DNA of 47,344 nucleotides from Phycisphaerae bacterium. Lineage in GTDB: Bacteria > Planctomycetota > Phycisphaerae > Sedimentisphaerales > Anaerobacaceae. This document shows, piece by piece, positions 1 through 47,344 of the stretch. The stretch spans positions 1 through 47,344 of the forward strand of contig JAGOLX010000046.1 of the NCBI GenBank assembly GCA_017993835.1, read 5' to 3'. Within the stretch, counting starts at the first letter, position 1. Every line of letters starts with the position of its first letter. The notes under the pieces were generated by a model. The model did not search any database, was not told the origin of the DNA, and saw only the letters and a program-made list of their open reading frames with translations. Made by a program: the position numbers and the translations under genes.

Positions 1-44
1 AAGGCCTTTCGCAGCGTATCGAGTTGTTCGTCCGACAGTTTCAC
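1..44 (-). CDS. Possible N-terminal fragment of a leftward gene
   Basis: Read on the minus strand, a GTG at 44 opens a frame that runs off the left edge, beginning MKLSDEQLDTLRKA. A second in-frame GTG at 98 would add 18 residues. GGAGGA lies directly before that upstream GTG, with no spacing, so it does not settle the start. Only about 14 codons are visible and no family can be named. It would be divergent from the GH13 gene. The call rests on an open frame alone. Confidence 0.3.
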   Translation of the reverse strand, partial: MKLSDEQLDTLRKA

Positions 45-181
45 GCGAAGATCCCGTGTGTGAATCCGAGCTGAGGGCGGGGCGACCCCCTGAGGCACTC
101 CTCCGCGATTCGCGGCGCCCGCCATCGCAGGGAATGCTACCGGTCGGCGGGCGGGATGTCAAGCGTCGGCAGATTTGAGTA

Positions 182-210
182 TTGGCCGGCTGCCGGACAG
201 GGGCTATACT
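182..210 (+). promoter_or_regulatory. Sigma-70 type promoter for the GH13 gene
   Basis: TTGGCC (182-187) and TATACT (205-210) are separated by 17 bases, a good match to the housekeeping consensus. The predicted transcript starts about 30 bases before the ATG at 241. AAAGGA at 228-233 sits 7 bases before that ATG and serves as the ribosome binding site. Confidence 0.55.
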
Positions 211-240
211 GTCCTGGCGCATCAGTGAAAGGATTCGCGT

Positions 241-2298
241 ATGACGTCGATCAAGGATCTGATCACGAGTCCGCGTCCGGGATCGGCGACGGCCTCTCGC
301 ACGATTGCGGATCAAGCCCGTCGGGACCGCCTGTCCTATTTCCCGTCGCCCGACAACTGGCAGGATGAGGTTCTGTACTTCCTGCTGCCCGACCGGTTCA
401 GCGACACGAAGAATCGCCCGATGCTCAAACGCGCCGAGATCCGCAAGCTCCGCGCCACCGCGTCCCGTCCGAACTGGAACTGGCAGAAATGGGCGGCTTC
501 CGGAAGGCTCTGGCAAGGCGGCACGATCCAAGGCATCGCCAAGCGATTGCCCTATCTGCAGGCCCTCGGGATCTCCGCGATCTGGGTCGGCCCGGTGCTC
601 AAGCAGCGCTGCCATCTCGATACCTATCACGGCTACGGCGTCCAGGACTTCCTGGAGGTCGATCCGCGGTTCGGAACCCGGGAAGACCTGCTGTCGCTGG
701 TCCAGGCGGCGCATCGCAAGGGGATTCGCGTCATCCTGGACATCATCGTCAACCACACAGGCGACGCCTGGGGGTATCTGCCCTTGGGCGAGCCGTTGAC
801 CGGCTGCAAAGAATCGCCGGCTTACCGCGCGTGGCCGGGGTATTACGGCGATCCGTCCTGCCGGGAGACGTTCGGCTGGCAAGTCGCCTGGCGAGGGGTC
901 GGCCAGGAGGCCATGGCCACCGATCGTCACGCCATCGCCACGCCGGACCAGGCGGTGTGGCCCAGCGAGTTTCAGGATGGGGACAGGTTCACCCGGGCGG
1001 GTGTGGGCAGCCTGGACAGCGGCGCCCCGGGTGATCCGCATGCGGAGTTCCGCCGGACCGATTTCTTCGCGCTGAAGGACTTGGCGCTCGATGTCGCTCC
1101 GACGCTGGAGTACCTCGTCGATTGCTACAAGTACTGGATTGCCATCTCGGATGTGGACGGTTTCCGCGTGGATACGGTCAAGCACATGGAGTTGGAGACG
1201 GCCCGGAACTTCGCCGGGGCGATTCGGGAATTCGCGGAAACGCTCGGAAAACGCAACTTCCTGGTCATCAGCGAGATCGCCGGCGGCGCGGAGTATCAGG
1301 CCCTGTACCTGGACCATATGAGCATCCTCGGCCGGAACATGACCGCGGCCCTGGACATTGGAGGCGCCCGGACGATCCTGACCGGCGTGGGCAAGGGCCT
1401 CCTCGCGGGCAGCGAATACTTCAAGGGCTTCGATCCCTACAACGACAGGTTCGGCTCGCACCGCAACAACGGGGGCCGGCACGTCTCCATCCTCGACGAC
1501 CACGATCATGTGTCCGGGGACAAGGTGCGTTTCTCTGCGGAGATTCCCGATGAATACGACGTGAAAGACCACCAGGTGGTCGTCCCGACGGCCATCCAAC
1601 TCTTCACGCTGGGCATTCCGTGCATCTACTACGGCACCGAGCAGGCGTTCGCCGGCCCCGCCCAGTCGCAGGTGGAACACGTCCGCGGCGAGGGCTGGAA
1701 GGACCGCTGCAACTACGGCGACCGCTACTTGCGCGAAGCCATGTTCGGCCCGGCGTACCCTCGCGCTCATTTCAACAAGCCGATCGAGAGGCAGATCAGC
1801 GAATCCGATGCGTCGTTGCCCGGATTCGGGCCCTTTGGCACGAGCGGGAAGCACTGCTTCGACACGTCCAGTCCCGCGTTCATCCGGATTGCCGGGTTGT
1901 GCAGGCTGCGAAGCGAGCACCTGACGCTGCGTGTGGGCCGGCAGTACTGTCGCGAGGTCCGTCTGTCCAATGAAAGGTTCGCGATGCCCCCCGCGGGGCA
2001 GATCGTTGCCTGGAGCCGGGTCCTCGACACGTTGGAGTACGTGTGTGTCGTCAATCCGCACGCGACCGAGAAGCGGGGCGGCGACGTGATCGTCGATGTG
2101 ACGCTGTGTCCGGCGGGCACCGTGTTCGAGGTGATTGCCAATACCGCGCACACCGCCGCGGGTAGCGCCTATGGAGCCAGCCACCCCGTTGGATCGACGC
2201 TCCAGGTTCAGGGGCGACGGTCTCCCTGCGAACCAGCCTATCTCGTAATCCGCGACATCCCGCCATGTGAAGTCGTGGTCCTCGCAAAACGCCTGTGA
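241..2298 (+). CDS. GH13 alpha-amylase family glycosyl hydrolase
   Basis: The 685-residue product is a GH13 (alpha-amylase superfamily) enzyme expected to hydrolyse or rearrange alpha-glucans. The four conserved regions are visible. Region I is DIIVNH (D167, N171, H172). Region II is GFRVDTVKH, with nucleophile D311. Region III has E345 in LVISEI as the acid/base. Region IV has H421-D422 in the stretch ILDDHD, where the more usual residue before the His is Asn. The N-terminal DRFSD motif (about residue 50) and GGTIQGI (about residue 92) are typical of maltogenic or alpha-amylase subfamilies. No signal peptide is seen, so it probably acts in the cytoplasm on storage glycogen or imported maltodextrin; that role is inferred. 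The start is supported by AAAGGA 7 bases upstream and a matching promoter. The subfamily and exact product are not resolved. Confidence 0.9.
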   Translation: MTSIKDLITSPRPGSATASRTIADQARRDRLSYFPSPDNWQDEVLYFLLPDRFSDTKNRPMLKRAEIRKLRATASRPNWNWQKWAASGRLWQGGTIQGIAKRLPYLQALGISAIWVGPVLKQRCHLDTYHGYGVQDFLEVDPRFGTREDLLSLVQAAHRKGIRVILDIIVNHTGDAWGYLPLGEPLTGCKESPAYRAWPGYYGDPSCRETFGWQVAWRGVGQEAMATDRHAIATPDQAVWPSEFQDGDRFTRAGVGSLDSGAPGDPHAEFRRTDFFALKDLALDVAPTLEYLVDCYKYWIAISDVDGFRVDTVKHMELETARNFAGAIREFAETLGKRNFLVISEIAGGAEYQALYLDHMSILGRNMTAALDIGGARTILTGVGKGLLAGSEYFKGFDPYNDRFGSHRNNGGRHVSILDDHDHVSGDKVRFSAEIPDEYDVKDHQVVVPTAIQLFTLGIPCIYYGTEQAFAGPAQSQVEHVRGEGWKDRCNYGDRYLREAMFGPAYPRAHFNKPIERQISESDASLPGFGPFGTSGKHCFDTSSPAFIRIAGLCRLRSEHLTLRVGRQYCREVRLSNERFAMPPAGQIVAWSRVLDTLEYVCVVNPHATEKRGGDVIVDVTLCPAGTVFEVIANTAHTAAGSAYGASHPVGSTLQVQGRRSPCEPAYLVIRDIPPCEVVVLAKRL

Positions 2299-2447
2299 GC
2301 CCAGGTGGATTCGTCCTCGATTTTGAACCCGGGGTGGGCGGGCGCCGTATCTGTCGAGGGGTGAAGGGCTGCACGGTCGCCGACTCGCTGCGGCAGGATG
2401 CCGGCACGCGCAGGCGGCAAGGCATCGGTGAGCAGGAGTAACGCTTC

Positions 2448-3491
2448 ATGTCGGATCACATGGTCTTTCAGGGGTGTACGGGCTGGGAAAAGGAAGCGAT
2501 CCGATCCTATTGGCTGCAGAAGATGCCGCGTATTGAGCGGCTCTTGACCCGATTTCCCGAGGACCAGCGGGAGTTGCGACTGACCGCGACGCGTAAGCCC
2601 AAACGCTTCGAGGTCCGCGCGGCGCTGCTGCTGCCCACCGGGTCGCTGGTGGCCGAGGCGTCTTCCTCGACCGATCGGGATGCGGTCGATGCGGTGGCCA
2701 GCAAACTGGCCGGCGTGGTCCGTCGCCACAAGGAGGTGATCCGTCGGGAGCATCTGTACCGCAAGAAACAACATCGGGAGGAACTGTCGCGGCGCGTCGA
2801 GGCATTGCTCGAACCCCAGACGGAGAAGCTGGATCAGAATGCCTTCTTCGATCTGCTGGCTCCCCTGATGGCGCGACTGCGCGATCACGCGCACCGAGAG
2901 TTGACCCTGGCCCAGTTTCAAGGACAAATCGGACAGGAGGAGGTAACGGTGAACGACCTGCTCGACGAGACGATTCTGCGGGCCTGGACGCAGTTGGACC
3001 GCAGGGACCTGGCGGTGCCCCTCGATGTCTGGCTGACCAGGCTCCTGCACGACGTGCTCGACGAACAGACCGCCCACGCCCAGGGCGTCGTATCTCTCGA
3101 CGGGGAAGTCGATGGACTCGATGCTGGTCGCGAGGCGGCGGCCGGACGCCTGCCCGACGATGCGCCGGTCTGGGAGGAACCTCAGACGGTCACCTTTGAC
3201 GACGTGCTGCCCAGCCGTGAGGTAGCCGAGCCTTGGGAGAAGCTGGCAGCCATCGACCAAATGCGCTGGGTTCTCGATCAACTGAGCGAAGTGGCGTCTG
3301 TCCGTCGGAGGGCGTTCACCTTGCACCTGTTGGATGGATGGGAGCCGGAAGACGTCGCCATGATTCAGAGCCGCTCCGTCGCCGAGGTGCGTGCGGATAT
3401 CGAAGCGGTCCAGGAAATGCTCCAGAGACGCATGGACGGCCAACCAGAGGTCTCCCGCTCCGGGATTGGATCGGCCCGGCGCGGGCAGTAG
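2448..3491 (+). CDS. HPF/RaiA-like domain fused to sigma-70-like regions
   Basis: The 347-residue protein has two recognisable parts. Residues about 15-100 resemble the ribosome hibernation factor HPF/RaiA fold: a helix with a repeated basic pattern, a strand with FEVRAALLLPTG, then DRDAVDAVASKLAGVVRRHK, the usual second helix. Residues about 165-205 (LLDETILRAWTQLD, then PLDVWLTRLLHDVLDE) look like sigma-70 region 2, and residues 270-328 (LDQLSEVASVRRRAFTLHLL, then EPEDVAMIQSRSVAEV) look like region 4 with a helix-turn-helix. A linker at 210-265 is acidic. The start is set by AGGAG at 2434-2438, 9 bases before the ATG. Inferred role: a link between ribosome state and transcription. Whether the sigma part still binds RNA polymerase or promoter DNA is unknown, since its region 2 is short. 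The GH13 gene ends 149 bases upstream. Confidence 0.7.
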   Translation: MSDHMVFQGCTGWEKEAIRSYWLQKMPRIERLLTRFPEDQRELRLTATRKPKRFEVRAALLLPTGSLVAEASSSTDRDAVDAVASKLAGVVRRHKEVIRREHLYRKKQHREELSRRVEALLEPQTEKLDQNAFFDLLAPLMARLRDHAHRELTLAQFQGQIGQEEVTVNDLLDETILRAWTQLDRRDLAVPLDVWLTRLLHDVLDEQTAHAQGVVSLDGEVDGLDAGREAAAGRLPDDAPVWEEPQTVTFDDVLPSREVAEPWEKLAAIDQMRWVLDQLSEVASVRRRAFTLHLLDGWEPEDVAMIQSRSVAEVRADIEAVQEMLQRRMDGQPEVSRSGIGSARRGQ

Positions 3492-3650
3492 ACGCCTGCG
3501 AGGGGTCCTCCGGTCGCCAAAGTGCGATCCATGGATCAGCCCTGTCGTAACTCAGTTAATGGCAAGAGGTTAGGTTGGTTCTTCTGTGATGTGCCGCGAA
3601 GCACTGTCACGGCGGGGAGGGAGCGACAGGAAAAATCCTCGAAAAATGGC

Positions 3651-3679
3651 TTGCCATCGGCCATGCACCTGCATAGAAT
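3651..3679 (+). promoter_or_regulatory. Promoter for rplS
   Basis: TTGCCA (3651-3656) and TAGAAT (3674-3679) are 17 bases apart, which fits a housekeeping promoter. It would give a leader of about 40 bases to the GTG at 3726. The remainder of the 3492-3725 gap shows no gene, hairpin or RNA that I can identify. Confidence 0.5.
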
Positions 3680-3725
3680 ACGGGTTTTACTACGCTGATG
3701 ATTTGTGACCATCGGGAGATTACTC

Positions 3726-4091
3726 GTGAAAACCAAGTTGCTGGATGCAGTTGAGAGCAAGAGCCTGAAGAAGGAGATACCGCATTTTGAGGTTGGCGAT
3801 ACCGTGGACGTGCATTGCCGCATCCAGGAAGGCGATAAGACCCGGACGCAGATCTTCTCCGGCACGGTCATCGCCCGCAAGGGTCGGGGCATCAGCTCGA
3901 GTTTCACGGTCCGGCGGATCGTCGCCAACGAAGGCGTCGAGCGGCAATTCCCGCTCCATTCGCCCAATGTGTTGAACATCGTGCCGACCCGCAGCGGCAA
4001 GGTCCGACGGGCCAAGCTGTACTTCCTGCGCGACAGGACGGGCAAGGCCGTCAAGCTCTCGCAGAGGCACAGCGAGCACACGAGCAAGTAA
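3726..4091 (+). CDS. rplS: 50S ribosomal protein L19
   Basis: L19 lies at the interface of the 30S and 50S subunits. The product shows the family's pattern throughout: FEVGDTVDVHCRI near the start, the RTQIFSGTVIARKG segment, FTVRRI, and VERQFPLHSPNV followed by a basic RRAKLYFLR tail. I chose the GTG at 3726, giving 121 residues (usual length about 115-120), because GGGAG at 3714-3718 stands 7 bases before it. An in-frame GTG at 3705 would add seven residues and has no such site. In many bacteria rplS follows rpsP, rimM and trmD. Here it stands alone behind its own promoter. Confidence 0.93.
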   Translation: MKTKLLDAVESKSLKKEIPHFEVGDTVDVHCRIQEGDKTRTQIFSGTVIARKGRGISSSFTVRRIVANEGVERQFPLHSPNVLNIVPTRSGKVRRAKLYFLRDRTGKAVKLSQRHSEHTSK

Positions 4092-4196
4092 TCGACCGTT
4101 TACGATTCGCGATTTACGATTTGAAGACACGGGCGCGCACTCATCGCTGGGCAGCGCGCCCGGATAGTAGATAGTCGATAGTGAATCGTAGATCCC
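4092..4196. repeat. A/T-rich extragenic repeat with a GC hairpin
   Basis: The gap between rplS and yraN holds a tandem of TTTACGATT (about 4110-4131), a perfect 8-base GC inverted repeat GGGCGCGC/GCGCGCCC (4131-4138 with 4154-4161, 15-base loop), and then GTAGAT/GATAGT words ending at GTAGATC just before yraN. There is no T-run after the hairpin, so a classical terminator is unlikely. A related sequence in the opposite orientation lies at 41404-41432. Confidence 0.5.
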
Positions 4197-4589
4197 ATGC
4201 TGTTCCTGATCCGACGCAGGTTGCTGAGCGACAGGGCCCGACTGGGCCGCTGGGGGGAGAGACGCTGCGAACGATACCTCCGAAACAAGGGCCTGCGGAC
4301 CCTCGCCCGCAACTACTCCTGCAAGGTTGGCGAGTTGGACCGCGTTATGGTGGACACCGACGGCACCGTGGTCTTCGTCGAGGTCCGCTCCCGTGCCGAT
4401 GAGAGCTTCGGGCCCGCCGAGGCGACGGTCAACGCAGCGAAAAGGCAGCGGGTGGCCCGGGCAGCCCGCCATTTTCTGGCCGTCCACCAGATCGAGGACC
4501 GTCCCCTCCGTTTCGACGTCGTCACGCTGATCCTCGGCCGTCACGGCCCGCCCCAGATCCACCACTTCGAGAATGCCTTTGTCCCATAG
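4197..4589 (+). CDS. yraN: YraN family (UPF0102) nuclease-like protein
   Basis: The 130-residue product matches the YraN/UPF0102 family, small proteins with a restriction-endonuclease-like fold whose function is poorly defined. Visible family marks are LGRWGERRCERYL (residues 16-28), the GELD motif (E46, D48), and VFVEVRSR (E62), which together supply the expected metal-binding acidic residues. The position normally held by Lys in the ExK motif is Arg here (R64). The family often lies near rplS and rnhB, and the rplS link is kept here while rnhB is absent. No Shine-Dalgarno sequence is evident before the ATG, which directly abuts the extragenic repeat. Translation may therefore be coupled to rplS or leaderless-like. 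Confidence 0.88.
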   Translation: MLFLIRRRLLSDRARLGRWGERRCERYLRNKGLRTLARNYSCKVGELDRVMVDTDGTVVFVEVRSRADESFGPAEATVNAAKRQRVARAARHFLAVHQIEDRPLRFDVVTLILGRHGPPQIHHFENAFVP

Positions 4590-4697
4590 AGTAGGTGCGG
4601 CTGAGGTGCGGCCAACTTCATCATTTGTCAGTCTTTGCCTATCGGTGGGCGGGTGAATATGTTGCATGCACTTGCGACATGAGGTATATTCCATGCT

Positions 4698-6188
4698 ATG
4701 AGTATGGAGAGAGAATCTCATCGCTGGGCACCGGTGGACGATCTTCCGACCGATTGGTTGGACTTGAAGAATCGCCAGACCGATGCCCTGATCGCGGCTT
4801 GGTGGGAACGAGCCGACGAACTCCGAGAGACGAAGGCCTACGACGATTTTCTGCTGAGACTGCGACGCCAGTGGGCTATTGAGACGGGGATACTTGAACG
4901 GTTGTATAGTCTCAGCGATGGGGTGACGAAGACACTGATAGAGAAGGGGTTTGACGCTGCCATCATTAGCCATGAGGATACAGACCGCAACCCGACGGAT
5001 GTTATCGCCGTCATTCAGGATCAGTTCGCCGTTGTTAATGGCTTGTACCAGTTCGTATCCGGACAGCGCCCTCTTGGCACATCGTATATCAAGGAACTCT
5101 ACACCGCTTTGACTAAACACCAGACAACGTGCGAAGGGCGCGATACGCTTGGGCGAGATGTTCGAGTCACGTTGCCGCGGGGGGAGTGGAAACGTCTTCC
5201 GAACAATGTTGAGGGTCCAGGGGACTACGTACTTGAGTTCTGTCCGCCCGAACAGGTGGAATCTGAGATGGACCGTCTGCTGGCGATGCACGGGAAGCAC
5301 GAGGAGTGGGGGGTTCCGGTGTATGTTGAGGCAGCTTGGCTGCACCACCGGTTTACACAGATTCACCCGTTTGCAGATGGTAATGGGAGAGTGGCGCGTT
5401 GTCTGGCGACGGTGGTATTACTCAAGGCCAAGTGGTTTCCCCTTGTCGTAACACGGGCGCATCGTGAGGAATACATCTCCGCGATCAGGCAGGCCGATAA
5501 GGGGGATATGCGAAGACTGGTCGACCTCTTTACCTCTCTTCAAAGCAGGGCGGTTAGGGAGGCTTTTGACCTGACCGAGGAATTGCGCGCCGAGCAGATC
5601 GCTGTTGGTACCATTCTTTCTGCAGTCAAGGGCAAGTTTTCTCGCCTCCGCGAAGAGACGGCCACTAAGAAGCGGCAGGTTACAGTCACAGCGGACACCC
5701 TTCAGTCTGCAGCGGTCATGAGAATCAAAGATCTCGCCAAGGAGGTGAAGAAGGCGATTGCTCCGGAGGGACAAGAGTTTAGTGCCTATTGTACTCACGC
5801 GGCCAGCGCCAATGATGAGAAGGCGGACTACCACCAGTTCCAAATTGTCCAATGTGCCCGCGCTCTCGGGTATTTTGCCAACATGGAAGCATATCGATCC
5901 TGGGTCAATCTTGCGATTCAGACGACTACCCGGTCAGAAATCCTCTTCTCTCTTCATGGGATGGGGAAAGGCTTGAGTGGTATCATCGCGTGTTCGGCCA
6001 TGTTCTACACAAAGGAATCAACCGATACAAAACACACGGTGATTGGGGAGATTGTGCCTTTGTGCACAGAACCGTTCACGTTCACGTATGAAGAGGAGCC
6101 GAACGAGGTGCAAGAGCGGTTCAGGAAATGGCTTGATGATACACTGATTCTGGGTCTGGATCAGTGGCGCAGGGGACTTGGCGCGTGA
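4698..6188 (+). CDS. Fic family protein (probable AMP transferase)
   Basis: Fic proteins usually transfer AMP from ATP to a hydroxyl on a target protein. The 496-residue product carries the intact signature HPFADGNGR at residues 223-231, with catalytic H223, D227 for metal and R231 for phosphate. The N-terminal part has AIETGILERLYSLSDGVT (about 56-73), a pattern I recognise from long Fic proteins, and residues 270-345 are charged and probably helical. The function of the C-terminal 150 residues is unknown. The gene is compositionally unlike its neighbours: two 60-base lines counted by eye gave 53% and 48% G+C against 62% in dnaG, which suggests horizontal acquisition. No small antitoxin-like gene fits in the 108 bases upstream. 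GAGGT lies 12 bases before the ATG. The target is unknown. Confidence 0.88.
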   Translation: MSMERESHRWAPVDDLPTDWLDLKNRQTDALIAAWWERADELRETKAYDDFLLRLRRQWAIETGILERLYSLSDGVTKTLIEKGFDAAIISHEDTDRNPTDVIAVIQDQFAVVNGLYQFVSGQRPLGTSYIKELYTALTKHQTTCEGRDTLGRDVRVTLPRGEWKRLPNNVEGPGDYVLEFCPPEQVESEMDRLLAMHGKHEEWGVPVYVEAAWLHHRFTQIHPFADGNGRVARCLATVVLLKAKWFPLVVTRAHREEYISAIRQADKGDMRRLVDLFTSLQSRAVREAFDLTEELRAEQIAVGTILSAVKGKFSRLREETATKKRQVTVTADTLQSAAVMRIKDLAKEVKKAIAPEGQEFSAYCTHAASANDEKADYHQFQIVQCARALGYFANMEAYRSWVNLAIQTTTRSEILFSLHGMGKGLSGIIACSAMFYTKESTDTKHTVIGEIVPLCTEPFTFTYEEEPNEVQERFRKWLDDTLILGLDQWRRGLGA

Positions 6189-7015
6189 GTTGGGCGGGCG
6201 ACAAGGCAGAGCGGCAGTCAGGACCGGTGAGACTGGTTGACACGCATTGCCATCTGACGTTTGAACCATTGTCCGCGGATGTGTCGGGGGTGATCGAGCG
6301 GAGCCGGGCGGCGGGGGTGACGGCCTGGATCACCGTGGGGACCAGCTTGGAGGACAGCCGCAAGGCCATCGAACTGACGGGGCAGTACGAAACCATGTAT
6401 GCCACGGTGGGGATTCATCCGCACGATGCCCACAGTGCGGATTCGGATGCTCTGGAGGAATTGACGCAACTGGCCCGGCGGGGGAAAGTCGTCGCTGTCG
6501 GCGAGACCGGCCTGGATTTCCACTACAACTTCTCGAAGCAGGCGGACCAGAAGCGGGTATTCGAGGCCCACATCGACATCGCGCGTGAGGTCGGGCTGCC
6601 CGTGGTCATTCACTCACGAAACGCATTCGACGAGACAATGGAGATTCTTGACCGTTGCGGCGGGGACCTGAAAGGCGTGGTCTTCCACTGCTTCAGCGGC
6701 TCGGCGGAACAGGCTCGAATGGTATTGGAGAGAGGCTATTTCGTCTCGTTCACCGGCGTGGTCACCTTCAAGAACGCGGAAGTGACGCGCCAGGCGGCCC
6801 AGGTCGTCCCGTTGGACCATCTGATGGTTGAGACGGATTGTCCGTACATGTCCCCCGAGCCGGTGCGGAGCCGCAAGCCCAATGAGCCGGCGTTGATGGT
6901 GCACGCGGCGGAATTCCTGGCACGACTCAAGGGAATCAGCGTGGACGAGTTGGCCCAGGCGACGACGCGCGCCGCCGTCGGGTTCTTTGACCTTCCTGGG
7001 ATCAGCAGGGCATAG
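6185..7015 (+). CDS. tatD: TatD family metal-dependent hydrolase
   Basis: TatD-family enzymes are TIM-barrel metallo-DNases/hydrolases implicated in DNA repair and turnover. Visible motifs are the first metal site DTHCH (H21, H23 from this start), GIHPHDA, GETGLDF, VIHSRNA, FHCFSGS and the late metal ligand in VETDCPY. The start is uncertain. GTG 6185 has AGGGGA at 6171-6176 8 bases upstream and overlaps the fic stop by four bases (GTGA). GTG 6164 would add seven residues, and GTG 6227 would begin directly before the LVDTHCH strand. I chose 6185 because it has the best ribosome site. The length, 276 residues, is close to the usual 255-265 plus a short extension. The overlap implies co-translation with fic, although their composition differs. 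Confidence 0.9.
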   Translation: MSWAGDKAERQSGPVRLVDTHCHLTFEPLSADVSGVIERSRAAGVTAWITVGTSLEDSRKAIELTGQYETMYATVGIHPHDAHSADSDALEELTQLARRGKVVAVGETGLDFHYNFSKQADQKRVFEAHIDIAREVGLPVVIHSRNAFDETMEILDRCGGDLKGVVFHCFSGSAEQARMVLERGYFVSFTGVVTFKNAEVTRQAAQVVPLDHLMVETDCPYMSPEPVRSRKPNEPALMVHAAEFLARLKGISVDELAQATTRAAVGFFDLPGISRA

Positions 7016-7150
7016 ATCTGCTACGTCAGCGGAGGGCCCGTCTGGACCCTCTGCGACCACGGTTCCGGTATCCTTGTCTCGCTTGACCAATTGTCTAAAA
7101 GTGCCAAAACACTGTTATTGATGCAGGAAAAGGGGTCCAGTGCCCACGAT

Positions 7151-7180
7151 TTGACTTTTTGCCCGTCCGACTCCTATATT
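7151..7180 (+). promoter_or_regulatory. Promoter for the dnaG-rpoD unit
   Basis: TTGACT (7151-7156), an 18-base spacer and TATATT (7175-7180) make the best promoter match in the window. It leaves a leader of about 110 bases before dnaG. The rest of the 7016-7295 gap contains an imperfect hairpin (7029-7054) without a T-run and nothing else I recognise. Confidence 0.65.
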
Positions 7181-7295
7181 TAGTAGCTAAGCCTCTGAAT
7201 GATACGCCGGGGCCGGAGTCTTTCCTTAGTCTGACCCGCGGCGGGTGGAGGATGTCCACTGAAGACGCTATAGGGAAGGACTCGCGTAGCATTCT

Positions 7296-9092
7296 ATGCC
7301 TGGGGTATACGACCACGCTGCGATCAGCCGGGTGCAGCAGGCGAACGATATCGTTGACGTGATCGGTGAGCACGTCAGCCTGAAACGGAAGGGACGAGAA
7401 TGGCTCGGCTTGTGCCCGTTCCACGAGGACCACAGGCCCAGCCTTTACGTCAACCCGGACAAGCAGATTTACAAGTGCTTCGCCTGCGGCGCGGGCGGCG
7501 ATGTGCTCAAGTTCGTGCAGATGCGCGAGGGCCTGACGTTTCCGCAGGCCATCGAGCGTCTGGCGGAGCGCGCGGGCATCCAGATGCAGCCCGTCCGGCG
7601 CATGGTCTCGGCGGAGCCTGGGCAGGCCGAGATCGATCCGAACCTCCTGGCGAGGGCCAACAAGTGGGCCATGCAGTTCTTCCAGGAGTGTCTGAACGAT
7701 CCGGAGAAGGGCAAGCGGGCCCGAGAGTACCTGGCCGAGCGGAAGGTCTCTGCCCAGAGCATCGAAAAGTGGCGCCTCGGCGCCTCGCCCAACGTGGTTG
7801 ATGCCATGGCCAGGGCGGCTGCAGCGAGGAAGGGCTCGCTCCAGGTGTTGCAGCAGGCGGGCCTGATCACCGGACCGAACCAGGACAAGTTCGTCAACCG
7901 CCTGATGTTCACGATCACGGACGCCACCGGCAGGGTGATTGCGTTCGGAGGTCGGACGCTGGACGGCACCGGCGCCAAATACGTCAACTCGCCGACCACG
8001 GTCCTGTTTGACAAGAGCAATACGCTCTACGGCTTGGAGCAGGCCCGTCACGAGATCGTCAAGACGGGCACCGCGGTGATCGTCGAGGGATACACCGACG
8101 TGATTATGTCGCATCAGTTCGGCTGCACGAACGTGGTCGCGACTTTGGGAACGAGTTTTACGGCGGGGCACGGCCGGCTCCTTCGGCGGTATGCCAAGAG
8201 GGTGGTCCTGCTCTTCGACAGCGACACCGCTGGCATGGCGGCCGCGAATCGGGCTCTGGAGGTCTGCCTGTCTCAGCACCTCGATATCAAGCTGGCCTTT
8301 GTCCCGCAGGGCAAGGACCCCTGTGAGTTCGTCCTGGCCGCGGGCAAGGAGGGGCTGGATCGCGTGGTGGAGCAGGCGGTGGACGTCCTACAGTTCAAGT
8401 GGGACAAGCTCAGCGAGACGTTCGCGACGGGCGACACGATGGCCGGGCGCAAGACGGCCTTGGACGAGTTCCTCCAGGCCATCGCCATCGGGGCTGCCTC
8501 CGAGACGCTGCCCGTGGCCGAGAGTGGCGCGTTCGTGCACAAGGTGGCCAAAATCATCGGCTTGAGCCCGAGGGACCTCTATGGCGAGCTGGAGCGGCGC
8601 AGGCAGCGGGTGCCGTCGTCGTCGGCCCAGGCCCGCCGAGGGGAGGCCGCGCAGGCGGTCGATTGGGGTCAGGGACTGCGTGCCGCCGCCCAGAGGGAGG
8701 TCCTGGAGGTGTTGCTGAACGAGCCGGGACTGCTGGGTGACATGGAGCAGGAAGTCCCGGAAGGTGTGTTCGATGTCCCGATTCTGAATCGAATCGCGTC
8801 GGTCTTGTTCGGCGTGGTCCGGTCCGGCGAGGGTTTCACGATCGGGTGGCTGTTGGCTCAGACGGAGTCGCCGGAAGTGGCCCAGGGCATCGTGGAATTG
8901 CAGCGGGTCGGCGAGGGGAAGGGGAACTACCGCCCTCGCCTGACGGACGCCTTGGCCGTCCTGAGGGGATCCGGGACGCAGGTTTCAGGAGATGTTCGGA
9001 CCAACGAGGCTGGCGGGCGTGCGGATTCCGTGAAGATCACGGACGGGCGTGCCGGCCGGCAGCATCCGCACAGCATCGGCCTGACGTCATGA
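7296..9092 (+). CDS. dnaG: DNA primase
   Basis: DnaG makes the RNA primers for DNA replication. The 598-residue product has the N-terminal CHC2-type zinc site C40-x2-H43-x17-C61-x2-C64, followed by the primase core and a TOPRIM domain with E264 in VIVEGYTD and the DxD pair D308/D310 in LLFDSDTAG. The C-terminal third (about 440-598) corresponds to the helicase-interaction region and is less conserved, with an Ala/Gln/Arg-rich linker. The order dnaG-rpoD is the classical macromolecular-synthesis arrangement, but rpsU is not in front. The start is the ATG at 7296, giving the usual N-terminus, in which a short segment precedes IVDVIGEHV. Confidence 0.96.
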   Translation: MPGVYDHAAISRVQQANDIVDVIGEHVSLKRKGREWLGLCPFHEDHRPSLYVNPDKQIYKCFACGAGGDVLKFVQMREGLTFPQAIERLAERAGIQMQPVRRMVSAEPGQAEIDPNLLARANKWAMQFFQECLNDPEKGKRAREYLAERKVSAQSIEKWRLGASPNVVDAMARAAAARKGSLQVLQQAGLITGPNQDKFVNRLMFTITDATGRVIAFGGRTLDGTGAKYVNSPTTVLFDKSNTLYGLEQARHEIVKTGTAVIVEGYTDVIMSHQFGCTNVVATLGTSFTAGHGRLLRRYAKRVVLLFDSDTAGMAAANRALEVCLSQHLDIKLAFVPQGKDPCEFVLAAGKEGLDRVVEQAVDVLQFKWDKLSETFATGDTMAGRKTALDEFLQAIAIGAASETLPVAESGAFVHKVAKIIGLSPRDLYGELERRRQRVPSSSAQARRGEAAQAVDWGQGLRAAAQREVLEVLLNEPGLLGDMEQEVPEGVFDVPILNRIASVLFGVVRSGEGFTIGWLLAQTESPEVAQGIVELQRVGEGKGNYRPRLTDALAVLRGSGTQVSGDVRTNEAGGRADSVKITDGRAGRQHPHSIGLTS

Positions 9093-9244
9093 GGGAATCG
9101 TGTAAATGCCTGTGGCGTGAACCATTACGCACAGGAGTCGTACAACGGGTGAATCCAGAACACCAGTAAGGATACCAGTATTCTTGGCTTCACAAGGGTG
9201 GTTGGCAAGGAGTTTTCCAGTTTCACTTCAGTGGAGTCGATATT

Positions 9245-11032
9245 GTGGCGAAAAAGGGAATGAGGTCGAAGAAAGCAAAGGATATGAACCAGACGGAAGT
9301 CCACGGTACGTCCGATATAGTCAAGCCCGAGGCTCAGGACCCGGAGTTGCTGATCAAGACATTGGTCGCGAGAGGCAAGAAGAAAGGGTTCCTGACCTAC
9401 GAGGAGGTCAACGAGTCTCTGCCGGACGACGCTGTCACCTCCAAGCAACTCGATAAGCTCATGTCGACGCTCGACGAGATGGGTATTCCCCTCGTCGACG
9501 AGAGCGACGCCGAAGCCCATGGGCCCGGCAAGATGGACGAGGAGTTCGAAGAGGACGCCGAGCCGGCGGACGAGGAGGAGAGCCCCGAGGTCGAAGCGGA
9601 GGCGGACGAGGACGAAGCCCTGGAAAAGGAGTTCGCTGAAAGCGAGGTCTCCCATCGGATCGATGACCCTATTCGCATGTATCTGACCCAGATGGGCCAG
9701 ATTCCCCTCTTGACCCGCAAAGACGAGATCGCCTTGGCGAGGAAGATCGAAATCGCTCGGATGGTCTTTCGCCGCAAGATGCTTCAGTCCGACTACTGTG
9801 CCCGCAACGCGGTGGAGCTGATGCAGCAGGTCTCCGACGGCTCCATGTCGTTCGACCGGACCATCAAGACCGGCACCACCCCTCTGACCACCAAGGGCGT
9901 CATCAAGAAGCGGATGACGGAGAACCTCAAAACGATTGCTGATCTTCTCGATATCGACCAGAAGCTCTTCAAGAACATCTGTGCCGGCGGGGACGAGGCG
10001 AAGGTGCAGGCGGACGCCAGGCATCTCCGGAGGAACCGTCGCAAGATCGCGGCCCTCCTGGAGGAGCTGAGCCTGCGGACCAGCCGCATTCAGCCGATGA
10101 AAATCAAGCTCCAGGGCGTCTGCGAGAAGATGCGGCAGCTCGAGAAGACCATCCAGACCGGTGTCACCGAGACCATGACGGCCGACGATATCCTGGCCGC
10201 CAGGCAGGAGTTCGCCGGCCTGCAGGAACTCGTCCTGGAGATGCCGGATCAGTTGGAGAAGAAGCTGCGGACGATGGAGCGGATCTTCGCCCAGTACGAA
10301 GAAGCCAAGCGGACCCTGTCCAGCGCCAACCTCCGCCTGGTCGTTTCCATCGCCAAGAAGTATCGCAACCGCGGCCTGAGCTTCCTGGACCTCATCCAGG
10401 AGGGCAACACCGGCCTGATGCGCGCGGTGGACAAGTACGAGTATCGGCGCGGCTACAAGTTCAGCACGTATGCCACCTGGTGGATTCGCCAGGCCATTAC
10501 CCGGGCCATCGCCGACCATGCGCGGACCATCCGTATCCCGGTCCACATGATCGAGACGATGAGCCGGATTCGCAGCGCCTCGAAGATCCTCCACCAGGAA
10601 CTGGGACGCGAGCCGACCATCGAGGAAATCGCCGGCGAGGTCGGCATGACCGTCCAGGAAACCCGCAGGGTTCTGAACATCTCCAAACACCCGATCAGTC
10701 TGGATCGGCCCATCGGCGATAGCGAGGATTCCTACTTCGGCGACTTCATCGAGGACGACGATATCGACTCGCCTGTGGCCTCCGCGACGCAGGAGATGCT
10801 CAGGGAGCGCATCGACATGGTCCTCAAGACCCTCTCCTACCGCGAGCGGGAAATCATCAAGCTCCGCTACGGCATCGGCGACGGCTACACCTACACGCTC
10901 GAGGAAGTCGGTCGGATCTTCAAGGTCACGCGGGAGCGCGTCCGCCAGGTCGAAGCCAAGGCCATCCGCAAGCTCCAGCACCCTGTGCGGGCCCGCAAGC
11001 TCGAGGGGTTCCTCGACCACAAATCCGCGTAG
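9245..11032 (+). CDS. rpoD: RNA polymerase primary sigma factor
   Basis: This is the housekeeping sigma-70 factor that directs RNA polymerase to most promoters. Region 1.1 is visible at about residues 35-80, then a very acidic linker (about 85-135). Region 1.2 starts at about 138 ([12 protein letters not shown]). A non-conserved insert of about 190 residues follows. Region 2 runs from about 361 ([32 protein letters not shown]), region 3 follows, and region 4 begins near 529 ([12 protein letters not shown] and [10 protein letters not shown]). All core motifs are intact, at 595 residues. The GTG start has GGAG at 9233-9236, 8 bases upstream. It follows dnaG by 152 bases and is closed by the terminator at 11056. 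Confidence 0.97.
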
Positions 11033-11055
11033 GTCGTCCTGACAGAAGGGCTCTC

Positions 11056-11087
11056 GGCCGGGGGTTTCCAAACCTCCGGCCTTTTTT
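11056..11087 (+). terminator. Rho-independent terminator after rpoD
   Basis: Two 12-base arms, GGCCGGGGGTTT and AAACCTCCGGCC, pair with one G-T wobble. They are followed at once by six T (11082-11087). It lies 23 bases after the rpoD stop. Confidence 0.85.
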
Positions 11088-11147
11088 CTGCGCCCCCCTG
11101 AATCCCCGGAAAAGTGCAGCGAGATAGAGACGGACGCCGTCCCGGAT

Positions 11148-11156
11148 TGTTATACT
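11148..11156 (+). promoter_or_regulatory. Extended -10 promoter for the duplicated-domain protein
   Basis: TG-T-TATACT forms an extended -10 element, with no convincing -35 hexamer 17 bases upstream. It lies about 90 bases before the ATG at 11246. Confidence 0.4.
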
Positions 11157-11245
11157 GATGTGCACCGACCGCGAAGACGAGTCGTAGGCACCGTATGAAA
11201 GGGCGATTGTCGCCTGTCGAGAACTCACAAGAACAGGAGGAAATC

Positions 11246-12247
11246 ATGGTCCGAAGAACGGCGTTATTGACGGTGATTGCGTTGCTGGCCGCTTGTGCGA
11301 TGCCTGCGCTGGCACAGCAAAGTCTCGGAGATTTCGTGTCGAACAACGGATATGACTGGGTCATCGGTCGGTGGGTCGCCACGACCGATCAGGGCCAGGT
11401 CGAGCTTGACTACAGATGGGCCTTGGACGAGTACGTCGTCCTGGGCGAAGTGAAGATGGGGGACTACCGGTATCGCGGGATCATCACGCTGGACCCGGGT
11501 CGCGGCGAGGTGGTCGAAACGGGTGCCGACAACAGGGGGGGCACCGCGAAAGGAGAGTGGACGGAGGAATACGGCGACCTCGTGCATCGCATCCAGCACA
11601 CGGGTCCGAACGGCGAGGTGATGAAGGCTCAGATCGTATACACGAGGGTGGACGGGGACAACGTCACGATCGCGATGTACCGTGTGGACAGCAGCGGCTA
11701 TCGCAGCGGCGAACCGATGGCCAAGGCCACGTACAAACGCCAGCCGGCCGCGACGACGGATGCTGCGACCGCGGCGCAAGGCGGGCCGACCGCCGACTAC
11801 GAGAAGCTCGGCGATCTCGTTGCCCAGGGCGGCTACGACTGGATGGCCGGCAAATGGCTCTCCACCGATGGCGATCAGCGGTATGAGCTCGAACACAAAT
11901 GGGCGTTGGACAGGCACGTGGTGCTCATGGACCTCAAGATGGCCGGCTTCGCCTATCACGGCATGATCATGTACTCGCCCGCGACCCGGGAGATCTTCCA
12001 GGTCGGCGCCGACAACCAGGGCGGCCTCTGGAAGGGGACCTGGGACCAGAGCTACGACGGCGTCACGCATCGGGTCGAGTACACCCAGGCGGACGGCGCG
12101 GTCCGACGGATGGAGCACGTCTACGTTCAGGATAGCAGCGACGCCTTCCAGGTGAAGGAGTACGCGGTGACGGCGGGCTCCCGGGCCTCGCAGCCGGGTC
12201 GCACACTTGTTTTCAAGCGTCAGACGGCCAATTCCGCCGGCAAGTAA
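11246..12247 (+). CDS. Secreted protein with duplicated DUF1579-like domain
   Basis: The 333-residue protein starts with a signal peptide (MVRRTALLTVIALLAAC, then ending ALA before Gln). The LAAC stretch also fits a lipobox, so it may be a lipoprotein. The mature part is an internal duplication. LGDFVSNNGYDWVIGRW and LGDLVAQGGYDWMAGKW start the two copies (about residues 28 and 186). Each copy continues through a WALDxxVVL strand, a GADNxGG turn and a V(T)HR block. The pattern is like the beta-barrel DUF1579 family, whose function is unknown. AGGAGG at 11235-11240, 5 bases before the ATG, makes this start far better than the upstream in-frame ATG at 11195. An Ala/Thr-rich linker joins the repeats. 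No ligand or reaction can be named. Confidence 0.75.
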   Translation: MVRRTALLTVIALLAACAMPALAQQSLGDFVSNNGYDWVIGRWVATTDQGQVELDYRWALDEYVVLGEVKMGDYRYRGIITLDPGRGEVVETGADNRGGTAKGEWTEEYGDLVHRIQHTGPNGEVMKAQIVYTRVDGDNVTIAMYRVDSSGYRSGEPMAKATYKRQPAATTDAATAAQGGPTADYEKLGDLVAQGGYDWMAGKWLSTDGDQRYELEHKWALDRHVVLMDLKMAGFAYHGMIMYSPATREIFQVGADNQGGLWKGTWDQSYDGVTHRVEYTQADGAVRRMEHVYVQDSSDAFQVKEYAVTAGSRASQPGRTLVFKRQTANSAGK

Positions 12248-12292
12248 CTTGTCCCCATCGTTACGTGGTGGGGTTTTGTTGAAGCATCCGAC

Positions 12293-12333
12293 CTGGGCGC
12301 CACGGTCAGATCCACGTGAGCCGCGGCGCCCAG
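12293..12333. terminator. Long hairpin between convergent genes
   Basis: CTGGGCGCCACGG (12293-12305) and CCGCGGCGCCCAG (12321-12333) form a 13-base stem with one mismatch and a 15-base loop. It lies exactly between the ends of the convergent genes at 12247 and 12401, which suggests a bidirectional terminator. There is no T-run on either side. Confidence 0.5.
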
Positions 12334-12400
12334 GGCCGGTTGGGGTACTCCGTCAGCACGGCCAAGCAGATCTGGTCGTGCCACCCACCGCTTGGCGGGC

Positions 12401-13141
12401 TCAGAAGCGGAATCGTCCGCCGATCATGTAGATGGGACCGCCGAGATCGAAACCGTCGTCTTCCTTCTCGAAATCGTACTGGAATTCGAGTATCAACTCG
12501 CCTCGCGAGCCGATGGGAAATGTTACGCCCGCCGTGGCGAAGGCGAACAGACCACTGGCCATGGTTTCGGTGTCCTCGTATTCATCGATGTACGTGCGGT
12601 ACTCGCCTGGGAAATACGGGTCGTCAAACGTCTCGCGGTGCTCGTACTCCCAGGCGTCGAGGAACCAGAAGTAGCCGATTCCCGCCCCAAGATAGGGTCG
12701 GATCTTTGTAGCGTCGCCCAGGGGATAGACTCGTGCGGCCAGGCGGATGTCGATGACGCTCAGGTCGTCGCTGTAGCGGTCCACGACGTAGACGCCATCG
12801 ACCTCGTCTGACTCCCTGTCGCGGTATGAGCCCAGCGAAGAACCGCCAAAGGCAAGCGCCACGTCGAGGTGGTCGTCGAGCAGCCTGGGCGTGGCGATTT
12901 CCACCTCGAATCGGGCCCGGGTCGTCTTGTCCTTGTCGAGCGGGGCTTCCAGTGTCTGGGCGCCGAACTTGAACGCCACTGCCGGTCCGTTCTGCGCGGC
13001 AGCGGACGCGGACCACGCCAGCACGATGGCGGCCAGACAGACTCCGGCGTTAAACCCCCGGACGGCGCGATTGGCGGAATTGCGGACTCGGTTGCGGACC
13101 GTTGCAGGTCCCTCCCAGCGGACAGGTTTCATGTGTGCCAT
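12401..13141 (-). CDS. Outer-membrane beta-barrel protein
   Basis: The 246-residue product has an N-terminal segment with a hydrophobic core (GVCLAAIVLAWSASAAAQ, cleavage near residue 50) and then alternating polar/hydrophobic strands. It ends in Phe (IGGRFRF), as is usual for outer-membrane barrels. IRPYLGAGIGYFWF and LFAFATAGVTFPIG are typical paired barrel strands. It resembles small OmpW/OmpA-barrel-type proteins, but I cannot name a family. GAGGAG stands 9 bases before the ATG at 13141. The signal peptide is unusually long because of a basic leader, and an internal start at 13132 is possible. It supports a double-membrane cell, in line with the LPS genes. Confidence 0.7.
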   Translation of the reverse strand: MAHMKPVRWEGPATVRNRVRNSANRAVRGFNAGVCLAAIVLAWSASAAAQNGPAVAFKFGAQTLEAPLDKDKTTRARFEVEIATPRLLDDHLDVALAFGGSSLGSYRDRESDEVDGVYVVDRYSDDLSVIDIRLAARVYPLGDATKIRPYLGAGIGYFWFLDAWEYEHRETFDDPYFPGEYRTYIDEYEDTETMASGLFAFATAGVTFPIGSRGELILEFQYDFEKEDDGFDLGGPIYMIGGRFRF

Positions 13142-13186
13142 CTTCTAGATCTCCTCACGGCTCCAAAACTGTTGGGCTTTGCTGCT

Positions 13187-13216
13187 AGTACAAGGCACGC
13201 CGACATCTGTTGGTAA
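13187..13216 (-). promoter_or_regulatory. Weak promoter candidate for the beta-barrel gene
   Basis: On the minus strand TTACCA (13216-13211) and TGTACT (13192-13187) are 18 bases apart, about 45 bases before the ATG. The match is only moderate. Confidence 0.3.
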
Positions 13217-13276
13217 CAGGGAATGCGGTCATGACTTGGGTCGGTCGCAGGATTGCCAGACGATGTCATATGCGGA

Positions 13277-15931
13277 TTACTGCCAAACCTTGATTCGCTC
13301 TGTTCGCGTCCGCAGGGCCTGTGCGAGGGACCGAGCACGGGCCTTCACCAGGAAGCGGCGGCCCTCCGGCGTCCGCGTGTAGATCAGTCCGGCTGCGCCA
13401 ATCCGCATGGACCACGCCTTCGCGAGGAACTCCGCTGTCTCCTTGTTCCTGCCCAGGGCCTTCGGGACCGCGTGGCAGTCCCTTCCTCCGGACTGCCTCA
13501 ACCACGCCTTGCCGACCAGGACGTATCGAGGGTCGTCGATCGGGCCCAGCAGTTCCTGGAGGGCGTCGAGGAAGATCGACCGATCCCGCGTCGTTCCGCC
13601 CTTCAGCGAGCAGGTCACGAATCCGTAGTCGAGACGCCGGGCAATCACGCGAATCCTCGCGACATGGGTTTCGATGAGCTGCGTCCGGGCCATCGACTGA
13701 AGCACGACCTTGCCGATCTGCCTCATGCTTGAGGGGACAGACCTGTGCAGCAGCGACAACCACAGGGCCTTGACGCACTTCGGTACCGCCGCGAAGGCGG
13801 CCAGCGCGAAGGCGACCGCGACGAAGATCAGAAAGCCCCGCAGCGGCGCACTCTTCGAGTGCCTGTCTACAGATTGCATCAGCAGCGTCGCCGCAGAGAC
13901 GCCCCAGAGACCCGCCTGCACCAGCAGGATCGCGAGGGCTTTCCGCAGGATCGAGTCTCGTGGCAGGGCCAGCACGGATACCGCCACCTGCTCGGTCATG
14001 TCGCCGGTTTGCGCCGGACCCAGTGCTCGTTCCCACTCGCCGATGAGCTTCACCCGGTCACAGGCCCGTTGTCTCATCACCGCGTTAATGTGTTCCATCC
14101 GCTCAGCCGGGAAGGGGGGCCGGCCCAGGCCCAGACGTCCCAGGCCGCTCTCGATCCGAGGAGCGGTGAAAGAGACGCCGACGAAGGACTTGAACCGTCG
14201 GGCGAGAGTCTCCATGTCCTCATTGAACTGCGGTGCGTCCGGCTCCTGGCAGACGAGGTGCCAGATGTTCGCGGTCTTGAGCGGGTTGCGCTCCTGGGTG
14301 CGGATGGCGCGGCCCCGCATCTGGTTCGAGAGCATGTAGGAGCCGACGAAGCTGGCCAGGATCAGCGAGTTGACCGAGGGTGCGTCCCAGCCTTCGCCGA
14401 GCAGGGAGGTCGTCCCGACGAGAACGTGGATGCCGCCCCGGTTGAATAGGGCGGTGACCAGGGCGACCATCTTGTGCTTGTCCGCCCCGCGAATCGTCAC
14501 CTCACAGAATCGAGGGTCGTGTGCCAGGGGCTTGAAGGCGACGTCGGCAGGGTTGATGCTCAGTCCAGGCGCCGCTATCCGCAGGGCGTCACACGAGTCG
14601 GCCGGCACGACCGTCATTGTGCCCGTCAGAATGCCCAGCTTCGCGATCCCGGCTTGGCTGCGCCGGACCTGCTCGAAGATCGGCACGACGCCCAATCGCT
14701 TGACCGGCCTGACGTCGGCCTGGTCCTTTGGGAAGTCGGCCCGTCGGATGAAATCGGTGAGGATCACCATTCGCAGGTCCGTCCCCAGGGCCTTGCTCTC
14801 CAGCCTCACGATATCGTCGATGCTCTTGAGCTTCGAGGCGCTGCGGATCAGGAGCCGGGCGATCTTTGCGGCGTTTTGTAGGCCGATCTCGCGTTTCTCC
14901 ACGATGCCGATCCGTTTGGCGTCGCGGAGGATGCCGTGGAAGAGATCCTTGTGGGCCTCGAACGACTTGGTGTGACGGAACAGGCAGCCTGCCAGGAGAG
15001 TTTCCAGCCACTGCAGGTCGAGCCTGGGACACTTTCTTGGCGACAGGCCCAGGATGTGGAGCAGCTTGCCCGGCGGCGACGGGCGGACGTGGTTCAGGAA
15101 GACCGCCATACTGGAGTAGAACGCCGGATCATCGAGGATTCCCTCCTCGCAGTTCTGGGGCTCGGTGACGCAGGGGTGGCGTTCCAGTGCGGCGATGAAA
15201 CCCTCGTTGGTACACAACTCGCTTACGAATGCACCTGCCTCCTTGCGGAACTCGCGGATCTCCTGCTGTTCCGCCTGCAACGGCGCCGACAGGTAGACGT
15301 AGTCCTGGTGTGGGCAGAGGTTCTTCTGCGCCACCAGTTCGGGAACGGAGATCTCCGAATCGATGGGTCCGCACAGGCCGATGTACCGGTCCCACTCGAA
15401 CGGGGACACATCGAACGGCGGCGTGGCGGTCAGCGCGACGACCGTGGGCTTGTCCAGGTGCTTCTTGAGGTCGGCCAGGCACTTCCACCATTCGTTCCGC
15501 AGGTGGTGGGCCTCGTCGAGGACGAGGGTCCGCACGCCGAGACGCCGGAGCACGCTGCGGGTGCGCTCCGCGCCGTGATTCTCCTTGTCTCTGTATGCGC
15601 TGTGGAGTCCCTGGTAGGTGGAGGCCGTGAGGAATCGAGGGTTCCGGATGTCTTTCGAGATCCAGTCCGGCGTATTTTGCGAGTCGGGCAGGAACAGGCC
15701 GACGAACCGATCCACCCACTGATCCCGGATGGCGACGGTGGGGGCCAGGATCAGCGTGGGCCGATTCAACCTGCGCATGACCTCCAGGCCGAGTACGGTC
15801 TTGCCTGAGCCGGGGGCTGCGATCACGTGCAGGTGGTTGTCGTCCAGATGGCTCTCCAGCTCCGCCAGCACTCGCTGCTGGTAGCTGCGCCAGGGTTTGC
15901 GGAACTGGATGCCGGATGGGAAGGTGTCCAT
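13277..15931 (-). CDS. SF2 DEAH-box helicase with two membrane segments
   Basis: The 884-residue protein has an SF2 helicase core. Motif I is AAPGSGKT (38-45), motif II DEAH (139-142) and motif III TATP (168-171). The second RecA domain has EGWDAP (513-518) and motif VI with QMRGRAIRT (537-545). After the core come two hydrophobic segments at about 664-686 and 698-718, separated by a short basic loop. A C-terminal soluble domain of about 160 residues carries HAVPKALG (820-827) and LIYTRTPEGR (849-858). ResIII-type helicases of restriction or repair systems have similar cores. A membrane hairpin inside such an enzyme is unusual. It begins 6 bases after the DUF1294 stop, so the two are probably co-translated. 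Role unknown; defence, DNA uptake or nucleic-acid processing at the membrane are possible. Confidence 0.8.
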   Translation of the reverse strand: MDTFPSGIQFRKPWRSYQQRVLAELESHLDDNHLHVIAAPGSGKTVLGLEVMRRLNRPTLILAPTVAIRDQWVDRFVGLFLPDSQNTPDWISKDIRNPRFLTASTYQGLHSAYRDKENHGAERTRSVLRRLGVRTLVLDEAHHLRNEWWKCLADLKKHLDKPTVVALTATPPFDVSPFEWDRYIGLCGPIDSEISVPELVAQKNLCPHQDYVYLSAPLQAEQQEIREFRKEAGAFVSELCTNEGFIAALERHPCVTEPQNCEEGILDDPAFYSSMAVFLNHVRPSPPGKLLHILGLSPRKCPRLDLQWLETLLAGCLFRHTKSFEAHKDLFHGILRDAKRIGIVEKREIGLQNAAKIARLLIRSASKLKSIDDIVRLESKALGTDLRMVILTDFIRRADFPKDQADVRPVKRLGVVPIFEQVRRSQAGIAKLGILTGTMTVVPADSCDALRIAAPGLSINPADVAFKPLAHDPRFCEVTIRGADKHKMVALVTALFNRGGIHVLVGTTSLLGEGWDAPSVNSLILASFVGSYMLSNQMRGRAIRTQERNPLKTANIWHLVCQEPDAPQFNEDMETLARRFKSFVGVSFTAPRIESGLGRLGLGRPPFPAERMEHINAVMRQRACDRVKLIGEWERALGPAQTGDMTEQVAVSVLALPRDSILRKALAILLVQAGLWGVSAATLLMQSVDRHSKSAPLRGFLIFVAVAFALAAFAAVPKCVKALWLSLLHRSVPSSMRQIGKVVLQSMARTQLIETHVARIRVIARRLDYGFVTCSLKGGTTRDRSIFLDALQELLGPIDDPRYVLVGKAWLRQSGGRDCHAVPKALGRNKETAEFLAKAWSMRIGAAGLIYTRTPEGRRFLVKARARSLAQALRTRTERIKVWQ

Positions 15932-15937
15932 GGCTTC

Positions 15938-16297
15938 TTAGCTCCGCAGATAACGCCAATATGCATACACCGTCGCGGCCTGCAACAGAATGATGGGCAC
16001 GAGAACCAAGCGGAACGCGAGTTTGCGCGTCTTGTGTCGGAACAACTCCTGACCCACAATCGCCGCGGGACTGCCCCCGAGCAGGGCCGCGAGGTGCAAC
16101 GCAAGTTCCGGAATGCGGGTGCCGCCGACGATGGCCTGACGCTTGTCGTATCCGTAGAGCAACAGGGTGATCGCGTTGATGCTGATCAGACCCGCGTAGA
16201 GTGGAGCGAGTCCGAGCCACCACAGGAGCAGACCCAGCGCAATCCCCGCGAACAGGACGATGGCGACAACTCGTTTTATGAACGCATGTCTCGGCAT
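15938..16297 (-). CDS. DUF1294 family membrane protein
   Basis: This 119-residue protein has hydrophobic segments near its start, in the middle and at its end. It carries the DUF1294 signature: LLYGYDKRQA, then RIPELALHLAALLGG, then FRHKTRKLAFR. The family's function is unknown. I start it at ATG 16297; an upstream TTG (16348) would add 17 polar residues, and neither site has a clear ribosome site. It lies immediately before the SF2 helicase gene. Confidence 0.82.
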   Translation of the reverse strand: MPRHAFIKRVVAIVLFAGIALGLLLWWLGLAPLYAGLISINAITLLLYGYDKRQAIVGGTRIPELALHLAALLGGSPAAIVGQELFRHKTRKLAFRLVLVPIILLQAATVYAYWRYLRS

Positions 16298-16360
16298 AGC
16301 GATTTGAGCACCAGTAGGCCAATCTTGCGACGAGTTGTCAACCCGCAAGTGGGTCGCCGT

Positions 16361-17200
16361 TTAGGGAGTATCCCGAAGCCCCGCGCCGCAACGCTTGCAG
16401 AATCGGGCGTCGCTGTCGTGAGACGCGAAACCGCAGCCGGGACAGGGGGCCGACGTTGGCGGATGCGGAGAGCGGTTTTGGGCCCACTCTACGGTCACGA
16501 TCCCCGTAGGAATGGCGATGATGGAGTAGCCCAGGATCATCACGACCGAAGCGAGAAACTGTCCGAGCGAGGTCTGGGGGGAGATGTCGCCGTAGCCGAC
16601 GGTGGTGAGCGTCACGATGGCCCAGTATACGCTGACCGGGATGCTGGTGAAGCCTCGCTGTTCGCCCTCGATCATATACATCAGGGCGCCGATGATGACC
16701 ACGAGCGTTACGACCGTCAGCAAGAAGACCATGATCTTGCGGCGGCTCGCGTACAGGGAGTCGCTCAGCGAGGTCGCCTCTTGGGTGAACTGGGGTAGTC
16801 CCAGGACGCGGAAGATCCGCAACACACGGAGGACCCGAACGACAGAGAGGTACACGGAACCGAAGAACACCAGACTGAAGTACGCAGGAAAGATCGCCAG
16901 GAAATCGACGATGCCGAAGAAACTCAATGCGTAGCGAATCGGACGGCCAACGCACAGCAGCCGAAGGATGTACTCCGCGGTGAACAGGATCGTGAACAGC
17001 CAAGCAAGCGCGTACAGTAGCTTGCCATGTGCGAGGTGGATTGTCCGGACGCTGTCGAGCATGACAATCACGACATTCAGCACAACACTGGCGATCAGCA
17101 GGATGTCGAACCACTTCCCGGCCGGCGTATCCGACTCGAAAATGACCTCGTACGCGGTCTTTCGCCAGCCCACGTTACGCCTGTTCTTGACGGTATCCAT
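16361..17200 (-). CDS. Voltage-gated-type K+ channel with zinc-ribbon tail
   Basis: The 279-residue protein has the six-helix ion-transport fold. S4 bears regularly spaced Arg (RVLRVLRIFRVLG), and the pore loop contains the K+ selectivity filter TVGYG before S6. It is expected to sit in the inner membrane as a tetramer and conduct K+. After S6 the tail carries C-x2-C-x11-C-x2-C, a probable zinc ribbon that is not usual for this family. The start at 17200 has AGGGG 6 bases upstream and lies 39 bases downstream of a promoter (17239-17267). The longer in-frame start at 17317 would lie upstream of that promoter and is rejected. It is divergent from the GH106-like gene. Confidence 0.88.
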   Translation of the reverse strand: MDTVKNRRNVGWRKTAYEVIFESDTPAGKWFDILLIASVVLNVVIVMLDSVRTIHLAHGKLLYALAWLFTILFTAEYILRLLCVGRPIRYALSFFGIVDFLAIFPAYFSLVFFGSVYLSVVRVLRVLRIFRVLGLPQFTQEATSLSDSLYASRRKIMVFLLTVVTLVVIIGALMYMIEGEQRGFTSIPVSVYWAIVTLTTVGYGDISPQTSLGQFLASVVMILGYSIIAIPTGIVTVEWAQNRSPHPPTSAPCPGCGFASHDSDARFCKRCGAGLRDTP

Positions 17201-17238
17201 TCTCATCCCCTTGCAGGCAAGACATCCAATGTGACCGT

Positions 17239-17267
17239 ATCCTACTGCATCCGCGGCGTGACGTAAA
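17239..17267 (-). promoter_or_regulatory. Promoter for the K+ channel gene
   Basis: On the minus strand TTTACG (17267-17262) and TAGGAT (17244-17239) are 17 bases apart, giving a leader of about 30 bases to the ATG at 17200. Confidence 0.45.
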
Positions 17268-17316
17268 CGATGATGGGTGTCGCACGCAAGAGTCCGTAGC
17301 CTTGGGGACGGGTGCA

Positions 17317-17325
17317 TGGTATGCT
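17317..17325 (+). promoter_or_regulatory. Extended -10 element before the GH106-like gene
   Basis: TG-G-TATGCT lies about 27 bases before the ATG at 17352. It is a weak extended -10 candidate without a good -35. Confidence 0.3.
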
Positions 17326-17351
17326 GGTGTCTTCGAATGAAAGGCTATGCC

Positions 17352-20300
17352 ATGGTTTCGCATCGCGCGCTGCTACAGACGGTTCTTATCCTCTGTAGCC
17401 TTCACGGCACGGATCTCCAGGCGGTTTCGGATCTGGCCTCGGGATTTCGCACGCGGCCGACCTCGGCTCGCCCGTCCGTATACTGGGCGTGGGTCAACGG
17501 GCTCACCGAGAAACGCCAGATGACGCGGGAACTGGAGGAACTCAAAGCCAAAGGGATCGGCGGGGTCTATATCTTCGACGTGGGGGCGCAGGACCCGCAG
17601 AAGATCGTGCCCGCGGGCCCTGCGTTCATGGGGCCCGAGTCGCTCGACGTGATCTCGCACACCGTCCGCGAGGCGACGCGACTCGGCCTGGAGGTGGGAC
17701 TGACCACGTCGAGCAGTTGGAATTGCGGCGGGCCATGGGTCACGCCCGAGTACGCGAGCATGGGGCTCTATCATACTCAGATGACCGTGAAGGGTCCGGG
17801 GCGTTTGGCCGAGCCGTTGCCCATTCCAGCCCTGCCCAGGAATGCTCCTCGTGTGTCCGACGGTTCGCCTGCGTTTGTCAGAGACGTCGCAGTCCTGGCC
17901 GTGCCGGATGCGAAGCGGATGGCGGGACACGAATTCGTGTTCGAGCTGGCACCGCCGGGCGTGCATACGATCAATCGGGTTGTCCTCTACAACACCGACA
18001 GCGGTGATGCACAACGTTACGGCCCAATGCACCTCTACGCCAAGGATTTCACAGTCTCCGTTTCGACCGCGACGACCGATCCGGATGCCTTCCAGCCGAT
18101 TGTCCGCGATCGACTCGAGCCACATGCGAACGCCCAGAGCTTCGCGTTCGATTCCGTGCAGGCGAGGTACGTGAAGCTCGCCATCCTGTCGGGGCACAAC
18201 GCGCGATTTGACCGCGTGCAGTTGGGCGAGTTCGAGGTCTATTCCACAGCCGGCGTCAACGTTGCCTGTGCATATCACCCCGATGGGAGCAAGACCGCTG
18301 CAACCCTGGTGTTGTGCAGCGATGCACTCGGGACCGAGACCGAGCAGAACTGGACGGCGGGCAATATTCACGACCGCGAGAAGTCCGGCCCGTCGGGAAG
18401 CTGGTCGTCCGCGGGTCTGCCGCCGCTGGTGATCGAGGACCCCGAGACGATTGTCGATCTGACGAGCCGTGTGGATGCCGAGGGACGTCTCGATTGGGAC
18501 GTCCCGGCGGGCGAATGGACGATTCTGCGATTCGTCTGTGCCAATACAGGTTTATCGCTTCGACTGCCCAGCCCGAATTCCTCCGGGCTGGCCATCGACC
18601 ACTTCAACGCCAAGGCGACGAAGTTTCACTTCCAGTACCTGTTGGACAGGCTGCACGAGGAACTTGGCGACTTCCGCCAGACGGCCCTCAAACAGATGTA
18701 CGTGTGCAGCTACGAGTTGAGCGGCTCGACCTGGACGCCCGACTTCCTTGCGGAGTTCGAGTTCTGGCGCGACTACGATATGACGAAGTATCTGCCTGTG
18801 CTGGCTGGCTGCGTGGTCGGCGACCATGAAGTCACCGCGAGCTTTCTCTACGACTATCGCAAGACTCTCGGTGACCTGCTGGTTTCTGCGTTCTATAAGA
18901 CTGCGACCGAGGTTTTGAACGAGCATGGACTTCAGCTCTGCGCCGAAGCAGGCGGGCCGGGGCCGCCGTTGCATCAGGTGCCCGTCAGCGCGCTCGATGC
19001 CCTCGGGGCCGTTGACATTCCCCGCGGCGAGTTCTGGAAGGACCACAACGTCTGGGTGATCAAGGAAACCGCCTGCGCGGCCCATGTCTACGGCAAACGA
19101 CTCGTGGACATGGAGGCGTTCACGAGCTGGCGGCACTGGCAGGATGGGCCGTTCGAGCTCAAGCCGATCGCGGATCGCGCGTTTTGCGACGGCGCGAACC
19201 ACATGACATTCCACACGTCCGCGCACAATTCGTCCGCGACCGACCGGCCCGGCTGGGTCTATCACGCCGGCACGCACATCGGGCCGAGCATCGCCTGGTG
19301 GCCGATGGCAGGCGCCTGGATCGACTACCTCTCGCGGTGCTCGTACCTGTTGCAGCAGGGGCTGTTCGTCGCGGATGTCTGCTACTACTACGGCGACCAG
19401 GGCTTCAACTTCGTCCCGCTCAAGCACATCGACCCCTCACTCGGCTACGGCTACGATTACGATGTCACGAACGCAGAGGTGATTCTGACGCGGATGACTG
19501 TCCAGGATGGGCGGATCACGCTGCCTGACGGCCTCAGCTACGAACTGCTGGTCCTGCCCGAGCGGGAGGACATCGACCTGGCGGTCCTCAAGCGGATCGA
19601 AGAACTGGTGCGGGCCGGCGCGACGATTGTCGGTCCCAAGCCTACGCGATCCAATGGCCTGACAGGTTATCCGCACCGGGACACCGAGGTCCGACAGATT
19701 GCTGACCGGCTGTGGGGTCCGTGCGATGGAGGCCGATGCAAGGAATACACCTGCGGCCAGGGCCGCGTGATTTGGGGCAAGTCGCTGCGTGAAATTCTCA
19801 ACGAACGCGGCGTCGGGCCCGATTTCGCCGTCGACAGCGGGGAATCCGATCTGGACTACATCCACCGCCGCACGGCGGATGCCGACATCTACTTCGTCAG
19901 CAACAAGGTGGACCATTTGCGGCTAGTCACGTGCACGTTCCGGCCAGTTGGCAGAGTGCCGGAACTGTGGATGCCGGATACGGGCGCCATCTGCAGGTGC
20001 GAGGCATACGAACCCACTGACGGCTGCACGCGAGTGTCGTTGCAGCTTGCTCCTCACGATTCCGTGTTCGTTGTCTTCCGGGACCAGGCGGAAGCTGAGT
20101 ATCCGCCTCAGGAGACAGAGGCCCTCGGATTAACGAGCCCAATCCTGGGGCCTTGGCAGGTGTATTTTCCCGAGGGCTGGGGAGCGCCCGCCTCCAAGGA
20201 GTTCTTCGAACTGGCTTCCTGGACTGACGACAGCGATCCGGGTATCAAGTACTTCTCCGGCGTTGCGACGTACCGCTGTGACTTCACCCCATGGCTCTTC

Positions 20301-20690
20301 TGCAGATCCGGCGAGTGGGTCCCCGGCTTGTTCGACCCGTTGGCGGACCGACTGTTCTTCGCCGATACGAGATTGCTGCTTGATCTGGGCCGGGTCAGTT
20401 TCGTCGCGGAGGTCTTAGTGAATGGGCGCAGCGTGGGCGTGCTCTGGAAGCCGCCGTTTCGAGTCGATATCACGGATGCAGTCAGGCCGGGCACGAATGA
20501 ACTGGTCGTCAAGGTCGCCAATACCTGGTCAAACCGCCTAGTCGGCGACGCGCAATCCGAGGGCAGAGACTACTGCCGGACGAATATCGTCAAGTCGCTC
20601 ACCTGGCAGGCGCCATGGAAGGATACGCCCCTGTTTGAATGCGGCCTTCTCGGCCCGGTCACGCTCCGGGTGACCAGCGAACGGCGCTGA
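17352..20690 (+). CDS. GH106-like secreted alpha-L-rhamnosidase candidate
   Basis: The roughly 1,110-residue protein begins with a signal peptide (hydrophobic run after MVSHRALLQ). Its N-terminal domain starts with the PSVYWAWVNG and ELEELKAKGIGGVYIFDVG patterns that I associate with GH106-type alpha-L-rhamnosidases: a TIM barrel with a large insert and beta-sandwich domains. Near the C-terminus, a galactose-binding-like fold is seen (LDLGRVSFVAEVLVNG, GVLWKPPFRVDIT, NELVVKVANTWSNRL), again typical. The catalytic Glu residues cannot be assigned by eye. It is expected to release rhamnose from plant or algal polysaccharide outside the cytoplasm. I use ATG 17352, which has AAAGG (17340-17344) 7 bases upstream and follows the -10 candidate. 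ATG 17337 is possible. GH2 and GH29 genes lie nearby. Confidence 0.78.
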   Translation: MVSHRALLQTVLILCSLHGTDLQAVSDLASGFRTRPTSARPSVYWAWVNGLTEKRQMTRELEELKAKGIGGVYIFDVGAQDPQKIVPAGPAFMGPESLDVISHTVREATRLGLEVGLTTSSSWNCGGPWVTPEYASMGLYHTQMTVKGPGRLAEPLPIPALPRNAPRVSDGSPAFVRDVAVLAVPDAKRMAGHEFVFELAPPGVHTINRVVLYNTDSGDAQRYGPMHLYAKDFTVSVSTATTDPDAFQPIVRDRLEPHANAQSFAFDSVQARYVKLAILSGHNARFDRVQLGEFEVYSTAGVNVACAYHPDGSKTAATLVLCSDALGTETEQNWTAGNIHDREKSGPSGSWSSAGLPPLVIEDPETIVDLTSRVDAEGRLDWDVPAGEWTILRFVCANTGLSLRLPSPNSSGLAIDHFNAKATKFHFQYLLDRLHEELGDFRQTALKQMYVCSYELSGSTWTPDFLAEFEFWRDYDMTKYLPVLAGCVVGDHEVTASFLYDYRKTLGDLLVSAFYKTATEVLNEHGLQLCAEAGGPGPPLHQVPVSALDALGAVDIPRGEFWKDHNVWVIKETACAAHVYGKRLVDMEAFTSWRHWQDGPFELKPIADRAFCDGANHMTFHTSAHNSSATDRPGWVYHAGTHIGPSIAWWPMAGAWIDYLSRCSYLLQQGLFVADVCYYYGDQGFNFVPLKHIDPSLGYGYDYDVTNAEVILTRMTVQDGRITLPDGLSYELLVLPEREDIDLAVLKRIEELVRAGATIVGPKPTRSNGLTGYPHRDTEVRQIADRLWGPCDGGRCKEYTCGQGRVIWGKSLREILNERGVGPDFAVDSGESDLDYIHRRTADADIYFVSNKVDHLRLVTCTFRPVGRVPELWMPDTGAICRCEAYEPTDGCTRVSLQLAPHDSVFVVFRDQAEAEYPPQETEALGLTSPILGPWQVYFPEGWGAPASKEFFELASWTDDSDPGIKYFSGVATYRCDFTPWLFCRSGEWVPGLFDPLADRLFFADTRLLLDLGRVSFVAEVLVNGRSVGVLWKPPFRVDITDAVRPGTNELVVKVANTWSNRLVGDAQSEGRDYCRTNIVKSLTWQAPWKDTPLFECGLLGPVTLRVTSERR

Positions 20691-20713
20691 GTCGCTCTCG
20701 GCGGGCCACCGCG

Positions 20714-21856
20714 CTATGGCTGAGGAGGCCATCCTGGCGGTGCGTTGGCGTCGATTCTGAATGAGATTGGGAATTCGAGTGTGCCGTTCCACACAACCTT
20801 GATCGCCGGGTCCCGATAGGCCGCATCCGGAGCCGGCGTGAGCACCAGCGTCGCCTCGTAACGACCGGGTTGCTCCAGCTTCAGATCCCACAACGGGATG
20901 TTGACGACGCCGGAGTCGCCGGCCCTGGCGACGTGTGTGCCGGCTGTTGCGATCTCCCGTCCGTCGGACAATCGGAGAACGACGCCAAACGCGGCTGCAG
21001 CGGGCAGATCCGTATATGTGAGTTGTCCGGGTCCCCTGATCCACCGATTGCCGGAACCGGTGGAGTACTGCATCATGGGTGACGGACGCGCCACTGCGAA
21101 GCGGGCTTTCATGGCCTTGTCCAAGTCGGGGGAGGACGTCACCTGGACTTGCTCGGCTTCGTCCTTTGCCACGACCTCGATCTCTGTGGTCGTCGTGAAA
21201 TCGCATTCGTAGGTGCGGGCGGAGGTCCAGCCGCTCGGGAGCAGCCTCAACTGCGGGAGGGCGAGACGCAGGCGATTGATGATCGCGCCCAGCCTATCGG
21301 CTCGTTCTATGCCCATGCCCCACCGGATGTGGATGCTCACCGGGTAGACTCCCGGCTGTTCGTAGGCTCCTGCTGCCCCCAGATAGGGCTTTTCTGCCAC
21401 ACGATCTCCGATGCCTGGAGAGGGAACGCCCGGCATGTCGTTGATGGAAATGACCCGTTCCTGCCAGAAGACCTTGCCGAACTCCAGAACGAACCGCTGT
21501 TCCAGGCTCACCATCGCGATCTGGCCGGTGGGATAGGATTCCCGCGTGACGACGTTGGGTCGCAACAGCAGGGCAAGAGCCCGTTTGCCCTGGTTGTCGC
21601 TGGCGGCGTGGGTCTTGAGCAGATCGACCAGCACATTGGCGCGAGCCTGGGAAGGCTTCGCCTCGAAGCGAGAGATCGCACGTTCCACCCGCCAGTTCCG
21701 AACCGCCGGGGCGACGACCAGCCACAGGACACTTGTGCCGATCGTGACGGCCAGAAGCCACAAGAGCACCGGGCGAATTCTCTTCTTCCGCACCGACGGA
21801 GTCTCCACACTATTGCGGAAAGAGCTTCGGTGTCCCGCACCGAGGCTCTCTCCCAT
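20714..21856 (-). CDS. Unknown protein with one N-terminal membrane anchor
   Basis: This 380-residue protein has a short basic N-terminus and a single transmembrane helix at about residues 29-50. A soluble domain of about 330 residues follows, presumably outside the cytoplasm. The C-terminal half contains beta-rich segments such as GVVLRLSDGREIATAGTH and GRYEATLVLTPAP that resemble immunoglobulin-like sandwich strands. No family is recognised. The gene follows the GH2 stop by 45 bases on the same strand, so it is probably the second gene of that unit and may assist polysaccharide handling; this is context only. It converges with the GH106-like gene, whose stop is 23 bases away. Confidence 0.65.
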   Translation of the reverse strand: MGESLGAGHRSSFRNSVETPSVRKKRIRPVLLWLLAVTIGTSVLWLVVAPAVRNWRVERAISRFEAKPSQARANVLVDLLKTHAASDNQGKRALALLLRPNVVTRESYPTGQIAMVSLEQRFVLEFGKVFWQERVISINDMPGVPSPGIGDRVAEKPYLGAAGAYEQPGVYPVSIHIRWGMGIERADRLGAIINRLRLALPQLRLLPSGWTSARTYECDFTTTTEIEVVAKDEAEQVQVTSSPDLDKAMKARFAVARPSPMMQYSTGSGNRWIRGPGQLTYTDLPAAAAFGVVLRLSDGREIATAGTHVARAGDSGVVNIPLWDLKLEQPGRYEATLVLTPAPDAAYRDPAIKVVWNGTLEFPISFRIDANAPPGWPPQP

Positions 21857-21901
21857 CTCACTATCGACAGGTGGCTATGGGTCGTGGAACCCGCCAGCGT
21901 C

Positions 21902-24730
21902 CTATTTCAGCACGAAGGCCAGCGTCGGGTCGAGCGGGTAGCGGCCGAACTGCTCGCCGTAGATGGCCAGGCCACCCGCGAGGGCTTCGTCGGCCTCCAG
22001 ACGCAGGATGATCGTGCCTGCATCGGCCGCCTGCTTGAGGACCTCCGCCGGGATTTCTGCGGAGATCAGGTAGCCGTAGGAGCCGGCTTCCGTCAGGGTG
22101 TCGTCGCGTTTCTGCGCGTGCCAGGACAGGATGCCCCGATGGTCCGCGGGATCATCGGGCAACTCGAACGTTCCGACGACTTCGCCGCCAATTCGCACCC
22201 GGACTGCGCTGGGGTACGTCTGTTCGTCCGTCATCGGATACGAGTTCGGGTTCGCGCTGGGATCGTGCGTGCCTTTGCCCCGCATGAAATCGCCGTCCTG
22301 TTGGGCGGCGCCTTCCTTGTCCTTGCCAAAGAGCTGCTTGGCGGAGACCTCGGCGACGAAACTGGCGGCCGCGATGTCGTCGATCTTCAGATCCGAGGGC
22401 CAGGCGATCCGGTACTCGAAGTACCCCGCGCCGGCGCCGTTGACCTTGAGGCCGTCGAATACGTTCCACTGCTTGACAGACCACTGGGCCTTGGCGAAGT
22501 CCTTCGGCGCAACGCGGAGGACCCTCGTCTTGCGCTGGCGCTGCGTGAGCGTCTCATCACGCGGCTGCTGGCCGTCACGGACGGAGAACGTCGTGAAGTT
22601 CCTGGCCAGCACGGCGCCGGACCGGTCCTCAAGCTGGACCGAGAGTACGGCCACCGCGGGCTCCTGGGGCATTGTGATCTCCAGCGGCTCGATCTCCTTG
22701 CACATCCACGGCGAACAAGCGATGCGGATTCCCGCTCCGCCCGTGCGAGGGGCGTCTCTCGATCCTCTTGCAGGCACGTTGCGAACGCGGCCGAGACTGT
22801 CCCAGGCGCGCAGGCTGCTCCGCAGCGTCAACTCCTGGCTCGGGATGCGGTCGGTCAAGACCGAAACGTACAATGGCACTTGGATCTGCTGTCCCGGCTT
22901 GACCTCCTGGCACAGTTCCTCGCCCATCGCGATGTAGCAGTCGCTGTGCAGGTCGCGGAGGCTCATGCCGGGCATCAGGTCTTCCATCCCGGTGAACTTC
23001 TGCGAACGGTCGTAACGCCAGTAGCCGTTCCATTCGTTGATCACGTCGTGGTGCTCGGTGTACAGCCAGCCGCAGATCTGGGGGTGCCGCCGGAACGCGT
23101 TCATCATGATGTGGTAATCCCAGCTCCAGTCGACGTCGCCTGTGCTGCCCTTATAGCCCCAGACGTTGCCGCACTCGCTGTTCAGGAGCGGGTCGCCGTC
23201 CTGGGTGCGCCCGCCGATGTAGTTCCATTTCGAGCCGACGAACGTGTCCCGGCAGACCTGGTCCAGGTGACTGGTCCATTTATAGCCGGGCAGGTAGGCG
23301 TGCCAACTGTTGATGTCCGTCATGACGTGGTCGTTGTTGCATGGCGAATTATCCTCGACGAGACGGGTGGAGTCCAGGCCCTTGGCCAGGCGGACCATGG
23401 ACGCAACCCAGTCCTGCGTCTCGGGCAGGTAGCCCTTGTCTCGCGTGTTCAGGCCCCAGGTCTCGTTGAAGATCACCCAACTGAAGATGGCCGGGTGGTT
23501 GAAGTCCCGCTGGAGCATCCCGCGAAGGGCGACCTCCGCTTCGTGACGCATGTCCTCGTCGGGCTCGCCCCAGCTATTGGGGACGTCGGCCATGATGAGC
23601 ACGCCGAGCCGATCCGCCCAGTAGAGCTTGCGCGGAATGCCGATCTTGACGTGGATGCGGTGCGCGTTGAGACCAATCTGGCGCGACCGCAGGATCTCGT
23701 CCCGCATGAAGGCGTCGCTCGGGAAGGTGTAGAACCCGTCCGGATGATAGGCCTGGTCGAGCGTCAGCTTCAGGTAGATGGGCTTGTTGTTCAGTGCGAT
23801 GTACGGATGCTCCGTGCCGGACAGCTTCGCGACACTGATCTTTCGCATGCCGAAGTAGGTGTCCACGGCGTCTTTGCTGCCCTCACCCGACAAGACGGCC
23901 TTGACCTCGTACAGGTAGGGATCTTCCAGCGACCAGAACCGGACCGGGCTCAGGGGAATCTTGAATTCAATCTCCCGCTGCTGCGCCGCGACCTTCGTGC
24001 TCGCGACGGCTTCGGGCCGGTCCTCGGGCTTGAACTGGAGCCGGAACGTCATCGGTCCCGGTGCGGGCTCGCTGAGCATCGCCTTCACAGTGACCGTCCC
24101 GGCGTCGATGTCCGGCACGAAATGCACCGTCTCCAGCGCGATCTTGGGCCTGGCTTCGAGGTAGACTGTCTGCCAGATCCCTTTGGCAGGGCCGTAACCC
24201 TGCTTGCCTTCGAGCTTGAATCGGTGGGGCGTGTCGTCCACGCGGAGCACGAGCTGCTGGTCCTGACCCCACTTGACGTTGGCGGTCAGTTCGAATTCGA
24301 AGGGTGTGTATCCGCCCTGGAAGCTGCCGACCTTCTGCCCATCCAGCCATCCGGTCGTGAGCCAGTCGCACGCGCCCACGACGACGAACACCCGCTGTCC
24401 CTGCCACTCCGCAGGCACGCGGATCGTGCGTCGGTACCAGGCGATGTCCGCCTGGCTCTCGACGCCGGAGAGCTTGGAACCCCAAGGGAAGGGCACCGTG
24501 ATCGAAAGTGGGAACTCCGGACCCGCGCCGGCCCAGTCCTGACTGATGCCGAGGTCCTCTTTATCGAAACGGAACTCCCACGTGCCGTTGAGGTTCAGCC
24601 ACTGAGCGCGCTGGAAGTCGGGCCGCGGATGTTCCGCCAGGGGGATCTGGGCCGTCGCCGGAGAGCTAAACGATGTCAGCATAAGGAACACGACGGTTGC
24701 CGTGAGTGCTTTCATGCAGGTGCTGTTCAT
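21902..24730 (-). CDS. Secreted GH2 family glycosidase (beta-galactosidase-like)
   Basis: The 942-residue product has a cleavable signal peptide (ending ATAQ) and the GH2 layout. The sugar-binding jelly roll (LNLNGTWEFRFD, then YRRTIRVPAEW) is followed by an immunoglobulin-like domain and then the TIM barrel. The acid/base is E423 in VIFNETWG and the nucleophile E519 in LLNSECG, both at the right spacing for the family. The part after about residue 620 is an added beta-rich region. GH2 covers beta-galactosidase, beta-mannosidase and beta-glucuronidase, and the substrate cannot be fixed by eye. AAAGGA stands 8 bases before the ATG. It reads divergently from the GH29 gene and is followed by the unknown membrane protein. 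Confidence 0.88.
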   Translation of the reverse strand: MNSTCMKALTATVVFLMLTSFSSPATAQIPLAEHPRPDFQRAQWLNLNGTWEFRFDKEDLGISQDWAGAGPEFPLSITVPFPWGSKLSGVESQADIAWYRRTIRVPAEWQGQRVFVVVGACDWLTTGWLDGQKVGSFQGGYTPFEFELTANVKWGQDQQLVLRVDDTPHRFKLEGKQGYGPAKGIWQTVYLEARPKIALETVHFVPDIDAGTVTVKAMLSEPAPGPMTFRLQFKPEDRPEAVASTKVAAQQREIEFKIPLSPVRFWSLEDPYLYEVKAVLSGEGSKDAVDTYFGMRKISVAKLSGTEHPYIALNNKPIYLKLTLDQAYHPDGFYTFPSDAFMRDEILRSRQIGLNAHRIHVKIGIPRKLYWADRLGVLIMADVPNSWGEPDEDMRHEAEVALRGMLQRDFNHPAIFSWVIFNETWGLNTRDKGYLPETQDWVASMVRLAKGLDSTRLVEDNSPCNNDHVMTDINSWHAYLPGYKWTSHLDQVCRDTFVGSKWNYIGGRTQDGDPLLNSECGNVWGYKGSTGDVDWSWDYHIMMNAFRRHPQICGWLYTEHHDVINEWNGYWRYDRSQKFTGMEDLMPGMSLRDLHSDCYIAMGEELCQEVKPGQQIQVPLYVSVLTDRIPSQELTLRSSLRAWDSLGRVRNVPARGSRDAPRTGGAGIRIACSPWMCKEIEPLEITMPQEPAVAVLSVQLEDRSGAVLARNFTTFSVRDGQQPRDETLTQRQRKTRVLRVAPKDFAKAQWSVKQWNVFDGLKVNGAGAGYFEYRIAWPSDLKIDDIAAASFVAEVSAKQLFGKDKEGAAQQDGDFMRGKGTHDPSANPNSYPMTDEQTYPSAVRVRIGGEVVGTFELPDDPADHRGILSWHAQKRDDTLTEAGSYGYLISAEIPAEVLKQAADAGTIILRLEADEALAGGLAIYGEQFGRYPLDPTLAFVLK

Positions 24731-24850
24731 ACGATCATCCTTTCAGGCAAAGCCAACCGATTGTCGCGTGACAGTCAAAACGCCATCAGCCTACCCGCCC
24801 CGCACCTCGCTGTCCACCCTCTCCCTTGATGCGGCTCTCGTGGAATAGGC

Positions 24851-24879
24851 TTTCAGGGCCGGGGGCCGGCGGGTATGAT
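24851..24879 (+). promoter_or_regulatory. Weak promoter candidate for the GH29 gene
   Basis: TTTCAG (24851-24856) and TATGAT (24874-24879) are 17 bases apart. The -10 is good and the -35 poor. The remaining divergent region (24731-24938) has no other clear element. Confidence 0.35.
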
Positions 24880-24938
24880 ACGGCCTGATGTCTGCAATCG
24901 CAGCCGTGCGGAGATGGAATGAGAAGGATGATTGTGCA

Positions 24939-26297
24939 ATGAATCGACGCCAGTTTCTTCAGCGTGTTGGAGCGGCCTCCGTGGCCGCGTGGGGACAAGG
25001 GTGTTTCGGGGACGAGAGCGGGACGGCGGATGCGAATGGCCTGCCGCGACCCAGTCGGCAGCAGGCCCGGTGGCAGGACATGGAACTCGGGATGTTCTTT
25101 CATTTCGATATCCCGATCTACAAGCCCGGCTGGGATTGGCGGAGCTGGCGGGACATGCCGACGCCCGAGATGTACAACCCGTCCAAGCTGGACACCGACC
25201 AGTGGATGGAGGCCGCCAGGGCAATGGGCGCAAAGTACGCCGTGCTCGTCGCCAAGCACTGCAGCGGATTCCTCCAGTGGCAGAGCGACCTCTATCCCTA
25301 TGGCGTCAAGCAGTCCCCCTGGCGAAGTGGCAAGGGCGACGTCGTGGGCAATTTCGTGACATCGTGCCGCAAGTATGGCATCCAGCCCGGCCTGTATGCT
25401 TCCGTCTCGGCCAACGGCTACCTGGAGGTGGACAATCCGGGGCTCGTCAACCGGGGCAAAGGGGGCGATCCCGCGGCCCAGGCCCGCTACGTGAGGATCT
25501 GCGAGCAGATGCTGACGGAACTGTGGAGCCGCTACGGCGAACTGTTCGAGATCTGGTTCGATGGCGGGGCGCTCCCGGTGGACAAGGGTGGCCCGGACCT
25601 CGTGCCGATCTATCAGAAGCATCAGCCCGAGGCGATTGTCTTCCAGGGTCCGGCGGCCTCGATCCGCTGGATCGGCAACGAGCAGGGGGTGGCCGGCTAT
25701 CCATGCTGGGCGACCGTTCCGCATCGCCAGGACTACAACGGCCCGGGCGATCCCGACGGTCGCTACTGGCTGCCGGGCGAGTGCGATGTCCCCGTCCGCA
25801 ACCACGAGTGGTTCTGGACGCCGAACGCCGATCAGAAGCTGTACTCCGTCGAGCAACTGATGGACATGTACTATCGCTCCGTGGGGCGCAACTGCAATCT
25901 GCTGCTCAACGCGAATCCGAACCCGGACGGCCTGGTCCCGGAGGCGGACTTCCAGCGGTACGTCGAGTTCGGCAAAGAGATTCACAGGCGATTCGACGCT
26001 CCGATAGCACAGATCCAGGGCAAGGGCGATACCGTGGAACTGAAGCTGGCGGAGCCGACGCGCATTGACCATGTCGTCGTGATGGAGGAGATCCTCCAGG
26101 GCGAGCGAATCCGCGAGTATCGGATCGAAGGACTCGTGGGCGCCGACACATGGCGGACGTTGTGCAGCGGCCAGTCGGTCGGTCACAAGCGGATTCAGCA
26201 GTTCGATCCGGCGGGGGTGGCGAAAGTGCGTCTGCGCGTTCTGAAGTCGGCGGCCGAGCCGCTCATCCGGTCGCTGGCGGTCTACCACGCAGGGTGA
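24939..26297 (+). CDS. GH29 alpha-L-fucosidase, Tat-exported
   Basis: The 452-residue enzyme should remove alpha-L-fucose from polysaccharide. The start MNRRQFLQRVGAASVAAWGQ is a twin-arginine (Tat) signal, so it is exported folded. GH29 marks follow: ELGMFFHFD, then AKYAVLVAKHCSGF, then the nucleophile D208 in EIWFDGG, and later NCNLLLNANPNPDG. The last about 90 residues (ELKLAEPTRIDHVVVMEEI) look like a discoidin or carbohydrate-binding sandwich. The start is chosen because AAGGA (24924-24928) stands 10 bases upstream and it begins the Tat motif. An upstream ATG at 24888 would bury the signal. With its GH106-like and GH2 neighbours it fits a fucose-, rhamnose- and galactose-bearing glycan. 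Confidence 0.9.
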   Translation: MNRRQFLQRVGAASVAAWGQGCFGDESGTADANGLPRPSRQQARWQDMELGMFFHFDIPIYKPGWDWRSWRDMPTPEMYNPSKLDTDQWMEAARAMGAKYAVLVAKHCSGFLQWQSDLYPYGVKQSPWRSGKGDVVGNFVTSCRKYGIQPGLYASVSANGYLEVDNPGLVNRGKGGDPAAQARYVRICEQMLTELWSRYGELFEIWFDGGALPVDKGGPDLVPIYQKHQPEAIVFQGPAASIRWIGNEQGVAGYPCWATVPHRQDYNGPGDPDGRYWLPGECDVPVRNHEWFWTPNADQKLYSVEQLMDMYYRSVGRNCNLLLNANPNPDGLVPEADFQRYVEFGKEIHRRFDAPIAQIQGKGDTVELKLAEPTRIDHVVVMEEILQGERIREYRIEGLVGADTWRTLCSGQSVGHKRIQQFDPAGVAKVRLRVLKSAAEPLIRSLAVYHAG

Positions 26298-26312
26298 CGA
26301 ACAGCGTCGGGG

Positions 26313-26819
26313 TCAGCTAAGCCGGGTTCTGAGGTTCCGGATGAGGCCGGAAAGGACCTGCTTGGGTATGTCCTCCAGCTCCGGATCGGGCGTCTTGCTG
26401 GCCGTGATTTGGTCGAGGATCGCGATGGCCTTGCGGCGGTGCGGCACGATCAGTTCCGCTGTCTTATGGGCGTCGTCGAGGTTGCCGTCAGCCATCTGGC
26501 GCAGGTAGTCCATGATGTGGTTCGTCAGCTTCTCTTCGCTGATGTCCGATCCGCCCGTTGGAGAGGGACCGGGAGCCTCGGGAACGCCCTTTTCCTCCAG
26601 GATTTCCCGCGTGAGCTGGAAGGTCTCCTGCATCAACTGCTTCTGCTTCTGCTCCTCCGTCTCGTCGATGGGAGCGAGCTTGAGCTCTTCCTCTTCTGCG
26701 ACGGGCTGGGGGACATAGACCTTGTTGTGACAGCCGGGGCATTTGCCCCACTTGCCGCCCGCACTATCCGGGGCCTCGATCTTCTTGCCGCAGAGGCTGC
26801 ATTGAAACTTGATGGGCAT
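26313..26819 (-). CDS. Small zinc-ribbon protein
   Basis: The 168-residue protein starts with a zinc ribbon: C7-x2-C10 and C27-x2-C30, with the loop KKIEAPDSAGGKWGKC. This is a form often seen in planctomycete proteins. A Glu/Gln/Lys-rich segment (about 42-75) precedes a probably helical C-terminal part. No catalytic motif is seen and the function is unknown. It follows queF by 23 bases in the same direction, and its stop lies 15 bases from the convergent GH29 stop. Confidence 0.75.
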   Translation of the reverse strand: MPIKFQCSLCGKKIEAPDSAGGKWGKCPGCHNKVYVPQPVAEEEELKLAPIDETEEQKQKQLMQETFQLTREILEEKGVPEAPGPSPTGGSDISEEKLTNHIMDYLRQMADGNLDDAHKTAELIVPHRRKAIAILDQITASKTPDPELEDIPKQVLSGLIRNLRTRLS

Positions 26820-26842
26820 TCCTGTACCTCAGTCCAAAGAAG

Positions 26843-27196
26843 TCAATGTTCTGCCGTATACTCCGCCGCGACATCGGTCGTGATGCCGCCGCGGGGGGTG
26901 AATCGGGCCGTCACCTTCATCCAGCGAGGCCGGCACACGCCGCTCAGGTCATCCAGTATATCGTTTGTCAGCGACTCATAGAAGATGCCTTTGTTTCGGA
27001 AGTCCTGGAGGTAGAACTTCAGGCTCTTGAGTTCGATGCAGCTCTTGTCCGGGCAGTACTCGATCATGATCTCGCCGAAGTCCGGCTGGCCGGTCCGGGG
27101 ACAGACGCTCGTGAACTCCGGGCAGCGGATCGTGATCCGGTAGTCGCGCCCCGGACGCGGATTGTCAAACACCTCGATCTTTGCGCGGTCGCCCAT
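26843..27196 (-). CDS. queF: NADPH-dependent 7-cyano-7-deazaguanine reductase
   Basis: QueF reduces preQ0 to preQ1 in queuosine synthesis. The 117-residue unimodular form is present. The catalytic pair is C32 (in FTSVCPRTG) and D39, seven residues apart as in the Bacillus enzyme, and [20 protein letters not shown] follows. GAGG stands 6 bases before the ATG at 27196. No queC, queD or queE gene is in the window, and I saw no preQ1 riboswitch in the leader. Confidence 0.95.
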
Positions 27197-27278
27197 GTTG
27201 ATCCTCTACGGAGTCCTGAAAGACGTAAGACCAAGTCTGCATCGCCCCGGCCCCAGCCTTCAGTCTCCTGTCTGTTCC

Positions 27279-27307
27279 AATATAATGTCTGTCACAGGGA
27301 CGGGCAA
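27279..27307 (-). promoter_or_regulatory. Promoter for queF and the zinc-ribbon gene
   Basis: On the minus strand TTGCCC (27307-27302) and TATATT (27284-27279) are exactly 17 bases apart. The predicted leader to queF is about 75 bases. The rest of 27197-27464 holds no gene. TATAAT also occurs on the plus strand at 27281 but lacks a -35 and serves no gene. Confidence 0.6.
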
Positions 27308-27395
27308 GCCTGTGCCTGCGCAAATGGACGGTCACGATTTCGTCCCCGGCGTTAGTCCTTGTCTGTAAAGAGTTTATAGAACAACGGCGGCGCGA

Positions 27396-27420
27396 AGGAG
27401 ACGAGGCCGGACTCTGTCTC
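27396..27420 (-). other. Hairpin downstream of the LPS operon
   Basis: GGAGAC (27396-27401) pairs with GTCTCC (27415-27420), extended by GAG/CTC. It lies about 45 bases after the last gene of the LPS run and has no T-run. It might mark the transcript end. Confidence 0.25.
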
Positions 27421-27464
27421 CCTTTGTGACCCCGGTTGCCTTCATCCGGACTGGCGACGCGGCG

Positions 27465-28253
27465 TCAGGGAGCCTTGAAGGGGAAAGCCTCCATCAACCT
27501 GCGTTTGACGTCGTCAATCCCGGGACGGTCGTATGTCTCGACGATTCGGTGAATCGTCTGGGCGTCGATCTGTTCCACGGCGAGCGGCGCTGCGCTTGCG
27601 TCCAGCCCGAAGACACTGTAGTAGTCGCGGAACTTGAAGTCGTTGCCCCGGACCTTGTCGGAGAGCTTGATCCACGCATTGGGCACCCCGAACGCGTCGG
27701 CGACGACCAGTCCGTGGAGACTGGAGGACAGCACGCAGTCGCACCCGGCGATCTGACGCAGAACGTCTTTGACCTCGCCGAAGACATCGATAATGGTCGA
27801 ATGTCCCAAGCGGTCGGCCATAGCCGCGACTCGTGAATCCGCTCGATCTTCGTAGTGCGGCACGATGCCAACGGTGCAGGATCTGGGCGTGTTCTTGATT
27901 TCGGGCCACAGCACGTCCACCAGCAGCCCGGGGTCGCCACAGACCTCCAGATCGAGCGCCTTGATGAGACCCGCACTGTAACGCCCGCGCACGGCGTGAT
28001 AGTGAAAGCGGCTCGTTCGCGGCCTCCGCTCCTCGATGAAGCCCGTTCCCCAGACATGGATGCGAGGATGGAAGAACCGCTCTCGGAAGCGGTCCAGCAG
28101 GCTGCCCACGGCCACCAGATCGCAGTGGCGCCTGTCGGCATAGACGACCGGACAGCCCGCCAGGCGTTCACAGATGAGCGGGGACATCGCATCTCCGAAG
28201 TTCGGCTTGGACCTGGACCAGTAGAGTCTGAGTTGTCTTGTCATAGGCGTCAT
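27465..28253 (-). CDS. Polysaccharide pyruvyl transferase family protein
   Basis: The 262-residue product resembles the polysaccharide pyruvyl transferase family, which adds a pyruvate ketal to sugars. Family-like segments are the N-terminal NFGDAMSPLICERL, the HVWGTGFIEE turn near the first domain end, and SSLHGLVVADAFGVPNAWIK, the late conserved motif. It begins 3 bases after the stop of the kinase gene upstream, the last gene of the run. It is therefore likely to modify the LPS core or an attached glycan. Donor and acceptor are not visible in the sequence. Confidence 0.85.
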   Translation of the reverse strand: MTPMTRQLRLYWSRSKPNFGDAMSPLICERLAGCPVVYADRRHCDLVAVGSLLDRFRERFFHPRIHVWGTGFIEERRPRTSRFHYHAVRGRYSAGLIKALDLEVCGDPGLLVDVLWPEIKNTPRSCTVGIVPHYEDRADSRVAAMADRLGHSTIIDVFGEVKDVLRQIAGCDCVLSSSLHGLVVADAFGVPNAWIKLSDKVRGNDFKFRDYYSVFGLDASAAPLAVEQIDAQTIHRIVETYDRPGIDDVKRRLMEAFPFKAP

Positions 28254-28256
28254 CGT

Positions 28257-29045
28257 TCATCGAACCTGCGGCCGCAGGTACCTTGATGTACTCCTGTCGA
28301 GCATTCCGCGCAGCCGTTCACGGTACAGGTGGTAGTCCTGCAGCGTATAGACCCGCAGGAAACGCAGTCGGTCGCGCAGCGACGTGCACAGCGCCAGTCT
28401 CTCATGGAGGTGATTCAAGTCCCGCCATCGCGTCCGGCGATCCACGCTGCGCGGAAAACGCGCGTCCTCGTAGTCCAGCAGGAGAAACTCGTACCCGTTG
28501 TCTCTCGCCCGGACCATGATGTTCCGCGGCGACAGGTCCACATGGGTCACGCCGTGATCGTGCATGTTTCTGACAAAGCGGGCCAGGCCGGCCGGCAGGC
28601 CCTGCCCGACCCCGTATTTCGCGATCCAGTGGTCCAGTCGCATCCCGTCGTCGATCAGCTCGGTGACGATCATCGTTGGCCCGGTTGGTCTGTGTTCCGC
28701 CCACCCCAGCATCCGCGGGCAGTTGACGCCGGCACGGGCCAGACGCACGCCGTGCAGGTAGGCCCGTCGGCTCTTGGCGAGCCGCACCATGGTGCGCAGT
28801 CTCGTCCGCAGACGCCCGTCGTAGTATAGCTTGACGCAGCAGACCCGGCCGTCGAGCCGGATTCCCAGAATGCCAGATCGTCCGCCGATGAAGACCTTCC
28901 ACAGCCGTTCGACGTCGGCCAACTGCCAGCCGCTCGGGTCGCCCGCGCAATACCGGCAGGCGAGTTGCGAAACCTCCTTCACATAGGGGAGATCCCGGTC
29001 GTCCGTCGCGTCGAAAACGAGGCTGTTCTCTCTATGGGATCTCAT
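28257..29045 (-). CDS. LPS-type kinase (Kdo/WaaP family)
   Basis: The 262-residue protein has a eukaryotic-like kinase fold of the LPS-kinase type. The phosphate-handling loop is HVDLSPRNIMV, standing for the HxDxxxxN catalytic loop, followed by LLLDYEDARF, which supplies the metal-binding Asp. An N-terminal Lys strand (RVCCVKLYY) fits the ATP lysine. Such enzymes phosphorylate Kdo or heptose in the LPS core. The start at 29045 overlaps the waaP stop by 14 bases; the longer in-frame start (29192) would sit deep inside waaP and is not needed. Which sugar is phosphorylated cannot be told, but WaaP just upstream suggests a different hydroxyl. Confidence 0.8.
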   Translation of the reverse strand: MRSHRENSLVFDATDDRDLPYVKEVSQLACRYCAGDPSGWQLADVERLWKVFIGGRSGILGIRLDGRVCCVKLYYDGRLRTRLRTMVRLAKSRRAYLHGVRLARAGVNCPRMLGWAEHRPTGPTMIVTELIDDGMRLDHWIAKYGVGQGLPAGLARFVRNMHDHGVTHVDLSPRNIMVRARDNGYEFLLLDYEDARFPRSVDRRTRWRDLNHLHERLALCTSLRDRLRFLRVYTLQDYHLYRERLRGMLDRSTSRYLRPQVR

Positions 29046-29865
29046 GGATCTTGCCCGGTGCGACGCCAAAGTGTTTTCGGTACAGGGCAACAGCCGTGCT
29101 CGCCACACGCTGCCAGAGGCGGCCTCGCCGGCGAAGGACTTCCCGCAGCGGCTGCTCCTCATAGGCCCGGATGAAACGGCAGCAGTCGGCACGCGTCAGG
29201 CCGATGTCCATGGAGGAGAAGTAAAGCCCCGCAAGGTCCTTGATCCGCCATCGTGGCGGGACACGCCGTCGTAACTGCGCGCGGTGCAAATCGATGACGT
29301 ACAGATGAACTTGTTCCGGGTGGAGCGGGGTTCCCGCGTCGGGCATGCGCAGATGAAAGTGGCAGATGTAACAGTCTCGGTGATTCAAGCCATGCCGATG
29401 CATCCGGCCCACCATCGAGGCGACCCGTTCGATCAGGGCTCGCCTGAGCCACGACGGCGGGGGAGTCGTTGGCCAGTTCGCGCAGAAATCCTCCAGGCTG
29501 CGCGTGCCGGGCAGTTCCTCTGTTATGATGAAGGACTCCATCCGGGCCGGATTGTGGCCGCGCCGGCCGAAGGCCACGGGCATCATCGTCTCGACCCCGA
29601 TCTCGTGCAGCCGACGCAGCGCCTGCCACTCGTTCTGTGCCCCTATGACGGGGCGCTTACACTGCAGGAGATTCTTCAGGATCTCCCACCAGCCGATGCC
29701 CCCGTGCATCTTGACGTAGTAGACTCCGCCGTTGACGTGGAACCGCAGTGTCTTGCGGGTCTTCATGGCGCGCAGGACATCGCCTTGGAGAGCCTTGACC
29801 CGCTCGAACGGGTCAGACTGCCGCCACAGGTCGCAGAATGGTTTGCTCAGATGCAGTTGTTGCAT
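29032..29865 (-). CDS. waaP: LPS core heptose(I) kinase
   Basis: WaaP (RfaP) phosphorylates heptose I of the LPS inner core using ATP. The 277-residue product carries RFHVNGGVYYVKMHGGIGWW at the N-terminal lobe, the catalytic loop MHRHGLNHRDCYICHFHL and then VIDLHRAQLR, which closely follow the known family (about 265 residues). I start at ATG 29865. The open frame extends to 30186, but that part is Pro/Arg-rich and overlaps the 3' end of waaG, so it is treated as artefact. The ribosome site is weak. The stop is 14 bases inside the next kinase gene. Confidence 0.9.
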   Translation of the reverse strand: MQQLHLSKPFCDLWRQSDPFERVKALQGDVLRAMKTRKTLRFHVNGGVYYVKMHGGIGWWEILKNLLQCKRPVIGAQNEWQALRRLHEIGVETMMPVAFGRRGHNPARMESFIITEELPGTRSLEDFCANWPTTPPPSWLRRALIERVASMVGRMHRHGLNHRDCYICHFHLRMPDAGTPLHPEQVHLYVIDLHRAQLRRRVPPRWRIKDLAGLYFSSMDIGLTRADCCRFIRAYEEQPLREVLRRRGRLWQRVASTAVALYRKHFGVAPGKIHEIP

Positions 29866-30022
29866 TCGTTCTCTGTCTTCAGCAGAGGGGCCGGGGTCCG
29901 CCGGCGGTCTGTGGACAGGTGGCCCGCAGTTCCACGGCCCATTCCTGCCATACGTCGCATGTCTTCTACCACAGAATGCCCCGGCTGTCCATGGCGTGGC
30001 GACGACACGAGGCGAACCGCCG

Positions 30023-31186
30023 CTACCCTCTCTCAGCGTGCTGGTCCTTCTTGCGGATGACCGCTTCGATGATGTCGGCGGCGTCCTGGGGCATGTGCTG
30101 GAAATCGTGGGACCGTGCCCAGGCCAGGGCGTTCTCGCGACAGGTCGCCAACTTCTCCTTCGCGAGCATGTCCCGCAGGGATTCACTCAGGCAGGCTTGG
30201 TCAAAGGGCTCCGGCAGGACGCGGCCTGCTTGGGCTCTGTCGATGTGGAAGGCATGTCCGCAGATGCCCGAGCAGATCACGGGCAGCCCGCAAATCAAGG
30301 CTTCGATCAGTACGACGCCCGCCGCTTCATCGCGAGCCGGATGGACCATGAGGTCCGCTGCCGCCATGAGGTCCATGACGTCGTTCCGCTCGCCGAGGAA
30401 ACGGGTGTTCTCTCCGATGCCCAGCTTGACTGCCAGCCGTCGGTAGCCCCGCGATCCGCTGCGTCCGGCCACCGCGAGCGTCGTCGATGTCCGCACCTGC
30501 CTGGGGAGACCGGCCAATGCCCGGAGGGTGCGATCGACCCCTTTCGTGTGGAATCCCGAGCCGATCTGGACGAGCAGGAGCGTGTCCTCATCGAGTCCAA
30601 GCTCCTGGCGGATGGCCCTGCGGGCGCGATCTCTGTCCTGCGGTGGCTTCCGGTCCGGCGCCACCCACGGCGGGAGCAGGTGCATTCGCTCTGCGGCCGT
30701 GCCGTAGTGTTTCTGGAAGGCCGCCCGCTGCGATTCAGAAATCAGCAGGATCTCCGTCTGCGAAGCGGGCCCCAGGAGGGCAGCTTCGAGTCCGGCGTAC
30801 GTGCGATAGCGACCCGTCAGACGGTACGCTGGGCCGTGTCGGCGAGTCACCCTCTCCACGTAGCAACTGTCCGCGGCAAAGTACACGTCCAGGCCGGGCA
30901 CCTTGCTGAAACCGACGACGCAGCGGGCCGGAGCCGCGCGAAGCTGCTCCCTGAGCCAGCAATGGTATTGTCGCATCCGCCCGTGGTTCGTCCAAGCCGT
31001 CAGTTGGGCCGTGTGGACCTCGAACCCCTCCGGGACGGGACCCTCCCACTGTGTTGTGTAGATGCCAATCGTGTATCCCCTCGCTTGGCATGCCTGTGCG
31101 ATCAGGAGCATGTCCCGCTGTTGGCCCCCGTGCGGGAAGTACTTGAACAGGCAGAAGGCCAGCGTGTTGTTTTGTCTGTGTTCCAT
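30023..31186 (-). CDS. waaG: LPS core glycosyltransferase, WaaG-like (GT4)
   Basis: WaaG (RfaG) adds the first glucose of the outer core to heptose II. The 387-residue product shows the N-terminal KYFPHGGQQRDMLLIAQ segment, VVGFSKVPGLDVYFAADSCY, and the C-terminal GT4 donor-binding motif with VHPARDEAAGVVLIEAL. The match to known WaaG is strong, although the exact sugar may differ in this phylum. It starts 22 bases after the radical SAM stop. The length is close to the usual 370-375. Confidence 0.88.
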   Translation of the reverse strand: MEHRQNNTLAFCLFKYFPHGGQQRDMLLIAQACQARGYTIGIYTTQWEGPVPEGFEVHTAQLTAWTNHGRMRQYHCWLREQLRAAPARCVVGFSKVPGLDVYFAADSCYVERVTRRHGPAYRLTGRYRTYAGLEAALLGPASQTEILLISESQRAAFQKHYGTAAERMHLLPPWVAPDRKPPQDRDRARRAIRQELGLDEDTLLLVQIGSGFHTKGVDRTLRALAGLPRQVRTSTTLAVAGRSGSRGYRRLAVKLGIGENTRFLGERNDVMDLMAAADLMVHPARDEAAGVVLIEALICGLPVICSGICGHAFHIDRAQAGRVLPEPFDQACLSESLRDMLAKEKLATCRENALAWARSHDFQHMPQDAADIIEAVIRKKDQHAERG

Positions 31187-31208
31187 CCCGTTGGTCCGTG
31201 TGCGGCGG

Positions 31209-32726
31209 CTACCTCTCTGTGAGGAAATAGTCCGAGATCACGCCCATGAATCGATTGTACTTGATGGCGTAGTGGGACAGGCCTTGTTCGCAGAATCGGC
31301 GGGAGTATTGGGCGTCCAGGTCCCGCAGAGTCGGCGCCGCCTGCCGCCATTCGTCTTCATCCAGCCGCAAAAGGCCCTCGACCTTCTCTTTGTAGAATCC
31401 TGCTGTCGGGAGCTCGGAATAGGCATTGACGAACCAGGGCATGACCAGCCCGATCTTCTTGAGCAGAAAGTTGTGCTCCGGGCCGAATTCGAGGCAGGAT
31501 TCGTCGGTGAAGTTCTTGAGCCGCTCCATCTTCTCGGCGTTGATGAACCCGCCTTCGATGCTGATCTCGTGGGCCCGCGTGCCGGGGAAGGGGAAGAAGT
31601 ACGTCCAGCGGAACCGCCCCGGACGGGCCTGCCCGAGCAGGCGGACCGTGTCGAGAACATCCTCGCGGTCCTCGTGCGGAAAGCCGATGATGATGAAGAC
31701 CGAACTGTGCATTCCATTACGTTCCACCGCGGCGATGGCCTCGACGATGTTCTCGTTGGTCATGTGGCGGTTCAGGATGGTCCGGCGGATCTTCGGACTG
31801 CCCGATTCCACGCCGAACTTCACGATCCGACAGTTCGCCGCCGCCAGATAGCGGGCGCACTCGTCGTCGAAGAAGCCCACGTGGGCGTTGACGACGAACG
31901 GGATGTCAGTGACCTGGCGATACGCCTCGCAGAACTCGCGGACGTAGGCCTTGTCGAATGTGAACAGGTCGTCGTCGAAGATGAACATGCGGATGTTGCG
32001 ATAGTGGGTGAGAAGATGCCGGATCTCGTCGATCATCTGGCCGACGGTGAACCGCCGAATGTAGTGCAGGTCTTTGAAACTGCAGCGCAGGTCCTGGCGG
32101 TACGCTTCGACCATCACGTGGTTGAAGCAGTACGTACACGAGAAGGGACATCCGCGAGACGCCATCAGGCCGACCCAGCCCTGCTTGGCGTCGATGAGCC
32201 GCTGGAAGTCCATGCTCTCGTAGTCCTTCATGGGCAGGCGCGTCAGGTCGGGTAGCGGGCCGACCGGATTGAAGCGACATTGGCCGTCCCGCAGGCAAAC
32301 CAGGTTCGGCACGTTCTCGACGCTTTCGCCTCTCGCCAGCCTGTCGACGAACTCGTTGAACGCGTCCTCGCACTCGCCGCGAAAGAGGTAGTCGAACAGG
32401 CCCGTTCGCAGCACCTCCTCGGCGTTCGACAGGGTGTGAACGCCGCCGATGACGAACGGGATCGGGAACCTGGGGCGCGCCCAGGCGGCCAGGGTCTGTG
32501 TGTAGGCCCACTGATTGGTCACGACGGAGAACGCCAGAATGTCGGGCTTCTCCTGTGCGATCCGCTGCACGAACTGTCCCTCGTCGGGCAACGGCTCGAC
32601 CTCCTCGCAGAGCTGCCAGAATGCCACCTTGTGGCCGGCCCGTTTGAGGATCGCCGCCATGTGGGCGACGCCGTAGTTGAAGCCCACCTGGGAATCCGTC
32701 GAAGGGTATATGAAAAGGACTTTCAT
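31209..32726 (-). CDS. Radical SAM protein with B12-binding-like N-terminus
   Basis: The 505-residue protein has the radical SAM cluster motif CPFSCTYC (C193, C197, C200). Before it, residues 1-130 show a Rossmann-like cobalamin-binding-type fold (MKVLFIYPSTDSQVGFNYGV, IPFVIGGVHTL). After it come FIFDDDLFTF, VKFGVESGSP and IIIGFPHED, typical of the B12-dependent radical SAM superfamily. Those enzymes commonly methylate or rearrange unactivated carbons. The substrate is unknown, but placement inside the LPS core operon, with 30 bases or fewer to each neighbour, suggests an LPS sugar or lipid A. The usual DxHxxG base-off motif of strong cobalamin binders is not obvious, so B12 use is not certain. 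Confidence 0.85.
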   Translation of the reverse strand: MKVLFIYPSTDSQVGFNYGVAHMAAILKRAGHKVAFWQLCEEVEPLPDEGQFVQRIAQEKPDILAFSVVTNQWAYTQTLAAWARPRFPIPFVIGGVHTLSNAEEVLRTGLFDYLFRGECEDAFNEFVDRLARGESVENVPNLVCLRDGQCRFNPVGPLPDLTRLPMKDYESMDFQRLIDAKQGWVGLMASRGCPFSCTYCFNHVMVEAYRQDLRCSFKDLHYIRRFTVGQMIDEIRHLLTHYRNIRMFIFDDDLFTFDKAYVREFCEAYRQVTDIPFVVNAHVGFFDDECARYLAAANCRIVKFGVESGSPKIRRTILNRHMTNENIVEAIAAVERNGMHSSVFIIIGFPHEDREDVLDTVRLLGQARPGRFRWTYFFPFPGTRAHEISIEGGFINAEKMERLKNFTDESCLEFGPEHNFLLKKIGLVMPWFVNAYSELPTAGFYKEKVEGLLRLDEDEWRQAAPTLRDLDAQYSRRFCEQGLSHYAIKYNRFMGVISDYFLTER

Positions 32727-32756
32727 TTCGGAATGTCGGCTCCGGCCGGCGGGCTC

Positions 32757-34352
32757 CTATTCTTCCTTCCTGGCCTCTTGGGCGGAGTTATTGCCGGTCT
32801 TGCGGCCGGCGCGGACCTCGCGAACAGGCTGTCGTGCCGGCTCGGTGGCCCGCAGTGCCCGTTCCTGCATGACCCTGGTGACCACTTCGTTGACATCGAC
32901 GTGTTCCGCATCGGCCAGCGTGTTCACATGCACGATCCGACAGTCGGTCTGTCCACAGGCGCTCCAGCGTCGGATGAAATTCTTGTTGTTGCTGCCCGCG
33001 AAGATCGTCAAGGTGGGGGTGCGGGCCGCGGCGGCAATGTGCTGACAGGCCGAATCGTACCCGATGTATTCGTCGCAGCGGGCAATCATCGCGCCCATGG
33101 CGCCGATGCCGCATTCGATGGCGACGACTCCATGGGCCAGGGCAGGCAAATCCGTCGCGGAGAACGAAGTCTCCACACCGGGGAAACCGTGCTCTCGCGT
33201 ATCTGCCAGCAGCAGGGCGGACCGCTCTTCCTCGTCGACACCGAAGCCGCGGTCGAGAACGACCACGGTACCCGGCACAGCCACGATCGCCCGCACGAGC
33301 CTCTTTTCAAACTCCAGGCCGACGCGTTTCCTCGGGTTCTGCCCGACGCCCAGGTTCATCGCGACGATGTGTCGTGCCCCCGCAGCCCGCAGGGAATCGA
33401 TCTTCGTTCTGGCTGTCGTCATCAGGGCCGGAGGCGTCCAGATCGTCGGATAGGCGAAATCCGGCACGCCGAAGACCCCGTTGATCCATTCGTTGGTCCA
33501 CTCGGCCATGCAGTGCCCGTTGGCCGTGAGGAGGTGATCCCGCGTATTGAAGAACAGGTGGTTGTCCGCGTGCATCATGGGCAGCACGCCGAGCTGGGAG
33601 ATCCGCGAATCCGGGTCGATCACGAGCACGTTCTCTTCGCCGTCGGCGAATTCCTCGCGCAGGAGGTCGAGGGTGGCGTGCCAGCCGGCGAACCGCTCGA
33701 AGAGTCCGCCGCGACGCGCGTAGCTCAAATCGCGGATTCGGATGTCCGGATTTCCTCCGAAGAGCCCCTCCAGCTTGCGGCTGCCGATGATGACCATGTC
33801 CGCTTCCGGGAACAGATGGCGCAGACGCTGAACCATGACGCTCAGGATTGCAACGTCCGCTCCGATGGTGACCCGGGACAGCAGCACGATCCGGCGGGGG
33901 GCCTTGCCCGGATCGCGACGATACTGACGGGTATGGGTCGCGAGTGCCCGCCGGTATAACTCCTCGGGCGAGACAACGCCGAAATCCGTCAGTTTCGCGT
34001 CGAGTCCCTTTCCTGCTGGGACCGTCCGACAGCGGCTGACCACCTGGCACATGACCCGCGTGTAGACCTCGACCGGGAGGTCTTCGAAATCGTCGCAGAG
34101 CTTCTCGATGACGATCTCGAACAGGGCGGTCGAGACGAGGTTGCTCAACTCCGCCTTCGAGTAGAACGTCGCCATCTCGCAGAGCAGATCGATGTACTCG
34201 GCGACGTAGGTGCCGCTCTGAAAGTGCTTGTCGATGAAGGAGAAGGCGACCTGACGGGCGAGCTGGTGCAGTTCCTCCGCGTCGGTCTTGCCGTCTCTGA
34301 GTCTATGCCATCTTTTTCGATAGATTGCCGGGTCCATGCTGTTTGCACGCAT
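32757..34352 (-). CDS. GT9-like heptosyltransferase-type protein with N-terminal extension
   Basis: The 531-residue product is longer than typical heptosyltransferases (about 340-360). Residues about 150-500 resemble the GT9 fold: RIVLLSRVTIGADVAILSVM at the first strand, GQNPRKRVGLEFEKRLV at the donor domain, and DEYIGYDSACQHIAAAARTP followed by TIFAGSNN, the usual end motif. The first about 140 residues are helix-rich and not recognised, and the last about 30 are charged. It overlaps the waaF end by 50 bases (start 34352) or 35 bases (ATG 34337); neither start has a clear ribosome site. It probably adds a core sugar. The acceptor is unknown. Confidence 0.72.
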   Translation of the reverse strand: MRANSMDPAIYRKRWHRLRDGKTDAEELHQLARQVAFSFIDKHFQSGTYVAEYIDLLCEMATFYSKAELSNLVSTALFEIVIEKLCDDFEDLPVEVYTRVMCQVVSRCRTVPAGKGLDAKLTDFGVVSPEELYRRALATHTRQYRRDPGKAPRRIVLLSRVTIGADVAILSVMVQRLRHLFPEADMVIIGSRKLEGLFGGNPDIRIRDLSYARRGGLFERFAGWHATLDLLREEFADGEENVLVIDPDSRISQLGVLPMMHADNHLFFNTRDHLLTANGHCMAEWTNEWINGVFGVPDFAYPTIWTPPALMTTARTKIDSLRAAGARHIVAMNLGVGQNPRKRVGLEFEKRLVRAIVAVPGTVVVLDRGFGVDEEERSALLLADTREHGFPGVETSFSATDLPALAHGVVAIECGIGAMGAMIARCDEYIGYDSACQHIAAAARTPTLTIFAGSNNKNFIRRWSACGQTDCRIVHVNTLADAEHVDVNEVVTRVMQERALRATEPARQPVREVRAGRKTGNNSAQEARKEE

Positions 34353-35373
34353 TCACAAGTTGCTCGGCGGCCGCAAAGACCTCGGCCGGCCGGATTTCCC
34401 TCATGCACTCGTGCCCACGAGGGCACACTTTCTTATGACAAGGCGAGCACGCCAGTTCTTTCCGCAGGACGACCGAATGATCCAGATTCGCGGCCGTGTA
34501 GCGGGGATCGGTCGAGCCCATGAGGACCACCGTCGGTACGTCGAAGGCCACCGCGTAGTGACGAGGGCCGGTATCGTTGGTAACGAACAGGTTGCACCGT
34601 TTCACGAGCGGCTTGAGCATCTCCAGGTCCACCCTGTCGGCCCGCGTGTCGATGAGATCGACTTCGGTTCGGTCGAGGATCGCCTGTATGATACCTTCCT
34701 CGCCCGGTCCTGAGAAGAGGATGACCTTGGCGTCGAAGGCATTTCGGAGCTTCCCGGCCAGTTCGGCGAAGTATTCCGGCGGCCAGCACTTGGATGAGCC
34801 GAAGCTGGCGCCGGGATTCAAGCCGATGAGGAGACCATCCCTCGCGACGCCGTACTTCCCCAGCAGCGCGTCCGCTCGTCTGGCTAGCGCCTCGCCGATG
34901 AACAGGCTGGGCTTGGGCCGCGACGGCAGCTCCAGACCCAGCCACCGGCAGATCTCGATGTAGTATTCGCCCATCGGGATAGGGGTCCTGCCGCCGGTCG
35001 GGCCGCCCGTCAAGAGGAGATTTCGCCATTCCCGACGGTAGCCATAGACCCGCCGGACGCTGCTCAGACGCATCGTCAGTACCGACCGAATGGAGTTCGT
35101 CAGAAGGATCGCGGCGTCGGGGGCCAGGGCTCTGAGCTGCCGGCGCATCTGCTGGAAACCGGACCAGGTCTTGTCGTTCCCGTCCACGAAGTCGTCGAAC
35201 CACGGCCCATCCCGGACGATGCCCTGGGCGCTTCTCTTCATCACCGCGACGATCCTGGCCTGCGGCAGACTCCTGCGCAGACAGTCAAACACCGGCGTGG
35301 CCATTACCACGTCCCCCACCCAGTTCGGGCAACGAACCGCCAAGGTTCTCACATCTGCAAGTTTCGAGGTCAT
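34303..35373 (-). CDS. waaF: LPS heptosyltransferase II
   Basis: WaaF transfers the second heptose from ADP-heptose to the inner core. The 356-residue product starts with VRCPNWVGDVVMATPVFDCL, the family's donor-side loop. It continues with LLIGLNPGASFGSSKCWPPE and the late FVTNDTGPRHYAVAF with VLMGSTDP. A distinctive CSPCHKKVCPRGHECM stretch near the end is also usual for the family. It begins 3 bases after the gmhB stop and overlaps the next gene. Confidence 0.93.
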   Translation of the reverse strand: MTSKLADVRTLAVRCPNWVGDVVMATPVFDCLRRSLPQARIVAVMKRSAQGIVRDGPWFDDFVDGNDKTWSGFQQMRRQLRALAPDAAILLTNSIRSVLTMRLSSVRRVYGYRREWRNLLLTGGPTGGRTPIPMGEYYIEICRWLGLELPSRPKPSLFIGEALARRADALLGKYGVARDGLLIGLNPGASFGSSKCWPPEYFAELAGKLRNAFDAKVILFSGPGEEGIIQAILDRTEVDLIDTRADRVDLEMLKPLVKRCNLFVTNDTGPRHYAVAFDVPTVVLMGSTDPRYTAANLDHSVVLRKELACSPCHKKVCPRGHECMREIRPAEVFAAAEQLVNACKQHGPGNLSKKMA

Positions 35374-35376
35374 CGT

Positions 35377-36339
35377 CTATCGGTGCATCATGTAGAAGGT
35401 CAGGGCCATCATCTGCAACACGGCGCCGAAACCAAGCGCCAGGAAGGCGTTGTTGTCCTGCCGGTGAGGGCCCATGAGAAACCACAGGGCCAGCAGCAGG
35501 CAAAAGGTGACAAATACCTGCACGATGCCGGCCAGCAGACGCAGCAGGGAGAACTCGGCAACGAACATCTCGGTCTTCTGCATCCGGCGCAATTGCTCCA
35601 GGATGCCCCCCAATAGCTGGTCGGTCTTGGCTCCGGTTGTCGCAGGTCCCGCCGACTGCCTCTCGGCGTCCTTCGTTGCATACTCTTCCACCATCGACAG
35701 GATCTCCATAGATTGGGCGGCCAGCGTGTCGTCGTGACTCGCGGAAGGGACCGGTGCCGCCGGGTTCTGCCCGCCGGAACGATGATGCTGCTTCACGATG
35801 TTGACCGCTTCTCTCATGTTTACGGCAACATGGTCGGCATGGCACGGCGGGGTGGTCCCGGATTCGGAACGGCTCGCGCGGATGAGAATGGTCTTGCACC
35901 CGGCGGTCCGCCCCGCTTCGACGTCCCGTTCGTTGTCGCCGATCATCCAGGATTTCGTCAGATCGATGTCCATCTCCTTGGCCGCCGCCAGGAGCATCCC
36001 CGGCTTGGGCTTGCGCCAGTCGCTGTCCTTGCGGTACTGGTCGATCACCCCGTCCGGGTGGTAGGGACAGTAGTAGACCTTGTCCAGCAAGGCCCCTTTG
36101 GCTGCCAGCAGTTCGCACAGCCGCGCGTGGATGCGTTCGAGCATCTCTTCCGTCACGATCCCGCGTGCCACGCCCGACTGGTTGGAGACGACCACCGTCT
36201 TGTAGCTCAGACCGCGCAGCTCTCTCAGGGCCTCGGCCGCACCGTCCAGGAGCTGCACCTGGTCGGGGTGGTTGAGATACCCGGGATCGTGGATCAGTGT
36301 GCCGTCCCGATCGAAGAATATCGCTGCATTGGGCATCAT
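35377..36339 (-). CDS. gmhB: GmhB-like heptose bisphosphatase with membrane tail
   Basis: GmhB removes the 7-phosphate from heptose 1,7-bisphosphate. The N-terminal about 190 residues are a HAD phosphatase: FFDRDGTL (D10, D12), VVSNQSGVARG, WRKPKPGM and MIGDNERDVEAG. The zinc loop is odd. CPYHPDG keeps the first pair, but the second Cys pair before RKPKPGM is replaced by KDSDW. A polar linker follows, and then two hydrophobic segments near the C-terminus (about 260-285 and 295-318), an addition absent from the usual 180-190-residue enzyme. The start ATG 36339 overlaps the gmhA stop by four bases, with AGGAG 8 bases upstream. An earlier in-frame start at 36438 is rejected. It may anchor ADP-heptose synthesis to the inner membrane. 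Confidence 0.85.
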   Translation of the reverse strand: MMPNAAIFFDRDGTLIHDPGYLNHPDQVQLLDGAAEALRELRGLSYKTVVVSNQSGVARGIVTEEMLERIHARLCELLAAKGALLDKVYYCPYHPDGVIDQYRKDSDWRKPKPGMLLAAAKEMDIDLTKSWMIGDNERDVEAGRTAGCKTILIRASRSESGTTPPCHADHVAVNMREAVNIVKQHHRSGGQNPAAPVPSASHDDTLAAQSMEILSMVEEYATKDAERQSAGPATTGAKTDQLLGGILEQLRRMQKTEMFVAEFSLLRLLAGIVQVFVTFCLLLALWFLMGPHRQDNNAFLALGFGAVLQMMALTFYMMHR

Positions 36340-36911
36340 CCGCAGAACTCCTGCTCCACGAGGTCGCAGATGATATGGTACGCCAGTTGGTGGATCTCCT
36401 GGCTGCGGGCCGTCAGCGTGGCCTCGGCGCACAGGCACAGATCGGCCAGAGACTCCAGTTTGCTGTGGGCTCGCCCGGTGAACGCCAGCACGCGCGCGTC
36501 CTTCCTCTTGGCCGTCTCCGCCGCTCGCAACACGTTGGGCGAGGTCCCGCTCGTGCTGAACGCCCAGAGGACATCCCCCGGCCGCACGAGCGCCTCGACC
36601 TGTCGCGAGAAGACGCTCTGGTAGTCATAGTCGTTCCCGATGCAGGTCAGGACAGAGCTGTCCGTGGAAAGCGCGACCGCCGGCAGGGCCTTTCGCTCCA
36701 TCCGGAATCGTCCGACGAACTCCCCTGCGATGTGCTGGGCGTCGGCGGCCGAGCCCCCATTGCCGCACAGATACAGCGTACCGTTCTTCCGGATCGACTC
36801 GACGATCATCTCCACCATGGCGACGACGGTAGCGCTGCCGCGGGCTTCGAATGCCGCCAGCATCGCCCGATGCGTCTCGATGGCCTCGCGAATTCTGGGG
36901 TGCTCCATCAT
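36336..36911 (-). CDS. gmhA: Sedoheptulose-7-phosphate isomerase
   Basis: GmhA converts sedoheptulose 7-phosphate to D-glycero-D-manno-heptose 7-phosphate, the first step to ADP-heptose. The 191-residue SIS-domain product shows LYLCGNGGSAADAQHIAGEF, FSTSGTSPNVLRAA, and the terminal QEIHQLAYHIICDLVE. All are family marks at the expected places and length. The start overlaps the hldE stop by four bases (ATGA), which indicates translational coupling. Confidence 0.95.
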   Translation of the reverse strand: MMEHPRIREAIETHRAMLAAFEARGSATVVAMVEMIVESIRKNGTLYLCGNGGSAADAQHIAGEFVGRFRMERKALPAVALSTDSSVLTCIGNDYDYQSVFSRQVEALVRPGDVLWAFSTSGTSPNVLRAAETAKRKDARVLAFTGRAHSKLESLADLCLCAEATLTARSQEIHQLAYHIICDLVEQEFCG

Positions 36912-38404
36912 GCTTGTGACTCGTTGGTCTGAAGGGTCTTGATTCTCTCGATGGTGGCGGTCGAACTCTTGCCCTGCACGAGCGGCGCGAGCAGAACGGT
37001 GCCGCCGTAGGACTCGACGAACTCTGCGCCGACAACGCCTGCCTTCGTGCCCCAGTCTGCTCCCTTGATTAGAACGTTTGGCCTGACCTTCTTGATCAGA
37101 CTGAGCGGGTCCGGTTCATCGAAGATGGTGATGAAGTCCACGGTTTCAAGGCCCGAGAGCACGGCCGCTCGGTCATACTGGCCGTTGATCGGCCGTTCCG
37201 GACCCTTGATGCCCCGCACGGAACTGTCGCTGTTGAGCCCGACGACGACCACGTCGCCGTGGGCCTTGCAGAATCGTAGATATTCGATGTGTCCGCGGTG
37301 GATCACGTCGAAGCAACCATTGGTGAAGACGATGGTCTGGCCCCGGCTGCGCCGCCAGTCGAGCTCCTCCATGAGCGAGTCCAGAGATCGGAGTTTGATG
37401 TTTCGCGGCCCAAACAACGCCGCAATCTCGTGGACCATCTCCGAGGCAGTCACTGGAGTGGCCCCGAACTTCTCGACCTCAATGCCGCCGGCGAGGTTCG
37501 CCAAATGGGCTGCGGTCAGGTAGTCGGTGTCTGCCGCGAGGCTCACGGCCATGGTCGCCAGCACGACATCACCGGCGCCGGTCACGTCATAGACGTTCCG
37601 CTGCTTGGCCGGGACCATCTCCCGAATGTCCTGGGTGAACAGGAAGGCCCCTTCTCTGTCCAGCGTGATGAGCACGGCGTCGAGCGACAGCTCCCGCGTC
37701 AGATGCTCTGCGGCCTTCTGTGCGTCCGCCGGGGTGCGCAGCTCGAATCCGAGTATCCTGGAGGCGTCGCTGCGGTTCGGCGTCAGCAGGGTCGCGCCCG
37801 CGTACTTGCTGTAATCGGGGTCGTGCATGGGCGACACGAGGACCTTCAATCCCGCGGTTCTCGCCAAGCGGATCATCTCCGTGCACATGTGCGGCGGCAA
37901 CATCCCCTTGTCGTAATCGCGGAGACAGACGAGGTCCACGTTGTCGAGGGCATCCTCATATCGCTGGAGGACCTCCCTCGCGACGTCGTCGGGCAGCGGG
38001 TCCGTGCTTTCCAGGTCGATCCGCATCAGTTGCTGTCTGTGCCGATGCTGGGCCAGGCCGATGAGCCTTTGTTTGGTCGTCGTGGGGCGGTCCACGACCT
38101 CGATCAGGCCGGAGAGATCGCCGTGCGATGCTGCCAGAAGCTCTCGGAGCGTGTCGCCGTGGGTATCTCGGCCGAGCACGCCCAGACAGACCGGCACCGC
38201 TCCCATTGCCGCGATGTCCGCCGCCACCGAGGCGGCCCCGCCACAACGAGGCTCCGTCTCGGTCACCCGCAGAACCGGAACAGGCGCCTCCGGGCTGATG
38301 CGCGTGGCATCGCCGTACACGTACAGATCGAGCATGAAATCGCCCACGACGAGAATCCTCGGCGCACCGAGATTCCCCACCGCCTTGAGCAGTTGTTCGT
38401 ACAT
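36908..38404 (-). CDS. hldE: Bifunctional heptose kinase/adenylyltransferase
   Basis: HldE (RfaE) phosphorylates heptose 7-phosphate at position 1 and later joins heptose 1-phosphate to AMP. The N-terminal ribokinase-type domain is shown by ILVVGDFMLDLYVYGD, ISPEAPVPVL and the anion hole in DVTGAGDVVLA. The C-terminal cytidylyltransferase-like domain is shown by FTNGCFDVIHRGHIEYL and ending KSSTATIERI. Both halves are intact, so the fusion is complete. ATG 38404 has AGGT about 8 bases upstream and gives the usual N-terminus (498 residues). A GTG at 38440, overlapping the lpxK stop by four bases, is the alternative. Confidence 0.94.
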   Translation of the reverse strand: MYEQLLKAVGNLGAPRILVVGDFMLDLYVYGDATRISPEAPVPVLRVTETEPRCGGAASVAADIAAMGAVPVCLGVLGRDTHGDTLRELLAASHGDLSGLIEVVDRPTTTKQRLIGLAQHRHRQQLMRIDLESTDPLPDDVAREVLQRYEDALDNVDLVCLRDYDKGMLPPHMCTEMIRLARTAGLKVLVSPMHDPDYSKYAGATLLTPNRSDASRILGFELRTPADAQKAAEHLTRELSLDAVLITLDREGAFLFTQDIREMVPAKQRNVYDVTGAGDVVLATMAVSLAADTDYLTAAHLANLAGGIEVEKFGATPVTASEMVHEIAALFGPRNIKLRSLDSLMEELDWRRSRGQTIVFTNGCFDVIHRGHIEYLRFCKAHGDVVVVGLNSDSSVRGIKGPERPINGQYDRAAVLSGLETVDFITIFDEPDPLSLIKKVRPNVLIKGADWGTKAGVVGAEFVESYGGTVLLAPLVQGKSSTATIERIKTLQTNESQA

Positions 38405-38436
38405 TCTCAATACCTGGTCGTTCCGGGTTCGGCTAC

Positions 38437-39507
38437 TCACTGACCGGGTATTCTACCGCCCAGGACGCGATCAATCAAGGCCGTCAGCATTTCCTCGCCG
38501 GCCGTAATCCTTGCTTCGACGGCCAGATACGCCAACGGCGGCCCCCCCGGCGGCACGGTGCATTGAGTTGCCTTGGTCCAGTCCTTCTGTGTGGTCAGGA
38601 TGAGCGATGCCCGCCGTTCCTGGGCCCGTCTGCGGACCGCCAGCATGTCTTCGGCTGTGTACCGGTGATGGTCGTCGAACACTTCGGAACCAGCGAATAT
38701 CGTGTGCAGTTCCTCGACAGTCCGAAAAAAAGCGTGCGGATTGCCGATCCCGCAGAATGCGAAGACTCGTGTGCCCTCTACCTGTGCCAGGGGGATTTCC
38801 TCGTCTGAAGCCGTTCGCACCGCGACCGGGGCGTGGATCGACCTCGCGACGACGAGATCGGGATTGACCCGTCGGATCTCCGTTTCGATTCCGGCCAGAG
38901 ATTCCTCGGACACTTGGTTACAGCGGGTCAGGACCACGGCTTGGGCCCGTTTCAGACCGCTGACGGGCTCTCGCAACAGGCCGGCGGGCAGGAGCCTGCC
39001 GTAGCCGAAGGGGTTCGTCGCGTCTATGGCGACGATGTTCTGATCCCGCGCGAGCCGGCGGTGCTGAAATCCGTCGTCCATGACGAGAACCTGCGCCCGG
39101 TGAGTCCGGATCGCCTCAACGGCCCCCGCGACGCGGTCCGGATTCACGATGACTGGCGCATCGGGGCACTGCGCCGCCAGTAGGGCGGGTTCGTCGGAGA
39201 CCTCGCCCGAGCGCGTCTTATAGCCGCGGGTGAGGATCGCACAGCGAAAGCCTTTGGCCCGCAGGTGCTTGCAGAGCCAGACCACCAGGGGTGTCTTGCC
39301 CGTCCCACCGGTGGTCAGGTTGCCGATGCACAGGACGGGGACGCCGGCACTATGAGATTTGAGCAAACCCATCGAGTACAGGCCATTCCGCGCGCGGACA
39401 ACCATCGAATAGGGCCAGGACAGCAAACGAAGCCCCAGACGGGCACACGTGCCAGGCAATCCCGGCGTCCGTCCCGAGATAATGTCGAAGTAGGCAATCT
39501 GGCTCAA
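38437..39507 (-). CDS. lpxK: Tetraacyldisaccharide 4'-kinase
   Basis: LpxK phosphorylates the lipid A precursor at the inner membrane. The Walker A site reads GNLTTGGTGKTP, followed by RGYK, the DDGFQHRRL motif (catalytic D and H) and DATNPFGYGRLLPAGLLREP. All are typical of LpxK. The 356-residue length fits. The start shown is a TTG and is uncertain; the protein needs its N-terminal GLRLLSWPYSMVVRARNGLY segment, so it cannot start much later. Its presence indicates lipid A synthesis. It is the first gene of the LPS run, 40 bases after the DJ-1 gene stop. Confidence 0.92.
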   Translation of the reverse strand: MSQIAYFDIISGRTPGLPGTCARLGLRLLSWPYSMVVRARNGLYSMGLLKSHSAGVPVLCIGNLTTGGTGKTPLVVWLCKHLRAKGFRCAILTRGYKTRSGEVSDEPALLAAQCPDAPVIVNPDRVAGAVEAIRTHRAQVLVMDDGFQHRRLARDQNIVAIDATNPFGYGRLLPAGLLREPVSGLKRAQAVVLTRCNQVSEESLAGIETEIRRVNPDLVVARSIHAPVAVRTASDEEIPLAQVEGTRVFAFCGIGNPHAFFRTVEELHTIFAGSEVFDDHHRYTAEDMLAVRRRAQERRASLILTTQKDWTKATQCTVPPGGPPLAYLAVEARITAGEEMLTALIDRVLGGRIPGQ

Positions 39508-39547
39508 ATTCAGGTCCGTCTCTCTGTGGCGCGGGGCCGTCTTGAAT

Positions 39548-40102
39548 CTACATGCGAACCAGCATCGGGTCTCCGACTTCCTTGGCCTTCTGGGTGCCGT
39601 AGAGCACTTCGACCAGCTTCAAGGAGAACTCGATGGCGGTGGCCGGGCCCTGGCTCGTCACGCAGTTGCCGTCGACGGCGACCCGCTCGTTCGACAATTG
39701 CACCGGGTTCAGCTTGCTCTGCATCGATGGATAGCAGGTCGCCTTCACGCCCTCCAGCAGGCCGTGCGGGAGCAGGGCCACCGCCGGCGATGCGCAGATC
39801 GCTCCGTACAGCCTGCCGGCGGCCTTCTGCTTCTTGAGCATCGCGATCAGTTCGGCACAGTCCCGCAGGTGTTCCGCTCCCGGCATCCCGCCCGGCAAGG
39901 CGATGCAGTCGTACGTCTGGCTCGCGCAATCGGCGATCAACGCATCCGCGACCAGCTTCATCCCTCGGCTGGCGGTTACCTGGAGCCTGCCGACCGACGC
40001 CACAGTCACGTCCGCTCCGGCTCGGCGGAGCGTGTCGATGATGCAAGCCGCCTCGATCTCTTCTGTCCCGTCGGCGACGGGGACCAGCACTCTCTTGGCC
40101 AT
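39548..40102 (-). CDS. DJ-1/PfpI family protein
   Basis: The 184-residue product is of the DJ-1/YajL type, linked to protein or metabolite deglycation and oxidative stress. The conserved E15 (in DGTEEIEA) and nucleophile-elbow C103 in GAICASPA are present. I start at ATG 40102, with GAGAGG 6 bases upstream. The open frame to 40189 only adds translated extragenic repeat. It lies between the repeat cluster and lpxK. Confidence 0.9.
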   Translation of the reverse strand: MAKRVLVPVADGTEEIEAACIIDTLRRAGADVTVASVGRLQVTASRGMKLVADALIADCASQTYDCIALPGGMPGAEHLRDCAELIAMLKKQKAAGRLYGAICASPAVALLPHGLLEGVKATCYPSMQSKLNPVQLSNERVAVDGNCVTSQGPATAIEFSLKLVEVLYGTQKAKEVGDPMLVRM

Positions 40103-40123
40103 TGCGACCTCTCTGAGAAGAGA

Positions 40124-40300
40124 AGCACGAATATCGAAACTCGAAATCCGAAACAAATTCAAAATACAAGACTCAAATGACCGAAACACTCTCGCGACCC
40201 GACGGGAGCCGTTTCGAATTTCGTGTTTTGGTCATTCGTGCTTGTTTCGGATTTCGAGATTCGGATTTCGAGTTCTCCACTCGTGCTTGTTTCGGATTCA
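40124..40300. repeat. Cluster of inverted and direct extragenic repeats
   Basis: A left copy (from about 40124) is an imperfect inverted repeat of the right copy (to about 40300). CTCGAAATCCGAAACAA (40140-40156) is the perfect 17-base reverse complement of 40242-40258. AATGACCGAAACAC (40176-40189) pairs with 40223-40236 with one mismatch. On the right, TCGTGCTTGTTTCGGATT occurs twice as a direct repeat (40236-40253 and 40281-40298). The stop codon of the dehydrogenase gene (40298-40300) falls at the edge of the second copy. It is A/T-richer than its surroundings. Confidence 0.8.
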
Positions 40301-41386
40301 GGATTTCGAATCTCGGATTCTTCTGATGATCTCGTCGGCCATTTCGCGGGTCCCGACGGCCGTCGGGTCGTCGCGGTCTTCCTTCATGTCGTAGGTGACC
40401 TTGCGACCCTCGGCGATGGTCTCTGCGACAGCCTTCTCCAGGCGATTCGCCTCCGCTTCTTTGCCGAGGTGGCGCAACATCAGCGCGCCGCTGAGGATCA
40501 GCGCGGTCGGGTTGACCTTGTTCATCCCCTTGTACTTCGGGGCGCTGCCGTGCGTAGCCTCGAAGGTGGCGCCTTTTTCGCCGATGTTCGCGCCGGGAGC
40601 GACGCCGAGCCCGCCCACGAGCCCGGCGCACAGATCGCTGACGATATCGCCGTACAGGTTCGGCAGAACGAGCACGTCGTACAGCTCGGGCTTCTGCACG
40701 AGCTGCATGCACATGTTGTCTACGATGCGGTCTTCGAACTCGATGTCCGGATAATTCTTGGCGACCTCCCGGCTGACCTCGAGCCACAGGCCGTCGGAGA
40801 ACTTCATGATATTGGCCTTATGAACGCTGGTGACTTTCTTGCGGCCGTTCTTGCGGGCGTATTCGAACGCATACCGCACGATCCGGTCGGTCGCGGTCAC
40901 GGTGATCGGCTTGATGCTTACGCCTGCGTCCGGACTGATCCGCTTCTTGCTGTGCTTGTTCAGCCAGTCGATCAGCTCCAGCGTGTCGTCTTGCCCTTTC
41001 GCATACTCGATGCCGGCGTACAGGTCCTCGGTGTTCTCGCGGACGATCACCAGGTCGATGTTCTCGTACTTGCTGCGGACGCCCTTGTAGCTCTTGCACG
41101 GGCGCAGGCAGACGTACAGGTCGAGACACTGACGCAGGTGGACATTGATGCTGCGGAATCCGGTCCCGACGGGCGTCGTGATCGGGGCCTTGAGGGCCAC
41201 GCCGTTCTTCTTGATGGACTCGACCGTCGCGTCGGGCAGGGGGGTCCCGGTCCTCGCCATCACGTCCACGCCTGCCTCGGCGATTTCCCAGTGGATTTGC
41301 GCCCCGGTGGCGTCGACGCACCTTCGGGCCGCTTCGGCGATCTCCGGCCCAATGCCGTCCCCGGTAATCAGAGTCACATTTGTCAT
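40298..41386 (-). CDS. NAD-type isocitrate/isopropylmalate dehydrogenase
   Basis: The 362-residue enzyme belongs to the beta-decarboxylating dehydrogenases. Features favour NAD-dependent isocitrate dehydrogenase: the N-terminal [11 protein letters not shown], then [13 protein letters not shown], then [15 protein letters not shown], where isopropylmalate dehydrogenases have a different tail. [14 protein letters not shown] and [16 protein letters not shown] follow. It should oxidise isocitrate to 2-oxoglutarate in the citric acid cycle. AGGAG stands 6 bases before the ATG at 41386. The last residues and stop lie in the extragenic repeat cluster. It sits ahead of the DJ-1 and LPS genes on the same strand. 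Confidence 0.88.
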
Positions 41387-41403
41387 CTCAGGCTCCTGCT
41401 TTG

Positions 41404-41432
41404 ATCTACTATTTACGAACTATGATTGACCA
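41404..41432. repeat. A/T-rich extragenic repeat remnant
   Basis: GATCTACTATTTACGAACTATGA resembles, in opposite orientation, the GTAGATC/TTTACGATT words at 4092-4196. It lies in the 126-base gap before the dehydrogenase gene. The rest of that gap shows nothing clear. Confidence 0.4.
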
Positions 41433-41512
41433 TTTGAGCATCAACCCGGCGGTTTTCGCAGATCAGAGATTCTACGTGCTCAGGGGGGAATAGTAAACAG
41501 CAAATGCGGAAC

Positions 41513-42724
41513 TCAGCCGACCGAGCGGGCGGCGATCCATGCGCCCGCGACCCAAGTGCCGACCATGGCGCCGACGTTGGCCAGAGCAACGACGAGGAGA
41601 ATGCGCGTCACTGGGTTGGTCCAGAAGCCCTTCATCGTGCCGATCGCTGTGGGCAGGTCCTCCAGGTCGCTGACCTTCGGCTTCTTGAGGAAGACTTGGA
41701 CGACGCCGGCGACCCAACCGGCGGCCAGCAGCGGGTGGAGCGTCGTGAGTGGAGCTGCGACGAATGCCGAGAGGATCGTCAGCGGGTGGGCCCAAGCCGC
41801 CGCGGCGCCCAGACCCGCGAGCGTCCCTGTGACGAGCACCCAGATGTAGACGTTTTCGAATCCCTTGGTCGTCCCCTTCGTAAAGCCATAGGCAATCAGG
41901 GCGACGATCAACAGGGGGATGCCCCAAGCGAAGAACGTCGGCCAGATCGACTTGGGCGGGAGCTTCATCAGGTCATCAAGCGAATGTGCATCGTGGATTT
42001 GGCTTGTGATCCCGTCGACGTGTCCGGCCCCGACGATGGCGACCACCGTCTTGCCGGGAGCGGTGCGGATCTTCTCCGCCAGGAAGGTGTCCCGCTCGTC
42101 GATCAGTCGCTTCTTGATCTCGGGATATTGGCCTGCGAACTCCGCCATGACGGCTTCGAGCTGGTCCTGTTTCTTGAGCTGCTCGATCGTGTCGGAGTCG
42201 ATTTCCTCGCTGGCGAAGATGCCCATCATGAGTTGCGTCGCCAGCTTCAGCTTGCTCCGGAAGCCAAGATAGCCCCAGACGCGCTTGAGCGTGATCTCAA
42301 TGTCGCGGTCGGCCAGGACGAGCTGGGCGCCGGTCTGCTCGGCCATGCGGATGCCTTCGATCATCTCGGCGCCGGGCTGGGCGCCTAGTTTCTCCCCGAG
42401 CCGGCGGTAGAACGAACTCATGATGAGCTGGGCCAGCAGGAAGATGGCCTTCTTCTGACGAACGACCTTGACGATGTCCATCTTGCGCCAGTTGTCTGCC
42501 TGGGTGATCGCCTGATGGCGGGCCTTGCACAACTCCACGCAGACGGTCTCCGGCTGAACCTGCTCGATGGTCGTGCGAACGTCCTCGACACTGTCTTTGG
42601 AGACATGGGCGGTGCCGACCAGATACACGTCTCTGTCGCCGACCTTAACGTGCGTGACGCGCTCGGGCAGTTGACCGGGTTGTTCCATCGTTTCTTCCAC
42701 GTTTGCTTTCGAGCTTTCGGACAT
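41513..42724 (-). CDS. TraB/PrgY-family membrane protein
   Basis: The 403-residue protein has an N-terminal TraB-like domain: VYLVGTAHVSKDSVEDV (about 34-50), ETVCVELCKARH, and VVAIVGAGHVDGI (about 228-240), where the two GxxH-type motifs carry probable metal or catalytic residues. At the C-terminus about four hydrophobic segments (about 262-282, 290-315, 318-345 and 370-398) anchor it. PrgY, the named relative, blocks pheromone signalling, and other members are of unknown peptidase-like role. The gene follows the GH-A gene by 34 bases on the same strand. Confidence 0.85.
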   Translation of the reverse strand: MSESSKANVEETMEQPGQLPERVTHVKVGDRDVYLVGTAHVSKDSVEDVRTTIEQVQPETVCVELCKARHQAITQADNWRKMDIVKVVRQKKAIFLLAQLIMSSFYRRLGEKLGAQPGAEMIEGIRMAEQTGAQLVLADRDIEITLKRVWGYLGFRSKLKLATQLMMGIFASEEIDSDTIEQLKKQDQLEAVMAEFAGQYPEIKKRLIDERDTFLAEKIRTAPGKTVVAIVGAGHVDGITSQIHDAHSLDDLMKLPPKSIWPTFFAWGIPLLIVALIAYGFTKGTTKGFENVYIWVLVTGTLAGLGAAAAWAHPLTILSAFVAAPLTTLHPLLAAGWVAGVVQVFLKKPKVSDLEDLPTAIGTMKGFWTNPVTRILLVVALANVGAMVGTWVAGAWIAARSVG

Positions 42725-42758
42725 CAGCCTGTTTTATCGGCACTTTGTCGCCGCGGGT

Positions 42759-44789
42759 TCAGTCCCTTATCGGGGCAAGCCTCTCATAGCCCTCGCCGGG
42801 CTGGGAGATCAGGCGAAATGCCAGGACCGGCCTGCCTGCGACGCCGAAATCGCCTCGCAGGATGATCCAGGTATCGGACGATTTGTCGGTGGATGCTTGG
42901 GGCCTGGAGAAGCGGCAGTCGAGCCGGGTACGTCCCATCGGATCGAGAGTGACATCCCACATCTCCGGCGCCAGACGCCAGCCGGCAGGGGCGTGCTCCA
43001 CCGTGATCCGCCCCCGAGCAGGTCGCTCGCTGAAGTTGTAGACGTACAGAGGCAACTCGATCTCCGTCTCGGGCTGAACGTTGTGCTCGATGTCGGAGGC
43101 CCAGGGGACCTGGTCGATGTTGACGCTCGTAGACGCCGGCATGTGCAGTTGAAGGACGATCTGTCCTGCGACGCCGGAACGGAATGTGGACCGCTGGGGC
43201 GCCGCGAGCGGCAGACGTTTCGACTCGCCCGGCGCGAGCACGACGAAGATCGGAGACGACCGCAGTTGTCCCGGCACAGCCGAGCCGAGCGAACGGCCCA
43301 GATAGTCGTACACGCCCTCGACCACCAGCCCCTGTGGCAGCGTCCAATCCGCGACGGTCTTTCCTCGCTGGTCCCAGTCGCCCGGTTTCTCGGCCCAGGC
43401 GACGAGGACATCCTGTTGTCTGCCGTCGGGCCTTGCCTGGAAGGCGTAGACATGCGTATTCGGCTGGCCCTCGATGTTCCACTTGCCCAGGCATCTCGCA
43501 CCCGCCAGGAATCGACCGACGGCCGCCAGAGCCACATAGCTCGGCCGAGGAGTCTCGTCCAGGCGGAGCAGGCCGAACTGGATCTTGCCCCCCTCGCAGT
43601 AGTGACCCAGGATGAAGTGGAAATGCCGGTCCGCGCCGGCGAACAGGCTGCTGGCATAGGATTGCGCTATGAACTCCGCCTTGCGGATCTCATTCTCGCG
43701 GGACAGGTCGCACCAGGGCTCCGGCGTTGCGTAGGCGATGCCCCGGTCGCTCTCGGTGACCCAGATGGGCCGCCCGCACGCCGCATCGTATACAGGCTGG
43801 CGCAGCCGTTCGTAGGACTCGGGCCAGTCGTAGGTGTGAATGTTGTACGTGTCGAAGTACGGCCACGTCTCGTTCTGCAGGACAAGGCTGGTGTGCAGGC
43901 GCGTCGGGACCGCGGTTGAGACGTTCCAGCAAACCAGCAGGTTCGGATCGCCAGCCTTGAAGCCAAGATACGCTGCCTTCTGATACGAGCACATCTCGTC
44001 CGTCGTGTGCCCGCCGAAGGTGGCGACGTTGCCCTCGTTCCACGGCTCCCAGGCGTGCACGGTCCCGCGAAATCGAACCGCCATCGCCTTGCAGAAGCGG
44101 TACACGTCCCGTAGATCGCCTGCATAGCGGCCTCGCGTGTCGCCCTCGGCCACCGCCCACGGCGGCGTATCGTGGAAGACCTGGAGCACCTTCAAACCGT
44201 GCGCCGTCTGGATGCGGGCGGAGGTGTCATAAGTTGTCTCGGACTCGACGAAGCCATCCCGTTGCGGCTGCACGTCGTTCCACCGGAGGCGGTCTCGCAC
44301 CCAATTGGTCCCGGCCAGGGCGGCCAGGCGGGTGAGCCGGGCCTGCTTGCCGCTGTCGTTGCGGGCGAACCAGGCCGTCGCCGAGTCGAGGCAGATCGGC
44401 GAATCTGGGGGTATCGGCGCCTTCGCTTCCGCCAGCACGGCTGCTGTCGTCCACGCCAAGCAAGTCCCGTCCTGGCCCAGGAACTCGATCCGATACCAGC
44501 CGATTCCCAGCTTGCCGAGTTCGACGTGCGATGCCGAGGCGGTCAGATCGGCAGGGCCCGCTACGACCCCACGATCATCCACGGCCTGCCAGCGGGCCGC
44601 CTTGGACACTACATCGGCGGGCACGACCACCGTCACGGTCTGGCCTTCCGGGAATACGCCGGCGAGCTCGCCCTGGACGCGGGGAACGTCCCGCTCGACA
44701 AGTGGTTTACCGGCAAGCGCACTAGCGAGACTCAGGCCGAGCAGCATCGCTGCGACCGGCCAGAGGATACCGAGGTTCCGATTCTTCAC
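42759..44789 (-). CDS. Secreted clan GH-A glycosidase-like protein
   Basis: The 676-residue protein starts with a signal peptide ending LASALA. It has a beta-rich domain, and from about 135 a TIM barrel with two well-placed glutamates: E252 in EPWNEGN as acid/base and E346 in WVTESDRG as nucleophile. That pairing and spacing fit clan GH-A enzymes such as GH39 or GH5. Near 530-676, beta-sandwich segments (VYNFSERPARG) occur. The family and substrate cannot be named. The start is GTG 44789, with GGAGG 4 bases upstream; a TTG at 44825 extends the frame but has no site. It begins 17 bases after the TPR lipoprotein stop. Confidence 0.75.
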   Translation of the reverse strand: MKNRNLGILWPVAAMLLGLSLASALAGKPLVERDVPRVQGELAGVFPEGQTVTVVVPADVVSKAARWQAVDDRGVVAGPADLTASASHVELGKLGIGWYRIEFLGQDGTCLAWTTAAVLAEAKAPIPPDSPICLDSATAWFARNDSGKQARLTRLAALAGTNWVRDRLRWNDVQPQRDGFVESETTYDTSARIQTAHGLKVLQVFHDTPPWAVAEGDTRGRYAGDLRDVYRFCKAMAVRFRGTVHAWEPWNEGNVATFGGHTTDEMCSYQKAAYLGFKAGDPNLLVCWNVSTAVPTRLHTSLVLQNETWPYFDTYNIHTYDWPESYERLRQPVYDAACGRPIWVTESDRGIAYATPEPWCDLSRENEIRKAEFIAQSYASSLFAGADRHFHFILGHYCEGGKIQFGLLRLDETPRPSYVALAAVGRFLAGARCLGKWNIEGQPNTHVYAFQARPDGRQQDVLVAWAEKPGDWDQRGKTVADWTLPQGLVVEGVYDYLGRSLGSAVPGQLRSSPIFVVLAPGESKRLPLAAPQRSTFRSGVAGQIVLQLHMPASTSVNIDQVPWASDIEHNVQPETEIELPLYVYNFSERPARGRITVEHAPAGWRLAPEMWDVTLDPMGRTRLDCRFSRPQASTDKSSDTWIILRGDFGVAGRPVLAFRLISQPGEGYERLAPIRD

Positions 44790-44806
44790 TGATCCTCCAC
44801 TCTTCT

Positions 44807-47038
44807 CTACTGTAGGACGTGACAATGGGTCCGCAACATCGCGCGGACGTCGATCAGGCCGTCTTCATCCGCAAGGTACTTGCGGAGGGAGTCCACGATG
44901 GCGCCTGTATGTCCGTCGCCGGCCGGGTAGGCAAACAGGTACTTGACGCCGTTGTCCACTGCGCGGATGGCGTCGCCGGAGGCGTCTGCCCGCTGCATCG
45001 TCAGCAGGAAGCGCTGCCCGTGTTTCGTGCAGGCCTGGCTCAATGTGGGCTTGAGCTTCGCGAAGGCTGCATTGGCGGCCGCTTCGAGCAGGCCGAACTC
45101 GCTCGGCAGCACCAGCGGGTCCTCCGGGACGTTTCGATAGGCGTCCGCCTGGACCATCGTATCCGACTGTTCGGCTTGGCCGTCCGCCCGCTGGACGATG
45201 AACACTTCGCCCGTTGTGGTGTCGAGCATCTTGATCAGGCAGGCGATTCTCGCGGTCCACGTGAAGGTCTCTATCGGGTATTGGTGCTTGACCATGTTGG
45301 GTACGAGCACCTCTCGCGGAGTTGCCGCCAGACGCACCTTGGCTACGCCTACCTCCGCGGCTGCGGCCTCCAGGTGGTGTCGGGCCTCGTCGACCTGCGC
45401 CCGGGCCCTGCGGTACGCCGCCAACTCGCGAGGATCGTGTGGATCGACGTAGCGGAAGTGCGACAGCCGGTCTTCCGCTTCAGACAAGCGGATCCTCGCG
45501 TGTTCCAGTTGCTCCATGGCAGCGTGGAGGGCTGCGGCGGCTTGTCCATGCTCGGGATTGGGTTCGGGCCGAAACCCGTCCTGGTAGATCGACTCGCCAT
45601 ACCCGCTCCGTTTGTTCTCCGAAGTCACCTTGGCGGAGAGTACTTGCCCGACGATCAGGGCATCGACGCCTTGCAGTTCGCTGGACTGGGGGTCGATCTG
45701 CTCGATGGCATCCAGGTCCCTTTCGCCGAAAACGGTCTGCAAGTCGGGGCGCTGCATCACGGTCACGTTGGTCGGGTGACTCCGTGCGAGGTGCTCGAGC
45801 GCCGCCGCGTCCAGGATGGCCGCAGGCGATTGCTGGGCCGTCGTGGCTTTGAAACCCGCGAAGGCGACCGCATAGGAGACGTCCCGCCGGACCTGATCGA
45901 TGCACTCCCCGAGCTGGTTGTGGGCATCGGTGCTCGCAGGAAGATAGCTGACAGCCGCCGCCGCGTGGAAGGCGGCACTGCCCGCGGCTTCAGCGAGCAG
46001 GAACTGACGGGAGGCCTTCAGATGCAGTTCCGCCAGGGCGGATCGGGCATCCGCCAGCAGGGTGTTCACGCCGCCATATCCGTCGAGCAAGCCGCAGCTC
46101 TTCTGAAACAGCCGCATCGCGGCGGGGTAGTTGTGCGCCGCCAGGGCGGTGCGACCCTGGTCCAGCCAGCGGTCGCAGACCGCGTGTTTCGCCCGATTCA
46201 ACAGATCCGCGAGGTCCGGATGGGAGGGATGTAGTCTCGCCGCTCGTTCGAGTGCGGCCAGGGCTCCCTCGGGGTCTCCCTGGTCCAGCAGCGCCCGGCC
46301 GCGCGCGACCAATTCCGCGGCCTCGCGGCGATTCTTCACGGTCTGAATCACGGCCTTGGCTTCCGAGCCCGCCAGGTATGTCATCGCGGTTTGCGCCTCC
46401 GACTCGGCTTCTGCGAGATTGCCCTCGCGCAACCTGTCGTTGGCTCGGTCCACATAGTACTGGTAGGCCCGCTCGCGTATATGCTTGAGGTCGCCCTCGC
46501 CGCCGGGGAGGGTCCGGTACATGGCCAGCGCCTCGTTCATCCGCTGGATCGCGGCCGGCCACTGCCTCTGCTCCGCCAGCGACAAGGCGTCCGCGCGGAC
46601 CTTTTCCGCCTCCGTGATCGCCTGGAGCACGCGCTGGCGGAACGACTCGTATGTCGGCTCCTGCGGACAGAACGTGAGGGCACGCACGATGGAATCCCGC
46701 GCCTCGCCGAGTTCCGCTCGTCCAAAGTGGAGCTCGGCTTCGCGATGGAAGAATTGGCCCGCCTGCACTCTGACCTGGCTGAGCTTCTCGCGGTACTTCT
46801 GGGCGGCCTTGTGGTTATCGTCGTCCTCGGCCAGCCGGATTGCCTTCTCCAGCTCCTGGACCGCCTGATCGTACTGACCCTCCCGCGACAGCCGATCCCC
46901 TCGCTTGTACGCCTTCTGGTGGGCGCAGCCCGCCAAAACCAGCATGAGCATGAGAACGAGTGTGGTGAACGCGGCCAGCTTCCATCCGTCCCGCACGAGC
47001 GTATCTCCAGTGACTCTCACTTCATGTTTCCGTTCCAT
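44807..47038 (-). CDS. TPR lipoprotein with CsgG-like domain
   Basis: The 743-residue protein has a lipoprotein signal (LVLAGC, modified C38). TPR-like helical repeats fill about 40-400 (GQYDQAVQELEKAIRLA, GDPEGALAALERAARLHP). A domain at about 400-500 reads FAGFKATTAQQ, then HPTNVTVMQRPDLQTVFGER, then GVDALIVGQVLSAKV, a pattern resembling CsgG-type secretion-channel domains. A Gln/Glu/Ala coiled-coil region follows, and then a mixed C-terminal domain. CsgG proteins export curli or polysaccharide; here the link is suggestive only. ATG 47038 has GGTGG 6 bases upstream; the frame extends to 47143 but is weak. It directly precedes the GH-A gene. Confidence 0.7.
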   Translation of the reverse strand: MERKHEVRVTGDTLVRDGWKLAAFTTLVLMLMLVLAGCAHQKAYKRGDRLSREGQYDQAVQELEKAIRLAEDDDNHKAAQKYREKLSQVRVQAGQFFHREAELHFGRAELGEARDSIVRALTFCPQEPTYESFRQRVLQAITEAEKVRADALSLAEQRQWPAAIQRMNEALAMYRTLPGGEGDLKHIRERAYQYYVDRANDRLREGNLAEAESEAQTAMTYLAGSEAKAVIQTVKNRREAAELVARGRALLDQGDPEGALAALERAARLHPSHPDLADLLNRAKHAVCDRWLDQGRTALAAHNYPAAMRLFQKSCGLLDGYGGVNTLLADARSALAELHLKASRQFLLAEAAGSAAFHAAAAVSYLPASTDAHNQLGECIDQVRRDVSYAVAFAGFKATTAQQSPAAILDAAALEHLARSHPTNVTVMQRPDLQTVFGERDLDAIEQIDPQSSELQGVDALIVGQVLSAKVTSENKRSGYGESIYQDGFRPEPNPEHGQAAAALHAAMEQLEHARIRLSEAEDRLSHFRYVDPHDPRELAAYRRARAQVDEARHHLEAAAAEVGVAKVRLAATPREVLVPNMVKHQYPIETFTWTARIACLIKMLDTTTGEVFIVQRADGQAEQSDTMVQADAYRNVPEDPLVLPSEFGLLEAAANAAFAKLKPTLSQACTKHGQRFLLTMQRADASGDAIRAVDNGVKYLFAYPAGDGHTGAIVDSLRKYLADEDGLIDVRAMLRTHCHVLQ

Positions 47039-47257
47039 TCTCGTCCACCTTTCTCTGCCCACCCGTCTGAGCGATCGGATGGCCGCACACGTGAGCTCAG
47101 TCATTGTACCGTTCGCCGGGCCCAAGACAACTGTCCAGGACACGCCTGTTTCACATGGTTCTCTCTATATAAGGCTGCTGGAGGTCCGTGCGTCACGGCA
47201 ACAGTAGTGGTCGCGGGGACGATTCAAGATCCCGGGGGCGGCTTCGCGGCCCGCCTG

Positions 47258-47344
47258 TCAGAGACTTCCATTCCACTCGATCCTGAAGAGCGCACGTATC
47301 GAGGCGCCGAGTCTGATCATTGGCGGTTTGGCGATCGCGTCAAT
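47258..47344 (-). CDS. Possible C-terminal end of a leftward gene
   Basis: On the minus strand an open frame enters from the right edge and stops with TGA at 47258-47260 after 28 codons (ending FRIEWNGSL). It may be the end of the next gene, but no family can be seen. The gap 47039-47257 between it and the lipoprotein gene holds only a TATATA-like -10 word near 47166 and nothing firm. Confidence 0.3.
   Translation of the reverse strand: MDAIAKPPMIRLGASIRALFRIEWNGSL

What the first reader, a model, noticed from the sequence alone, without database searches (positions are those of the whole stretch)
2448..3491. HPF-type ribosome factor fused to sigma-70-like regions
The sequence shows an HPF/RaiA-like N-terminal fold, then segments resembling sigma regions 2 and 4 with an acidic linker. 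HPF is known to stop ribosomes in stationary phase, and sigma factors choose promoters. A single protein that joins the two could report ribosome dormancy directly to transcription. The fusion may be common in this lineage, but I know of no described function.
Basis: partly seen in the sequence, partly recalled or inferred. Interest (0 to 1): 0.75.

Follow-up and report, generated by a model that had tools for sequence, protein, structure and literature searches.

The report
Ribosome-hibernation domain fused to degenerate sigma
A planctomycete protein joins a ribosome-hibernation (HPF) domain to an ECF sigma-factor module that has lost its promoter-binding charges; this undescribed but recurrent architecture may link ribosome dormancy to a sigma-factor partner protein rather than to DNA.

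Summary
The ORF at 2448-3491 encodes 347 aa: an HPF/S30AE domain (residues 1-105), then an ECF-type sigma module (sigma2 about 126-215, disordered linker, sigma4 263-331). One family profile hits solved sigma factors (E 2.5e-15) and solved HPFs (E 4.5e-11). An AlphaFold2 model matches HPF (Z 15.0) and ECF sigma (Z 14.9). Relatives pass Pfam cut-offs on both halves.

The fusion is not confined to this lineage. I found 22 fusions in 21 genomes of nine planctomycete families, some keeping only sigma2. It is patchy: one genus of 45 in its own family, and 5 of 9 genomes in that genus.

In every fusion the conserved region 2.2 Gln is Asp/Glu (21/21; Gln in 38/40 ECFs). Region 2.4 and the region 4.2 helix are net acidic (-1.2 and -1.3, against +4.7 and +2.7 in ECFs). 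dN/dS is well below 1 in every domain, so this is not decay.

Best reading: a hibernation-type protein carrying a pseudo-sigma that binds a sigma partner (anti-sigma or RNA polymerase), not promoters. The partner and ribosome binding are untested. I found no description of this fusion in the papers searched.

The parts
2434..2438 (+). Shine-Dalgarno-like AGGAG, 9 nt before the ATG
   Evidence: read directly from the sequence
2448..3491 (+). HPF-pseudo-sigma fusion gene (347 aa)
   Evidence: ORF list; full-length orthologues in four other genomes of the genus, 61-76% identical
2448..2762 (+). HPF/S30AE domain, residues 1-105
   Evidence: PF02482 above cut-off; AlphaFold2 beta-alpha-beta-beta-beta-alpha fold; Z 15.0, rmsd 1.4 over 92 residues to V. 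cholerae HPF
2763..2822 (+). helical connector, residues 106-125, continuing HPF helix 2
   Evidence: single predicted helix 76-124
2823..3092 (+). sigma2-like domain, residues 126-215 (regions 2.1-2.4)
   Evidence: family profile against sigma factors; model against sigma-E region 2, Z about 10
2964..2966 (+). Asp173, at the conserved Gln of ECF region 2.2 (DLxQE becomes DLLDE)
   Evidence: alignment with own-genome ECFs; acidic in all fusions
3030..3095 (+). region 2.3/2.4 equivalent, residues 195-216, lacking the basic residues of true ECFs
   Evidence: net charge fusions -1.21 against ECF +4.70, p=4e-8
3093..3233 (+). disordered acidic sigma2-sigma4 linker with SLDG and DVLPS motifs
   Evidence: pLDDT below 50 over 215-270; DVLP/DLLP/DVVP kept in distant relatives
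3234..3440 (+). sigma4-like helix-turn-helix, residues 263-331
   Evidence: model helices 264-279, 284-295, 300-307, 311-331; Sigma70_r4_2 and PhyR_sigma-like above cut-off in relatives
3372..3413 (+). turn and recognition-helix equivalent, residues 309-322 (RSVAEVRADIEAVQ), acidic
   Evidence: net charge fusions -1.31 against ECF +2.65, p=4.5e-8
3705..4091 (+). rplS (ribosomal protein L19), next gene downstream; conserved neighbour in four of the five fusion genomes of the genus, not an obligate partner
   Evidence: neighbour survey; identification from sequence

Best explanation
It is an HPF-family (ribosome-hibernation fold) protein whose C-terminal extension is an ECF-sigma-derived module (sigma2, usually sigma4) that has lost promoter recognition. 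Shown here: both folds, their common ancestry with HPF and ECF sigma factors, purifying selection, family-wide loss of the DNA-contact charges, and replacement of the region 2.2 Gln by Asp/Glu. Inferred mechanism: under starvation or stress the HPF domain docks on the 30S subunit while the pseudo-sigma binds a protein that normally binds sigma factors. An anti-sigma factor is the likeliest partner (a mimic in the manner of PhyR), core RNA polymerase the next. Ribosome dormancy would thereby be linked to sigma availability through protein-protein binding, without this protein ever choosing a promoter.
For: Both folds. The sigma4-less paralogue L116 still models as HPF plus sigma2 (sigma-E region 2 Z 9.5 over 88 residues). 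Loss of DNA contacts in all fusions: region 2.4 net charge -1.21 (n=14) against +4.70 (n=40); recognition helix -1.31 (n=13) against +2.65; the sigma4-less forms show the same in region 2.4. Region 2.2 Gln to Asp/Glu in 21/21 distinct fusions, Gln in 38/40 ECFs. PhyR_sigma-like passes its Pfam cut-off in L063 and L066 and is the better sigma-type hit in L066. The best structural matches of the sigma half are anti-sigma-bound sigmas (EcfG-NepR, SigW-RsiW, CnrH-CnrY) and PhyR, aligned as one unit at rmsd 2.6-3.3. Fusion HPFs form one group apart from canonical HPFs (99/99). No stand-alone HPF of this subtype was found: every hit below E 1e-16 lies in a fusion. Purifying selection in every domain.
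Against: No partner, ribosome binding or expression was shown. No gene neighbour is conserved, so no anti-sigma points to itself. sigma4-less members cannot mimic a complete sigma2-sigma4 pair. HPF basic residues are only partly kept: about 8 of 13 canonical basic positions in the window's genus, fewer elsewhere, so ribosome binding is not certain. The placing of sigma2 against sigma4 in the model rests on pTM 0.62. The ECF control set includes near-duplicates, so the p-values are optimistic.
Confidence: 0.57

Rival explanations
1. The sigma-derived part has become a ribosome-side or dimerisation extension, like the C-terminal domain of long HPF or the CBS module of archaeal HibA, with no link to transcription left.
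For: The region 2.2 Gln is always acidic, which argues against ordinary core binding, and the DNA contacts are gone. sigma4 is dispensable. No regulatory neighbour is conserved. HPF domains are known to gain ribosome-contacting extensions (PMC13324472).
Against: The sigma2-sigma4 arrangement and the linker motifs typical of sigma factors are kept across very distant members. sigma4 is under purifying selection, dN/dS 0.06-0.14.
Confidence: 0.25
2. A working ECF sigma factor whose activity is gated by its own HPF domain: ribosome-bound when ribosomes idle, released to direct promoters.
For: The sigma fold is intact. ECFs with fused regulatory domains are well known (PMC8999054). The region 2.2 Asp/Glu-x-x-x-Glu frame is partly kept.
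Against: Basic residues of regions 2.4 and 4.2 are lost and the region 2.2 Gln is replaced in all fusions sampled. Several members lack sigma4. The own genome already has about 90 sigma-70 matches, and this is among the weakest of them.
Confidence: 0.12
3. A sub-case of the best explanation, stated apart because it predicts a different partner: a dual hibernation factor whose pseudo-sigma occupies core RNA polymerase without promoter binding and so parks polymerase beside hibernating ribosomes, doing in one protein what Rsd and RMF/HPF do separately in E. coli. Its confidence is contained in that of the best explanation.
For: The sigma linker motifs that thread the polymerase are kept while DNA contacts are lost. 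Joint silencing of both machines is known physiology (PMC6904343).
Against: The region 2.2 Gln, a core-contact position in E. coli sigma-70 (own knowledge), is changed in every member.
Confidence: 0.22
4. Assembly artefact or decaying gene.
Against: The same fusion occurs in 21 independent genomes, including single-contig ones (G344, G412), and is under purifying selection in every domain.
Confidence: 0.01

Closest known systems
Short HPF / RaiA (YfiA), PF02482
   Same: Same domain fold; Z 15.0 to V. cholerae HPF; several ribosome-side basic residues kept
   Different: Divergent subtype, grouped apart from canonical planctomycete HPFs; always followed by a sigma-derived module; the host also has a canonical short HPF next to ptsN/HPr-like genes
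Archaeal HibA (HPF/RaiA fused to a CBS module; PMC13324472)
   Same: HPF domain made multi-domain by a fused second module
   Different: The second module is sigma-derived instead of CBS; bacterial; HPF at the N terminus
Long HPF (lHPF)
   Same: HPF domain plus C-terminal extension
   Different: The extension is a sigma2-linker-sigma4 module, not the 100S dimerisation domain
PhyR (sigma-like domain plus receiver; NepR-binding anti-anti-sigma)
   Same: Degenerate sigma2/sigma4 fold fused to another domain; PhyR_sigma-like passes its Pfam cut-off in L063 and L066; structure Z 11.1
   Different: HPF in place of a receiver domain; sigma part placed after HPF; no NepR or EcfG neighbour recognised; some members lack sigma4
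ECF sigma factors with fused regulatory domains (ECF41, ECF56 and others; PMC8999054)
   Same: ECF sigma2-sigma4 module with a fused extra domain
   Different: This one lacks the basic promoter-contact residues that ECFs of the same genome keep. The review text contains no mention of HPF or ribosome

Membership tests
HPF/RaiA (PF02482) | Profile match above the curated score | tested here: met
   28.6 against 23.7 bits. NCBIfam's stricter equivalog TIGR00741 is not reached: 24.4 against 40.9
HPF/RaiA (PF02482) | Beta-alpha-beta-beta-beta-alpha fold | tested here: met
   Model and fold search, Z 15.0, rmsd 1.4 over 92 residues
HPF/RaiA (PF02482) | Conserved basic ribosome-facing residues | tested here: inconclusive
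   About 8 of 13 canonical basic positions kept in the window's genus; several lost in distant members
HPF/RaiA (PF02482) | Binds the 30S decoding region and blocks translation | not testable with these tools
   needs ribosome binding or cryo-EM
ECF sigma-70 | Profile match over sigma2 and sigma4 | tested here: met
   Query alone is below cut-off; the relative L012 passes TIGR02937; family profile E 2.5e-15 to PDB sigma
ECF sigma-70 | Basic -10 and -35 contact residues in regions 2.4 and 4.2 | tested here: not met
   Net acidic on average in the fusions against net basic in 40 ECFs
ECF sigma-70 | Conserved Gln of region 2.2 (core polymerase contact) | tested here: not met
   Asp/Glu in 21/21 fusions; Gln in 38/40 ECFs
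ECF sigma-70 | Promoter-specific initiation with core polymerase | not testable with these tools
   needs in-vitro transcription
PhyR-type sigma mimic | PhyR_sigma-like profile | tested here: inconclusive
   Window protein 15.8 against 27 bits; relatives L063 29.9 and L066 31.5 pass
PhyR-type sigma mimic | C-terminal receiver domain | tested here: not met
   No receiver hit; HPF present instead. Not filed as PhyR
PhyR-type sigma mimic | Binds a NepR-type anti-sigma factor | not testable with these tools
   needs binding assay
Long HPF | lHPF C-terminal dimerisation domain | tested here: not met
   C-terminal half is assigned to sigma; no lHPF C-terminal domain among Pfam hits

The most novel reading that the evidence does not exclude
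A single bacterial protein that hibernates ribosomes and at the same time sequesters part of the transcription machinery (core polymerase or an anti-sigma factor) through a pseudo-sigma, so that translation dormancy directly resets sigma usage.
Probability: 0.35. Interest if true: 0.88.

Novelty: new variant of a known kind. Interest (0 to 1): 0.66.

Why it matters
Ribosome hibernation and sigma switching are known to be coordinated at entry to stationary phase, in E. coli by separate proteins (Rsd and RMF/HPF, PMC6904343). A protein that physically joins an HPF domain to a sigma-derived module would be a direct bridge between the two, in a phylum with very large ECF sigma repertoires. The same loss of promoter contacts in every member shows selection for a non-promoter use of the sigma fold, and that makes a clear prediction to test: a sigma-binding partner that co-purifies with stressed ribosomes. 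It also warns against annotating such proteins as plain sigma factors or plain HPF.

Tried and rejected
Artefact, misassembly or pseudogene: rejected by 22 fusions in 21 genomes and purifying selection. The notion that the 'sigma' label comes only from the historic Pfam name 'Sigma 54 modulation protein': rejected, because the C-terminal half matches sigma-70 (ECF) models and structures independently of HPF. Conserved operon partner: rejected. rplS-yraN-tatD-dnaG lies downstream in the window, L001, L002 and L003, but the G006 copy sits elsewhere, three of the four genus genomes without a fusion keep the rplS block (no rplS match in G003), and distant members share no neighbour. Stand-alone HPF of this subtype: none found in 382 genomes. 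Nine literature searches returned no HPF-sigma fusion; subscription papers and preprints are not in that library. The single scan of genome contigs found only three same-group loci, so phyla other than Planctomycetota were not properly searched. The promoter/terminator scan of 2250-3800 found nothing for this gene; its only promoter-like site, at 3651-3679, precedes rplS.

Full report
Observation. The ORF at 2448-3491 (+) codes for 347 aa after a good ribosome-binding site. Pfam places S30AE/HPF at residues 16-97 above its cut-off. For the window protein alone the C-terminal half gives only sub-threshold sigma-70 hits, so the sigma claim needed relatives.

Relatives. Full-length orthologues (61-76% identity) occur in four other genomes of the same genus. 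They are absent from the other four genomes of the genus and from the other 44 genera of the family. A profile search of the phylum, repeated with a wider alignment, found distant fusions of the same architecture. With the window's genus this makes 22 fusions in 21 genomes of nine families (f1, f30, f35, f36, f61, f69, f77, f78, f80; family labels are the tool's own). Two are on single-contig genomes (G344, G412). Genome G320 has two fusions 17 kb apart, one with sigma4 (L011/L115) and one without (L116).

Assignment of both halves. L012 passes NCBIfam sigma70-ECF (49.4 against 42.9 bits). L063, L066 and L015 pass Pfam cut-offs for S30AE and Sigma70_r4_2 in the same protein, and L063 and L066 also pass PhyR_sigma-like. 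The profile of the 12-sequence alignment A3 hits solved sigma factors (SigG1 E 2.5e-15; sigma-E 6.6e-14 over 112-327) and solved HPFs (4.5e-11 over 8-109). The AlphaFold2 model (mean pLDDT 74.9, pTM 0.62) has an HPF fold, a continuous helix into a sigma2 bundle, a disordered linker and a sigma4 helix-turn-helix. Second-look structural comparison gives Z 15.0 to V. cholerae HPF and Z 14.9 to Bartonella EcfG bound to NepR; SigW-RsiW, CnrH-CnrY and PhyR follow. The sigma4-less L116 models as HPF (Z 13.7) plus sigma2 (Z 9.5 to sigma-E region 2).

What the sigma half has lost. Aligned with ECF sigma factors of the same genome and of other planctomycetes, the fusions have a mean net charge of -1.21 in region 2.3/2.4 against +4.70, and -1.31 in the turn and recognition helix of region 4.2 against +2.65 (both p about 4e-8). 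The Gln of the region 2.2 DLxQE motif is Asp or Glu in all 21 distinct fusions checked and Gln in 38 of 40 ECFs. The sigma4-less forms show the same in region 2. The control set holds near-duplicates, so the p-values are optimistic, but the separation is nearly complete. sigma-type linker motifs (SLD..., D[VL][LV]P) remain in several distant members. dN/dS in the genus is well below 1 for HPF (0.07-0.13), sigma2 (0.08-0.37), the linker (0.10-0.48) and sigma4 (0.06-0.14). The sigma half is therefore kept by selection but not as an ordinary promoter-recognition factor.

What the HPF half has kept. Canonical basic positions are partly retained: about 8 of 13 in the window's genus, fewer in distant members. 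Fusion HPFs group apart from 31 canonical planctomycete HPFs (99/99 support, with long-branch warnings). A search of 382 genomes with the HPF part alone found no stand-alone member of this subtype: all hits stronger than 1e-16 lie in fusions, and the next are canonical HPFs at 4e-12 or weaker. The host genome also has a canonical short HPF beside ptsN/HPr-like genes, so the fusion is an addition to ordinary hibernation.

Context. In the window, L001, L002 and L003 the gene precedes rplS-yraN-(Fic)-tatD-dnaG. In genome G006 it lies elsewhere, next to a PAC2-family gene, and rplS has another neighbour. In G002, which has no fusion, PAC2 stands directly before rplS, as if the fusion had been lost. 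No anti-sigma gene was recognised as a conserved neighbour in distant members.

Mechanism. Shown: the anatomy, ancestry, distribution, loss of DNA contacts and selection. Inferred: the HPF domain binds the small subunit under stress, and the pseudo-sigma binds a protein that normally binds sigma factors. I favour an anti-sigma factor (a mimic in the manner of PhyR) because anti-sigma-bound sigmas and PhyR are the best structural matches of the sigma half and because the core-contact Gln is gone. Core RNA polymerase remains possible, because the linker motifs survive and because sigma4-less forms still have the main core-binding domain. A purely ribosome-side extension is the strongest rival without a transcription link.

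Known relatives. HPF domains with fused modules are known: long HPF, and archaeal HibA with a CBS module (PMC13324472, whose section on domain associations names no sigma fusion). ECF sigmas with fused regulatory domains are known (PMC8999054; no mention of HPF or ribosome). Coordinated silencing of polymerase and ribosome by separate proteins is known (PMC6904343). Nine literature searches returned no HPF-sigma fusion. This is a new variant of a known kind, with an unusual partner domain. The functional claim needs bench work.

Noticed in passing
L115 and L116 (G320 contig C44, 3000-36000): One genome carries two HPF-sigma fusions 17 kb apart, one with and one without sigma4, amid genes that by eye look like stress or dormancy genes (BON domains, PfkB-type kinase, DksA-like protein, citrate synthase).
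   Followed up: partly
window 10304-10981 and whole genome G000: The principal sigma gene (rpoD-like) lies after dnaG in the same window; the genome has 96 sigma-70 matches.
   Followed up: no
window 4698-6188: A Fic-type gene sits between yraN and tatD in the window and in L001 but is absent there in the other genus members examined.
   Followed up: no
window 3093-3233 (residues 216-262); L062 and L064: The linker motif D-[VIL]-[LVP]-P recurs in distant fusions, and two sigma4-less members end at a similar GHDI-x-DPR stretch just after sigma2.
   Followed up: partly
G225 (L066): The only HPF-family match in this genome has the strength expected of the fusion itself, so the fusion may be its sole HPF; inferred from E-values and not checked row by row.
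   Followed up: no
L014 (G149:C529:1-1040): The fusion is split into two frames by a short run of N, an assembly gap and not evidence of a real frameshift.
   Followed up: yes
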